Part shown: positions 1 to 46,984 of the stretch, one piece after another
How the letters are laid out: each line of letters opens with the position of its first letter
Position numbering within the stretch: position 1 is the first letter of the stretch
NCBI RefSeq assembly: GCF_028712165.1
Contig: NZ_JAQTQR010000012.1
Coordinates: 1 to 46,984, forward strand
DNA length: 46,984 nt
DNA from: Sulfuricurvum sp.
GTDB lineage: Bacteria; Campylobacterota; Campylobacteria; Campylobacterales; Sulfurimonadaceae
Direction: 5' to 3'
Position numbers and translations under genes: made by a program
The notes under the pieces: model-generated
The model's input: the letters and a program-made list of their open reading frames with translations, nothing else
Told to the model about the DNA's origin: nothing
The model's database searches: none

Positions 1-157
1 TAGTCGATTGTGATACCGATGCAGGAGCTTTTGAAACTTCTGGGAAGTAACGGAGAATAAGTTTTGACATAATTTTTGTCATATATACCATAGTTGTTAA
101 GAATAGGAAAACGGTTCCCATTCCTAACAACATGATTTTTATGCTTTCAAAAAACAT
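1..157 (-). CDS. oadG: OadG-like oxaloacetate decarboxylase gamma subunit (partial, cut by window edge)
   Basis: This reading frame starts with ATG at 157 on the minus strand and stays open to base 1, giving about 52 residues. An AGAAGGA ribosome site sits a few bases upstream. The N-terminus (MFFESIKIMLLGMGTVFLFL, then TTMVYMTKIMSKLILRYFPE) is one membrane helix with the GMGTVF motif and a polar tail. This is the pattern of the small gamma subunit that anchors Na+-pumping oxaloacetate or methylmalonyl-CoA decarboxylases. The tail becomes Pro/Ala/Ser rich, as in OadG. It lies 73 bp after nhaD on the same strand, so co-transcription is likely. The alpha and beta subunits would lie beyond the window and are not visible. 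The family call is by eye from a short hydrophobic protein. Confidence 0.7.
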   Translation of the reverse strand, partial: MFFESIKIMLLGMGTVFLFLTTMVYMTKIMSKLILRYFPEVSKAPASVSQST

Positions 158-230
158 ATGAAATCCTTCTGTTTTGGAATTAAATAATTTTATCTAACTT
201 TACTACAGCATAGGCTGAAGGGTCTTTATT

Positions 231-1559
231 TTAATGGAAACCCAATACTATGAACTGAAAGTACCATACTGCAAGAGAGGCAAAATAGCCTACTAAAACC
301 GTCCAAGCCATCTTAATATGTGATGAAAAAGTATAAATACCGGACATTTTCCCCATGACACCAACCCCGGCAGCACTACCGAAACTGATCAAAGATCCTC
401 CGATACCGGCAGTCATCGTGACCAACATCCATTGCGCATGTTCAATATTAGGATTGGCTTTTAAAACCGCAGACATCACCGGAACATTATCGACAATAGC
501 AGAGAGAAAGCCGACACCGATATTGACGATGGTCGGATCAAACATTTCATACAATTGAGCCGCAAATGCTAAGAAACCGGTAAAGTGCAGAGCCCCAACC
601 GCAGCTAGGATACCGAAGAAAAAGAGAAGAGTGTTATTTTCGACTTTACTCATTGCATCATATATACTGACATCCACATTGTGCTTTTTTTTGAGGAAAT
701 ACATGTACAGCTGCAAAATTGCCAAACCAAAAAGCATTCCCCACATCGGAGGCAATTGAATAACCTGTTTACCTATTACGGCCAACGCGATGGTCAATGC
801 GCCAAAGGCAATAATAACTTTCCCTCCTTTGAGAATTTCGATTTTCTCTGCTGCTTCAGGATTACCTCCATCATTTGGATTGAAATTCGGAACATATCGT
901 ACAAGCAGTGCTGCTGTAATGAGCCACCCGATAAAAGCAGCCGGAAAAAGATAGAGGAAATCAACAAATGCGCCTTTCTCTCCTGCCCAAACCATCAACG
1001 TTGTGATGTCTCCAAAAGGGCTCCAAGCACCTCCGGCATTTGCAGCAACTACTACATTGATCGCACTCGGGACTAAAAATTCTTTGGTTTTATTATCAAT
1101 TGTCAGCAATACAGTCGAAAGAATTAATGCAGTTGTGAGATTATCTGCAACGGGTGAGATAAAAAATGCCAAAGCACCGGTAATCCAAAAAAGTTCACGA
1201 TAGCTGTATCCTTTTGCAATCAGCTTTGCACGTAAAGCACTAAAAACACCTCTTTCGATCAATGCCTCGATATAGGTCATTGCAACAAACAAGAAAAAGA
1301 AAATTTCAGAAATTTCTAAAATCATATGATCAACTTCATGTTCAAACGGAGTCAAATCAGCTCCTACACTGACATAATATAGCCCGATCATAACGAACAT
1401 AAGTGTTCCGATAAACAGTGCCGGTTTGGCTTTATCGATATGGTATTTTTCTTCTGCAGCAATAAAATAGTATCCTACGATGAAAATAGCGAGTAGTAAC
1501 CATCCGAATGGGTGATTTACTAGATTGATTGTCTCTGCTTCTACAACTGGTATAGTCAT
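231..1559 (-). CDS. nhaD: NhaD-type Na+/H+ antiporter
   Basis: Inner-membrane antiporter of 442 residues, expected to exchange cytoplasmic Na+ (or Li+) for external H+. The protein is almost entirely hydrophobic helices. It has two internally similar motifs that mark the NhaD/IT-superfamily core: SPVADNLTTALI near residue 136 and SAIVDNVPVMSAV near residue 350. Each carries the Asp-Asn pair thought to take part in ion binding. An AGGGACT ribosome site precedes the ATG at 1559. The next gene downstream is an OadG-like subunit, so both genes touch the sodium cycle. Length is normal for the family. Confidence 0.9.
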   Translation of the reverse strand: MTIPVVEAETINLVNHPFGWLLLAIFIVGYYFIAAEEKYHIDKAKPALFIGTLMFVMIGLYYVSVGADLTPFEHEVDHMILEISEIFFFLFVAMTYIEALIERGVFSALRAKLIAKGYSYRELFWITGALAFFISPVADNLTTALILSTVLLTIDNKTKEFLVPSAINVVVAANAGGAWSPFGDITTLMVWAGEKGAFVDFLYLFPAAFIGWLITAALLVRYVPNFNPNDGGNPEAAEKIEILKGGKVIIAFGALTIALAVIGKQVIQLPPMWGMLFGLAILQLYMYFLKKKHNVDVSIYDAMSKVENNTLLFFFGILAAVGALHFTGFLAFAAQLYEMFDPTIVNIGVGFLSAIVDNVPVMSAVLKANPNIEHAQWMLVTMTAGIGGSLISFGSAAGVGVMGKMSGIYTFSSHIKMAWTVLVGYFASLAVWYFQFIVLGFH

Positions 1560-1753
1560 ATTTCAGTCCCTTTTTATTCTAAAATCGGAATTAATTTACC
1601 AAGGGCTCATTAATTTTTAATCCGGCAAGTGTACCGTAAAAGTAACCCTTAAGCAACTCAGGCGTAGCATTTCGCAATTAAACCTATATATCGAATTAAG
1701 GATATCCTACGCATACTCGAGAAATTAAATTAATTTTATTTAGCTTTATCACA

Positions 1754-3037
1754 TTGATTATTATCGGAGCTCTTCTGCTTTCGCTTCCATTCGCTCATAA
1801 CGGTGAATTGAGATTTATGGACGCCTTGTTTACCTCTACATCAGCAGTTTGTGTAACCGGGCTTATTGTCAAAGACACTCCTGTTGATTTTACCTCTTTC
1901 GGTCATTTAGTCATTCTTCTTTTGATACAAATCGGCGGTTTGGGATATATGACAGCAGTCACATTTATGGCTGTCATGCGTCGACAAAAAATCGGCCATC
2001 GAGACCGTCTCATCTTGCAAGAATCACTCAATTATCCCGGTATGGATGGATTGGTGCGGTTTTTGAAAATCGTCTTTTCAACTATTTTTACGATCGAAGT
2101 TATCGGTATGATTATATTGACGCTCCGTTTTTGGGTAGATATGCCGTTGCCTCGTGCCGTATGGTTTGGAATATTTCATGCTGTTTCCGCTTTTAATAAT
2201 GCAGGATTCTCTCTCTTTAGTGATAATTTAATGCGCTATCGTGGTGATTTTGTTATTAACATTACTATTCCGGTATTAATCATTCTAGGTGGATTAGGGT
2301 ATTTGGTTCTTCTCGAACTTTACCATTATCATCGTGGACGTGTTTTGAGGCTTTCGACACATACGAAATTAGTTTTAATTATGACAGTTTTAATGACTGT
2401 TTTAGGGATGGCCATACTTCTATCTATTGAGTGGTATAACCCAAATACATTTGGCCCAATGAGTGTTTATCAAAAGATTCTAGCAGCATGGTTCGCCTCA
2501 GTGAACTATCGCACAGCCGGTTTTAATACCATAGATTTTTCCACACTGACTGATTCTAATCTCTTTTTCGGCACATTTTTTATGATGACCGGGGGTAGTC
2601 CTGGAGGGACCGCCGGCGGTATTAAAACAACGGCAGTTGCATTGGCACTCATCGGTGTATGGTATACGATGCGTGGTGATACCCGCTCACATATCTTTCG
2701 ACGTTCTATTTCGCCGTATCAAATTAACAAAGCGTATGCCATCATCTTTGTAGCATCCATTTATGTCGTAATATCCACCATTATCTTGAGCGAAGTGGAA
2801 CGCTTGCCATTTTTACGTATTTTATTTGAAGTCACATCGGCATTCGGAACGGTAGGCGTCTCAACCGGTAATGGCGGAGTACTAAGTTATTGTGCCCTCT
2901 TCAGTGACTGGGGGAAATTTAATATTATTATATTGATGTTAATGGGGCGTGTCGGAGTCTTTGCCTTTACAATCGTCATTGTCGGGAAAGCGGCGGAGAG
3001 CCGTATTAAATATGCAGAAGGAAAGGTAATTATTTAA
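1754..3037 (+). CDS. ktrB: TrkH/KtrB family K+ uptake channel subunit
   Basis: Membrane subunit of a Ktr/Trk potassium uptake system. All four pore-loop filters are visible: SAVCVTGL near residue 30, SAFNNAGFS near 145, NYRTAGFN near 255 and FGTVGVSTG near 365. The loop GGSPGGTAGGIKTT is typical of the family. The listed start is TTG at 1754, but it has no ribosome site and would cut the first membrane helix in half. The frame is open upstream to 1700 and encodes REIKLILFSFITL just before the TTG, which completes that helix. The true start is therefore probably a non-standard codon between 1700 and 1753, or the 5' end is frameshifted (see findings). The stop is 1 bp before ktrA, so the two form one operon. 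Confidence 0.88.
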   Translation: MIIIGALLLSLPFAHNGELRFMDALFTSTSAVCVTGLIVKDTPVDFTSFGHLVILLLIQIGGLGYMTAVTFMAVMRRQKIGHRDRLILQESLNYPGMDGLVRFLKIVFSTIFTIEVIGMIILTLRFWVDMPLPRAVWFGIFHAVSAFNNAGFSLFSDNLMRYRGDFVINITIPVLIILGGLGYLVLLELYHYHRGRVLRLSTHTKLVLIMTVLMTVLGMAILLSIEWYNPNTFGPMSVYQKILAAWFASVNYRTAGFNTIDFSTLTDSNLFFGTFFMMTGGSPGGTAGGIKTTAVALALIGVWYTMRGDTRSHIFRRSISPYQINKAYAIIFVASIYVVISTIILSEVERLPFLRILFEVTSAFGTVGVSTGNGGVLSYCALFSDWGKFNIIILMLMGRVGVFAFTIVIVGKAAESRIKYAEGKVII

Positions 3038-3038
3038 C

Positions 3039-3689
3039 ATGAATACATATGCTGTTTTAGGTTTGGGAAAATTTGGATTCCACGTTGCAAAAGGCTTAGC
3101 ACAGCAAGGGGTCAATGTCATTGCTGTGGACTTGGATGAAGATCAGGTTCGTGATATTAATGAATTTGTACAAGATGCTATTATTCTCGATTCAACTGAC
3201 ATGCGGGCATTACGTGAAGCGGGAATCGGCAATGTTGATGTTGCAGTAGTCAGTATCGGAGAAAACATAGAAGCGAGTATTCTCACTGTCATGGCACTTA
3301 AAGAACTGGGTGTTGAGACAGTTATTGCTAAGGCAATTACTACCGTGCATGGTCAGATTCTGTCCAAGCTCGGTGCGGCTAAAGTGATCTATCCGGAAAT
3401 GGAGTCGGCAAAAAAGATTGTTAAAAAGATGGTTGCAAATATGCATTATGAGACGATCGACCTCTCTATCACAATGAAAATAGCCAAACTCACTGTCCCT
3501 TCTTTTTGGGTAGGTATCTCAATTCTCTCTCCGATTTTTGAAAATGAATTTGAGGTAAAGCCGATCGCCTATAAACATCAAGGTATATGGTACACCTCAT
3601 TTGAAAATGACGATATCTTGGAAAAAGGGGATATTCTCCTCGTTTTAGGCAATGGTTCGCACATTGAAGCTCTGAGCAAAAAAGTGTGA
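3039..3689 (+). CDS. ktrA: KtrA/TrkA family regulatory subunit of K+ uptake (RCK protein)
   Basis: Cytoplasmic nucleotide-binding gating subunit of 216 residues. An N-terminal Rossmann RCK_N domain has the GxGxxG motif at Gly8, Gly10 and Gly13 and an acidic end of strand 2 near residue 31. An RCK_C (TrkA_C) domain fills residues 135-216. One RCK unit of this size matches KtrA rather than the doubled TrkA of E. coli. The gene begins 1 bp after the channel gene, so the products are almost surely partners. In known systems this subunit forms an octameric ring that opens the channel on ATP binding. Confidence 0.9.
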   Translation: MNTYAVLGLGKFGFHVAKGLAQQGVNVIAVDLDEDQVRDINEFVQDAIILDSTDMRALREAGIGNVDVAVVSIGENIEASILTVMALKELGVETVIAKAITTVHGQILSKLGAAKVIYPEMESAKKIVKKMVANMHYETIDLSITMKIAKLTVPSFWVGISILSPIFENEFEVKPIAYKHQGIWYTSFENDDILEKGDILLVLGNGSHIEALSKKV

Positions 3690-3714
3690 CACCGTTTTAT
3701 GTAAAATATGTCAC
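3678..3714 (-). terminator. Candidate intrinsic terminator of the GGDEF-EAL gene
   Basis: GTGACA at 3686-3691 pairs with TGTCAC at 3709-3714. Inside it TTTTA (3695-3699) can pair with TAAAA (3702-3706), giving a two-part stem. Read on the minus strand, the stem is followed by a run of six T (complement of A 3678-3683), as in a Rho-independent terminator. The hairpin sits across the stop codons of the convergent ktrA and GGDEF-EAL genes. The plus-strand side has no T-run. Confidence 0.5.
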
Positions 3715-5766
3715 CTCAATGTCGTTCGCCGGCATTGGTTTAGCATAAAAATATCCTTGAATATTTTTGCATCCGTTTTGTACCAAAAAATCTTTCTGCT
3801 CAGCTGTTTCAACACCTTCCGCAATTACATTTAGCTTCATACTTTGAGCCAAAGCAATAATGGCTCTAACGATACTTGCATCTTCTTCATCAGTCGGTAA
3901 ACCATCAATAAAAGTTTTATCTATTTTAAGCTTATCAATAGGAAGACGTTTTAAATACGAAAGAGAAGAGTATCCTGTCCCGAAATCATCAATGGCTAAT
4001 TTAATGCCCTTTTGACTGATCTGATTTAAACTAGTTATAGCCTTTTCAGGGTTATCCATAATTTGACTTTCTGTAATTTCCAGTTCAAGCCATTCTGTTT
4101 TAAAATTTAGTTCGGAACATAGATCATTTAAAATTAAAATAAAGTCTTCTTGCCGTAGTTGTTTAACCGAAAGATTGATGGCTAAAATTCCTGGATTAAA
4201 GCCCATTTCATACCACTGTACAACTTGATTCATGGCAGTTCTCATAACCCATCTATCCAAAAAGACAATAAGTCCGGTCTCTTCTGCAAAAGGTATAAAT
4301 GCAGAAGGAGGAACTAACCCTAATTTTGGATGATTCCATCGCACCAGTGCTTCCATACCTATTAAACGATCATGCTGTCCATCCATTTGTGGCTGGTAAT
4401 GAACGATAAATTCTTCATGTAAAAGTGCTTGACGAATGCTTGTTTCCAAAGAGACCCGTTCAAATGCAAGTTTTGTCATTTCCTCAGTATAAAATTCATA
4501 GTGATTTCTATTTTGTTTCGCTTTATACATTGCCGCATCAGCATTACGTAACAATTCGATAGGTGTATTTCCATCATTAGGGTAAACACTAATTCCTATA
4601 CTGCCGCTGATATACAGTTCATGTTCGTCGATATGAATTGATTTTCCCAATATACCAAGCAATTTTAATGCAACATTGCTTGCATCATCCGGCGTATTGA
4701 TAGAAGGCAGCAATAAACAAAACTCATCACCGCCCAGTCGGGACAGATAATCGGCAACTCCCATTTCTTCCACTATATTTTTTGTCACGGAAAGTAAAAC
4801 TTTATCGCCGATAATATGGCCTAAAGAATCATTTATTTCTTTGAAATGATCCAAATCCAAAAATAAAATTGCGACTTGAGATGAAGAACCTTTTGCAAGT
4901 TTTATTGCCAAATCAAAACGTTCTAATAACAATTGCCGATTGGAAAGTCCTGTTAGTTCATCATGCTGAGAATTAAACAGCAGGTTTTCCTCTACTCCTT
5001 TACGTGTTTGTATTTCTTCATACAGCTGTAATGTCGTTTGTTCAAGTTTTTTATGCTGGGTAAAAATACGCATTCCAAGACTCGTTGTCATACCTATAAC
5101 CAAGAAAAAATAAGCAAATCCGGGAATATAAACAAAATTTATTTTATGTGTATCAATAAGATGCCCCATCCATGCAGTAAAAAATACACTGACTAAAAAA
5201 ACTCCTAATAAAACACTTTCAAATTTATTCTTTTTAAAATGATGTTTTGCGCACCAACCACCCCATACTAAAATACTTATATAGAGTATACGCAGGAAAA
5301 TCATAAATGGATTTATGGTACCAAAATAGGTTGTAATTTTTTCACCCCAAGGAGATAAAAAAGTTGAGGATGTCGTAATAGTTTCAAATCGCAAACTATA
5401 TAATGAATTTGCATTTTCAATAGTAGCCACAACGGAGGTTAATAACAAAAAAATGGCAAATGATTTATTTATTTTGATCCCGGTATATTCGGAAAGAAAA
5501 AAATAAAGAAGAGTAACAAATCCAATACCGGCAAATAATTGCCATTTCAACGCATATACAGCATCTTCAAATGAACTTGCACCATAGTAATCACCGCAAT
5601 ACAATTGAAATAAGGCTGCAAAAAAACTTAAACATGAAAAATATAAATACAGTTTTTTATCACTTCCGTAGAGTGAAAAATAAAAAAAATGAAATGCAAT
5701 AAAAAAAGTGATTCCGGAAGTAATATAAAATGAATGAATTATCGAAAACATTGTTTTCCGAACCAT
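3697..5766 (-). CDS. Membrane-bound GGDEF-EAL cyclic-di-GMP enzyme
   Basis: Inner-membrane protein of 689 residues with about seven N-terminal hydrophobic helices (residues 7-235), a short helical linker, a GGDEF domain and a C-terminal EAL domain. GGDEF (345-349) is intact, so diguanylate cyclase activity is possible. The EAL phosphodiesterase signature is also complete: EAL at 472-474, NLSVKQL, ITES, DDFGTGYSSL, AEGVET and QGYFYAKPM. The residues four positions before YLSRL-GGDEF read GVAD, so the RxxD inhibitory site is missing its Arg. Either activity could dominate; sequence alone cannot decide. The seven-helix part probably senses a membrane or periplasmic signal, but I recognise no named sensor there. 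Promoter-like TGATAGAAT and TATAAT boxes lie 10-35 bp upstream on the minus strand. Confidence 0.9.
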   Translation of the reverse strand: MVRKTMFSIIHSFYITSGITFFIAFHFFYFSLYGSDKKLYLYFSCLSFFAALFQLYCGDYYGASSFEDAVYALKWQLFAGIGFVTLLYFFLSEYTGIKINKSFAIFLLLTSVVATIENANSLYSLRFETITTSSTFLSPWGEKITTYFGTINPFMIFLRILYISILVWGGWCAKHHFKKNKFESVLLGVFLVSVFFTAWMGHLIDTHKINFVYIPGFAYFFLVIGMTTSLGMRIFTQHKKLEQTTLQLYEEIQTRKGVEENLLFNSQHDELTGLSNRQLLLERFDLAIKLAKGSSSQVAILFLDLDHFKEINDSLGHIIGDKVLLSVTKNIVEEMGVADYLSRLGGDEFCLLLPSINTPDDASNVALKLLGILGKSIHIDEHELYISGSIGISVYPNDGNTPIELLRNADAAMYKAKQNRNHYEFYTEEMTKLAFERVSLETSIRQALLHEEFIVHYQPQMDGQHDRLIGMEALVRWNHPKLGLVPPSAFIPFAEETGLIVFLDRWVMRTAMNQVVQWYEMGFNPGILAINLSVKQLRQEDFILILNDLCSELNFKTEWLELEITESQIMDNPEKAITSLNQISQKGIKLAIDDFGTGYSSLSYLKRLPIDKLKIDKTFIDGLPTDEEDASIVRAIIALAQSMKLNVIAEGVETAEQKDFLVQNGCKNIQGYFYAKPMPANDIEVTYFT

Positions 5767-5887
5767 GCTTGCAAATTATAAGTAAAACTTCTATCATTCT
5801 ATCATAACAATTTTATTTTGGATGAGTTTCCTTATTGTATTAGTCAAGTATTAAGGTACTGCAAAAAGGTGTTCATTAGCCTCTTTC

Positions 5888-5896
5888 TGCTAAAAT
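5888..5896 (+). promoter_or_regulatory. Extended -10 promoter for gltX2-yggT-slt
   Basis: TGcTAAAAT is an extended -10 element. It lies 28 bp before the gltX2 ATG, with AGGAAAG at 5911-5917 as ribosome site. Campylobacterota sigma-70 promoters rely mainly on the -10 box, so no clear -35 is expected. Confidence 0.5.
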
Positions 5897-5924
5897 TTCG
5901 AAAAAGATTTAGGAAAGAATACTT

Positions 5925-7223
5925 ATGCTCCGTTTTGCCCCAAGCCCGACAGGAGATATGCACATTGGCAATCTCCGAGTCGCACTCTTTAACTATATTT
6001 CATCCATACAACGGGATGAGCCACTTTTAATTCGTATTGAAGATACCGATCAAGAACGCAATATCCCCGGTAAAGAAAAAGAAATTTTCGAGATATTGGC
6101 TCTTTTCGGCATTACGCATCAGGAAGAACAACTCCAAAGCAACAATCTCCGATTTCATCGCGCAATGGCAATTCAACTTCTCCAAGACAAAAAAGCGTTT
6201 AACTGTTTTTGCACGACCGATACACTTGATGCTAAACGCGAAGCGGCAAAAGAGGGAAAAATTGCCTATCGCTATGACGGAACATGCGAACATCTATCTG
6301 CTGAAGAGGTCATAGACAACGAACTTCCTTTTACAATCCGTCTTAAAAAACCGGAACATTCCATTACAGTTACCGATTTGATAAAAGGGGAAAGTACCTT
6401 TGCTCCGGATGATATTGACAGCTTTATTTTGATGCGTGCCGACAAATACCCAACTTACAATTTTGCCTGTGCTGTCGATGATATGCTCGCCGACATTTCA
6501 CTAATTATCCGAGGAGAAGATCATTTAAGCAACACGCCAAAACAAATTGCAATTCATGAAGCACTCGGTTATACCAAAAAAGTCGAATACGCCCATCTTC
6601 CGATCATTCTCGGTAATGAGGGGAAAAAAATGTCGAAACGTGATGATGCATCGAGCGTCAAATGGCTGCTCGAAGAGGGCTATTTACCCGAAGCAATCAG
6701 CAACTATCTCATCTTGATGGGAAATAAAACTCCGGTTGAAATCTTTAGTGTTAAAGAGGCGATCAAATGGTTTGATCTTAAAACCATTTCCAAAGCCCCT
6801 GCCCGTTTTGATATTGACAAACTAAAATTCATCAATCGTGAACATCTAAAAGGGCTTGATCCGAAAGAGCTTTCACGTTATGTCGGATTTGCCGATGAAG
6901 AGATCGGAAATCTTGCCAAGCTCTTTTTAGAAGAAGCAAGTACCCTCAAAGAACTTCGTGCAAAAATCAGTGCTATTTTCGCACCTAAAATTGTTCCGGA
7001 AGAATATAAAGAGGGCTTTGATATTTTACGAGCTCTAACACAAAAGGCGCCTCATTTCGATGATTACGAATCGTATAAAGCCTATTTAATTGAACATAGC
7101 GGACTAAAAGGAAAAAGCCTCTTTAAGCCTCTGAGAATTCTTATCGGTGGTGCGGAACACGGTCCTGAAATGGCAGACTTATACACTCATATCAAAAATT
7201 ATCTCAAAGAGGTAGTCAAATGA
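5925..7223 (+). CDS. gltX2: Glutamyl-tRNA synthetase, GluRS2 type (probably tRNA-Gln specific)
   Basis: Class I aminoacyl-tRNA synthetase of 432 residues. The HIGH motif appears as HIGN at 13-16, the ATP loop as KMSKR at 235-239, and IRIEDTD near residue 37 is typical of GluRS. The opening [13 protein letters not shown] and the short length resemble the second GluRS of Helicobacter (GluRS2), which is known to charge tRNA-Gln with glutamate for later amidation by GatCAB. The following genes yggT and slt match the H. pylori neighbourhood of that copy. I infer that a separate canonical GluRS exists elsewhere in this genome. The gene overlaps yggT by 4 bp. Confidence 0.9.
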
Positions 7224-7507
7224 TGGGAGGGATCATTACTGGTTTGGGAGGAATCGTTCATTCTCTCATTACAGTCTATATCTGGGTTTTGATTATCGGT
7301 GCCCTCCTCTCATGGGTACGCCCTGATCCGTATAATCCCATCGTTCAAATAATCTATCGCTTGACAGAGCCTGCGTATCGGCTTGTTCGAAGAGTTATGC
7401 CGACTGTTTTTAACGGTCTCGATCTTGCGCCACTAATTTTGGTCATTTTGCTCCAAGTATTGGATGTTTTATTGGTCAACATTATCAATGCTCTAGTCTT
7501 ATCGTAA
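7220..7507 (+). CDS. YggT family membrane protein
   Basis: Small inner-membrane protein of 95 residues with two hydrophobic segments (about 5-30 and 68-92). They flank the conserved family core [10 protein letters not shown]...[14 protein letters not shown]. YggT proteins often sit beside division or envelope genes, and their role is poorly defined; osmotic tolerance has been suggested for E. coli. The gene overlaps the end of gltX2 by 4 bp (ATGA) and the start of slt by 1 bp (TAATG), so the three are translationally coupled. Confidence 0.85.
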
Positions 7508-9159
7508 TGCGTTACTTTATTTTATTACTCTGCCTCGTCACGGGGGTCTGGGGTTTTACCCTAGATGAAATCAATGATAAGCCGGCTTCACGTCAAAAAA
7601 ATTTTATGATTTGGCAATTTTTACATCAGGATATAAATGCTTCAGAAGCTTCGGAAGCGTTTTATCAGGTTGACAATGTAAACGAGCGATTTTTATTCGA
7701 TTATGCTGCGAAAACAGATGAAGAGGAAATAAAATATACTGCTTCGTGCCTTCGGGAACAAGCGTGTAATTTGCCGCTGATTGAACAGGACGATTGTCTA
7801 ATGCTTGCCCTTACCCCTGCTAAAGCGGCTGCACTCACATCTCAAGAACGCGAAAGTATTGCAGCTCGTCTCAACAACCGGTTTGGAAATATCGAATGGC
7901 TAAGAGCAATGAATCAAGAAAGTTTATACACGTCGACAGATAATCTGATCAATGAAACCATTGTATTTAGGCTAGCAGGGGCTACATATCGTCATGAACG
8001 GTTTAATCATCCTCTTTCACCTGAAGTATTAGAAGCCCTGACACAAAATACAGCATTTAGTCAAATCGTCTTTCTAACCGTTACGGACCCTGCGATGGAT
8101 CAACTGCAACAATCACTCACAAATGTTTCTGTAGGCAATTTCACTCCTCAGACCCATTTTTTTCTGGCTATGAATGCGGTTAAATACGGTAAACTCGAAA
8201 ATGCCGTTGAGCACTTAAAAGAGGCCAAAGGGCATTTTTCTTCTCCGATCGACCGAGATAAAATCGTATTTTGGCTCTATGAAATCACCAAAGATCAAAA
8301 TTATCTTACCGAGCTCTCTAACAGTCTTGATATAAACATGTATGTTCTATATGCCAGAGAAATACTCCAATTACCGACGGAAAATTATTTTATAACCCTT
8401 CCGACAACTCAACGCACCGACAGTATGAACGGTATAGACCCATTCCAGTGGCGGCTTTTTGCAGAAGAGCTTAAAGCCTCAACTCCCGATACTATAGTGA
8501 ATCTCATCGACCGCTGTGACGGAGAAGATTCTGTCGGTGTACAAGGATACGTCTTAGAGCGAACCTATGAGCCTTATATCCACAATTTTACAATGCCGTA
8601 CGATCAATATATGAATACTATAAGTTCAGATGAAAAAGCACTGATATACGCGTTAATGCGTCAGGAAACCCGTTTTATACCCGGATTAATATCACGTTCT
8701 TTTGCCCTTGGACTTATGCAAATCATGCCTTTTAATGTTGATTCCATCAGTAAGGTCCTACCGTTAAAACCGACTAATTATTTTGACATGCTAAAGCCCG
8801 AATACAGTATTGTCTATTCTATCGCCCATTTACAGCATTTGATCAATAACCTTCATAATCCTATCTTGATAGCATACGGTTACAATGGCGGGCTCGGATC
8901 TACAAAACGTCTTTTGATGGAAGGGGGACGTTTCTTACCTGGTGAGTATGAACCGTTTTTAAGTATGGAATTGATCGGAAATGATGAAAATCGCGAGTAT
9001 GGCAAGCGTGTACTTGCCAACTATGTAATGTATAAGAAAATTTTAGGTGAAGAAGTGTCGATAAAAGCTATTTTTGATAATTTAACTCAACCGAGCCAGT
9101 CTGATTATTTTCGAGCCGAAGCGTTAAAGAATGGCCAGACACTGAGTCGAAGCGAATAA
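7507..9159 (+). CDS. slt: Soluble lytic murein transglycosylase (SLT domain)
   Basis: Periplasmic enzyme of 550 residues that cleaves peptidoglycan glycan strands to leave 1,6-anhydro ends. Residues 1-16 form a signal peptide. A long helical N-terminal region, as in Slt70-type proteins, is followed by the catalytic domain. Glu387 in ALMRQETRF is the predicted acid. ALGLMQIMP and AYGYNGG are the expected lysozyme-fold motifs. The start overlaps the yggT stop by 1 bp. Its last 92 bp are also the antisense end of the lipoprotein gene at 9068-9553, so the C-terminal residues are constrained on both strands. Confidence 0.9.
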   Translation: MRYFILLLCLVTGVWGFTLDEINDKPASRQKNFMIWQFLHQDINASEASEAFYQVDNVNERFLFDYAAKTDEEEIKYTASCLREQACNLPLIEQDDCLMLALTPAKAAALTSQERESIAARLNNRFGNIEWLRAMNQESLYTSTDNLINETIVFRLAGATYRHERFNHPLSPEVLEALTQNTAFSQIVFLTVTDPAMDQLQQSLTNVSVGNFTPQTHFFLAMNAVKYGKLENAVEHLKEAKGHFSSPIDRDKIVFWLYEITKDQNYLTELSNSLDINMYVLYAREILQLPTENYFITLPTTQRTDSMNGIDPFQWRLFAEELKASTPDTIVNLIDRCDGEDSVGVQGYVLERTYEPYIHNFTMPYDQYMNTISSDEKALIYALMRQETRFIPGLISRSFALGLMQIMPFNVDSISKVLPLKPTNYFDMLKPEYSIVYSIAHLQHLINNLHNPILIAYGYNGGLGSTKRLLMEGGRFLPGEYEPFLSMELIGNDENREYGKRVLANYVMYKKILGEEVSIKAIFDNLTQPSQSDYFRAEALKNGQTLSRSE

Positions 9160-9553
9160 AATAGTATCGGTTCCAGTTATTCTGAACCGGTATCAAAGCG
9201 CGGCGGGGATCTTTCTCACCAAGAAGCTCAATAAGCGTAGCCTTTTTACCGTTGAGTGTCAACTGATACCCGTTTGATTCGAGTTCTCTAACCTTAGTGG
9301 TAGAATCATCATTTTCGAAATAGACGGATGCAACAAAGTATTCACCGTCTTTATATTGAAGTGGATCAATTTTATTGAGATACAACGTTGAGAAAATCGC
9401 TTTCGTCTCCATCGACAAGAGGATGCTTCCACTTCGTAGCTGTTCAACTGCGCGTTCATGTGCTTCGTCTATTTTAAAAAGATCAAATGCCCCTTTTTGT
9501 GCACATCCGCTAAAAGCCAATAAAGCTGATAAAGCTATCCAAGATAATCGCAT
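9068..9553 (-). CDS. Predicted lipoprotein of unknown function
   Basis: A 161-residue protein with a clear lipoprotein signal: hydrophobic residues 5-14, then the lipobox FSGC with Cys17 as the lipidation site. The mature part is mixed alpha/beta with no catalytic motif I recognise. An AAGGA ribosome site precedes the ATG at 9553, and a TATAAT box lies 30 bp upstream. The gene runs towards slt and overlaps its coding end by 92 bp in the opposite direction. The good signal peptide, ribosome site and promoter argue that it is real rather than a shadow of slt. Confidence 0.75.
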   Translation of the reverse strand: MRLSWIALSALLAFSGCAQKGAFDLFKIDEAHERAVEQLRSGSILLSMETKAIFSTLYLNKIDPLQYKDGEYFVASVYFENDDSTTKVRELESNGYQLTLNGKKATLIELLGEKDPRRALIPVQNNWNRYYFIRFDSVSGHSLTLRLENNQTGSVELNYQK

Positions 9554-9582
9554 CCCAATCCTTTTGTCATCGAATAATCACT

Positions 9583-9588
9583 ATTATA
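9583..9588 (-). promoter_or_regulatory. -10 box of the lipoprotein gene
   Basis: TATAAT on the minus strand, 30 bp upstream of the lipoprotein ATG at 9553, with AAAAGGA as ribosome site in between. No good -35 is seen. Confidence 0.45.
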
Positions 9589-9715
9589 CGTCATCTCGCC
9601 TTAGATTTTTTTAGAACTACGATTTTTCTCCTTATCTTAATGCATAAAGTTCTTAAATAATAGATACCTTTGCATTTTGTCTAACCTCTTTAGAAAGTTT
9701 AAAATGAACCTTGAC

Positions 9716-9730
9716 TATAATACCTATAAT
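9716..9730 (+). promoter_or_regulatory. Tandem TATAAT boxes upstream of mobB
   Basis: Two perfect TATAAT hexamers, at 9716-9721 and 9725-9730, sit 9 bp apart in front of the mobB-fbp-metG run. TTGAC at 9711-9715 directly abuts the first. Either could be the -10 of the operon; two start points 9 bp apart are possible. Confidence 0.45.
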
Positions 9731-9749
9731 TTAACAGAGGTTGATTTTT

Positions 9750-10256
9750 TTGAAAAAACGTTTAGCGGTTGCGTTCACCGGTCCCTCCAACAGCGGGAAA
9801 ACAACACTGATCTTAAAGGTGGCACGCAAATTAATTCATGAGCATAATTTACAGGTTGCCATCGTAAAAAATGACCCTAAAGACAAAGCACAATTCGATG
9901 TGCCGGGAAAAGACAGTTATAAATTCAGCGATACGGGTGCGGAGGTGATCGTAACCTCCCCTACACGTACCACTTATTTTTCACAACGTCATAAAGAGCT
10001 CGATGAACTGATCGCACTTTTCGGTGAATTTGACGTTTTATTGGTTGAAGGCCTTAAAAATTTGCCTCTTCCGCGTATCAGTATTTTTAGAGGTTCCATC
10101 GACACCGACTATTTTCCCTATATGAATGCTCTTGCTATTGACGATAGTATCGATACGACCCATTACTCCATCCCGGATGGAATTGATTTACTCGATCTCA
10201 ACAACCCCGATCAAGTGATCGAGTGGATTTTAGCTCACGCAAAGGTTATGAAATGA
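9750..10256 (+). CDS. mobB: Molybdopterin-guanine dinucleotide biosynthesis protein MobB
   Basis: Small GTPase-like adaptor of about 168 residues in molybdenum cofactor maturation, thought to help MobA attach GMP to molybdopterin. The Walker A motif GPSNSGKT lies at residues 11-18. [15 protein letters not shown] near residue 96 is the typical MobB VEGxK segment. I place the start at TTG 9750 (MKKRLAVAF) rather than the in-frame TTG at 9741. The ACAGAGG ribosome site at 9734-9740 touches the earlier TTG but sits 9 bp before the later one. The end overlaps fbp by 4 bp. Confidence 0.88.
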
Positions 10257-11098
10257 ATGTTATTTTAGAAGCAATCCAAAAAAGTGCAATACGCATCAAA
10301 AATGCGATTGATGTCAAAGACATCGGCTATTCCCAAGAGCAAAACAGCTCCGGCGAAACTCAACTTCAGCTCGATATCCAAAGCGATTTGATTATCGAAG
10401 AGGAGCTCAGCCAAGTTCCGGGCGTCCACACAATCGCCAGTGAGGAAAAAGAGCATCCGATGGTACTCAATGAAAACGGCCATTATTTTATCGCCTTTGA
10501 TCCTCTGGACGGTTCATCGCTGGTAGATGTCAACCTCAGTGTCGGTTCGATTTTCGGAATCTATGAGGGTGCGTTTACTCCGACCAAAATGGTCGCTAGC
10601 TGCTACGTCGTGTACGGTCCGCGTGTCGAATTGGTCTTTGCTTTTGAAGATAAAGTATCACTTTACCTCCTCCAAGCGGGAGAATTTGAGTTTGTTAAAC
10701 ATATTCAATTGAATGAAAAAGGGAAAATCAACGCTCCTGGCGGGACACAGCAATGTTGGGCACCGTTTCATAAAACGATGATCGACAGTTTCTTTGCGCG
10801 CGGCTATCGTCTCCGCTACTCCGGCGGAATGGTTCCCGATTTACATCAAATCCTCCTCAAAGGGGGCGGATTATTCAGCTACCCAGGTGCTAGCGATAAA
10901 CCGGAGGGGAAACTTCGTATGCTGTTTGAAGTATTCCCTTTTGCCTTTATTTTTGAACTTGCCGGAGGAAAAGCTGTTGACGGTATAAAACGTGTATTAG
11001 AGAAAGAGCCTAAGCATGTCCATGATACCAGCCCATGCTTTTTCGGTTCATCCAATGAAATTGATGAGGTAGTGAGTGTCTATGCCGGACAACAATGA
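10253..11098 (+). CDS. fbp: Class I fructose-1,6-bisphosphatase
   Basis: Gluconeogenic enzyme of 281 residues hydrolysing fructose-1,6-bisphosphate to fructose-6-phosphate. In an autotrophic relative it would also serve carbon distribution after CO2 fixation. Metal-site motif [12 protein letters not shown] lies near residue 83, and [19 protein letters not shown] and [10 protein letters not shown] follow in the sugar-phosphate site. The longer frame from 10223 is rejected: ATG at 10253 has AAAGG 7 bp upstream and overlaps the mobB stop as ATGA. It is about 50 residues shorter than the E. coli enzyme, mostly at the N-terminus. Confidence 0.92.
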
Positions 11099-11276
11099 AG
11101 TTTATGAAGAGCGCCTGGACGAAGCGATGCAGGTTCTCCAAGCGTGCCAGCAAGAGCACGAAGTAGAGAGTTGCTACGTATGTGAAAAATGTATCGGTTG
11201 TGAGATTCGTACCAAATATATCCGAACGGTATATGAGAGCATGTCCAAGGGTGAAACCGGCGGATTTGATTTTTGA
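11082..11276 (+). CDS. Small Cys4 protein of unknown function
   Basis: A 64-residue acidic protein. A helical N-terminus ([20 protein letters not shown]) is followed by the cluster [10 protein letters not shown], four Cys spaced C-x2-C-x2-C-x2-C, likely to bind Zn or an Fe-S cluster. The ATG at 11082 overlaps the end of fbp by 17 bp, and GAGG at 11066-11069 is a possible ribosome site. An in-frame GTG at 11076 is an alternative start. It sits between fbp and metG in the same run. The function is unknown to me. Confidence 0.7.
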
Positions 11277-11312
11277 TAAAACGATTGAATTTTAAAAGGG
11301 TAAAAAATTAAC

Positions 11313-13259
11313 ATGAAAAATTACATTACGACTCCTATTTATTACGTAAACGGCGAAGCCCATATCGGTCATGCCTACACAACGTTTATTGCAGATTCTC
11401 TGGCACGTTATTCCCGTCTGATCGGAAATGAAACCTACTTTCTCACCGGAACAGATGAACACGGTCAAAAAATCGAAGAAGCAGCAAAAAAACTGGAAAA
11501 ACCGACTCAAGAATTTGCTGATGAGATCAGCGCTACCTTCCGAAATTTATGGAATGACTTTGATATTAGTTACGATCAATTTATTCGTACGACAGATGAG
11601 ACTCATAAAAAAGGGGTTCAAGCCGCTTTTCTAAAAATGTTTGAAAACGGCGATATTTATAAAGACTTTTATGAGGGAAACTACTGCGTCAGTTGTGAAA
11701 CATTCTTTCCCGAATCTCAGCTTATGGACGGCGGCTGCTGTCCGGACTGCGGAAGAGCAACGACGATTTTAAAAGAAGAGAGCTATTTTTTCCGCCTTTC
11801 CAAATATGAAAAACCTCTTTTGGAATATTATGAAGCCCATCCTGAGTTTATCCTCCCTAAATCACGCAGAAATGAAGTCATCAGCTTTGTAAAGGGCGGT
11901 CTGAACGATCTCTCTGTCACCCGTACCAGTTTCAGCTGGGGGGTACATTTGCCGGAATCGTTGAATGAGCCAAAACACGTTATGTACGTCTGGCTCGATG
12001 CCCTGATGAACTATGTGACTGCACTCGGATACGGTACAGACGAAGCGAAGATGGATTTTTGGCCTGCTAACGTACAGTTGGTAGGTAAAGACATCCTCCG
12101 TTTCCATGCAATCTACTGGCCTGCATTTTTGATGAGTCTCGGTTTGCCTTTGCCTAAACATATCGGTGCCCACGGCTGGTGGACGCGCGACGGTGAAAAA
12201 ATGTCAAAATCAAAAGGGAACGTCGTCGATCCTCGCGAAGTAGCTCAACATTACGGTGCTGAAAACTTCCGTTATTTCATGATGCGTGAAGTACCGTTCG
12301 GACAAGACGGTGATTTCTCACAACGTGCCCTGATCGATCGCATGAATTCAGATCTCTCTAACGATTTAGGAAATCTTCTCAACCGTATTATCGGGATGAG
12401 TGAGAAATATTCCAATTTTGTGATTGACAGCGCGGACGTTGAAAAATACCACAGTAAAGAGATCAATGATGCCCATACTATTTTGGATTCATTGCATACC
12501 TATTTCTATGAGCTTCAGCTTCACCGCTTCCTCGAAGAGTTATGGAAAGTGTTTACCATCGGAAACAAAGCAATCGAAGAACATGCACCATGGGTTAAAA
12601 TCAAAGAAGGACGTACGGATGAAGCTCTTGCTACCGTTGCTTTAGTTGCTAATCTATTAGCCAAAGCATCCGTGATGCTCCACTCTATTATGCCAAGCAC
12701 GACTTCAACCATTGCGGATGCACTCGGATTTGAAATTACTACGGAGAGCTATACTAAACTTATCCTTAATAAAGGTCTTCTTGACACCTTTACCATCAAA
12801 AAAATACCGCCTCTTTTCCCGCGTGTGGATGAGCCCTTGATGCAAGAAGCTCCGAAAGCAATGATCGAAGAGGCTCCGAAAGTAGAACATCCGGTTATGG
12901 AAGATAAAAAAGAGACGACTGTATCTCTCGAAGGTCTTATCACAATCGATCAGTTTTTCCAGACCTCACTTAAAATCGGAACCGTTCTTAATGCACAAGA
13001 GGTTCCGAAAAGCTCAAAACTCCTAAAACTCCAAGTAGATTTAGGTGAAGAGACTCCACGTCAAATCATCGCCGGGATCCGTGAATATTACACTGCCGAA
13101 TCACTGATCGGAACACAAGTGTGCGTTGTTGCGAATCTCAAACCTGCAAAACTGATGGGAATGCTCTCTGAGGGGATGATTTTAGCCGCGAAAGACGCTG
13201 AAGGGCTTTGCCTCGTTCGTCCTGAAAAACCACGTTTGAGTGGAAGTTCGGTTGGATGA
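11313..13259 (+). CDS. metG: Methionyl-tRNA synthetase with C-terminal tRNA-binding domain
   Basis: Class I synthetase of 648 residues. HIGH appears as HIGH at 17-20 and KMSKS at 296-300. A knuckle with CVSC and CCPDC near residues 127-148 provides a four-Cys Zn site, as in MetRS type 1. After the anticodon-binding helical domain comes a charged linker with a repeated EAPK element (about 507-525). A C-terminal EMAP-II/Trbp-like domain follows (about 545-648). An AAAAGGG ribosome site precedes the ATG. The stop overlaps the next gene as ATGA. Confidence 0.95.
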   Translation: MKNYITTPIYYVNGEAHIGHAYTTFIADSLARYSRLIGNETYFLTGTDEHGQKIEEAAKKLEKPTQEFADEISATFRNLWNDFDISYDQFIRTTDETHKKGVQAAFLKMFENGDIYKDFYEGNYCVSCETFFPESQLMDGGCCPDCGRATTILKEESYFFRLSKYEKPLLEYYEAHPEFILPKSRRNEVISFVKGGLNDLSVTRTSFSWGVHLPESLNEPKHVMYVWLDALMNYVTALGYGTDEAKMDFWPANVQLVGKDILRFHAIYWPAFLMSLGLPLPKHIGAHGWWTRDGEKMSKSKGNVVDPREVAQHYGAENFRYFMMREVPFGQDGDFSQRALIDRMNSDLSNDLGNLLNRIIGMSEKYSNFVIDSADVEKYHSKEINDAHTILDSLHTYFYELQLHRFLEELWKVFTIGNKAIEEHAPWVKIKEGRTDEALATVALVANLLAKASVMLHSIMPSTTSTIADALGFEITTESYTKLILNKGLLDTFTIKKIPPLFPRVDEPLMQEAPKAMIEEAPKVEHPVMEDKKETTVSLEGLITIDQFFQTSLKIGTVLNAQEVPKSSKLLKLQVDLGEETPRQIIAGIREYYTAESLIGTQVCVVANLKPAKLMGMLSEGMILAAKDAEGLCLVRPEKPRLSGSSVG

Positions 13260-14260
13260 GACTTGAAAATATCCTCGCACTAACCAAAGGAACACTCTTA
13301 GGAGAACCCTCGGTCAGTCTCTTTGAAAGTGTTGTTTTTGACCCTTCCAAAGTAAAACGCGGATCGTTTTTTATTGCCTATTTTCCTGAAGATATACCCG
13401 AAGCACTTCTAAACGGTGCATATGGTGTTATGTTCGATAAACCGACTCAAATTAACGACAGTGAAGTAGCCTGGATCAAAGTTGAAAATATTGATAAGGC
13501 TCTCAAAAAACTGCTCCGATTTTATCTTCTTGAAAAAGAACTTCAAGTATACGCATGTGACCCGATTACCCTGCACCTTTCATCGATGATTTTGACCCCT
13601 CCCTCTTTTTGTAATATCGAAGGTTCTATGCGTGAGATTTGGGAAAAGCTATGGCCGCTTGAAAAAAAATCGATTGTTCTTTTTTCCCCTGCCCTCACCG
13701 ACTCAGATATATTTATAGAACATTCACAATTGATCCGTGCTCAGGAAAATACGATTACGATTATTGAACAAACACTCTTTGAAACCTCATTTATCCATAA
13801 CGATACCTTTTATGAACGCCAAATGCTTTCACCGTTTTTCGTCCCCTATCTCGAGCATCTTCTCTTTTTTTATACCTTCCTACGAATTCCGTTCGTCATC
13901 AAGGGATTTAGTAAAATGGGACATTTTATCCCCGTTTTTACCAATTCACGGCTTGAAGTTAAAGAATTTGGAAGCAGTGACCGCGTTATTATATTCGAGC
14001 CTCTTCTTGAATTAATAGACGAACAGATTGATTTTTTGGATGTTCAGGCTTCATGGGCTAAAATTATCTATTTACTGCCCGAAACGATGCGATCTTCTCT
14101 CACTATAGGAGTTGAAAATATCTTTTTTTACCGATATCCCGAAGAAATCTTAACAATATTACAATCAAAAATTTTCCATTTTGCACTAGTTGCAGGGGTA
14201 GACAAAGGTATATTGAACCCTTCGCGCTCCTCTATGAAACAGCTCGAACTTATTTTTTAA
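13256..14260 (+). CDS. Orphan protein with Mur-ligase-like N-terminal domain
   Basis: A 334-residue protein translationally coupled to metG (ATGA overlap). Residues 1-95 resemble the UDP-binding N-terminal domain of MurE/MurF: VVFDPSKVKRGSFFIAY corresponds to the segment where those enzymes read S-R-x-V-x-x-G-x-x-F-x-A. Then come a GAYGVMFDKP-like GA-x-x-V-x-x strand and WIKVENIDKALKKL, like the I-x-V-x-D-x-x-x-AL element. No P-loop (GTNGKT-type) or ligase C-terminal domain follows. The rest is unrecognised and rich in Phe, Leu and Ile. It may be a degenerate ligase relative or a binding protein; catalytic activity as a ligase is unlikely. Confidence 0.6.
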   Translation: MRLENILALTKGTLLGEPSVSLFESVVFDPSKVKRGSFFIAYFPEDIPEALLNGAYGVMFDKPTQINDSEVAWIKVENIDKALKKLLRFYLLEKELQVYACDPITLHLSSMILTPPSFCNIEGSMREIWEKLWPLEKKSIVLFSPALTDSDIFIEHSQLIRAQENTITIIEQTLFETSFIHNDTFYERQMLSPFFVPYLEHLLFFYTFLRIPFVIKGFSKMGHFIPVFTNSRLEVKEFGSSDRVIIFEPLLELIDEQIDFLDVQASWAKIIYLLPETMRSSLTIGVENIFFYRYPEEILTILQSKIFHFALVAGVDKGILNPSRSSMKQLELIF

Positions 14261-14299
14261 TATTTCCCTTGTAAAGATTTAGCATTAACTAACCACAGC

Positions 14300-14305
14300 T
14301 ATAAT
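14300..14305 (+). promoter_or_regulatory. -10 box of the 47-residue membrane protein gene
   Basis: Perfect TATAAT 31 bp before the ATG at 14336, followed by AAAGGGA (14324-14330) as ribosome site. This supports an independent small gene after the metG run. Confidence 0.45.
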
Positions 14306-14335
14306 ACTTGCAGTTTAGAACGCAAAGGGAAAATA

Positions 14336-14479
14336 ATGACTATTATGACAGATATGCAGGTTGTATTTGTGGCTTTATTAATCATCACGTTTGGTTCACC
14401 CGTATTAATCGCTATGTTAATGAAAAAAACAAAGATAGATAAAGACGCCGCTCTAAAAATTGAAAAAGAAAAACTATAG
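14336..14479 (+). CDS. Small single-helix membrane protein
   Basis: A 47-codon frame: short N-terminus, one hydrophobic helix (about residues 8-29, VVFVALLIITFGSPVLIAML) and a lysine-rich cytoplasmic tail. It has its own TATAAT box and a strong AAAGGGA ribosome site 5 bp before the ATG, which is why I accept it despite its size. It ends 11 bp before the stop of the convergent metallopeptidase gene. I do not recognise it. The layout suits a small regulatory or subunit peptide of a membrane complex, but nothing nearby names the partner. Confidence 0.65.
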   Translation: MTIMTDMQVVFVALLIITFGSPVLIAMLMKKTKIDKDAALKIEKEKL

Positions 14480-14490
14480 ATATTATCCTC

Positions 14491-15129
14491 TTACAGAGGT
14501 CTAATCGCTTTAATTTCGCTCCTCAGTTTTCTCTCATTTGGTAAGTGTTCTCGGACAAGTGTATGAAATTCTTTTGAATGATTCATATGTCGTAAGTGTG
14601 CCAATTCATGAACAATAATATAATCAATATGCTCATAGGTGAGCTGCATCATGCGTGTATTAAATGTTACGATACCTTTACTGTCACAGCTTCCCCATCG
14701 ACTTCTCAATCGTTTAAAACGTATCTCATTGGGATGTAAATTCATTTTTCGTGCATAATGTGCAACACGTGAAGGAAGTGTTAAAACTGCTTCATCTCGG
14801 TAAAATTGGTAGTAATATTTTTCAATATCAATAGTATTTTTGACATTTTCAATCTTTTTTAGCAAATTTGGCAAATGTTCGACAGCGTAATTTTCTCCCC
14901 GAAAACGGATCGTTTTTCCAAGCTCATGTTTTTCATCACTCCGCATATGTAACGCAAGCAATGTGGTTTGAATCCATTCCTCTCTTAATTTTAAAATACG
15001 TCGAATAGAAGATTCATTTTTAAGAGGTGTCCGAACTTTTATTTCCCCATCATCCGTAACACGAATATAGGTATTACGATTTCGGGGACGATATTCGACT
15101 ATAATAGGAGAAGTTTGAGAATTAAACAT
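14491..15129 (-). CDS. YgjP-like zinc metallopeptidase (DUF45)
   Basis: A 212-residue protein with the zinc motif HELAH at 174-178, followed by a third ligand region (HMNHSKEFH). It also has the family marker FKRLRSRWGSCDSKGIVTFN. These are features of the YgjP/WLM-type M48-related group; substrates are not established. The frame can be read further upstream to 15216, but that part overlaps queC in another frame and has no matching sequence. ATG 15129 overlaps the queC stop by 8 bp, so translation is probably coupled to queC. Physiological role unknown. Confidence 0.82.
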   Translation of the reverse strand: MFNSQTSPIIVEYRPRNRNTYIRVTDDGEIKVRTPLKNESSIRRILKLREEWIQTTLLALHMRSDEKHELGKTIRFRGENYAVEHLPNLLKKIENVKNTIDIEKYYYQFYRDEAVLTLPSRVAHYARKMNLHPNEIRFKRLRSRWGSCDSKGIVTFNTRMMQLTYEHIDYIIVHELAHLRHMNHSKEFHTLVREHLPNERKLRSEIKAIRPL

Positions 15130-15787
15130 AATTAATAGGGTCAACTGCTCCGGCACGTTCAAAGCCCCTGAGACGCAGGCGGCAGCTGTCACAGACACCG
15201 CAAGCACTCTCCTCACTCTGATAACAGCTCCACGTCATATGAAGCGGTACACCCAGAAGCAATGCTTCTTGTACAATCTGTGACTTTTGCAAATGAACCA
15301 ATGGCATCTCTATCGATATATGGGTCGTTTCTTTCGTGCCCAGATTTGCGGCTTTGTTAAATGTATCGATAAAAGCTTCGCGACAATCAGGATAACCGCT
15401 GCTATCCTCCTCGACAACACCGATCGCAATCACTTCACATCCCTCTTTTTCGGCAATAGCCGTTGCGATGGAGAGAAAAATACCGTTTCGGAAAGGGACA
15501 TAGGTGATAGGAACACCCGGTTCTATCCCTTCCGTCGGAACACTGAGAGAATGATCCGTCAAAGCGGACGCTCCGATAGTTTTGAAAAAATCGAGATCAA
15601 TCTCATATTTTTCAAGAACGCCTAACTCCTCACATATTGTACGGAAAGAGGAGAGTTCTTTGCTCACGGTTCGTTGACCGTAATTAAAATGAAGTCCGAC
15701 AATCTCATATCCGCGATGGTGCATAATATAGGCGACAAGAGTCGAATCCATACCGCCGCTCATAATACAAAGTGCTTTTTTATTCAT
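15122..15787 (-). CDS. queC: 7-cyano-7-deazaguanine synthase QueC
   Basis: Enzyme of 221 residues that turns 7-carboxy-7-deazaguanine into preQ0 with ATP and ammonia, in queuosine tRNA modification. The PP-loop ATPase motif SGGMDS lies at 10-15. HFNYGQRT and the C-terminal zinc set (CYQSEESACGVCDSC, four Cys) are diagnostic. AAAGGG precedes the ATG. This ribosome site can pair with an upstream CCCTT, so expression may be modulated by leader structure. It is followed by the coupled YgjP-like gene. Confidence 0.93.
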   Translation of the reverse strand: MNKKALCIMSGGMDSTLVAYIMHHRGYEIVGLHFNYGQRTVSKELSSFRTICEELGVLEKYEIDLDFFKTIGASALTDHSLSVPTEGIEPGVPITYVPFRNGIFLSIATAIAEKEGCEVIAIGVVEEDSSGYPDCREAFIDTFNKAANLGTKETTHISIEMPLVHLQKSQIVQEALLLGVPLHMTWSCYQSEESACGVCDSCRLRLRGFERAGAVDPINYV

Positions 15788-15793
15788 TATGTA

Positions 15794-15820
15794 ACCCTTT
15801 GATGTGATTTTACCAAGGGT
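15794..15820 (-). promoter_or_regulatory. Hairpin covering the queC ribosome site
   Basis: On the minus strand ACCCTT (15820-15815) can pair with AAGGGT (15799-15794), leaving a 15-base loop. The second arm contains the AAAGGG ribosome site of queC. Whether the hairpin is transcribed in full depends on the start point: a TAAAAT -10-like box lies in the loop and a TATAGT box further upstream. Confidence 0.3.
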
Positions 15821-16005
15821 AGCCTTATGTATTAATCTGACTATATCTCGTTTTCTATTTTAATCTAAAAAATCTTGATTGAATTGCTCGTATTACACGT
15901 GAGTTAATATTTAACGCCTGACTCGTATTTTGTATTTTGACTACAAATTATCCTGAATTAGCTTAATAGATAAAAAAGTGTCTACGTTCAGGGCGTTATT
16001 TCAAT

Positions 16006-17832
16006 TTACTCTTTTGAATGCATGTCTTTAATCTTATCGATAAGCGCTTTAAGTAATGGAAATTTTGTTTTAAAAGTTGTTTTAGATGGATTAAAATTCT
16101 CAGATATATTTACTTTTAAGTTATCAATAAAATTACTAACTATTTTATTTTCTTTCTGTTCTTTAAGTAAGGCAATTTTTATCTGTTCTACAAAACAACT
16201 GTTTGCATTTAACTCTATGGTAGTTTCTTCTTGAAATATTTCATTATATAATGCTTTAAATTGTCCTTGAACATACTCTTTACCAAGTAAATCTTCAATA
16301 GTACTGTTATCAATTGCTTCGGGAACTAAATCTCTTAATGTAAAAACATTACTTGAATTGTACACACCAGCTATCTTTAAAATATCTTTTTTATATCTTT
16401 TGCCATCGCTATCATCATCTACTAAAACCAACATTCTTATATCATCATCATTAAATTTTGAAGCAACCTGTACGATATTACTACCAGTGCCATTCGTTAT
16501 TCCATAATCCAATTCTAGCGACTTACAAGACTTTATTAATATTAATTTATCGGAAGCACCTTCTACAAGTATTCGTTTTAATTTGATTAAGTCTTTATAT
16601 ATATTTATTCCGAAAGCTTCACTTAGCACTTCGTCATCTCTTAGATCATTATGCTCTTTAATCTCCTTTTTAACTGTATTGGCATTTATATCTTTTTTAA
16701 TTATTATATGTCTTTCTTGTTGTTTATGATCTATTAAAAATGGTGAATGTGTAGAAACAAATAAATAATTTTTTTCTCCTATCTTAAGTAATTCTTTTCC
16801 TAGATCTCTTATTCCTGATGGATGAAGATGGTTCTCAGGCTCATCAATAAGAATTAATCTACCAGTTCTCTTAAGTTTATCAGTCTCTATTGATAAAGAC
16901 AATATCAAGGATATAAATTGTTTAAATCCTTCACTTCTGACATTCATAGAATGACGATCATGAATATTATTTTTTCCTTCGTCTTTTACAGAAATTGTGC
17001 AATTCCCTGTTTCACTAATTTCAATAATAAAATCAATTTTATGCTTCCAAATGCTCTTTATATATTCTGTAGTCTTTTCAGAAAGGATACTTGCTAACTT
17101 ACTTCTTTTCTGCGAGTTTGATATTTCGTCTATCTTATCTTTAACTTTAGCACTAGTTTCATAACCAGCAATAGAAAAAATATTTTTCAATGGTAGATTT
17201 GAAAACACCTTCTCTTTAAATTCATTTAAATTTATAGATGAAGAAATTAGATATTTATCTTCGGGTTTCCAAAATGATACTTGTGGCTCATATTTCATAA
17301 TTGAATTTTCAATTTCTGAACCTAAAAACTCTACTACATTTTTTTCAGTTAATTCAACAAAAGTATTAGAAGCATCATTTTCTTTACTTATTTCTATTTT
17401 ATTATCAGCAGTCTTTTTTATAAAAAGATTTGGTGTTATTTCATCTATATCATAGTTATAGACATACACAAACACTTTATCACCTTTATGTAGATAAACA
17501 TTCTTAGAAATATTCGTTAATGAAAAATTTAATTCTTTTCCATTTATAACATTTTTTTTGATGGGCTCAAGGTATGATTGTTTATTTTCAAAACTTAAAT
17601 AAAAATACAAATCTATATATTTTGAGTCTTCATCTTTTTGGTTGTGCAAGATATTAAAGTCATATTCCTCTTCTGGAACATCAAAAAATGACATCGCCTC
17701 TAAAATATTGCTTTTCCCAGCTTCATTTAATCCTAACAACATAGTTGTATAGCTATTCCCATACTTTTTTACATCAAACTCTAATTTACCTATTGATTTA
17801 AAATTTGATATTGTAATTTTATCTAGTGTCAT
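16006..17832 (-). CDS. OLD-family ATP-dependent endonuclease (AAA ATPase plus TOPRIM)
   Basis: A 608-residue protein with an SMC-like ATPase split around a middle domain and a C-terminal TOPRIM nuclease. Walker A is GLNEAGKS at 34-41. Walker B is LILIDEPENHLHP near 325, and STHSPFLID follows as the H-loop. TOPRIM shows the acidic LVEGASD near 420 and LVLVDDDSDG near 470. OLD proteins act in phage defence or DNA processing. There is no UvrD-like partner next to it, so it looks like a stand-alone class 1 OLD rather than Gabija. The gene is visibly more AT-rich than its neighbours and splits queC from ybeY, which suggests horizontal gain. Confidence 0.85.
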   Translation of the reverse strand: MTLDKITISNFKSIGKLEFDVKKYGNSYTTMLLGLNEAGKSNILEAMSFFDVPEEEYDFNILHNQKDEDSKYIDLYFYLSFENKQSYLEPIKKNVINGKELNFSLTNISKNVYLHKGDKVFVYVYNYDIDEITPNLFIKKTADNKIEISKENDASNTFVELTEKNVVEFLGSEIENSIMKYEPQVSFWKPEDKYLISSSINLNEFKEKVFSNLPLKNIFSIAGYETSAKVKDKIDEISNSQKRSKLASILSEKTTEYIKSIWKHKIDFIIEISETGNCTISVKDEGKNNIHDRHSMNVRSEGFKQFISLILSLSIETDKLKRTGRLILIDEPENHLHPSGIRDLGKELLKIGEKNYLFVSTHSPFLIDHKQQERHIIIKKDINANTVKKEIKEHNDLRDDEVLSEAFGINIYKDLIKLKRILVEGASDKLILIKSCKSLELDYGITNGTGSNIVQVASKFNDDDIRMLVLVDDDSDGKRYKKDILKIAGVYNSSNVFTLRDLVPEAIDNSTIEDLLGKEYVQGQFKALYNEIFQEETTIELNANSCFVEQIKIALLKEQKENKIVSNFIDNLKVNISENFNPSKTTFKTKFPLLKALIDKIKDMHSKE

Positions 17833-17888
17833 TTATTCATAGCCTTGATTGATATTCTAGTTTTAAACTTCTAGACATTATATATAAT

Positions 17889-17916
17889 ATGACTTAACAC
17901 TTATATATAAAGTCAT
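17889..17916. promoter_or_regulatory. Inverted repeat upstream of the OLD gene
   Basis: ATGACTT (17889-17895) and AAGTCAT (17910-17916) are perfect 7-bp inverted arms with a 14-bp AT-rich spacer, 57 bp upstream of the OLD start. It could be an operator for a repressor, but AT-rich DNA gives such repeats by chance. Confidence 0.3.
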
Positions 17917-18099
17917 AAATTTATATATTTTAATAAGAGAAATAACTTGATTAAGTATAAGTGCTGTGATGTTCAATACATTGTCAATGCAAAAATGGAT
18001 CGAAATTTAATAGACATTATAGGGACAAACACGTAATTACGGGGTTTATATAATTTGGCTTACGTTCTTTAAATAGGAGAATGATTATTCGAAGATGAT

Positions 18100-18127
18100 G
18101 TGGCAACCTTCGTGGCAACCGTTGCCA
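18100..18127. repeat. Doubled GTGGCAACC with 15-bp palindrome
   Basis: GTGGCAACC occurs at 18100-18108 and 18112-18120, 12 bp apart. The second copy runs into TGGCAAC-C-GTTGCCA (18113-18127), a palindrome with perfect 7-bp arms. It is GC-richer than the surrounding DNA and lies at the junction between the AT-rich insert and ybeY. It may be a protein-binding site or the edge of an insertion. Confidence 0.45.
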
Positions 18128-18225
18128 TATTGGTACGTTTTCGGTTTGTCAGTGACCGACTTTTTGCCTATTTTAGATTGTTTGAAAGCCCTATTTTGGG
18201 CACTTTTATAAATATTCAGTGCTTA

Positions 18226-18234
18226 TGCTACAAT
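18226..18234 (+). promoter_or_regulatory. Extended -10 promoter of ybeY, implying a leaderless or near-leaderless mRNA
   Basis: TGcTACAAT ends 6 bp before the ybeY ATG at 18241. A normal start site 6-8 bp after the -10 box would fall on or next to the A of the start codon. No ribosome-binding sequence is seen in the gap. Confidence 0.45.
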
Positions 18235-18240
18235 GTCATC

Positions 18241-18663
18241 ATGATAGAACTTGATAACCGAACCGATAAAAATTATAATTTTGCCCTTTTAGAGCAGATA
18301 GCCGATGCATTAAGTGAACAAGAGATCGAGCTGATTCTGACCGACAACTCTGAAATCGCCGAAATCAACCGTGAGTTTCGTAACATTGACAAACCGACAG
18401 ATGTACTAAGTTTTCCGAGTGATCCATTTCCCGGTGCACCGCTTGGGAGCATTGTTATCAGTGTTGATAAAGTCGATGAAATCGCATCCTCTTTGGGACA
18501 CAGTGTCGATCATGAACTTGCACTTCTTTTCATACACGGGATGCTTCATCTGATGGGATATGACCATGAAGTCGACAACGGTGAGATGCGACTGCGTGAG
18601 TCCGAATTGATTGAACAATTTCAACTTCCGAAAAGTCTCATCGTCAGAACATTGGAAGAATAA
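18241..18663 (+). CDS. ybeY: Endoribonuclease YbeY (rRNA maturation factor)
   Basis: Zinc-dependent RNase of 140 residues involved in 16S rRNA 3'-end maturation and ribosome quality control. The metal site is complete: His99, His103 and His109 in HGMLHLMGYDHE. FRNIDKPTDVLSFP near residue 45 is the other conserved block. The frame extends back to 18100, but homologous sequence begins with MIELDNRT, so I use ATG 18241. There is no Shine-Dalgarno sequence. It converges on mrdA with a 13-bp gap. Confidence 0.92.
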   Translation: MIELDNRTDKNYNFALLEQIADALSEQEIELILTDNSEIAEINREFRNIDKPTDVLSFPSDPFPGAPLGSIVISVDKVDEIASSLGHSVDHELALLFIHGMLHLMGYDHEVDNGEMRLRESELIEQFQLPKSLIVRTLEE

Positions 18664-18676
18664 TTTCCGCAAGTGG

Positions 18677-20464
18677 TTATTTTTTAATGTATCCTAGATC
18701 GTCAAGTTTATTGTAGATCTCTGAAACGATCCCACCTGCTTCTTCCCCACCGTGACCGCCGTGTTCCACCAAAACAGTGACAACAAACTGTGGATTATCC
18801 GCAGGACCGTAGGTGGTAAACCAAGCATGTGAACGTTTTAGATATTCCATGCTTTTTTCGTTTTGACGATCTTTCGTCCCCTGCGCAATTCCTGTTGTTT
18901 GAGCTGTACCGGTCTTACCCGCGATAGGGAAGCGTGTGGTAACTCTCGCATGCGCTGTTCCGTTAGGGTCATTACAAACACCGCGCATCGCTCGTTGGAT
19001 GATTGGAAGTTTTTGTTTTTCCGTCGGTGTCAAAACATCCAGCGGTACCGGAATATATGGATTGTCCCCGATCATTTTGGCGATATGGGGTATCGGTAAA
19101 GTACCGGTTGCCATCAAAGCGGTAAATTCTGCCATTTGCATCGGTGTGACTAACAAATCACCCTGCCCGATCGAAGTATTGAGAGTTTCGCCCTGATACC
19201 ATGGCTGATGAAACCGTTGCCGCTTCCATTCTCGGCTGGGCACGGTTCCGATAAATTCATTCGGAAGATCAATCCCTGTTTTTTTACCGAGTCCCATTCG
19301 AATGAGTCCTTTGCTCATGCGATCGATTCCAACTTCTAGCGACCCCTGATAAAAATAATCATCACAGCTCTCAACTATTGCTTTATTGATATTGGTGATA
19401 CCGTGACCCGTCTTTTTCCAATCTCTAAAGGTTCGATTTCCTAAACGCATTGAACCGGTACTTAGGAAGGTTGTGTTCTCATTTATCACACCCGAGGTAA
19501 TATAAATCAGTCCCATTCCGGTTTTTATGGTTGAACCCGGAGGATAGAGCCCGTTAATGATTTTATTCGTAAATGGAGCATCGACACTGTTCATCAAAGC
19601 GTTCCACTCATCAGAACTGATTCCTGAAACAAAGGTATTCAGATCATACTCCGGAAAACTGCCGGCAGCATAAATCGCACCGTGTACGTCCATTACGATG
19701 ATTGCACCTACCCTTTTTTCAAAAATTTTGGTGATAAAATTTTGTAAACGCATATCGATATTGAGAACAAGATTATGATTTTCTTGGGTAGCGCTTCGAC
19801 CTACCTCTTCAATTTCAACATTATGGGCATTTACCTTGATTCGGCGCTCACCTGCAATTCCCTGTAAGTAGCTGTTATAATATTTTTCAATACCGTTTTT
19901 GCCGACATGCCCTAAAAGCTGAAGCGAAGGATCGGCATCAATCTCTTTTTGATTGGCTTTTGCAACATAACCGATCAGATGGGATCCCACTGGTCCGTAG
20001 GGGTAAAGACGCTTCGGTGAAGGGGATATTTTGATTGTTTCACGCAAATTCATCAGTGCATAAAGGGGAATTATGGTTTCATGCGGGACGAAATCGACCA
20101 CATCAATAAAAGAGTGATTGTAATAGGAGTCTTGCATGATATAGGCTTTTGCTATTTTTTGAGCATCCAGCGTTGGAATCATTGAAAGCAAATAGGCTAT
20201 TTCTGTATCCAAACGGCTTCTATCATCTCCATGGGTTAAATGAGGGGCTAATGCAATCTTAAATCCTAGCTCGTTAATAGCAATCGGGTCCAGTGTTCTA
20301 TCAAGAATTTCTCCACGAACCGGTGCAGATAATTCGGTTTTAATACTGTTGTTTTCAGAAAGATTTTCGTAATAATCATTGGATTGAACCGCTAAGTGAA
20401 ATACCCGGACTACAAGACCGATCCAAATTAATGCAAAAAGTGTAAATATTATTTTTATCTTCAT
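18677..20464 (-). CDS. mrdA: Penicillin-binding protein 2 (peptidoglycan transpeptidase of the elongasome)
   Basis: Monofunctional class B PBP of 595 residues. It crosslinks peptidoglycan during side-wall elongation in the Rod complex. One N-terminal membrane helix (about 4-22) is followed by a dimerisation/pedestal domain and the transpeptidase domain. The active site has Ser311-x-x-Lys314 (STIK) and KTG at 517-519; SCDDY near 365 sits at the SxN position. The start overlaps the mreD-like gene by 4 bp, and this is the last gene of a long envelope run. Confidence 0.93.
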   Translation of the reverse strand: MKIKIIFTLFALIWIGLVVRVFHLAVQSNDYYENLSENNSIKTELSAPVRGEILDRTLDPIAINELGFKIALAPHLTHGDDRSRLDTEIAYLLSMIPTLDAQKIAKAYIMQDSYYNHSFIDVVDFVPHETIIPLYALMNLRETIKISPSPKRLYPYGPVGSHLIGYVAKANQKEIDADPSLQLLGHVGKNGIEKYYNSYLQGIAGERRIKVNAHNVEIEEVGRSATQENHNLVLNIDMRLQNFITKIFEKRVGAIIVMDVHGAIYAAGSFPEYDLNTFVSGISSDEWNALMNSVDAPFTNKIINGLYPPGSTIKTGMGLIYITSGVINENTTFLSTGSMRLGNRTFRDWKKTGHGITNINKAIVESCDDYFYQGSLEVGIDRMSKGLIRMGLGKKTGIDLPNEFIGTVPSREWKRQRFHQPWYQGETLNTSIGQGDLLVTPMQMAEFTALMATGTLPIPHIAKMIGDNPYIPVPLDVLTPTEKQKLPIIQRAMRGVCNDPNGTAHARVTTRFPIAGKTGTAQTTGIAQGTKDRQNEKSMEYLKRSHAWFTTYGPADNPQFVVTVLVEHGGHGGEEAGGIVSEIYNKLDDLGYIKK

Positions 20465-20916
20465 ATCACTACCGATAAAATTAAAAATTCAATAATCATG
20501 TACAATCCGGTATGCCAGTCGATCATCGGAGAATGAAGGAGTAGAATACCATTCGCACTCCAAATAAATGTCCAATACCCTAGATAACCCAAAGCAGAAA
20601 AGATAGCCGCCATACAGATTCGACATTGAATAACCTGTTCAAATTTCGGTAGCAGATAGCGTGACAAAAGGGTAAAAAAGAGGATTGTACTTCCAAACCA
20701 AAACCCTTTTTCCGCTTCGAATACCAGCAACATGAGTGATACAATAATCAGGCCGAAAAGATCATGTTTACTGAGTGCATCGTGATACATGTAAAACAGT
20801 ACTGCAAGTAATGGAGGCAATAGAAGATAAATACTGCTCAGGCTGATATATACAACGTATAAACCGACTAAAAGAAGCCGATTTATAACGTTTTGATAAG
20901 AGAAACTTCGTTGCAT
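20461..20916 (-). CDS. MreD-like membrane protein upstream of PBP2
   Basis: A 151-residue protein with about five hydrophobic helices and few charges between them. Size, topology and position directly before mrdA (4-bp overlap) suggest an MreD-type Rod-complex partner. Similarity to MreD is by architecture rather than a clear motif, so this is inference. The first 34 bp overlap the end of argA in another frame, an unusually long overlap for this run. An equivalent unnamed gene precedes pbp2 in Helicobacter. Confidence 0.6.
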   Translation of the reverse strand: MQRSFSYQNVINRLLLVGLYVVYISLSSIYLLLPPLLAVLFYMYHDALSKHDLFGLIIVSLMLLVFEAEKGFWFGSTILFFTLLSRYLLPKFEQVIQCRICMAAIFSALGYLGYWTFIWSANGILLLHSPMIDWHTGLYMIIEFLILSVVI

Positions 20917-21347
20917 ACGGGAAAGTGTTTACATTTAATACAATCAGCCCAGATTTTATGTTCAGGGATCGTCTCTTTAGGGATTTCAATAAATCCCAAC
21001 CGTTCAAAAAAGCGCTGTTGATAGGTTAAAGCCAAAACTTCTTTAAGACCGAGACGACGACCCTCCTCACACGCATTATCAACCAAGGTGCTCCCGATAT
21101 TGATTCCTCTGTACTGTGTATCGATAATCATAGAACGGAGTTCCGCCAATGAGGGAGAATGGATGTGAAGCGCAACAAAACCGACCAGTTTTTCTCCATC
21201 CATTGCCAAAAAATACGATCGTATATTGGTGGCAATTTCATCATCACTGCGAGGCAAAATAACACCGGATTCAATCTCAGGCGCTACAAGCTGCTGCATT
21301 GCAGGAATATCAAGCAAAGTAGGTTTTTTGTACGTAATCACACTCAT
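20883..21347 (-). CDS. argA: Short-form N-acetylglutamate synthase (GNAT acetyltransferase)
   Basis: GNAT protein of 154 residues expected to acetylate glutamate with acetyl-CoA, the first step of arginine synthesis. LRSMIIDTQYRGINIGSTLV contains the acetyl-CoA-binding R-G-x-x-I-G loop. QQRFFERLGF is the typical C-terminal GNAT element. The ending HKIWADCIKCKHFPVCNE has three Cys and resembles the ArgA short form of delta- and epsilonproteobacteria, which lack the kinase-like domain of E. coli ArgA. Start overlaps engB by 4 bp. Confidence 0.78.
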   Translation of the reverse strand: MSVITYKKPTLLDIPAMQQLVAPEIESGVILPRSDDEIATNIRSYFLAMDGEKLVGFVALHIHSPSLAELRSMIIDTQYRGINIGSTLVDNACEEGRRLGLKEVLALTYQQRFFERLGFIEIPKETIPEHKIWADCIKCKHFPVCNEVSLIKTL

Positions 21348-21955
21348 TCATCATCACTTTTAAGCAATCGGTAGAGATGTTCAACAATTGCATCTACACC
21401 TTTACGTTTCGAATTCGAAACCATTATGGCACCCGGAAAACGTTTTTTTAATTCGGAGAGCTCTTTTTGGTTCAGTTTATCGATCTTGGTAAAAATAGTA
21501 ACAATCGACTGATCAGGGGTACAAATTTCGTTTAAGTAAGTATCAACAGAACGGTCAATCTCCAAATCGGGATGACGGCAGTCGATAAGATGGACAAAAA
21601 TACGAATCTGTTTGCGTTCCGAAATGAAATTGGTAAGGTTGCTTTCCCAGTCCGTTTTAAGTGATTTCGCCACTTTGGCATACCCGAATCCCGGTAAATC
21701 GACAAATTTAGCACTTAAACGCTCTCCGCTCTCCCGATCTGCAAATACTACATCAAAATAATTAATCAAACGTGTTTTACCCGGTGTCGCCGATACTTTT
21801 GCCAGTGATTTTCGCTTCGTCAATGTATTCAGCAACGAACTTTTACCGGTATTGGAACGAGCCATAAAAGCGACTTCGTTTTGATAGTCATTTTCAGGTG
21901 TCAATCTGATATTGGGAGCGGATGTCACAAATGAGGAATCAATAATCTCAATCAT
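21344..21955 (-). CDS. engB: Ribosome biogenesis GTPase YsxC/EngB
   Basis: Essential GTPase of 203 residues acting in late 50S assembly. G1 is ARSNTGKSS at 32-40, where the family usually has G-R-S-N-V-G-K-S-S, so the first Gly and the Val are replaced while the Lys and Ser are kept. The G2 region is TPGKTRLINYF. G3 is DLPGFGYA and G4 is TKIDK. Start and stop both overlap neighbours by 4 bp (lptA, argA). Confidence 0.92.
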   Translation of the reverse strand: MIEIIDSSFVTSAPNIRLTPENDYQNEVAFMARSNTGKSSLLNTLTKRKSLAKVSATPGKTRLINYFDVVFADRESGERLSAKFVDLPGFGYAKVAKSLKTDWESNLTNFISERKQIRIFVHLIDCRHPDLEIDRSVDTYLNEICTPDQSIVTIFTKIDKLNQKELSELKKRFPGAIMVSNSKRKGVDAIVEHLYRLLKSDDE

Positions 21956-22446
21956 TTAGCTGTACTTTTCTGTTTTGAGTTTTTATCCTGAAGCGTAAAG
22001 GTCATAACTACCGGTTCATCTTTTGCACTCTCAGCTACAGCACTTCCCTGTGACATATTGACAACAACTTTATCCCCTTTGACACGGCGGAAATCGTCTA
22101 AGCGAAGCAAATCGACTTTAGTATAAAATTGGTATTCACCTTCATTTGACAAATAAACGGCACTTTGAGACTTACCACGATATTTTTCTTGTTGTTCTGT
22201 AACGATATAAAAAGAGACACCGCCTTCAGCCACATATTTGTACGGTTTTTTGTCTTTATCGGTGTAAATAGTCACCTTTGATGCATTCAGTTCATCTGCA
22301 CCTTTGGTTACTTTGACATTTCCGGTAAAGACGGCTATACCTTTTTGCTGATCGCCTTTAAAATTATCAGATATGACTTTAAGCTCCTCAGCATTCAAAG
22401 AGATAGCTGTCAAAGCCAATATAAAAATAAGTGCTCGAATAATCAT
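21952..22446 (-). CDS. lptA: LPS transport periplasmic bridge protein LptA
   Basis: A 164-residue periplasmic protein with a signal peptide (1-18). The OstA/LptA beta-jellyroll pattern shows in KGIAVFTGNVKVTKG, ELNASKVTIY and ASAV-like strands. It carries LPS from LptC to the outer membrane LptDE complex. An AGGAA ribosome site precedes the ATG, and lptC lies 9 bp upstream, which supports both assignments. The last residues are Lys/Ser rich. No lptB is seen in the window. Confidence 0.88.
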   Translation of the reverse strand: MIIRALIFILALTAISLNAEELKVISDNFKGDQQKGIAVFTGNVKVTKGADELNASKVTIYTDKDKKPYKYVAEGGVSFYIVTEQQEKYRGKSQSAVYLSNEGEYQFYTKVDLLRLDDFRRVKGDKVVVNMSQGSAVAESAKDEPVVMTFTLQDKNSKQKSTAK

Positions 22447-22455
22447 AATTTGTTC

Positions 22456-22965
22456 CTATTTTAAGTTGTAACTTCCGCGAATACGATCAGCGGAAACAAA
22501 ATCTTTTTCAGTGTTGTACACCAGTTTTTCTCCGTCTATTCGGTTGGCGTTTTGAGTAAGCACAAACGGCCCGGCAGTCTGAATAACCGATGCATTGGTA
22601 TCGTATGTTCCCTCATTTGAACGAAACTCCACACCGTCCTCGCGAACATAATGGACATTTCCTTTTAACGTAACAACGTTATCTTGGTATTTAAGATCAT
22701 CTGAGTGGATAGATTGAAATAAATGTTTCGTATTATCGCTAAAATTTGCTGATGTTACCGTATACCGATCATCATATTTTCTCCCCTCTTGTCCTTCTAA
22801 GATATGCTCAATCCCTTTCGGCGATATTTCATACATCGTAAAAGAGATCAACTCTATTTTCGGAATTTCACGGCTGTCTTGGTGTGCGACATAATTTGGA
22901 GTAAAATAACCGTACATGCCCATCAGTAAACCCAAGAGTAAAACAAAAAAAACGTTAATCGACAT
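22456..22965 (-). CDS. lptC: LPS export protein LptC
   Basis: A 169-residue protein with one N-terminal membrane anchor (about 5-23) and a periplasmic LptC jellyroll domain. It receives LPS from LptBFG and hands it to LptA. Recognisable elements are HLFQSIHSDDLKYQ, GNVHYVREDGVEFRSNEG and the later NRIDGEKLVYN strand. It starts immediately after the kdsC stop with no gap and is followed by lptA. Confidence 0.85.
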   Translation of the reverse strand: MSINVFFVLLLGLLMGMYGYFTPNYVAHQDSREIPKIELISFTMYEISPKGIEHILEGQEGRKYDDRYTVTSANFSDNTKHLFQSIHSDDLKYQDNVVTLKGNVHYVREDGVEFRSNEGTYDTNASVIQTAGPFVLTQNANRIDGEKLVYNTEKDFVSADRIRGSYNLK

Positions 22966-23457
22966 TTAGATCCACAACGCTAAAAATTTTTCTTCTTCAC
23001 CGTTGCGGCGAATCACTTTTTCTATCATTTCACGAACACATGCATCTCCGCCGCATCGGTCTAATACTTCCGCAAAGCTTTTAAGATACTCAGAGCCGTC
23101 ATGCGGCGTATAGGCTTGTCCCGCCCACTGTAAAAGATTGTAATCGTTCAAATCATCTCCGATGACAGCTACCTCATGAGGCTCTATACCAAGTTCTGCA
23201 CACATGCTAATCGCAACTGCACGCTTATCTTTGACCCCTTGGTGCAAATGGGCAATATCCAGCTCTTTGGCACGATGTGCTACGATTGATGAGTCTCGGC
23301 CTGTAATAATTGCGGCAGCATGCCCCATCTTGACCCATGCCTTAATCGCAAAGCCGTCTTTGACATTGAAATTTTTGAGTTCCAGACCATCGGCAGTGTA
23401 AATAATCTTGCCGTCGCTCATACATCCGTCAACGTCTAAAATCAATAAACGAATCAC
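22966..23457 (-). CDS. kdsC: KDO 8-phosphate phosphatase KdsC
   Basis: HAD-family phosphatase of 163 residues that makes KDO for LPS core from KDO-8-phosphate. The nucleophile motif is DVDGCMSDG with Asp8 and Asp10. TGRDS near 54, KDKRAV near 78 and GDDLNDYNLL near 100 complete the catalytic set. It is the short cap-less type that forms tetramers. It starts with GTG overlapping the hisB stop (GTGA), with AAAGGGG as ribosome site. Position before lptC and lptA fits an LPS role. Confidence 0.9.
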   Translation of the reverse strand: MIRLLILDVDGCMSDGKIIYTADGLELKNFNVKDGFAIKAWVKMGHAAAIITGRDSSIVAHRAKELDIAHLHQGVKDKRAVAISMCAELGIEPHEVAVIGDDLNDYNLLQWAGQAYTPHDGSEYLKSFAEVLDRCGGDACVREMIEKVIRRNGEEEKFLALWI

Positions 23458-24026
23458 AGTACCCCTTTGGTGCTTGGAACTCCGGCTCGGTCATTTTTTG
23501 CTAATGCACGTCGCAATGCTACTGCAAGCGATTTAAAAGCTGCTTCGATTATGTGATGTTTATTTTTTCCACGTACCATGATAATGTGTGCGGTAATTCC
23601 GGCATTGAACACAACTGCGCGAAAAAACTCTTCTGCAAGTTCTGTATCAAAAGCACCTATTTTACCTGAGACCGGAACATCATAGACCAAAAACGGTCGG
23701 TTGCTCAAATCCAAATCACAGCTGACCGCCGCTTCATCCATCACGATTACGGCACTGCCGAAGCGCTCGACTTTTTCAATAGGATAGATTGCTTCTCGCA
23801 ATGCCTGACCTAAAACGATCCCTATATCCTCGACACTGTGGTGATCGTCAATGTGGATATCTCCGTTGCATTCAACGTTCAAATCCATCTGTGCATGTTT
23901 GGCAAAGCTCTCCAACATATGATCCAAAAAGCCCACTTTTGTCGATATTGTACTTTTCCCTTCTCCATTGATGGCGAGAGACAATGTGATATCGGTCTCT
24001 TTGGTTTGACGTTTTTTGTGGATCAT
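23454..24026 (-). CDS. hisB: Imidazoleglycerol-phosphate dehydratase HisB
   Basis: Monofunctional histidine-pathway enzyme of 190 residues converting imidazoleglycerol phosphate to imidazoleacetol phosphate. The internally repeated Mn-binding motifs are present: DDHHSVEDIGI near 55 and a matching later half, with FLDHMLESFAKHAQMD near 30. RRALAKNDRAGVPSTKGVL closes the protein as usual. It lacks the phosphatase half of the E. coli fusion. It sits among envelope genes without an obvious functional link, probably carried by the operon. Confidence 0.95.
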   Translation of the reverse strand: MIHKKRQTKETDITLSLAINGEGKSTISTKVGFLDHMLESFAKHAQMDLNVECNGDIHIDDHHSVEDIGIVLGQALREAIYPIEKVERFGSAVIVMDEAAVSCDLDLSNRPFLVYDVPVSGKIGAFDTELAEEFFRAVVFNAGITAHIIMVRGKNKHHIIEAAFKSLAVALRRALAKNDRAGVPSTKGVL

Positions 24027-24027
24027 C

Positions 24028-24837
24028 CTATTCCCCTATGATAAATGAGCCTTTAAAATAGCCCTGTGAAATGAAATCGCGTGCTTCGGCTTCCGATTTA
24101 AATCCGCTTAGCCATACACGAAATAGTCGTTTGTTATTATACTCTGTATCTTTAATGATTGCAGAGTAGCTATGAAAAGAAGCGTACTTCTGTTTTGTAT
24201 AGGATGCCCCGGCAAATCGTTCAAATGAACCGATCTGCACATAAAAATTGTTCATGACACTCTCTTGCGGGCCTTTGGCTATTGTCTGCATATTAATGCT
24301 TCGTGATGATGAGGGTTCAAATCCTAATACTTCCAATGTTACGTTTGCCGTCCCTTTTTGAGCAACACCGATTTGTTGTGCCGCCGCGTAAGAGAGATCA
24401 ATGATTCGACTCTCTACAAAAGGACCTCGATCATTGATACGGACAATCGTTTGGCTGTTGTTGTCGGTATTGGTTACCCGTACAACAGTATTCATCGGCA
24501 AAGTTTTATGCGCCGCAGTCATAGCGTACATATCATACCCCTCTCCGCTGGAGGTGGATTTGCCGTGAAAATCGTTTCCGTACCAGCTCGCTCTCCCGCT
24601 AAAAGTATCTCCGACCCGAACAACGGTTGGACAGTACTCTTTTCCAAAAACGGTGTAAGGACGCATCGTCGCATGAAGTTCACCGTTGGCTTTATAGACA
24701 TTGGATGAGTTCATTGCCAACTGTTCAGATGGGTATTTTTGAGAAGGTTTCGGTGAATGATAGGAATAAGACCCGTATCGGGTCGTACACCCTCCGAATA
24801 TAAGTATTAGAGTGATAGCAAGGGTTTTAATCAGCAA
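24028..24837 (-). CDS. rlpA: RlpA septal lipoprotein / lytic transglycosylase with SPOR domain
   Basis: Outer-membrane lipoprotein of 269 residues that cuts denuded glycan strands. Signal peptide and lipobox FGGC put the lipid on Cys17. A double-psi beta-barrel follows (about 82-175) with GRASWYGNDFHGKSTSSGE, MTAAHKTLPMNT and INDRGPFVESRIIDLS, including the catalytic Glu/Asp positions. The C-terminal SPOR domain (about 195-268, starting NNFYVQIGSF) binds denuded septal peptidoglycan. TTG start at 24837 lies 7 bp after GGAG and overlaps mltD by 11 bp. Confidence 0.92.
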   Translation of the reverse strand: MLIKTLAITLILIFGGCTTRYGSYSYHSPKPSQKYPSEQLAMNSSNVYKANGELHATMRPYTVFGKEYCPTVVRVGDTFSGRASWYGNDFHGKSTSSGEGYDMYAMTAAHKTLPMNTVVRVTNTDNNSQTIVRINDRGPFVESRIIDLSYAAAQQIGVAQKGTANVTLEVLGFEPSSSRSINMQTIAKGPQESVMNNFYVQIGSFERFAGASYTKQKYASFHSYSAIIKDTEYNNKRLFRVWLSGFKSEAEARDFISQGYFKGSFIIGE

Positions 24838-26038
24838 CCTTTATCTCCTCCCCTTCTTTTAATACATTGGACGCAAACGGATTTTTAAGTTTTAACTGTT
24901 CAAGCGTCGTATTATACAATGCAGCGACTGAAGCGAGGGTTTCACCGGATTTTGCGGTATAGAGACGGGGGTTCTTCAAAAACGGTTTGGTAATCGGTAT
25001 TTTCACACGTCGATTGAGATTACGACCTTCATTATCTCCTATCATATTCTCCATCATAATCGAGTTTTTAGGAACGTTGTAACGTTTGGAGATTTGATCT
25101 AACGTTTCACCCGACTTTACACGATGCATAATAAAATAACCATGGATATCTTTCGGCTGAAATTTTTGCCGGAATTCCTCTAATTTTTCTCTAGGAATGT
25201 ACACAGGGTAGTTTTGTTGATTCGGAGGTGTTATCCCCTTTTTAAGATGGGTATTAAGACTGATAAGTTTTGTTTTAGGCATCTCTAAAACTGCGGCGAT
25301 TCTGTCAATTTGCTCCCCTTTGGGAAGATAAATAGTGGCAATAGGGTTTTCAACCGCGTCCTGTGTCGATGTGTATTGAGATAAATACGGATCCTCAGAG
25401 CCCAAAAAAGCCAATGAAACGACGGTACGAATATAATTTCTGCTCTCTCGCGGGAGATACGCATGTTTTGGATCCGCCAATATATTCAAATCAGTAGTCC
25501 CTGCTTTCCGAATGGCCCTAGTTAAGCGGCCATCACCGCAATTATAAGCGATCAAAGCCAAGTACCATTTACCGAACTGTTTTTTTAAACTGCTCAAGTA
25601 TGTAATTGCGGCACGTGTCGATTTTATATGGTCACGGCGTTCATCAACATACTGATTTACCCGTAGTCCCTGAAGTTTCCCCGTTGTCTCCATAAACTGC
25701 CATAATCCGGCTGCTCCGTGTGAAGAGGTACTGTCAACATCCAACTGCGATTCTGCCAATACGACAAATAAAAACTCATTCGGCAAATCAGATTGAGCGA
25801 TAAGAGAGGAGAGCATCGGTAGAAGCAAGTTTGCATTTTCAGAGGTATCATCAAACCCTTGCAGGCTTGAATCACGTTTTTTTTGTGTATAAACATCGTG
25901 TAAAGAAGGATCTTTCAAAAAAGAAGCGGGAATATCAAAATGACGTAATATCTCTATTTTACTTTTGTCATTCGGATCAAATCCTACACCCATAAGTATT
26001 AAAGGGATCAAAAATAATATCGCGATTATATTTCTCAT
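24827..26038 (-). CDS. mltD: Membrane-bound lytic transglycosylase MltD-like, two LysM domains
   Basis: A 403-residue periplasmic peptidoglycan-cleaving enzyme. Signal peptide 1-18; no lipobox Cys is visible, unlike E. coli MltD. The catalytic domain has Glu96 in AESQLD, then SSHGAAGLWQFM and LALIAYNCGDGRL. Two LysM glycan-binding repeats lie at about 300-345 and 358-401. It precedes rlpA with an 11-bp overlap, so two different wall-cutting enzymes are made together. Confidence 0.9.
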   Translation of the reverse strand: MRNIIAILFLIPLILMGVGFDPNDKSKIEILRHFDIPASFLKDPSLHDVYTQKKRDSSLQGFDDTSENANLLLPMLSSLIAQSDLPNEFLFVVLAESQLDVDSTSSHGAAGLWQFMETTGKLQGLRVNQYVDERRDHIKSTRAAITYLSSLKKQFGKWYLALIAYNCGDGRLTRAIRKAGTTDLNILADPKHAYLPRESRNYIRTVVSLAFLGSEDPYLSQYTSTQDAVENPIATIYLPKGEQIDRIAAVLEMPKTKLISLNTHLKKGITPPNQQNYPVYIPREKLEEFRQKFQPKDIHGYFIMHRVKSGETLDQISKRYNVPKNSIMMENMIGDNEGRNLNRRVKIPITKPFLKNPRLYTAKSGETLASVAALYNTTLEQLKLKNPFASNVLKEGEEIKVAD

Positions 26039-26053
26039 CCCGATTACCTCACC

Positions 26054-26830
26054 CTATCCAAAAGCAAACAGCTTTTTGGCATTGTGTGTTGTTATTTCTT
26101 CTACCTCTTGTGCATTCATATGGAGTAAATCAGCCATTTTGTCAGCAACGTAACGGGTATATGCACTCTCATTACGAGAACCCCTGTGAGGATGAGGGGT
26201 GAGATAGGGGCCATCTGTTTCAATTACAAGTTTATCGAGGGGAATTTTAGGGAGAATATTGACCAGTTTTTTAGCATTTTGAAATGTAACGACTCCGCCG
26301 ATACCGAAGTAAAAACCTTCATTGGCGAGGGATAGCAGCTCATCATCGGCATTGTAACAGTGCAACACTCCGCCGACTTCTCCGGCACCTTCTTCGAGTA
26401 ATATCATTTTTGAATCATGGCTTGCATCTCGGATATGGACGATTAACGGCTTATGATATTGTTTGGCAACACGAATCTGATGACGAAAGACTTCAGCTTG
26501 ACGCATCTTCTCCTGATGTTTCTCTTCATCGCTCCCTTCAAGTCGAAAATAGTCCAGTCCGCATTCTCCGATAGCTACACATTTTGGATGGGCAGCATAA
26601 TGGTCAAAATCCACCGAATCAATCGTTTCCATATCATACGGATGAACACCAACGGCAAAATAAACATTTTCATACGCTTCGCATATCTCAATCGCACGCT
26701 CCAGTGTCGAAGGATGTGCACCCGGGATTACATATCCCTCAACACCTGCATCGGATGCACGTTTCATCATTGCATCAAAATCTTCGCGGTAGCGTTCATC
26801 GTCTAAATGGACATGGGTATCAATAATCAT
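26054..26830 (-). CDS. tatD: TatD family metal-dependent hydrolase/DNase
   Basis: TIM-barrel hydrolase of 258 residues. The metal-site motifs are DTHVHLDDE at the start, AIGECGLDYFR near 88, KPLIVHIRDA near 130, LHCYN near 155 and ETDGPYLTPHPHRGSRNE near 202. It follows the recN stop as TGATG, with AGAGGA 5 bp before the ATG. The GTG one codon earlier is a less likely start. TatD proteins have 3'-5' exonuclease activity in E. coli and are linked to DNA repair, consistent with recN upstream. Confidence 0.9.
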   Translation of the reverse strand: MIIDTHVHLDDERYREDFDAMMKRASDAGVEGYVIPGAHPSTLERAIEICEAYENVYFAVGVHPYDMETIDSVDFDHYAAHPKCVAIGECGLDYFRLEGSDEEKHQEKMRQAEVFRHQIRVAKQYHKPLIVHIRDASHDSKMILLEEGAGEVGGVLHCYNADDELLSLANEGFYFGIGGVVTFQNAKKLVNILPKIPLDKLVIETDGPYLTPHPHRGSRNESAYTRYVADKMADLLHMNAQEVEEITTHNAKKLFAFG

Positions 26831-28368
26831 CACAATCCTCTTGCACGTTCAAATAAATCTCTGGCAAATCCTCGTGCCTCATCACTCACACTTTCACCGC
26901 TGATAATTCGAGCAATCTCTTCTACCCGTTCATTATCGTTTAGCTCTCGAACACGACTTTCATCGTCTTTATAGATTAAAAAATGCTGCTGTCCCATCGA
27001 AGTCAGTTGCGGCTGATGCGAAATAACGAAAATCTGATAGCGGGAAGAGAGATGACGCAGTACTTTGGCAACACTCATCGACTCTTCTCCGCTTAGATTT
27101 GCATCGATCTCATCAAGCATCAGAACACCACCGCCGCTTTGCATACTCTCGACCCCTAATGCCAGCAAAGCAAGACGAAGGCGGTTAAACTCACCGGAGC
27201 TCAGCTTATCGAGCTTTGTCCCCGATAAACCCAATACCGCTTTATCGTATCCTGTTGCATTTAATTCGCACGCTTCAAGTTCCAATGTTGCTTCACGAAG
27301 GTAGAGCATCCCCAAATAACTGTTGAGTTTTTCCAGCGTTTCACCCAAAATGGCATGACGTTTTAACGATAGCTCTTTCGCTCCCGTATCGAGTGTCGCT
27401 TTTAGTGAGGAGATTTGTTTTATTAAATCGTTTTTAGAGTGCTCAATCGTTTCATAGGATTCAAGTTCTGATGCTTTTTGGTCGCGATAGGCTAACGCTT
27501 CTTCAATACTGCCGTATCGACGTTTCAATTCGGATATCTGCTCGATTCGGTCCAATACCGATTCGACCGAAACCTCTTCGAGCTCTTCCATACGTTCCAA
27601 TGAACTTTCTAAAACACTGCGCAGTTCATTCATCGTATCATCAAAAAATGCACTGTCAATCTCTAATAATCCCAATACCGAACTGACATTCGACTCGTAA
27701 GAAAATATCCCCTGTGCCTGTGCGATCGCCGTTTCGATTTTCTCTTTTTTAGAGAGCTGTTTTTTGATGAGATTTAGCTCTTCATCTTCTCCGATACGAG
27801 GTTTGATCGCATCAATTTTGCCGATTTCATAAAGGGCAAACTCTTTAAGTTCCGCAAGATGTTTTTCTTTCTCTTCAATGCTGCGGAGCTCATCTGACAG
27901 GATTTTAAATTCTGAAAATTTGGAACGATGATTCTCTAAAATCGTAGCATATTGGGGAGTTCGTTCACTGATACGTTCATCGATAATTTTTAAGATTGCA
28001 GACGGTTCAAAATCACTGTAATCTTTGAGACTTAAATGGCGCAGATAAGTAGAACTGATCGATTCCATAGAAGACTTTGAGGTACTTTGGTTATTGATAA
28101 AATAACGGGTTTTCTCTTTTTTAACATGGCGGAATATATTTACAGGCTCATTTTGAAGACCGTAATACTCTTCATCAATTTTCCATGATACACTTGATTC
28201 ACAAATCTGTGCTTCGACATTGTCCAAACCTACAGAGGCTAAAATGGAACGCATAAGGATCGATTTTCCGCTTCCGCTGGGTCCCGTAAAAACAACAAGC
28301 CCGGGATGAAACTCCAAATCAGCCTCTTTAAACGTCAAAAACTCTTTAAGATAAAAACGTTCTATCAC
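26830..28368 (-). CDS. recN: DNA repair protein RecN-like SMC ATPase
   Basis: A 512-residue SMC-like protein for double-strand-break repair. Walker A GPSGSGKS lies at 29-36, a coiled coil spans roughly 140-340, and KLSSGEFNRLRLALL is the ABC signature. Walker B is GVLMLDEIDANLSGEE, followed by VISHQPQL. The start is GTG at 28368, 3 bp after nadK, with no clear ribosome site, so it is probably coupled to nadK. Slightly shorter than E. coli RecN (553). The recN-nadK pairing also occurs in Helicobacter. Confidence 0.88.
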   Translation of the reverse strand: MIERFYLKEFLTFKEADLEFHPGLVVFTGPSGSGKSILMRSILASVGLDNVEAQICESSVSWKIDEEYYGLQNEPVNIFRHVKKEKTRYFINNQSTSKSSMESISSTYLRHLSLKDYSDFEPSAILKIIDERISERTPQYATILENHRSKFSEFKILSDELRSIEEKEKHLAELKEFALYEIGKIDAIKPRIGEDEELNLIKKQLSKKEKIETAIAQAQGIFSYESNVSSVLGLLEIDSAFFDDTMNELRSVLESSLERMEELEEVSVESVLDRIEQISELKRRYGSIEEALAYRDQKASELESYETIEHSKNDLIKQISSLKATLDTGAKELSLKRHAILGETLEKLNSYLGMLYLREATLELEACELNATGYDKAVLGLSGTKLDKLSSGEFNRLRLALLALGVESMQSGGGVLMLDEIDANLSGEESMSVAKVLRHLSSRYQIFVISHQPQLTSMGQQHFLIYKDDESRVRELNDNERVEEIARIISGESVSDEARGFARDLFERARGL

Positions 28369-28371
28369 CGA

Positions 28372-29226
28372 CTAATTCCCCCATCCCAATTTCTCTTTGA
28401 GAACTTCAAAATAATTAAATTCTTTACGGTGAATCAAACGTGCGGTATTGCTTGCGAGTTTAATATGGACAGTATCACTGTCACTGATTTCAACCAAATC
28501 TTGACCGTCAATAATCACCAAAGCACTTGCATCCGGAGTTTTCATTTCGATCTCAAAATGTCCGGGAAAAACCACAGGCCGCTGAGTCAGCGAATGGGGA
28601 CATATCGGTGTCAGTGCGAATACCTGCGTCAATGGAAAGAGAACCGGTCCTCCTGCTGAGAGGTTATAAGCGGTAGAGCCTGTAGGGGTCGAGACAACAA
28701 CACCGTCACCGTAATACGTATTAAAACTTCTACCATCTACAAAGGTTTCCAAATGGATCATTTTGGCAATTGAGGGACGGGTAAGAACAATGTCGTTAAA
28801 AGCAAAAATATCGTTTTCACCGTTAGGCGTTACAATCGTAGCTTGCAAAATTGCACGCTGATCGATACGGTATTCACCCACTAACATCTTATCCACAAAA
28901 GATTCGAGTTCACAAAAATCCAGATCAGCTAAAAAACCGAGTTTTCCTGCATGAATCCCTAAAACAGGGAGTTGGTAACTGTAAGAGCGTCGTACGGCAG
29001 AAATCAAAGTACCGTCTCCGCCGATCGTAACGAGAAAATCGCTGTTTTGGCACATCATATCAAACGGCTGCCCCATAACATCGATCATTCCGCCGCTGAT
29101 ATTGTCTATGATGACTTCGATACCGCGTGATTCGAAAATACGTTTTGCTTCGAAAAACATCTCTTTAAGCTCAGGTGTTGAGGGGCGCAGGAGCATACCG
29201 ACACGTTTAATATTAGTTAATTTCAA
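28372..29226 (-). CDS. nadK: NAD kinase
   Basis: Makes NADP+ by phosphorylating NAD+ with ATP; 284 residues, normal length. The motif GGDGT at 69-73 is the phosphate-binding and catalytic site. GKLGFLAD near 93, then STPTGSTAYNLSAGGPV near 178 and ICPHSL confirm the family. It starts with TTG at 29226 behind a purine-rich GAGGGGAAGAG stretch. It is the first gene of the long nadK-mrdA run and has a near-consensus promoter in front. Confidence 0.95.
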   Translation of the reverse strand: MKLTNIKRVGMLLRPSTPELKEMFFEAKRIFESRGIEVIIDNISGGMIDVMGQPFDMMCQNSDFLVTIGGDGTLISAVRRSYSYQLPVLGIHAGKLGFLADLDFCELESFVDKMLVGEYRIDQRAILQATIVTPNGENDIFAFNDIVLTRPSIAKMIHLETFVDGRSFNTYYGDGVVVSTPTGSTAYNLSAGGPVLFPLTQVFALTPICPHSLTQRPVVFPGHFEIEMKTPDASALVIIDGQDLVEISDSDTVHIKLASNTARLIHRKEFNYFEVLKEKLGWGN

Positions 29227-29253
29227 TATCTCTTCCCCTCTTTGTTTGACTCT

Positions 29254-29281
29254 ATTATAGCCAAATTGAAAAACAGGTCAA
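29254..29281 (-). promoter_or_regulatory. Promoter of the nadK-to-mrdA operon
   Basis: On the minus strand TTGACC (29281-29276) and TATAAT (29259-29254) are separated by 16 bp, close to the sigma-70 consensus. The -10 box ends 27 bp before the nadK TTG. This is the best-formed promoter in the window. It has the only sizeable gap (69 bp) in front of the next thirteen genes. Confidence 0.65.
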
Positions 29282-29295
29282 AATAGTAGGCAAAA

Positions 29296-30165
29296 TTAAC
29301 GGAAATATTCCAGTGCTATCCCCTCACGCAATCCGTCATCGATAATTATCGCTTCCTCATATCCAAGTGCCTCATAAATAGCCGTTACCATCATAATACC
29401 TGCTATGATCAGGCTTTCGCGTCCTACTCCGACATACCGGGCGCGCATTGTCTCATCCATATTCAAAAGTTCATTCCGTACACGGTAGCAATCCTCCAAA
29501 TGCAAACGAAATCCGTTTACTTTTTCAGGATCATACGTCTCATAATCCATCCCGTTCAAATATGCCGCAATCGTTGTCGGAGTTCCAGCCGTTAAAACTA
29601 AAGATGTATGAGGGAATGATTGAGAGCAGATTTGTTCCTTAAACGATTCGATTGAGTCACTAAGTTTTTGGGGAGTATTGGATCGCTCGCTCAGGGTAAC
29701 AATACCAATATTAAGACTTATGGAACGGCTTGTTTCACCTTCAGATACGATCAATTCAGTCGATCCGCCCCCTATATCCGCCATTACAAAGGATGAAGGC
29801 TCAATGTCGAGTTTCTTCAGTCGATACCGTACGGCATTTAAAGAAAGATTTGCTTCTTTTTCCGCATCGATGATTGTAAAGCGGACACCGGTTTCAGCTG
29901 CTATGGCTTCAATAATGGAATCTGAATTTGTAGCCATACGCATCGCGGCAGTAGCATACCCTCTAACATCATTAGAGGCAAAATCAAGCTTGGTTTTTGC
30001 CTCATTGATTGCAGATATAATCCGTCCGAGTGCTTTTTCACCGATTTGTTTGGTATCATGAAGAGATTCCGCAGTTTTAACAATTTTCTCAAAACTTCTG
30101 CCCCAGAGTTGACCGTCAAACTCGATGAAACGAATGGTATTGGAACCTAAATCAATGGCTATCAT
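29296..30165 (-). CDS. ppx: Ppx/GppA family phosphatase (short form)
   Basis: Cytoplasmic ASKHA-fold enzyme of 289 residues, expected to degrade polyphosphate and/or pppGpp. The first phosphate loop is IDLGSNTIRF near residue 4. The second is ADIGGGSTELIV near 140, followed by LTAGTPTTIAAYL near 205. Only the catalytic two-domain core is present; the C-terminal HD-like half of E. coli Ppx is absent, as is usual in Campylobacterota. ATG overlaps the WD40 gene stop by 4 bp. Confidence 0.88.
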   Translation of the reverse strand: MIAIDLGSNTIRFIEFDGQLWGRSFEKIVKTAESLHDTKQIGEKALGRIISAINEAKTKLDFASNDVRGYATAAMRMATNSDSIIEAIAAETGVRFTIIDAEKEANLSLNAVRYRLKKLDIEPSSFVMADIGGGSTELIVSEGETSRSISLNIGIVTLSERSNTPQKLSDSIESFKEQICSQSFPHTSLVLTAGTPTTIAAYLNGMDYETYDPEKVNGFRLHLEDCYRVRNELLNMDETMRARYVGVGRESLIIAGIMMVTAIYEALGYEEAIIIDDGLREGIALEYFR

Positions 30166-32288
30166 AACTCAGAAATATCGTCGATCCGTATCGATGGACT
30201 CCATGTGTCCAGGGATCCTTTCTTAAGAACTTCAAAATCTAGTTTGGTTTGATAACGGGCTTTAAAATACTCAAAAACCGTCGTAATCCCCTCATCTACT
30301 CCAAATAATCCGACATATTGTCGAATGCCCCGTTCAATAATCTCCTGAGACTCTTTATTTCGAAGCTTTTGTTCCAACTGTACACAATACGCTTGTGCCA
30401 TAACACTGGCTATCGCCGAATATTTGGCATTTATAGCATGGTACGGTTCAAATGTACTAAGCGTTTCACGTGCTAGACCTTTGGCCGCAAACCGCTGTGC
30501 CTGATCGACAATCTTATTCCAATGATTTTCCAGTACCTGTGCTTCGGGGGTCTCGTACAATAACGGGTAAGAACTAAGATATGCGAAAGCGTTATCAAGA
30601 TTATTTGAAGCAATCGAATCGAAAAAGAGATGTTTTACACGAATCGTATCAGCCATCTCCTGGGCTTCTGCTGCATAATCAGGAAAAGCCAACAGAATTT
30701 CGCACGCTTTTCTGGCGGTTGCATATTCACCTTGAACATATCCTTGATGAGCCTGAATATAAAGTTTATCGGCATATTCCATAATCGTGCCGTATTCTGC
30801 AAACTCTTTTAAAAACGGGTGTGCTTTAATCAAATCAAAAAATTTATAAAAATCACGCTGTGCAATGACTCGTTTAAAATAATCATACACTTTTCGCTCT
30901 TGAAACAGCTGTTGAATTAAAATCGTTTTATCTGAAATACCGCGATATGGAGCCAAGAGCTGACGTGCTTGTTCCTCACCATTGGGTGTTGAAATAAGCT
31001 CTTGTGCCTTTAAAAAAAGTTTTTTCCATTTTACTTCCATAGCTCGAAACGGTTCAGAATCTTGGAAAGCAGGATATTGTTTAACCATCGAGTATGCAAG
31101 TGGATATCGTCCTTCAGTAATTGCCGTTTTAAACTGGGGGTATTTTTCAAAATCATGCAGTATCTGAGTAATCATTCCATTTTTTCTTGGAATGCCGGCA
31201 AACATATTCAATAACTCTTTTGCCTTTGTACGTTCATTTTTTTCCAGATAATCACGAACTTTCTCAAGAATATCTGCCCAAATACGTTCTGCAGCATCAT
31301 AAAGTTTTGAATATTGTAACATCGGGTTCTCTTCTACCGCATTATAGAACGATTTATATTGTCGTTCTCGCAGCATCTGCGTATACTTTTCTTCATTCCC
31401 GAAAAGTGAATAAATACGTACGTTACCATCAATAGTACCGATCGCCAAACGAAATGGATCACTCAAAAAAGCCAATGTCGTAATCGATTCGGATTCTTTG
31501 ATATAGCGCTGTTTTATCTGATCAAATGTCCGTAAATCATATAAACCGATATATCCGAGCTTTGTTGCAACAAAAGCAAACCGTTTATCGATACTCACAG
31601 TCATCGTTGTTACATCATCATTCATTTTATTCAGACGTTTAATTATTTTACCGGTACTGAGATCCCATACGATCAATACTCCCTCTTTATCTACAGAGAG
31701 CATTCTTGCTTCCGGCAGAAAAATTATTTTGACAATCGCACTGCCGTGACCTCGAAGTTTTATCGGCTTTTTCATTGTTGCCATATTGAGCACATTGATC
31801 GTTCGGTCATAGCTTCCCGTAGCAATCCATTGTCCAAAATCATCAAATGCAATGGTACTGATAAAATCACTGTGAGGAGGCATGGAGAACGCCAAACGGG
31901 AAGTTTGAAGAACCCACCCGAATGTTTTTCCATCCTGACCGCAGGTTACACAGTAGCGTCCCAACGGATCCAATCCGACACTCTCGATCTCACCTTGATG
32001 ACGTCCCACCTTATACAATAACTCTTTTTTAGAGACATTGAATAAAGCGGCTTTCCCCGTACCGGGGATAATTGTCATAGAATACTCACCGTCCGTCGTC
32101 ATATCAACATGTGAACCTACGATACGCTCATGCGTAATATTGCTTTTAAATCCGCCTACAATTGCATAGGTTTTCAGATCAATTATTCTAAGTGCATTTT
32201 GAGCATCTATGATACCCATTTGCCCGTTTATAAGTGTTTTAAGCATCAGAATAGGTTGTTTAATATTTAATAATTTCAAAACTTCCAT
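30162..32288 (-). CDS. WD40 beta-propeller protein with four ~84-residue helical repeats
   Basis: A 708-residue cytoplasmic protein; no signal peptide or membrane helix is seen. Residues 1-300 are WD40-like blades, for example ISTIAFDDFGQWIATGSYDR and GVLIVWDLSTGKIIKRL, probably one propeller. Residues 307-642 contain four tandem helical repeats: 307-390, 391-475, 476-559 and 560-642. Each has Pro at position 16 and a helix around position 31 (IWADIL, KWKKLF, YADKLY, HWNKIV). A 66-residue tail follows and may hold a partial fifth unit. No enzyme motif is seen, so a scaffold role is the safest guess. It lies between ilvA and ppx and overlaps ppx by 4 bp. I do not recognise the repeat family. 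Confidence 0.85.
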   Translation of the reverse strand: MEVLKLLNIKQPILMLKTLINGQMGIIDAQNALRIIDLKTYAIVGGFKSNITHERIVGSHVDMTTDGEYSMTIIPGTGKAALFNVSKKELLYKVGRHQGEIESVGLDPLGRYCVTCGQDGKTFGWVLQTSRLAFSMPPHSDFISTIAFDDFGQWIATGSYDRTINVLNMATMKKPIKLRGHGSAIVKIIFLPEARMLSVDKEGVLIVWDLSTGKIIKRLNKMNDDVTTMTVSIDKRFAFVATKLGYIGLYDLRTFDQIKQRYIKESESITTLAFLSDPFRLAIGTIDGNVRIYSLFGNEEKYTQMLRERQYKSFYNAVEENPMLQYSKLYDAAERIWADILEKVRDYLEKNERTKAKELLNMFAGIPRKNGMITQILHDFEKYPQFKTAITEGRYPLAYSMVKQYPAFQDSEPFRAMEVKWKKLFLKAQELISTPNGEEQARQLLAPYRGISDKTILIQQLFQERKVYDYFKRVIAQRDFYKFFDLIKAHPFLKEFAEYGTIMEYADKLYIQAHQGYVQGEYATARKACEILLAFPDYAAEAQEMADTIRVKHLFFDSIASNNLDNAFAYLSSYPLLYETPEAQVLENHWNKIVDQAQRFAAKGLARETLSTFEPYHAINAKYSAIASVMAQAYCVQLEQKLRNKESQEIIERGIRQYVGLFGVDEGITTVFEYFKARYQTKLDFEVLKKGSLDTWSPSIRIDDISEL
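30363..31370 (-). repeat. Four tandem 83-85-codon repeats inside the WD40 gene
   Basis: Protein-level tandem repeats at residues 307-390, 391-475, 476-559 and 560-642. They align without gaps over the first 40 positions. Shared columns are Pro16 in all four, Trp31 in three of four, Lys/Asp33, Leu/Ile34 and Ala/Val38. The repeats are diverged, so no obvious DNA-level repeat remains. Confidence 0.65.
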
Positions 32289-32303
32289 ATTCTGTATGTC
32301 CCT

Positions 32304-33515
32304 TTAATGTTCTTCGCTGCTTAAGTAGCGGTGTTCTTTGAGTAGTGCACGAATTTGCGACTGATGCTCTTCTCCTTTTGTTTCCAAATGGATCATCACG
32401 TTGGCGTCGCCGTATGCTAACGTCGTTGAAGTACGATCGTAGTCGATATGGACGATATTGGCATTCAGCCCTTGGAGCATTTCGGTGAGTTTCATAAGGG
32501 CTCCCGGTTTATCAACAAGAGTAACCGTAAGTTTCATCTTTCGTCCCGATTTAATCAAACCTTTTTCGATAATGATGGAGAGGAGTGTAACATCCATATT
32601 CCCTCCGCTGAGTACGACACCAACTTTTTTGCCTTTGAGATCGCTCAATTTATCGTGCAATAATGCTGCTACACCGACGGCACCGGCACCTTCTACAACC
32701 AGTTTTTGACGTTCAAGCAAAAACAATATGGCATTGGCAATCTCTTCGTCATCAACACTGACGATTCGGTCAACGCACTCTATGATATGCCCAAGGGTTA
32801 TTTCAGATGTATCACGTACCGCGATGCCATCTGCGATGGTTCGTACCGACGTACTGTCAATCGCTTTTTTAGCTTCAAATGATTCTTTCATCGCCGGTGC
32901 TCCTAGCGCACTGACTCCGATCACTTCTGTTTTAGGTGATAACGCTTTAAAAGCAGAAGCCATACCGGAAATCAAACCACCGCCACCGACAGGGATAATT
33001 ACGGCATCGAGATCACTCATCGAATCGATCATTTCCAGTGCAATCGTCCCCTGCCCCGCCATCACGGCCGTATCGGTAAAAGGATGGACGAATACCAACC
33101 CGTTCTCGCTGCCGTAGGTAGAGGCATACGCATACGCTTCATCATAATTACTGCCGGCTAAAATAACCTCTGCCCCGTAATAGCGTACCCCGTTGATTTT
33201 CGTCAGCGGAGTCGATTCCGGCATTACAATCAATGCTTTAATCCCAAACATCTGTGCAGCCATAGCAACACCCTGTGCATGATTTCCGGCACTTGCCGCA
33301 ATCACACCGCATACACGTTCTGCATCACTTAACGAAGCAATCTTGTTGTATGCTCCGCGAATTTTGAAAGCTCCGGTAACTTGAAGATTCTCTTTTTTAA
33401 GATAAATTTCCGCTCCGCATTGTTCACTCAATCTGGGAGCGTAGGCAAACGGGGTTTCTACAACCGTTCCGCGGATACGCTCATGCGCTTGATAAATTGT
33501 TTCTAGATCAACCAA
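32304..33515 (-). CDS. ilvA: Threonine ammonia-lyase (threonine deaminase) with ACT domain
   Basis: PLP enzyme of 403 residues converting threonine to 2-oxobutanoate and ammonia, entry to isoleucine synthesis. Lys51 in TGAFKIRGAYN carries PLP. AASAGNHAQGVA near 90 and the glycine loop PVGGGGLISG near 175 bind the cofactor. Residues 328-400 form one ACT domain, likely for allosteric feedback; this short layout is shared by catabolic-type enzymes. It starts with TTG at 33515 behind AAGGGA, 9 bp after the CoA-binding gene. Confidence 0.9.
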   Translation of the reverse strand: MVDLETIYQAHERIRGTVVETPFAYAPRLSEQCGAEIYLKKENLQVTGAFKIRGAYNKIASLSDAERVCGVIAASAGNHAQGVAMAAQMFGIKALIVMPESTPLTKINGVRYYGAEVILAGSNYDEAYAYASTYGSENGLVFVHPFTDTAVMAGQGTIALEMIDSMSDLDAVIIPVGGGGLISGMASAFKALSPKTEVIGVSALGAPAMKESFEAKKAIDSTSVRTIADGIAVRDTSEITLGHIIECVDRIVSVDDEEIANAILFLLERQKLVVEGAGAVGVAALLHDKLSDLKGKKVGVVLSGGNMDVTLLSIIIEKGLIKSGRKMKLTVTLVDKPGALMKLTEMLQGLNANIVHIDYDRTSTTLAYGDANVMIHLETKGEEHQSQIRALLKEHRYLSSEEH

Positions 33516-33524
33516 GAATTCCCT

Positions 33525-33956
33525 TTAGACGTTTAAATTACGATGTTCTACCATCGTACAGTGATTTTGTACTACACGCATTCCTGCATTGCGGGCGCGT
33601 TCTGCGGCTTCGTTGTTAACGATCCCTTTTTGTGCCCAAAACACTTTTACATCACCTCTGGCAATACACGCATCGGCAATTGCTCCCAGTGCATCAGGTT
33701 TTCGGAAGATATTAACCATATCGACCGCAAACGGAATCTCTTGGAGGGAACGATACACTTTCTCTCCTAAAATTGTCTCTTCTTTAGGATAGACCGGAAT
33801 AATCGTGTATCCGGTATTTTTAAGATATTCGGCGACACGGTAACTGTCTTTCGTACTATCCGGGGAAAGTCCCAAAACGGCTATGGTTTTTATTTCGGCA
33901 AAAATAGATCGTATTTCATCAGTTGATGCGTTGACAGTTGGAAATTCACATTCCAT
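33525..33956 (-). CDS. CoA-binding domain protein (YccU-like)
   Basis: Rossmann-like CoA-binding protein of 143 residues. IKTIAVLGLSPDSTKDSYRV near 27 is the nucleotide-binding loop, and VDMVNIFRKPDALGAIADA and VKFWAQKG-like VKVFWAQKGIVNNEAA follow. The role of this small family is not established. It leads an operon with ilvA, the WD40 protein and ppx. A GAGGAGC ribosome site and TATAAT box lie upstream on the minus strand. Confidence 0.85.
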   Translation of the reverse strand: MECEFPTVNASTDEIRSIFAEIKTIAVLGLSPDSTKDSYRVAEYLKNTGYTIIPVYPKEETILGEKVYRSLQEIPFAVDMVNIFRKPDALGAIADACIARGDVKVFWAQKGIVNNEAAERARNAGMRVVQNHCTMVEHRNLNV

Positions 33957-33988
33957 AAAAGCTCCTCAAGACAAATAAAAAGTTTCCT

Positions 33989-33994
33989 ATTATA
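33989..33994 (-). promoter_or_regulatory. -10 box for the CoA-binding/ilvA/WD40/ppx operon
   Basis: TATAAT on the minus strand, 33 bp upstream of the ATG at 33956, with GAGGAGC between. No strong -35 is seen. It lies just after the end of gltA, so this operon can be expressed independently of gltA. Confidence 0.5.
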
Positions 33995-34004
33995 CCAAAA
34001 ACTG

Positions 34005-35273
34005 CTACAGAGCTTTTTTCGGCTCACCGATATAACGTTGTCTTGGACGAGCAATCTTCATTTCAGGATCTTTTTTCAGTTCGATCCATTGAGTGACCCA
34101 CCCTACCGATCTGCCGATAACAAAAATAATGGTAAATAACGACGTAGGTATTTTCAGTGCGGTCAGTATCAGTCCTGAATAAAAGTCGATATTAGGATAA
34201 AGGCGCCGCTGTATAAAATACTCATCTTCAAGGGCTATTTGCTCAATTTTTTCAGCTATTTTCAGCAGTTCGTTGTTGACACCGAGTTCATCTTTGAGCT
34301 GATCCAATAAATTTTTTAGAATTTTTGCACGTGGATCAAAATTTTTATAGACACGATGCCCGAATCCCATAAGTTTGAATTCATCATTCGGATCTTTTGC
34401 ACGGGCGATAAACTCATCCACACGATCAACACTTCCTATGTATTCGAGCTGAGCGATCTCCGATTCGTTCGCCCCTCCGTGTGCTCTGCCCCAAAGTGCA
34501 TTAATACCGGCAGATAGAGCCGCATACGGATGGGCTCCCGTCGAAGCGACGGCACGGACAGTTGATGTGGAAGCATTTTGTTCATGATCCGCGTGAAGGG
34601 TAAAAATCGTATCAAGCGCTTTAACCTCCACATCACGTATTTCGAGATTTTCTCCCGGATAGGCTCGCATCATATAGAGAAAATTTTCCGTAAAAGGGCG
34701 TTCGATATCGGGATAGACATAGGGAATACCGAACATACGACGATGAGTAAAAGCCGCCAAAGTCGGAATTTTCGCGATAATCCGTCGTGCCATTATTTGC
34801 GCATCCTCATCCGTTTTTACATTGAGATGTTCAAAATAGAAGGTGGAGAGTGCCGATACGGCGGATGACATCATCGCCATCGGGTGCGCTTTGTCCGGAA
34901 ATGCGTCAAAGAGGCGCTTTAGCCCTTCGTGGATAAAGGAGCGTTTTCGAAGTTCATTATCAAACTCCGCACGCTCTTTTTCATTCGGAAGTTTTCCTGT
35001 CAAAAGCAGATATGCAACATCCAAATAGCTTTTTTTGGTCGCTAGATCACTGATATCGTATCCCCTATACCGAAGTTCCCCTTTTTCTCCATCGATATAG
35101 GTAATCGCTGAACTGCAGCTTGCTGTAGAAGTGAATCCCGGATCATAGGTAAACATTCCGGTCTCTTTATAAAGATTACGGACATCGATCACATCAGGAC
35201 CTATCGTAGGATGCAAGATTGAAAATTCATATTTTTTGCCGGTACGGTTATCGGTCAGGGTTACAGTATCCAT
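34005..35273 (-). CDS. gltA: Citrate synthase
   Basis: Type II citrate synthase of 422 residues condensing acetyl-CoA and oxaloacetate. FTSTASCSSAITYIDGEKG and LRYRGYDI open the fold, and HADHEQNAST and the GFGHRVYKNFDPRA block near residue 310 hold the catalytic His region. The length suggests the hexameric, NADH-sensitive type. In reductive-TCA organisms its direction of use can differ, but no ATP-citrate lyase genes are visible here. AGGAG lies 8 bp before the ATG. Single gene with its own leader. Confidence 0.95.
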   Translation of the reverse strand: MDTVTLTDNRTGKKYEFSILHPTIGPDVIDVRNLYKETGMFTYDPGFTSTASCSSAITYIDGEKGELRYRGYDISDLATKKSYLDVAYLLLTGKLPNEKERAEFDNELRKRSFIHEGLKRLFDAFPDKAHPMAMMSSAVSALSTFYFEHLNVKTDEDAQIMARRIIAKIPTLAAFTHRRMFGIPYVYPDIERPFTENFLYMMRAYPGENLEIRDVEVKALDTIFTLHADHEQNASTSTVRAVASTGAHPYAALSAGINALWGRAHGGANESEIAQLEYIGSVDRVDEFIARAKDPNDEFKLMGFGHRVYKNFDPRAKILKNLLDQLKDELGVNNELLKIAEKIEQIALEDEYFIQRRLYPNIDFYSGLILTALKIPTSLFTIIFVIGRSVGWVTQWIELKKDPEMKIARPRQRYIGEPKKAL

Positions 35274-35340
35274 AGGAATATCTCCTAAAAAATTATCCTA
35301 TTACTATATCCAAATATCAAATAAATAGTATGTGAAACAA

Positions 35341-35352
35341 AATTCTAGAATT
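35341..35352. promoter_or_regulatory. 12-bp palindrome between gltA and the PAS-GGDEF gene
   Basis: AATTCTAGAATT is a perfect palindrome in the 260-bp divergent region, 68 bp from the gltA ATG. It could be a regulator site for gltA. The rest of the region is AT-rich with no RNA gene seen. Confidence 0.25.
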
Positions 35353-35474
35353 GTTTTCAACATAGATATAAGTATAAATAATAGAATAAATGTTCGTATT
35401 TCTCCAATACTATGCTTAAAAAAAATTTATTGTTCCAGGTAGAATAAAAAAATCAATGCCTATTTTTCACCTTC

Positions 35475-35483
35475 TGCTATAAT
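35475..35483 (+). promoter_or_regulatory. Extended -10 promoter of the first PAS-GGDEF gene
   Basis: TGcTATAAT, a perfect extended -10 element, 50 bp before the ATG at 35534. AAAAGG at 35523-35528 is the ribosome site. Confidence 0.6.
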
Positions 35484-35533
35484 TAAATAATACGTTATTC
35501 CCCTTTCATTTCTTATCACATTAAAAGGTTCAA

Positions 35534-38146
35534 ATGCTTATTGGTACATCAAATCATTTATCACAAACTGAACAATTGCATAACTTGCTAAAGGCGAGTA
35601 AACCGGCTGTTTTAACAAGTTTATTATTGGGTTTGCTGCTGGTTTTTGCCGAAAATAATATTTCAAATCCGAAGATGATTATTATTTGGTACGTAGTCTT
35701 GCTTGCAGTTTCACTCCTTCGGATAAAACTCATTACTTCGTATCAATACAATACCGACACATCTTTAATCACACTAAATAGACATCTGAAAAATCTTCGT
35801 ATCGGTACATTTGCATCCGGAATGGTATGGGGATCAATCGGCGTTTTATTGTTTACAACCAATGACATAATCCATTTGATATTTTTAATTTTTATCTTAG
35901 CCGGTCTGACAGCCGGCAATACGGTATCAAATGCTTCGGATCTTCCTAGCAGCATCGGTTTTTCTATTCTGGCCTTGTTTCCTATTGCACTCTATTTATG
36001 TTTGGACAGAACCGACATATTTATATATATGGGTCTCGCAGTTATGCTCTATTTAGGCCTTCTAATCATAGTTAGTCGATATATGAATACCCATATATCT
36101 CAGAACTATGTTTTGCGGCACAAAGCCGAAGCAAGTGCCAAAGAAGCGCGAATCAGCGAAGAACGTTATCGTATGATTCTTCAATATTCACCGGCAGGAA
36201 TTGTTCATTATAATAAAAATCTAATTATTACCTACTGCAATGACCGATTTGCAGAAGTTATGAAAACCTCTAAAGAGAAGCTTATCGGACTTGATATAAA
36301 GACATTAAAAGATCAAAGATTAACACCTTCATTAAGAGAAGCTATAGAGGGAAAAGAAGGGGTGTATGATGGTGAATACCTTTCAACTCTCAGTAATACT
36401 CAGCTTTGGATTATCATGTCTTATGTACCGATTCGTGATTCTGAGGATATTATTGAGGGTGGGATTGCGATCATCGAAGATATCACTGAACGGAAAATAG
36501 CTGAAAAAGAGACAACAAAACTGATAAATAACCTTAGACAAGCCGAAAAAATATCTCACCTTGGAAATTGGCATTATGACTTGGCCAGTAATGCACTGGA
36601 TTGGTCCGATGAGATTTACAATATTTTTGAGCTTGACAAAGAGAGCTTTGAACCAACCTATGAAGCGTTTTTAAATATTATACACCCGGATGACCGCGAT
36701 ATGGTTGCGCGTGCCTATGAACATTCACTGGAAACAAAACAAAAATATGAAATAACCCATAGACTTCTAATGAAGGACGGGAGAGTAAAATATGTTAATG
36801 AACAATGTGAAACCAAATTTGATCCGAACGGAAAACCTATTTGTTCTTTAGGTACGGTTCAAGATATCACTCAACAGATGCAATACCAAATTCGCTTGGA
36901 AAACAGTGAGAATACACTCAGATATTTACTAAAAATGAGCCCTATCGCCGTCAGAATTGCAAAAAATGATGGTCAAGATGTCATTTTTGCCAATGAGTCT
37001 TATAGCAAACTCATCCATGCGGATATATCTGACGTTTTAGGAAAAAATCCTAAAAACTATTATGCGGATCAAGAACAATATGATGAAATCGTTTCCCAGA
37101 TCAACAACAATGAAATCATTTATAATCGTCTGATAGAACTCTCTATCGAAAATAAAACCATGTGGGTATTGGCTTCTTATATGCCTATTGATTTCGAAGG
37201 TTTCCCTTGTGTATTAGGATGGTTTTATGATATTACGGAAGAAAAAAATCTCCAAAGAGAGGTGGAAGAACAAAGGGATGAGTTTAAAGCCCTTTTCAAT
37301 ACCTCTAAGGATGGTATCGCAATCTTGGATCATGAATCCAATTTCGTAGATTTTAATGACGCATATCTTGAAATGACTGGATTTACACGTTCCGAACTGC
37401 TAAAAACGTCATGCCTTTCGCTCAGTGCACCGGAGGATCAAGAACGTGCCAGACAGGCAATGCAAATTGTGTTTGAATCCGGATATATTAAAGGGTTTGA
37501 AAAAACGTGCATCGTCAAAGACGGAAAAAGACTTTATATCAATATGACAGCCACTCTTTTACCTGACAAAGAGCGAATCTTAATTACTACCAAAGATATC
37601 AGTGCGATGAAAGAACATGCCCGTCAGCTTGAACACTTGGCACACTATGATGCACTTACCGGGCTACCGAATCGTATCTTAGAATCAGACCGTCTGCAAC
37701 AAGGGATGATTCAGACCCAACGGCACGGAAATCATTTGGCAGTGTTTTATCTGGATCTTGACGGCTTCAAACATGTAAACGATAACTATGGGCATAGCGT
37801 CGGAGATCAACTGCTCATAAACCTTTCAGCCCGGATGAAACAGGCATTACGCGAAGGAGACACCCTATCTAGATTAGGCGGAGACGAATTTGTCGCTATT
37901 CTTTCAGATATCAATAATCCGTCTGAAGCAATACCGATTATCCGCAGGCTTCTCGATGCAGCCAGTCGTCCGATCCAGCTCGGTGATTTTATTATTCAAG
38001 TGTCTGCCAGTGTAGGAGTCACCTTTTATCCTCAAGAACATGACGTAGATGGGGATCAGCTTGTCCGACAAGCCGATCAGGCGATGTATGTAGCGAAACA
38101 ATCGGGTAAAAATTGTTACCATGTTTTTGGTTCTGAACACAGTTGA
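35534..38146 (+). CDS. Six-helix membrane sensor diguanylate cyclase with four PAS domains
   Basis: An 870-residue inner-membrane protein. About six hydrophobic helices (25-182) are followed by four PAS-like domains (about 209-325, 335-450, 455-575, 585-695) and a C-terminal GGDEF domain. GGDEF lies at 782-786 in SRLGGDEF, with REGD five residues before it as an intact RxxD inhibitory site. It should therefore make c-di-GMP with product feedback. The second PAS has the GNWHYDL...WSDEIYNIF pattern of PAS_3 and resembles a PAS in the protein at 40180-42909. The bound ligand is not predictable. Confidence 0.9.
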   Translation: MLIGTSNHLSQTEQLHNLLKASKPAVLTSLLLGLLLVFAENNISNPKMIIIWYVVLLAVSLLRIKLITSYQYNTDTSLITLNRHLKNLRIGTFASGMVWGSIGVLLFTTNDIIHLIFLIFILAGLTAGNTVSNASDLPSSIGFSILALFPIALYLCLDRTDIFIYMGLAVMLYLGLLIIVSRYMNTHISQNYVLRHKAEASAKEARISEERYRMILQYSPAGIVHYNKNLIITYCNDRFAEVMKTSKEKLIGLDIKTLKDQRLTPSLREAIEGKEGVYDGEYLSTLSNTQLWIIMSYVPIRDSEDIIEGGIAIIEDITERKIAEKETTKLINNLRQAEKISHLGNWHYDLASNALDWSDEIYNIFELDKESFEPTYEAFLNIIHPDDRDMVARAYEHSLETKQKYEITHRLLMKDGRVKYVNEQCETKFDPNGKPICSLGTVQDITQQMQYQIRLENSENTLRYLLKMSPIAVRIAKNDGQDVIFANESYSKLIHADISDVLGKNPKNYYADQEQYDEIVSQINNNEIIYNRLIELSIENKTMWVLASYMPIDFEGFPCVLGWFYDITEEKNLQREVEEQRDEFKALFNTSKDGIAILDHESNFVDFNDAYLEMTGFTRSELLKTSCLSLSAPEDQERARQAMQIVFESGYIKGFEKTCIVKDGKRLYINMTATLLPDKERILITTKDISAMKEHARQLEHLAHYDALTGLPNRILESDRLQQGMIQTQRHGNHLAVFYLDLDGFKHVNDNYGHSVGDQLLINLSARMKQALREGDTLSRLGGDEFVAILSDINNPSEAIPIIRRLLDAASRPIQLGDFIIQVSASVGVTFYPQEHDVDGDQLVRQADQAMYVAKQSGKNCYHVFGSEHS

Positions 38147-38169
38147 ATAATTTAATCTTTAAAAATAGT

Positions 38170-38175
38170 TATAAT
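38170..38175 (+). promoter_or_regulatory. -10 box of the second PAS-GGDEF gene
   Basis: Perfect TATAAT in the 61-bp gap, 32 bp before the TTG start at 38208. TAGGAG (38195-38200) follows as a strong ribosome site. This suggests expression independent of the gene upstream. Confidence 0.5.
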
Positions 38176-38207
38176 TATGAATACTTTAAAATCTTAGGAG
38201 CCTGCTC

Positions 38208-40202
38208 TTGATAGCAATAGATTCATTACCTATCAATATTGCAATTTATCAGTATGAGAGCGGTGATTTTATTTTTGTTAATTTGAATCGAGAAGCAGAA
38301 AAAACAGAGAATCTAAAACGTGAAAATATTATTGGTAAAAAGCTGCAAGAAGTTTTCCCAGCTGTCAGAGAATTTGGTTTTCTTGATATTTTAGAACGTG
38401 TGTATACAACAGGTAAATCTGAACATTTTGAAGCTAATTACTACCATGATGAGGTACGGGAAGGTTGGCGTGTCAATGATGTGTCACGTTTGGATAACGG
38501 TCATATTATGGCTGTTTATACCGATGTTACAAAAGAGATGCAACTGACCAACTCGTTGGAATCGTTGGGAACTATAATCGATAAAAGCCTGCATGAAATC
38601 TATATCTTTCATCCTCAAACATTACAATTTTGTTATGCTAATGGGAGTGCATTGCAAAATATCGGCTATTCGATGAATGAACTCTCCCAGATGACTCCTG
38701 CTGATATAAAACCGGATTATACGTATGAGAAATTTTATAAACTTATTCAACCTCTTTTAACCGAAGAAATCCCGTTATTGACTATTGAAACTAAACATCA
38801 GCGCAAAGACGGGAGTCAATACGATGTTGAAGCGCGTATCCAAAAAATGATTTACCTCGGTAAAGAGCATCTTGTCGTCAATGTTATCGATATAACCGAT
38901 CGTCTCAAGAATCAACATGAGATGCTGAAACTTCACCGCATTATCGAACAAAGCGATGATCTAATCATGGTCACCGATACCACCGGCATGATCGAATACG
39001 TTAATGATGCCTATACAAAACTGACTGGATGGCCTAAAGAGAAACTTTTGGGAGCCAAACCTTCTCTTTTAAAATCAGGAAATTTCCCCACACTCTTTTA
39101 TGAGGATATGTGGAAAACAATTTTAGCCGGAAAAACTTATAAAGGAAATATTCAAAATCGTAAAAAAGACAACACCCTATTTTGGGAAGAAAAAACTATT
39201 ACACCTATCAAATTGAAAAGCGAAGAGGTGACACACTTCATCTCAACCGGAAAAGACATCAGTGAGCAAATCAAGCTCAAAGAAGCACTTGAAGAGAGTG
39301 AACTGCTTTTTAAAACATTGACGGAAAGTACATTGGCAGGTATTTTTTTATATAGGGATACTTTTCTCTACGTAAATGACGCATTTATTAAAATGAGTGG
39401 ATATTCTTTAGATGATCTAATGATAATGGGCCCAATTGATCTAGTTGCCCCCAAAGAGCGAGAGTTGATAGAAGAACGTATGCGATCGAGATTAAAAGGG
39501 GAATTACGAGATCAAAGTATTTACCAGGATTTGAAGATCGTGACTCGTTCAGGAGAAATACGATGGTTTTACATTGCCATTTCGACGGTAAAGTTTCAAG
39601 GAAAATGGACCGGTCTCGGAACGGCCATTGATATGACGGAACGTAAAAATATGGAAAAAAAGCTTGAGTATTTTGCGCAAACGGATGCATTGACAGGCTT
39701 GTATAATCGTCTAAAATTTGATGATATCATTCAGCGTGAAATTTCTTATGGAAAGCGTTATGAGGCACAACTTTCCCTTATTTATATGGATATAGATTAT
39801 TTCAAAAAAATTAACGATACGTATGGCCATGATATCGGTGATACAGTTTTAAAAGAGATTGCCCAGATAATCAAAGATGTTTTACGGATAAGCGATTATC
39901 CGTTTCGCTGGGGTGGTGAAGAGTTTATCATTGTTTGTCCCAGTACCGACCTAAAAGAAATCAAGATTTTATCGGAGCGTTTACGTCAAAAAATTGCACA
40001 GAACAATTTTAGCATTGTTGATAAAGTAACGGTTAGTATCGGAATTACGCAGTATTCTGATGATGAGTCGATTGATGAAATGATTAAGAGAGCGGATCAA
40101 GCACTTTACCAAGCAAAAGAACGTGGTCGTAATCGAGTTGTAGAGCGTATAGATCAATGCTATGAGCAAATTCTAGTAACTAGTCACTCCGATGAGGAAT
40201 AG
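38208..40202 (+). CDS. Soluble diguanylate cyclase with four PAS domains
   Basis: A 664-residue protein without membrane helices, expected in the cytoplasm. Four PAS-like domains lie at about 1-115, 120-240, 245-365 and 370-490. A GGDEF domain has GGEEF at 569-573 and RISD five residues upstream as RxxD inhibitory site. The third PAS and the cyclase closely resemble those of the convergent neighbour. Start is TTG at 38208, supported by TAGGAG 7 bp upstream. Its last 23 bp overlap the end of the gene on the other strand. Confidence 0.88.
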   Translation: MIAIDSLPINIAIYQYESGDFIFVNLNREAEKTENLKRENIIGKKLQEVFPAVREFGFLDILERVYTTGKSEHFEANYYHDEVREGWRVNDVSRLDNGHIMAVYTDVTKEMQLTNSLESLGTIIDKSLHEIYIFHPQTLQFCYANGSALQNIGYSMNELSQMTPADIKPDYTYEKFYKLIQPLLTEEIPLLTIETKHQRKDGSQYDVEARIQKMIYLGKEHLVVNVIDITDRLKNQHEMLKLHRIIEQSDDLIMVTDTTGMIEYVNDAYTKLTGWPKEKLLGAKPSLLKSGNFPTLFYEDMWKTILAGKTYKGNIQNRKKDNTLFWEEKTITPIKLKSEEVTHFISTGKDISEQIKLKEALEESELLFKTLTESTLAGIFLYRDTFLYVNDAFIKMSGYSLDDLMIMGPIDLVAPKERELIEERMRSRLKGELRDQSIYQDLKIVTRSGEIRWFYIAISTVKFQGKWTGLGTAIDMTERKNMEKKLEYFAQTDALTGLYNRLKFDDIIQREISYGKRYEAQLSLIYMDIDYFKKINDTYGHDIGDTVLKEIAQIIKDVLRISDYPFRWGGEEFIIVCPSTDLKEIKILSERLRQKIAQNNFSIVDKVTVSIGITQYSDDESIDEMIKRADQALYQAKERGRNRVVERIDQCYEQILVTSHSDEE

Positions 40203-42909
40203 CTTCTCCTACTCTATTTCTTCCTGCTCCTTTTGCATTATACAGGCCTTGGTCAGCACGTTTAAAGAGTGAAGAGATGGTATCGTTTTCATTAAATGTA
40301 GAGATCCCAATGCTGATGGTTAGTGTATCAATAAGTGGAAAATGAGCTTTTTCAACCTCAATACGCAATTTTTCTGCAAGTGAGTGAACATTATTCAAAT
40401 CGATACCCGGACACAATATTAAGAACTCTTCCCCTCCCCATCGTGCAAATATGTCTAATTTTCGTATATTCGATTCTATGACTTTGACGAGATGTTGGAG
40501 AACTTCATCGCCTACGTCGTGTCCATAGGCATCGTTTATAGATTTAAAATAGTCAATATCAATCAATATCATTGAAAGTGGCAGAGAAAATCGTTTTGAG
40601 CGTTCTGTCTCAAGTTCAAAAAGAGCTTCAAATTTATGCCGATTATAAATACCGGTCAAATTGTCGATGCTGGCGATTCGTTGTATTTCTTGATTTAAAA
40701 GATTTTCTTGGGTCACATCTTTTCCGCTTGATACAAAACTGACAATATCCCCCTTCTCATCTTTCATGGGTGTGATAGTTTTATTCTCATAATATAAATC
40801 GCCGTTTTTCTTTATATTGATAATCGTACCTCTGAAAACATTCCCTTTCAATATAGTTCTCCAAAGTTCCTTATAAAATTCATTACTCTGTTTTCCGGAT
40901 TTAAGGATCGTAAGGGTTTTATTAAGAACTTCATATTTTTCGTACCCCGTTTGATGCAAAAAGGCTTGATTGACATAGGTTATTTTCCCGTGTCTATCAG
41001 TGATAACAACAGCATCATCGATTTGTTCTATAACTTTTGAGAGTTTATCAAGTTCGAATCTAGACCGCTTTAACTCACGCATGTCCATTAGTATTCCAGA
41101 AAATGTTTCCCCCTCGACGGTCGCGCTTATCATTACCGGTACGGCCACAGAATATTTATCAAGTAGCTCAATTTCCATATTGGCAACATGACCCTCTTTC
41201 TGTAATATTTGTATTAGTTTATTGCGCTGCTCAGGTTGGGCATAACGGATACTGCTGTCTTGACCTATTAAATCTTCAGGCGAATCAAAACCTAGTATTT
41301 CAGTCAAAGCATGATTTACATAAATTATCTTTCCGGATAAATCAGCGCGATAGATACCTATCATTGCATTCTCAACAAGGTTTCTGTATTTTTTTTCTGA
41401 TTTTTCTATTAATATTTGCGCACTTTTTTCTTCGGTGATATCATGGATGACCCCTCTCATTCTGAGTGGGTTTCCAAGATCATCCCATTCAGTATTACCT
41501 TCTTCTAAAACATAACGTATCATTCCGTCTGATTTGACAATTCTATGTTCGACACTGTAATCAATGTTGTGCACAAGACTCTTATTGACAGCTTCTTGAA
41601 CTTTTTCTTGATCATCAGGATGAACACGTTCCAAAAATCCTTCATATGTCGCTTCAAATTGTTGTGGGAGAAGTCCAAAAATACGATAAATTTCGTCTGA
41701 CCACCAGAGAGTATTAGCTTTTATATCCCATTCCCAATTTCCGAGATGGGCAATCATTTGTGCCTGGTTTAAACTTTCTGACACTTTTAATAGGGCTTGC
41801 TTACGCTGAAGGAGAATTTTTCGGCTTTGGTACATATACAATGCAAATAAAAAACTGACAATTACCGTTGTAATGCTAAGAGCATATAACAAATTGATCA
41901 GAGTTTCCTGATGCTTTTTAAAAAACGTCTGTGGCGGGTTAATAAAAATACTTTGCGATCCTATATCTGAGGGCAATAGAATGGCATGCTGTTTAAGTGC
42001 CACAGCATCAAATATCCATTTATTGGTATTTTCATGAAAGATAGGAATAGATAACTTTGGGTGAGACAAGATACTCAGCGCTAATTTTCCGGCTTCGGTT
42101 CCCTGAGCATTGCCATCAACAACATAGCCTCCTAGCACCCCTTGTTGGATATAACTGTCCTCTAAACTTAACACAATATAGCTGCCTGCATCTTTTATCT
42201 GCTTAAGGACATGATTAAGATTGATTAATTGACCATCGTGTGTTCGGAATGTACCTATGGAGGTCAAAATAACCGCTTTCCCTTTATACGATTTAAGTCT
42301 TTGCAGAAGAGAATCAAAGTCTTGATCGTTCGAAAATTCTATTTTTATCTTTCCATAATTGAGAGTATCATTTTTGATCTCATTTTGAGTCACTTGAGCC
42401 GTTGTCGATCCGTCACCTACGACTAATACTTCTCTCTCATCAGGAAATAATTTCGTGATGAGATTGAGATTAGGGAGGATCTCTTTTTTTTCAAAGATTC
42501 CGGTATATTGAGACTCATCCAGCATTTTTTGTTTTGATAGATCATTGACACCTGAAAAAATGACAGGAACAGAGGGAAAAATCTTCTCTTTATTATGAAG
42601 CATAAAATACAGAGCATTATCATCCGTTACATAGATGAGTTTTGGTTTATAGCCTTGGTACTTTTGACTCAGATAGTGGACAAAAGATTCCTCATACTTT
42701 TTATCAAAGGTTCGGCGTTTCGTATCGAGATATTCAGCAGAATAGAGTGGATAAAGATTGTCGGTATTATTCAAAACCTCTCTGAAACCATTGCGCTGAG
42801 CTTTTGTCCATGGATAGGCTTCATGATAGGAATGGAGTACAAAGATTTGATCATCAGCAACGAGTATATTTGCAAGAAAAATAAATAAAATAAATCTAAC
42901 TTTAGTCAA
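40180..42909 (-). CDS. Periplasmic-binding-domain sensor diguanylate cyclase with PAS domains
   Basis: A 909-residue membrane protein. A signal peptide (1-18) precedes a periplasmic ABC-type substrate-binding domain (about 20-320), with opening VLHSYHEAYPWTKAQ. One membrane helix (about 340-362) follows, then three PAS domains (about 385-495, 505-620, 625-740) and GGDEF. GGEEF lies at 825-829, with RKLD five residues before as RxxD site. It should couple an extracellular small-molecule signal to c-di-GMP. No transporter genes are nearby. Start is TTG at 42909 with AGAGG 5 bp upstream. The stop overlaps the convergent PAS-GGDEF gene by 23 bp. Confidence 0.9.
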   Translation of the reverse strand: MTKVRFILFIFLANILVADDQIFVLHSYHEAYPWTKAQRNGFREVLNNTDNLYPLYSAEYLDTKRRTFDKKYEESFVHYLSQKYQGYKPKLIYVTDDNALYFMLHNKEKIFPSVPVIFSGVNDLSKQKMLDESQYTGIFEKKEILPNLNLITKLFPDEREVLVVGDGSTTAQVTQNEIKNDTLNYGKIKIEFSNDQDFDSLLQRLKSYKGKAVILTSIGTFRTHDGQLINLNHVLKQIKDAGSYIVLSLEDSYIQQGVLGGYVVDGNAQGTEAGKLALSILSHPKLSIPIFHENTNKWIFDAVALKQHAILLPSDIGSQSIFINPPQTFFKKHQETLINLLYALSITTVIVSFLFALYMYQSRKILLQRKQALLKVSESLNQAQMIAHLGNWEWDIKANTLWWSDEIYRIFGLLPQQFEATYEGFLERVHPDDQEKVQEAVNKSLVHNIDYSVEHRIVKSDGMIRYVLEEGNTEWDDLGNPLRMRGVIHDITEEKSAQILIEKSEKKYRNLVENAMIGIYRADLSGKIIYVNHALTEILGFDSPEDLIGQDSSIRYAQPEQRNKLIQILQKEGHVANMEIELLDKYSVAVPVMISATVEGETFSGILMDMRELKRSRFELDKLSKVIEQIDDAVVITDRHGKITYVNQAFLHQTGYEKYEVLNKTLTILKSGKQSNEFYKELWRTILKGNVFRGTIINIKKNGDLYYENKTITPMKDEKGDIVSFVSSGKDVTQENLLNQEIQRIASIDNLTGIYNRHKFEALFELETERSKRFSLPLSMILIDIDYFKSINDAYGHDVGDEVLQHLVKVIESNIRKLDIFARWGGEEFLILCPGIDLNNVHSLAEKLRIEVEKAHFPLIDTLTISIGISTFNENDTISSLFKRADQGLYNAKGAGRNRVGEAIPHRSD

Positions 42910-43024
42910 AGAAACCTCTATATAAATTGAAATTAATTATATATCAAGATGGTTAAAAATTAGATAACGTTAATGAACAGTATAAAAACCCTTAAGGAAC
43001 AAATAAATAAGGACACCACTGTAT

Positions 43025-43555
43025 TTAATACGGTTGAGATAACTTCAAGAAACCGTATTCAAACGTAAAAGGTACCTGTTTGAGGGTGCTAAGGTTGATA
43101 TAAGGCTTGACGCTTCTTCCGATGTAAAGTGAAACGTCAGTTCCTTTTTGCAAGAGTGCCGAATCGAAAGAAAACGTCAATATTTTATTCTTGTGGGCAT
43201 GTTCAAGAATGAGCGAAAGGATAGCATCATCCGGTTCCATGAGTAAAATAAAGCCCTGTGTATTATTGATCTCTAACGCATCTTTCGGCGAAATAACTCT
43301 GATCGTAAAAGAATAATTGCCTACTACTCCGCCGTATTGACGTTCAAACATCATGATTAATCGTTGTGCAGCCTCTTTATGTGCCGGTCCAGCAACAATT
43401 ACAAAGTTTACATTCGATTGAATACGTTCTTTTGTCCCCTGTTCCATCAAGGCTACTTTTGGAAATATTTTTACCCCTATTTGCAATAATGCCAAATCAT
43501 AGGTTGTACCCCAAAGTACAAACGGCACTAGAAAAAGGAGGATAATTTTTTTCAT
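43025..43555 (-). CDS. YfiR-like periplasmic protein (DUF4154)
   Basis: A 176-residue exported protein with signal peptide 1-16. The mature part has the alternating strand/helix pattern of YfiR: NFVIVAGPAHKEAAQRLI, then GFILLMEPDDAILSLI, and the closing INLSTLKQVPFTFEYGFLKL. In Pseudomonas YfiR restrains a membrane diguanylate cyclase. Here it is coupled to a histidine kinase (TAATG overlap with the kinase stop) and sits opposite a TonB receptor, so the kinase is the more likely partner. Family call is moderate. Confidence 0.6.
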   Translation of the reverse strand: MKKIILLFLVPFVLWGTTYDLALLQIGVKIFPKVALMEQGTKERIQSNVNFVIVAGPAHKEAAQRLIMMFERQYGGVVGNYSFTIRVISPKDALEINNTQGFILLMEPDDAILSLILEHAHKNKILTFSFDSALLQKGTDVSLYIGRSVKPYINLSTLKQVPFTFEYGFLKLSQPY

Positions 43556-44985
43556 TATTTTTTAAGAGCCATCGTCAATGTAAAGATCGCCCCCGTATCG
43601 CTATTGCGTACACCCAGAGTACCTTTCAAATGTTGTTCGACAATCACTTTGGACATATACAATCCGATACCCGTGCCTTTGCTATGAAGCTTAGTCGTAA
43701 AATAAGGTTCAAAAACACGCTCGACTATTGCGGATGGAACGCCTCCCCCCGTATCACTGATATCGATATAAAGGTGCAGTCTATCGCAACGCAAGGTAAC
43801 TTCGATTTGCCCTCCGCTTCTATCAGATTTGCTTTTTATAGCATCTTTGGCATTATTAACAAGATTTAAAATCACTTGCTTGAATTCGTTGACAACACCA
43901 AAAATCTCTCCGTCGCATTTTTTCTGGACTACATAGGTGATATTGGCATAGTGCAGTTGTTCGCCTAAAAGATTGAATATTTCTTGGATTGGCTGGAGCG
44001 GATCGAAAGAGACGGACTCTTTATTCTTATTGAAAAAGTTCCGAAAATCATCGATGGTATTGGACATAAAAGCAAGATTATTATTGATGAGTGTGGTATT
44101 TTTTTCAAAATCATCATTTTCGATTAGCCCAAGAGCGCGTTTCAGGTTAATATCGGCGACTGCCAATCCAATAATATTGAGGGGTTGTCGCCATTGATGG
44201 GCGATGCTTTCTATCATCTCTCCCATCGCCGCAAGCCGGGACTGCTGGATTAGAAGCTGTTCTTTTTCACGACGCTTGCTGATTTCGCTCTCAACACGAT
44301 TTTCGAGTTCTATGTTGATCTGTTCCATCTGTGTGCGATAGTTATCAATGGAGTCGAGCATTTTATTGGCCGAAGAAGTGATGGTTTTGATTTCAATATT
44401 TGAATTATCACATTTGAACGGCTCCGAGTGTTTATCAATCGTGTAATTCCCCATCCAAATGGATAGCTGACGAAGAACAAAAAACTGCTTGCGAAAATAC
44501 CAAAAGGTGATGGCAAAAATCAGCAATGCGAACAGCGATAGAATGATAAGCTGCATAAAAAGTTTCATTTGGAGGTCATGTACATAATTATTTGAATAAC
44601 TGATGACAAGCGTCGCTTGAGGCGTATGAGAAATAGAATCGACTATAGGGGTAGAGAACGTAATCGTCTCTTGAAGTCTGGATTGTGGATAGTGTTGTTC
44701 AAAAATTACTTTTTTATCGGCATCCAGCAACGATACATCTAAAATATTGGGATTTTGGAAAAAAGTACGCATCGTATCACTGAGCATATCTTGCTGATCA
44801 AATGTGAGATACGTTGAAATGATCGGTTTGAGTGTTTGGGTAACCAACTCGATTTTTGCTTTTTCACTATCATTGAGAACAGAAGAAACATTGATTTGAA
44901 TAAAGATAAAAATTGGGGCTATAACCGCGATATAGAGCAGCCAAAAGACCCATGCAAATTTTCCGATAAGTGAGTGTGTCATCAT
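43555..44985 (-). CDS. Sensor histidine kinase
   Basis: Inner-membrane kinase of 476 residues. Membrane helices at 11-31 and 143-163 enclose a periplasmic sensor of about 110 residues. A linker and coiled coil (215-255) lead to the H-box IESIAHQWRQPLN with His263 as phospho-site. The ATPase part shows NLVNNAKDAIKS, DTGGGVPSAIVERVFEPYFT and GTGIGLYMSK. The HQWRQPLN kinase type is common in Campylobacterota. No response regulator gene lies in the window, so the output is unknown. It is transcribed with the YfiR-like gene and divergent from the TonB receptor. Confidence 0.92.
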   Translation of the reverse strand: MMTHSLIGKFAWVFWLLYIAVIAPIFIFIQINVSSVLNDSEKAKIELVTQTLKPIISTYLTFDQQDMLSDTMRTFFQNPNILDVSLLDADKKVIFEQHYPQSRLQETITFSTPIVDSISHTPQATLVISYSNNYVHDLQMKLFMQLIILSLFALLIFAITFWYFRKQFFVLRQLSIWMGNYTIDKHSEPFKCDNSNIEIKTITSSANKMLDSIDNYRTQMEQINIELENRVESEISKRREKEQLLIQQSRLAAMGEMIESIAHQWRQPLNIIGLAVADINLKRALGLIENDDFEKNTTLINNNLAFMSNTIDDFRNFFNKNKESVSFDPLQPIQEIFNLLGEQLHYANITYVVQKKCDGEIFGVVNEFKQVILNLVNNAKDAIKSKSDRSGGQIEVTLRCDRLHLYIDISDTGGGVPSAIVERVFEPYFTTKLHSKGTGIGLYMSKVIVEQHLKGTLGVRNSDTGAIFTLTMALKK

Positions 44986-45026
44986 AATCCAATAGTTAAG
45001 AACATAAATTAATATTATAAAAATGT

Positions 45027-45056
45027 TTGTTAATTTAGTATTAATTTCGCTACAAT
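45027..45056 (+). promoter_or_regulatory. Promoter of the TonB-dependent receptor gene
   Basis: TTGTTA (45027-45032) and TACAAT (45051-45056) with an 18-bp spacer, 27 bp before the ATG at 45084. It lies in the 98-bp divergent region shared with the histidine kinase, so joint control is possible. No Fur-box match was evident by eye. Confidence 0.45.
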
Positions 45057-45083
45057 CTGCACACTTTATATACGAGCCTGCTG

Positions 45084-46984
45084 ATGAAATTTTATTATGC
45101 GTTAATAAGTACCCTACTCTTTTCCTATACTGTTAACGCAGATGATGATTTTACATCATTATTGAATGAAGCTACGAATATTGCCACTAAAACCAAACTC
45201 AATATCGACTATCAGCCTTCGGTTGTTTCCGTTTTACATGCTGATAAACTTAAAAAAATCGGCATCACCAATCTGCATGAAGCCCTCGGGCTACTGCCCG
45301 GGATCGAAACATCGATTCTGCATACAGGATGGAAGCAGGTCATTTTTCGCGGAGCCTACAACCCCGATACGTTTGTTTTCGATAAGTACAAACTCTATAT
45401 CGACGGTGTGGATGTCGGAAGCGATCTGTACAGCACCAGCTATTACTATCTCGACTTTCCGGTTGAACTGATCGACCGTATCGAAGTTCTTCGCGGATCG
45501 GCATCGACCATCTATGGTCCGGGAGCGTTTAGCGGAGCAATCAATGTCATCACGAAAAGCTCGCAGGCGCTCTCCGATGATGTGGTATTCGGATCGCTTG
45601 GAAGCTATGAGTATATGAAAGGCGGGTTTGTCAAACATCTCAATATGAGCGGCTGGAATATCGGAATCGACAGCTATTATCAAAAGAACAACAAAACACT
45701 CAACGCCGGCAGTGAGTTTGTATCGCCATATGAAGCTTCCTATGAGCGTTCAGACTACAACAGTTTGGAAAATTTTAAAGATTACTCCATCGGTGTTACG
45801 GCAAAGTATGATGATTGGAAATTGATTGCCCGCTACAAATCCGAAGTTACGGACAATTTTTACGGATTGAGTGAAGGGCTCGAACCCGTAACCGGCGGAT
45901 ATCAGCGTAATCAAAGCGGTATCGTAGAGATGCAAAACACCCATGACATCGGGCATGGCTTAACTCTAGAGACAAAAGCAGGAGTCAACTATTACGCCTT
46001 TACGTTTGACTCAACGGTGTATCAGGATTATTACGGAAGCGGTTTGATTATACGGATGAACCCTACCTACCGTCAACTCAATTCATACCTCGATATGAAC
46101 CTCAGAGGAGTCAATATCGAGGATCATGCCTGGATGATCGGTGCAGGTCTGCAAAAGATCAATACACTGGAAAATGTCTATGGCACTACATTCCGTAATC
46201 CAGCACATGGTGGTCCCGCTGTCATCTCTGACTCTCTGGTGTATCTAAGCGGAGAATACGGAATATTAAATGGTGACAATGACCAATGGATAAAATCCGC
46301 CTATTTTCAGGATATCTACTCGATCAATGAGGACTTTGAGCTTTCTGCCAATATCAGACTCGATGATTATTCATTATTTGACAATATGCTCAGTTACCGC
46401 TTCGGTTCCGTTTATCGGCTGGACGAGGAAAATATCGTAAAAGCGATCTACGGACGTTCATACAGAGCCCCCTCTTACGTCGAAGCGTTTCAAGCTACCC
46501 AAGAAGGTTTAAAAACCGGAAATCCGTATCTGCATCCGGAACTCATGGACACATACGAATTGGCCTACACCCACAAAAATCCAAATACGATTATCCGAAC
46601 CAATCTATTTTATTCGACCATGCGGAATGTCATTGATCAAATCATGAATGAACCCTTCTCCTTTCCGGGCGATTATGCCAACAACAGAGAGCGAAATGCC
46701 AAAGGGATAGAGATGGAATTTACCCGACATTTCGGCAATGGTTCAGAATTTATGGCAAATCTGTCGTATGTCAGAACTGAGTATTTCAGTCCCGATTACT
46801 CTAACCCGATCGAGTTCCAAAGCCCTGAAATTTCAGAAGTGTTGAGCAAAGGCTATTTCCTTTTTCCATTGACGCAGGCGTTGGGATTAAATACGGCTTG
46901 GTACTACAGCGGCCCCAAAAAAGGATACGATCGAGGAACGGGTACCGCAAAAACCTACGAGTCCATGATGGTGATCGATGAAAC
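45084..46984 (+). CDS. TonB-dependent outer-membrane receptor (partial, runs off the window)
   Basis: Open frame of 633 codons from ATG 45084 to the last base with no stop. Signal peptide 1-19 ends near VNAD. The plug domain follows with LHEALGLLPGIE, VIFRGAYNPDTF and RIEVLRGSASTIYGPGAFSG-AINVITK, hallmark of TonB-dependent receptors. Beta-barrel strands fill the rest, including YGRSYRAPSYVEAF and GNPYLHPELMDTYELAY. The substrate cannot be read from sequence; siderophore, heme, cobalamin or metal complexes are options. The opposite-strand kinase and YfiR-like protein suggest ligand-linked signalling. Typical receptors are 650-750 residues, so only the end of the barrel is missing. Confidence 0.92.
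   Translation, partial: MKFYYALISTLLFSYTVNADDDFTSLLNEATNIATKTKLNIDYQPSVVSVLHADKLKKIGITNLHEALGLLPGIETSILHTGWKQVIFRGAYNPDTFVFDKYKLYIDGVDVGSDLYSTSYYYLDFPVELIDRIEVLRGSASTIYGPGAFSGAINVITKSSQALSDDVVFGSLGSYEYMKGGFVKHLNMSGWNIGIDSYYQKNNKTLNAGSEFVSPYEASYERSDYNSLENFKDYSIGVTAKYDDWKLIARYKSEVTDNFYGLSEGLEPVTGGYQRNQSGIVEMQNTHDIGHGLTLETKAGVNYYAFTFDSTVYQDYYGSGLIIRMNPTYRQLNSYLDMNLRGVNIEDHAWMIGAGLQKINTLENVYGTTFRNPAHGGPAVISDSLVYLSGEYGILNGDNDQWIKSAYFQDIYSINEDFELSANIRLDDYSLFDNMLSYRFGSVYRLDEENIVKAIYGRSYRAPSYVEAFQATQEGLKTGNPYLHPELMDTYELAYTHKNPNTIIRTNLFYSTMRNVIDQIMNEPFSFPGDYANNRERNAKGIEMEFTRHFGNGSEFMANLSYVRTEYFSPDYSNPIEFQSPEISEVLSKGYFLFPLTQALGLNTAWYYSGPKKGYDRGTGTAKTYESMMVIDE

Follow-up and report, generated by a model that had tools for sequence, protein, structure and literature searches.

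A WD40-solenoid gene between ilvA and a phosphatase gene

The window, by which we mean the whole 46,984-nucleotide stretch of Sulfuricurvum DNA that was analysed, carries on its reverse strand a single intact open reading frame that begins with ATG and encodes a protein of 708 amino acids. This frame starts 15 bp downstream of ilvA and overlaps the gene for a small phosphatase of the Ppx/GppA family by four bases (ATGA). The genes, and the parts of the 708-residue protein, are as follows.

32304..33515, (-) strand: ilvA, threonine ammonia-lyase, upstream (TIGR01127, E 2.6e-160; adjacency conserved in the window clade)
30162..32288, (-) strand: gene for the 708-residue WD40 propeller and alpha-solenoid protein (open reading frame; orthologues)
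31398..32267, (-) strand: WD40 beta-propeller, residues ~8-297 (Pfam and PDB WD40 matches, 42-residue periodicity, VIA-align)
31119..31370, (-) strand: helical repeat R1, residues 307-390 (profile autocorrelation, AlphaFold helices, hhalign)
30864..31118, (-) strand: helical repeat R2, residues 391-475 (autocorrelation, AlphaFold helices, hhalign, clade comparison)
30612..30863, (-) strand: helical repeat R3, residues 476-559 (AlphaFold helices, structure comparison, hhalign)
30360..30611, (-) strand: helical repeat R4, residues 560-643 (autocorrelation, AlphaFold helices, hhalign)
30165..30359, (-) strand: C-terminal segment, residues 644-708 (AlphaFold model, hhalign)
29296..30165, (-) strand: small Ppx/GppA-family phosphatase gene (ppx), downstream (PF02541, E 3.6e-33; overlap or adjacency conserved)

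Orthologues within the genus are 51-87% identical to the 708-residue protein, and comparison with the two closest of them yields dN/dS (omega) values of 0.04-0.07. The gene is under strong purifying selection and is therefore no decaying passenger. No membrane-spanning stretch is present in the protein (the maximum 19-residue Kyte-Doolittle value is 1.07), which makes the cytoplasmic location proposed in the initial annotation reasonable. A search of the full protein against NCBIfam returned no match.

Several other genes in the window were recorded. A gene for an MltD-like protein (24827-26038) lies a few genes from the WD40-solenoid gene. The region 26830-28368 encodes a RecN-like protein whose 512 amino acids fall short of the 563 positions of the TIGR00634 model and whose score, 187 of 408 bits, lies under the cut-off of that model. 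At 35534-38146, divergent from a citrate synthase-like gene, is a gene for an 870-residue protein that carries PAS-like and GGDEF domains and lacks the DWK domain described below.

A beta-propeller followed by four 84-residue helical repeats

The first ~300 residues match many Pfam models for propellers and WD40 proteins (PF00400 scores 59.3 bits, with a cut-off of 27 bits) as well as WD40 chains in the PDB. The family profile of this part has a period of 42 residues, with blades starting near residues 52, 95, 137, 178 and 220, and this spacing suggests a propeller of about seven blades. Comparison by VIA-align of residues 185-297 with propellers gives a Z of ~15. The N-terminal part thus combines the profile match with the blade period of ~40 residues that characterizes WD40 propellers, as the initial annotation had it.

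The remainder of the protein contains four genuine helical repeats of 84, 85, 84 and 84 residues, which follow each other in tandem from residue 307 to residue 643. Autocorrelation of the helical part of the family profile peaks at offsets of 84, 169 and 253 (z 4.0-5.8), which exceed all other offsets tried. Pairwise hhalign comparisons of the repeats return P values from 2e-23 (R1 with R2) to 8.5e-10 (R3 with R4). On the window sequence alone, a register of 40 columns in four repeats scores 179, compared with a maximum of -66 among 60 shuffles, in each of which the same placements were searched. The column pattern reported earlier holds throughout: column 16 is proline in all four repeats (P322, P406, P491 and P575), column 31 is tryptophan in three (W337, W421 and W590), columns 34-35 are hydrophobic, and column 38 is occupied by Val, Ala, Ala and Ala. 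R2 is the repeat best conserved between the two clades of the family.

When the solenoid was modelled alone with AlphaFold2, the mean pLDDT was 84, and the predicted structure is a repetitive solenoid in which a five-helix block (H10-H5-H22-H11-H24) is present four times. Together with the Pfam matches to the propeller, this model bears out the claimed order of propeller and then alpha-solenoid. The alignments supplied to AlphaFold2 had three rows only, comprising the window protein and two relatives. In the whole-protein run on this three-row alignment, the propeller half was poorly modelled, and pTM values of 0.42-0.45 (0.42 for the whole protein) make the relative placement of the domains unreliable. 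Residues 644-708 are predicted to form two or three helices, followed by a tail of low confidence whose end follows a pattern in the family of the type [L/I]-[P/D]-x-[I/S]-[I/V/L]. With hhalign P values of about 0.1-0.3, this segment does not qualify as a further, fifth copy of the repeat.

Relationship of the repeat to TPR and other folds

The 84-residue repeat is uncatalogued. Pfam searches of the window solenoid with E-values up to 10 yielded no repeat family, and no Pfam or NCBIfam model was found to cover the repeat, in agreement with the earlier statement that no named repeat fits its length and pattern. Placement in the TPR family and placement in the SEL1 family, either of which would have made the repeat an ordinary one, were both rejected in the same searches, as no profile of either kind matched at E-values up to 10. 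Among 37 diverse relatives, no Pfam model recurs in more than three members. Sequence searches found no solved homologue of the solenoid, with only two matches, both at E >0.1, and structure comparison listed no whole-length match; none of the listed structures covers the solenoid with a high Z, and the matches are partial, short TPR segments among them.

Even so, the solenoid resembles TPR solenoids in its antiparallel helical hairpins and local geometry, and there is an even chance that it is composed of paired degenerate TPRs, such that the 84-residue unit is a doubled hairpin and the repeat a subfamily of a known superfamily with no new fold. A half-period signal is present at an offset of 42 (z ~2). 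Most TPR-like is R3, in which segments of 48-55 residues fit onto TPR chains at 1.2-2.1 A, the spacing follows a G-x-Y-x-x-A...P-like pattern, and comparison with a TPR consensus gives E 0.001; in addition, TPR_14 matches one of the 37 relatives (E 2.7e-4). However, the TPR consensus finds no match in R1, R2 or R4, the superposition Z values lie within the range that is common for helical repeats, and the window protein differs from TPR solenoids in its 84-residue unit, its extra-long helices and its lack of a TPR model match. The local TPR-like geometry and the weak TPR_14 match nevertheless favour diverged TPR-type hairpins over an unrelated fold, which suggests that two such hairpins, both very diverged, make up the 84-residue unit and duplicate together as one block.

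Two clades of a family widespread in Campylobacterales

The solenoid profile identified the family in 121 of 299 Campylobacterales genomes, representing 38 of 81 genera and often with several copies per genome. Of 60 near relatives, 46 have a member. In a sample of the phylum, 74 of 249 genomes carry it, and all matches listed there bear a same-genus, same-family or same-order label. No plasmid-borne copies were found among 72,556 records. Nearly all members are 690-740 amino acids long and contain both domains. Literature searches by title or abstract returned no paper on this WD40-solenoid family or on the DWK domain.

A maximum-likelihood tree of 79 members has two large sides that are separated with an SH-aLRT of 99. 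One side holds the window protein, all members linked to ilvA, and a group that includes a second copy from the window genome; the other, hereafter the sister clade, holds all DWK-linked members, so that ilvA-linked and signalling-linked genes fall on opposite sides. Identity between the two clades is only ~17-23%, and function may therefore have diverged. Neither link is seen for 34 of 81 non-redundant members.

The second copy in the window genome (L033:6182-8311, on contig 84) is 24% identical to the window protein and has a murein-transglycosylase-like gene beside it. That an MltD-like gene likewise lies near the window copy may be coincidence. At another locus (L009), the window-clade gene is duplicated in tandem, with 34 bp between the copies, and each is 61-62% identical to the window protein. 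One genome (G016; loci L050, L051 and L072) has at least four family members in differing contexts, of which the sister-clade copy at L072 is split or frameshifted (530 amino acids, then a 150-residue remainder in another frame).

The ilvA-WD40-ppx arrangement of the window clade

The gene order ilvA-WD40-ppx is found in Sulfuricurvum and in several other families. The distance from ilvA to the WD40 gene mostly falls within -4 to 18 bp. The WD40 gene overlaps or nearly overlaps ppx in most window-clade loci, frequently through ATGA. The most compact example (L079) has the order ilvA-WD40-ppx-ilvB with a four-base overlap at each junction, followed by ilvH and lpxD within 5 bp. In genomes of genus g23, which we take to be Sulfurimonas-type, ppx is missing and the order is ilvA-WD40-ilvB-ilvH-lpxD.

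In four genomes that lack the WD40 gene, ilvA and the same small ppx are 8 bp (G003, L118) or 20 bp (G226, G326 and G303; L120-L122) apart. This clean presence/absence polymorphism implies that the WD40 gene is an optional insert in an older ilvA-ppx pair, and that the pair can dispense with it.

Sister-clade genes adjoin signalling genes that share a C-terminal domain

Genes of the sister clade often adjoin signalling genes, including those for histidine kinases, receiver-EAL proteins and PAS proteins. Among co-directional neighbours of members without ilvA linkage, 24 of 67 encode signalling proteins, compared with 29 of 264 among genes four or more positions away (Fisher P 6.5e-6). Iterative searches revealed that the immediate receiver (REC) and PAS neighbours share a C-terminal domain of ~120 residues, termed DWK, which begins in a PAS-like manner (I-P..., N, F) and contains a D-W-K motif. 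No Pfam model matches the domain at E 0.1, and its match to PAS profiles extends over 18 columns only; from these sequence features, the domain is likely a derived PAS fold. Representatives beside sister-clade genes include:

L067:4692-5495
L055:4166-5707
L068:4024-5614
L052:8086-9375
others at further loci

Because the domain was discovered near family genes, 299 genomes were searched with DWK alone to avoid bias, and the positions of the matches were compared with those of the family. There were 36 matches at E <= 1e-10, and 29 of these, drawn from about ten genera, adjoin a family gene. Of the rest, three are at contig ends, one has a family fragment ~5 kb away, and three have no family gene in sight. 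The paired genes are usually co-directional and occur in both orders, with one divergent pair (L113). Viewed from the family, 17 of 81 non-redundant members, all in the sister clade, have an adjacent DWK gene. This arrangement, in which diverse input domains precede a constant C-terminal domain that is nearly always encoded beside a constant second protein, would fit a layout in which many inputs lead to a common effector.

A possible signalling hub

The WD40 propeller and the TPR-like alpha-solenoid of four 84-residue double-hairpin repeats are best explained as the parts of a putative soluble interaction hub. In the sister clade, the partner of the hub would very likely be the DWK domain of the adjacent PAS sensor or response regulator. 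A signal sensed by PAS, or phosphorylation of the receiver, may alter the DWK domain, which would then dock on the propeller-solenoid hub and let it relay the signal to a further target protein. That the window protein is likewise a soluble protein-binding hub, of a kind docked in the sister clade by sensor or receiver output domains, is a tentative proposal to which we assign somewhat less than an even chance. It would be the hub of the other clade, co-translated with ilvA and the small Ppx phosphatase, and would presumably join two proteins, with its partner encoded elsewhere or being Ppx or IlvA. For this protein the model is an analogy drawn from homologues at about 20% identity. Against it, the window genome has no strong DWK match (best E 3e-5), and in the loci examined no window-clade gene lies beside a DWK gene. 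The low identity between the clades, the 34 of 81 members with neither link, the dispensability of the gene for the ilvA-ppx pair and the unreliable domain placement also count against the hub.

The main rival holds that window-clade proteins are not general signalling hubs and are specific regulators or adaptors of their operon partners; by binding to the small phosphatase of the Ppx/GppA family, or to IlvA, they would link the level of polyphosphate or (p)ppGpp to isoleucine synthesis. The tight spacing to ilvA in nearly all window-clade loci, the frequent overlaps with ppx, the chain of four-base overlaps at L079 and the gene order of genus g23 all speak for this reading. However, the Sulfurimonas-type loci keep the WD40 gene though ppx is gone, and ilvA and ppx remain adjacent in the four genomes that lack the WD40 gene, and thus neither the WD40 gene nor its neighbours need the other. 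Moreover, operon neighbours need not interact. We consider direct partnership with Ppx or IlvA unlikely, as we do the specific regulatory role built on it. The same caution applies to the signalling hub, since adjacency of DWK and WD40-solenoid genes is not equal to binding, and the docking step, the direction of the signal and the extension of the model to window-clade proteins are all conjectural.

With this reservation, the hub reading can be extended to an undescribed signalling module of Campylobacterales, in which the DWK output of PAS sensors and response regulators docks on a dedicated propeller-solenoid hub, with the window protein serving as hub in a second branch that is wired into amino-acid and Ppx metabolism. 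This wider proposal is slightly more tentative still. The parts of such a scaffold are familiar, and what is new is the repeat family, the candidate output domain and a candidate partner pair that can be tested.

Comparison with membrane coats and other WD40 proteins

The order of a propeller followed by a solenoid is shared with the eukaryotic proteins of COPI/COPII, IFT and nucleoporins, and the initial annotation had suggested a scaffold on a membrane or large complex. Santarella-Mellwig et al. (2010; PMC2799638), who surveyed bacterial proteomes (162 complete, 13 incomplete), reported this architecture in bacteria of the PVC superphylum only and tied it to internal membranes. A propeller N-terminal to stacked helix pairs is the defining order in that work, and it is also the order of the window protein, which could thus be read as a bacterial scaffold like eukaryotic coats and the membrane-coat (MC)-like proteins of PVC bacteria. 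The observed likeness to the PVC proteins concerns architecture. Those proteins exceed 1000 amino acids, whereas members of the Campylobacterales family have ~700, contain a regular repeat of 84 residues and are encoded near signalling or metabolic genes. The window protein has no hydrophobic stretch. Its solenoid has no sequence link to the eukaryotic coats and no listed whole-length structural match: in the structure comparison, no chain of a coat protein or nucleoporin spans the whole solenoid, and the best match (Z 8.6 over 123 residues) is to a designed protein. Matches to Clathrin_H_link (one of 37 relatives, E 0.012) and ELYS (two of 37, E 0.008) are at chance level. We therefore rejected the membrane-coat parallel as unsupported, as neither the sequence nor the neighbourhoods point to membranes, and regard a coat-like function as very improbable. 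The scaffold-like character of the protein is supported, whereas its proposed tie to a membrane or coat is not; the neighbours belong to isoleucine biosynthesis and Ppx or to two-component and PAS signalling. The signalling neighbours of the sister clade likewise point to signalling, not to a membrane coat. The wide occurrence of this architecture among ordinary Gram-negative bacteria of a single order, with several copies in a genome and no sign of membranes, makes architecture alone a weaker marker of membrane coats.

Another parallel is offered by prokaryotic WD40 proteins from Cyanobacteria, Planctomycetes and Actinobacteria, such as PkwA, which also combine a propeller with an association to kinase or signalling genes (PMC5587647, PMC6113231). 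In the portions of these sources available to us, the links to signalling are mainly to Ser/Thr kinases (for Cyanobacteria and Planctomycetes, PMC5587647), and no such solenoid is described. The sister clade differs in that one clade of a propeller-solenoid family is tightly linked, at the gene level, to both one-component and two-component signalling, and its members pair with PAS and receiver proteins via a distinct C-terminal domain.
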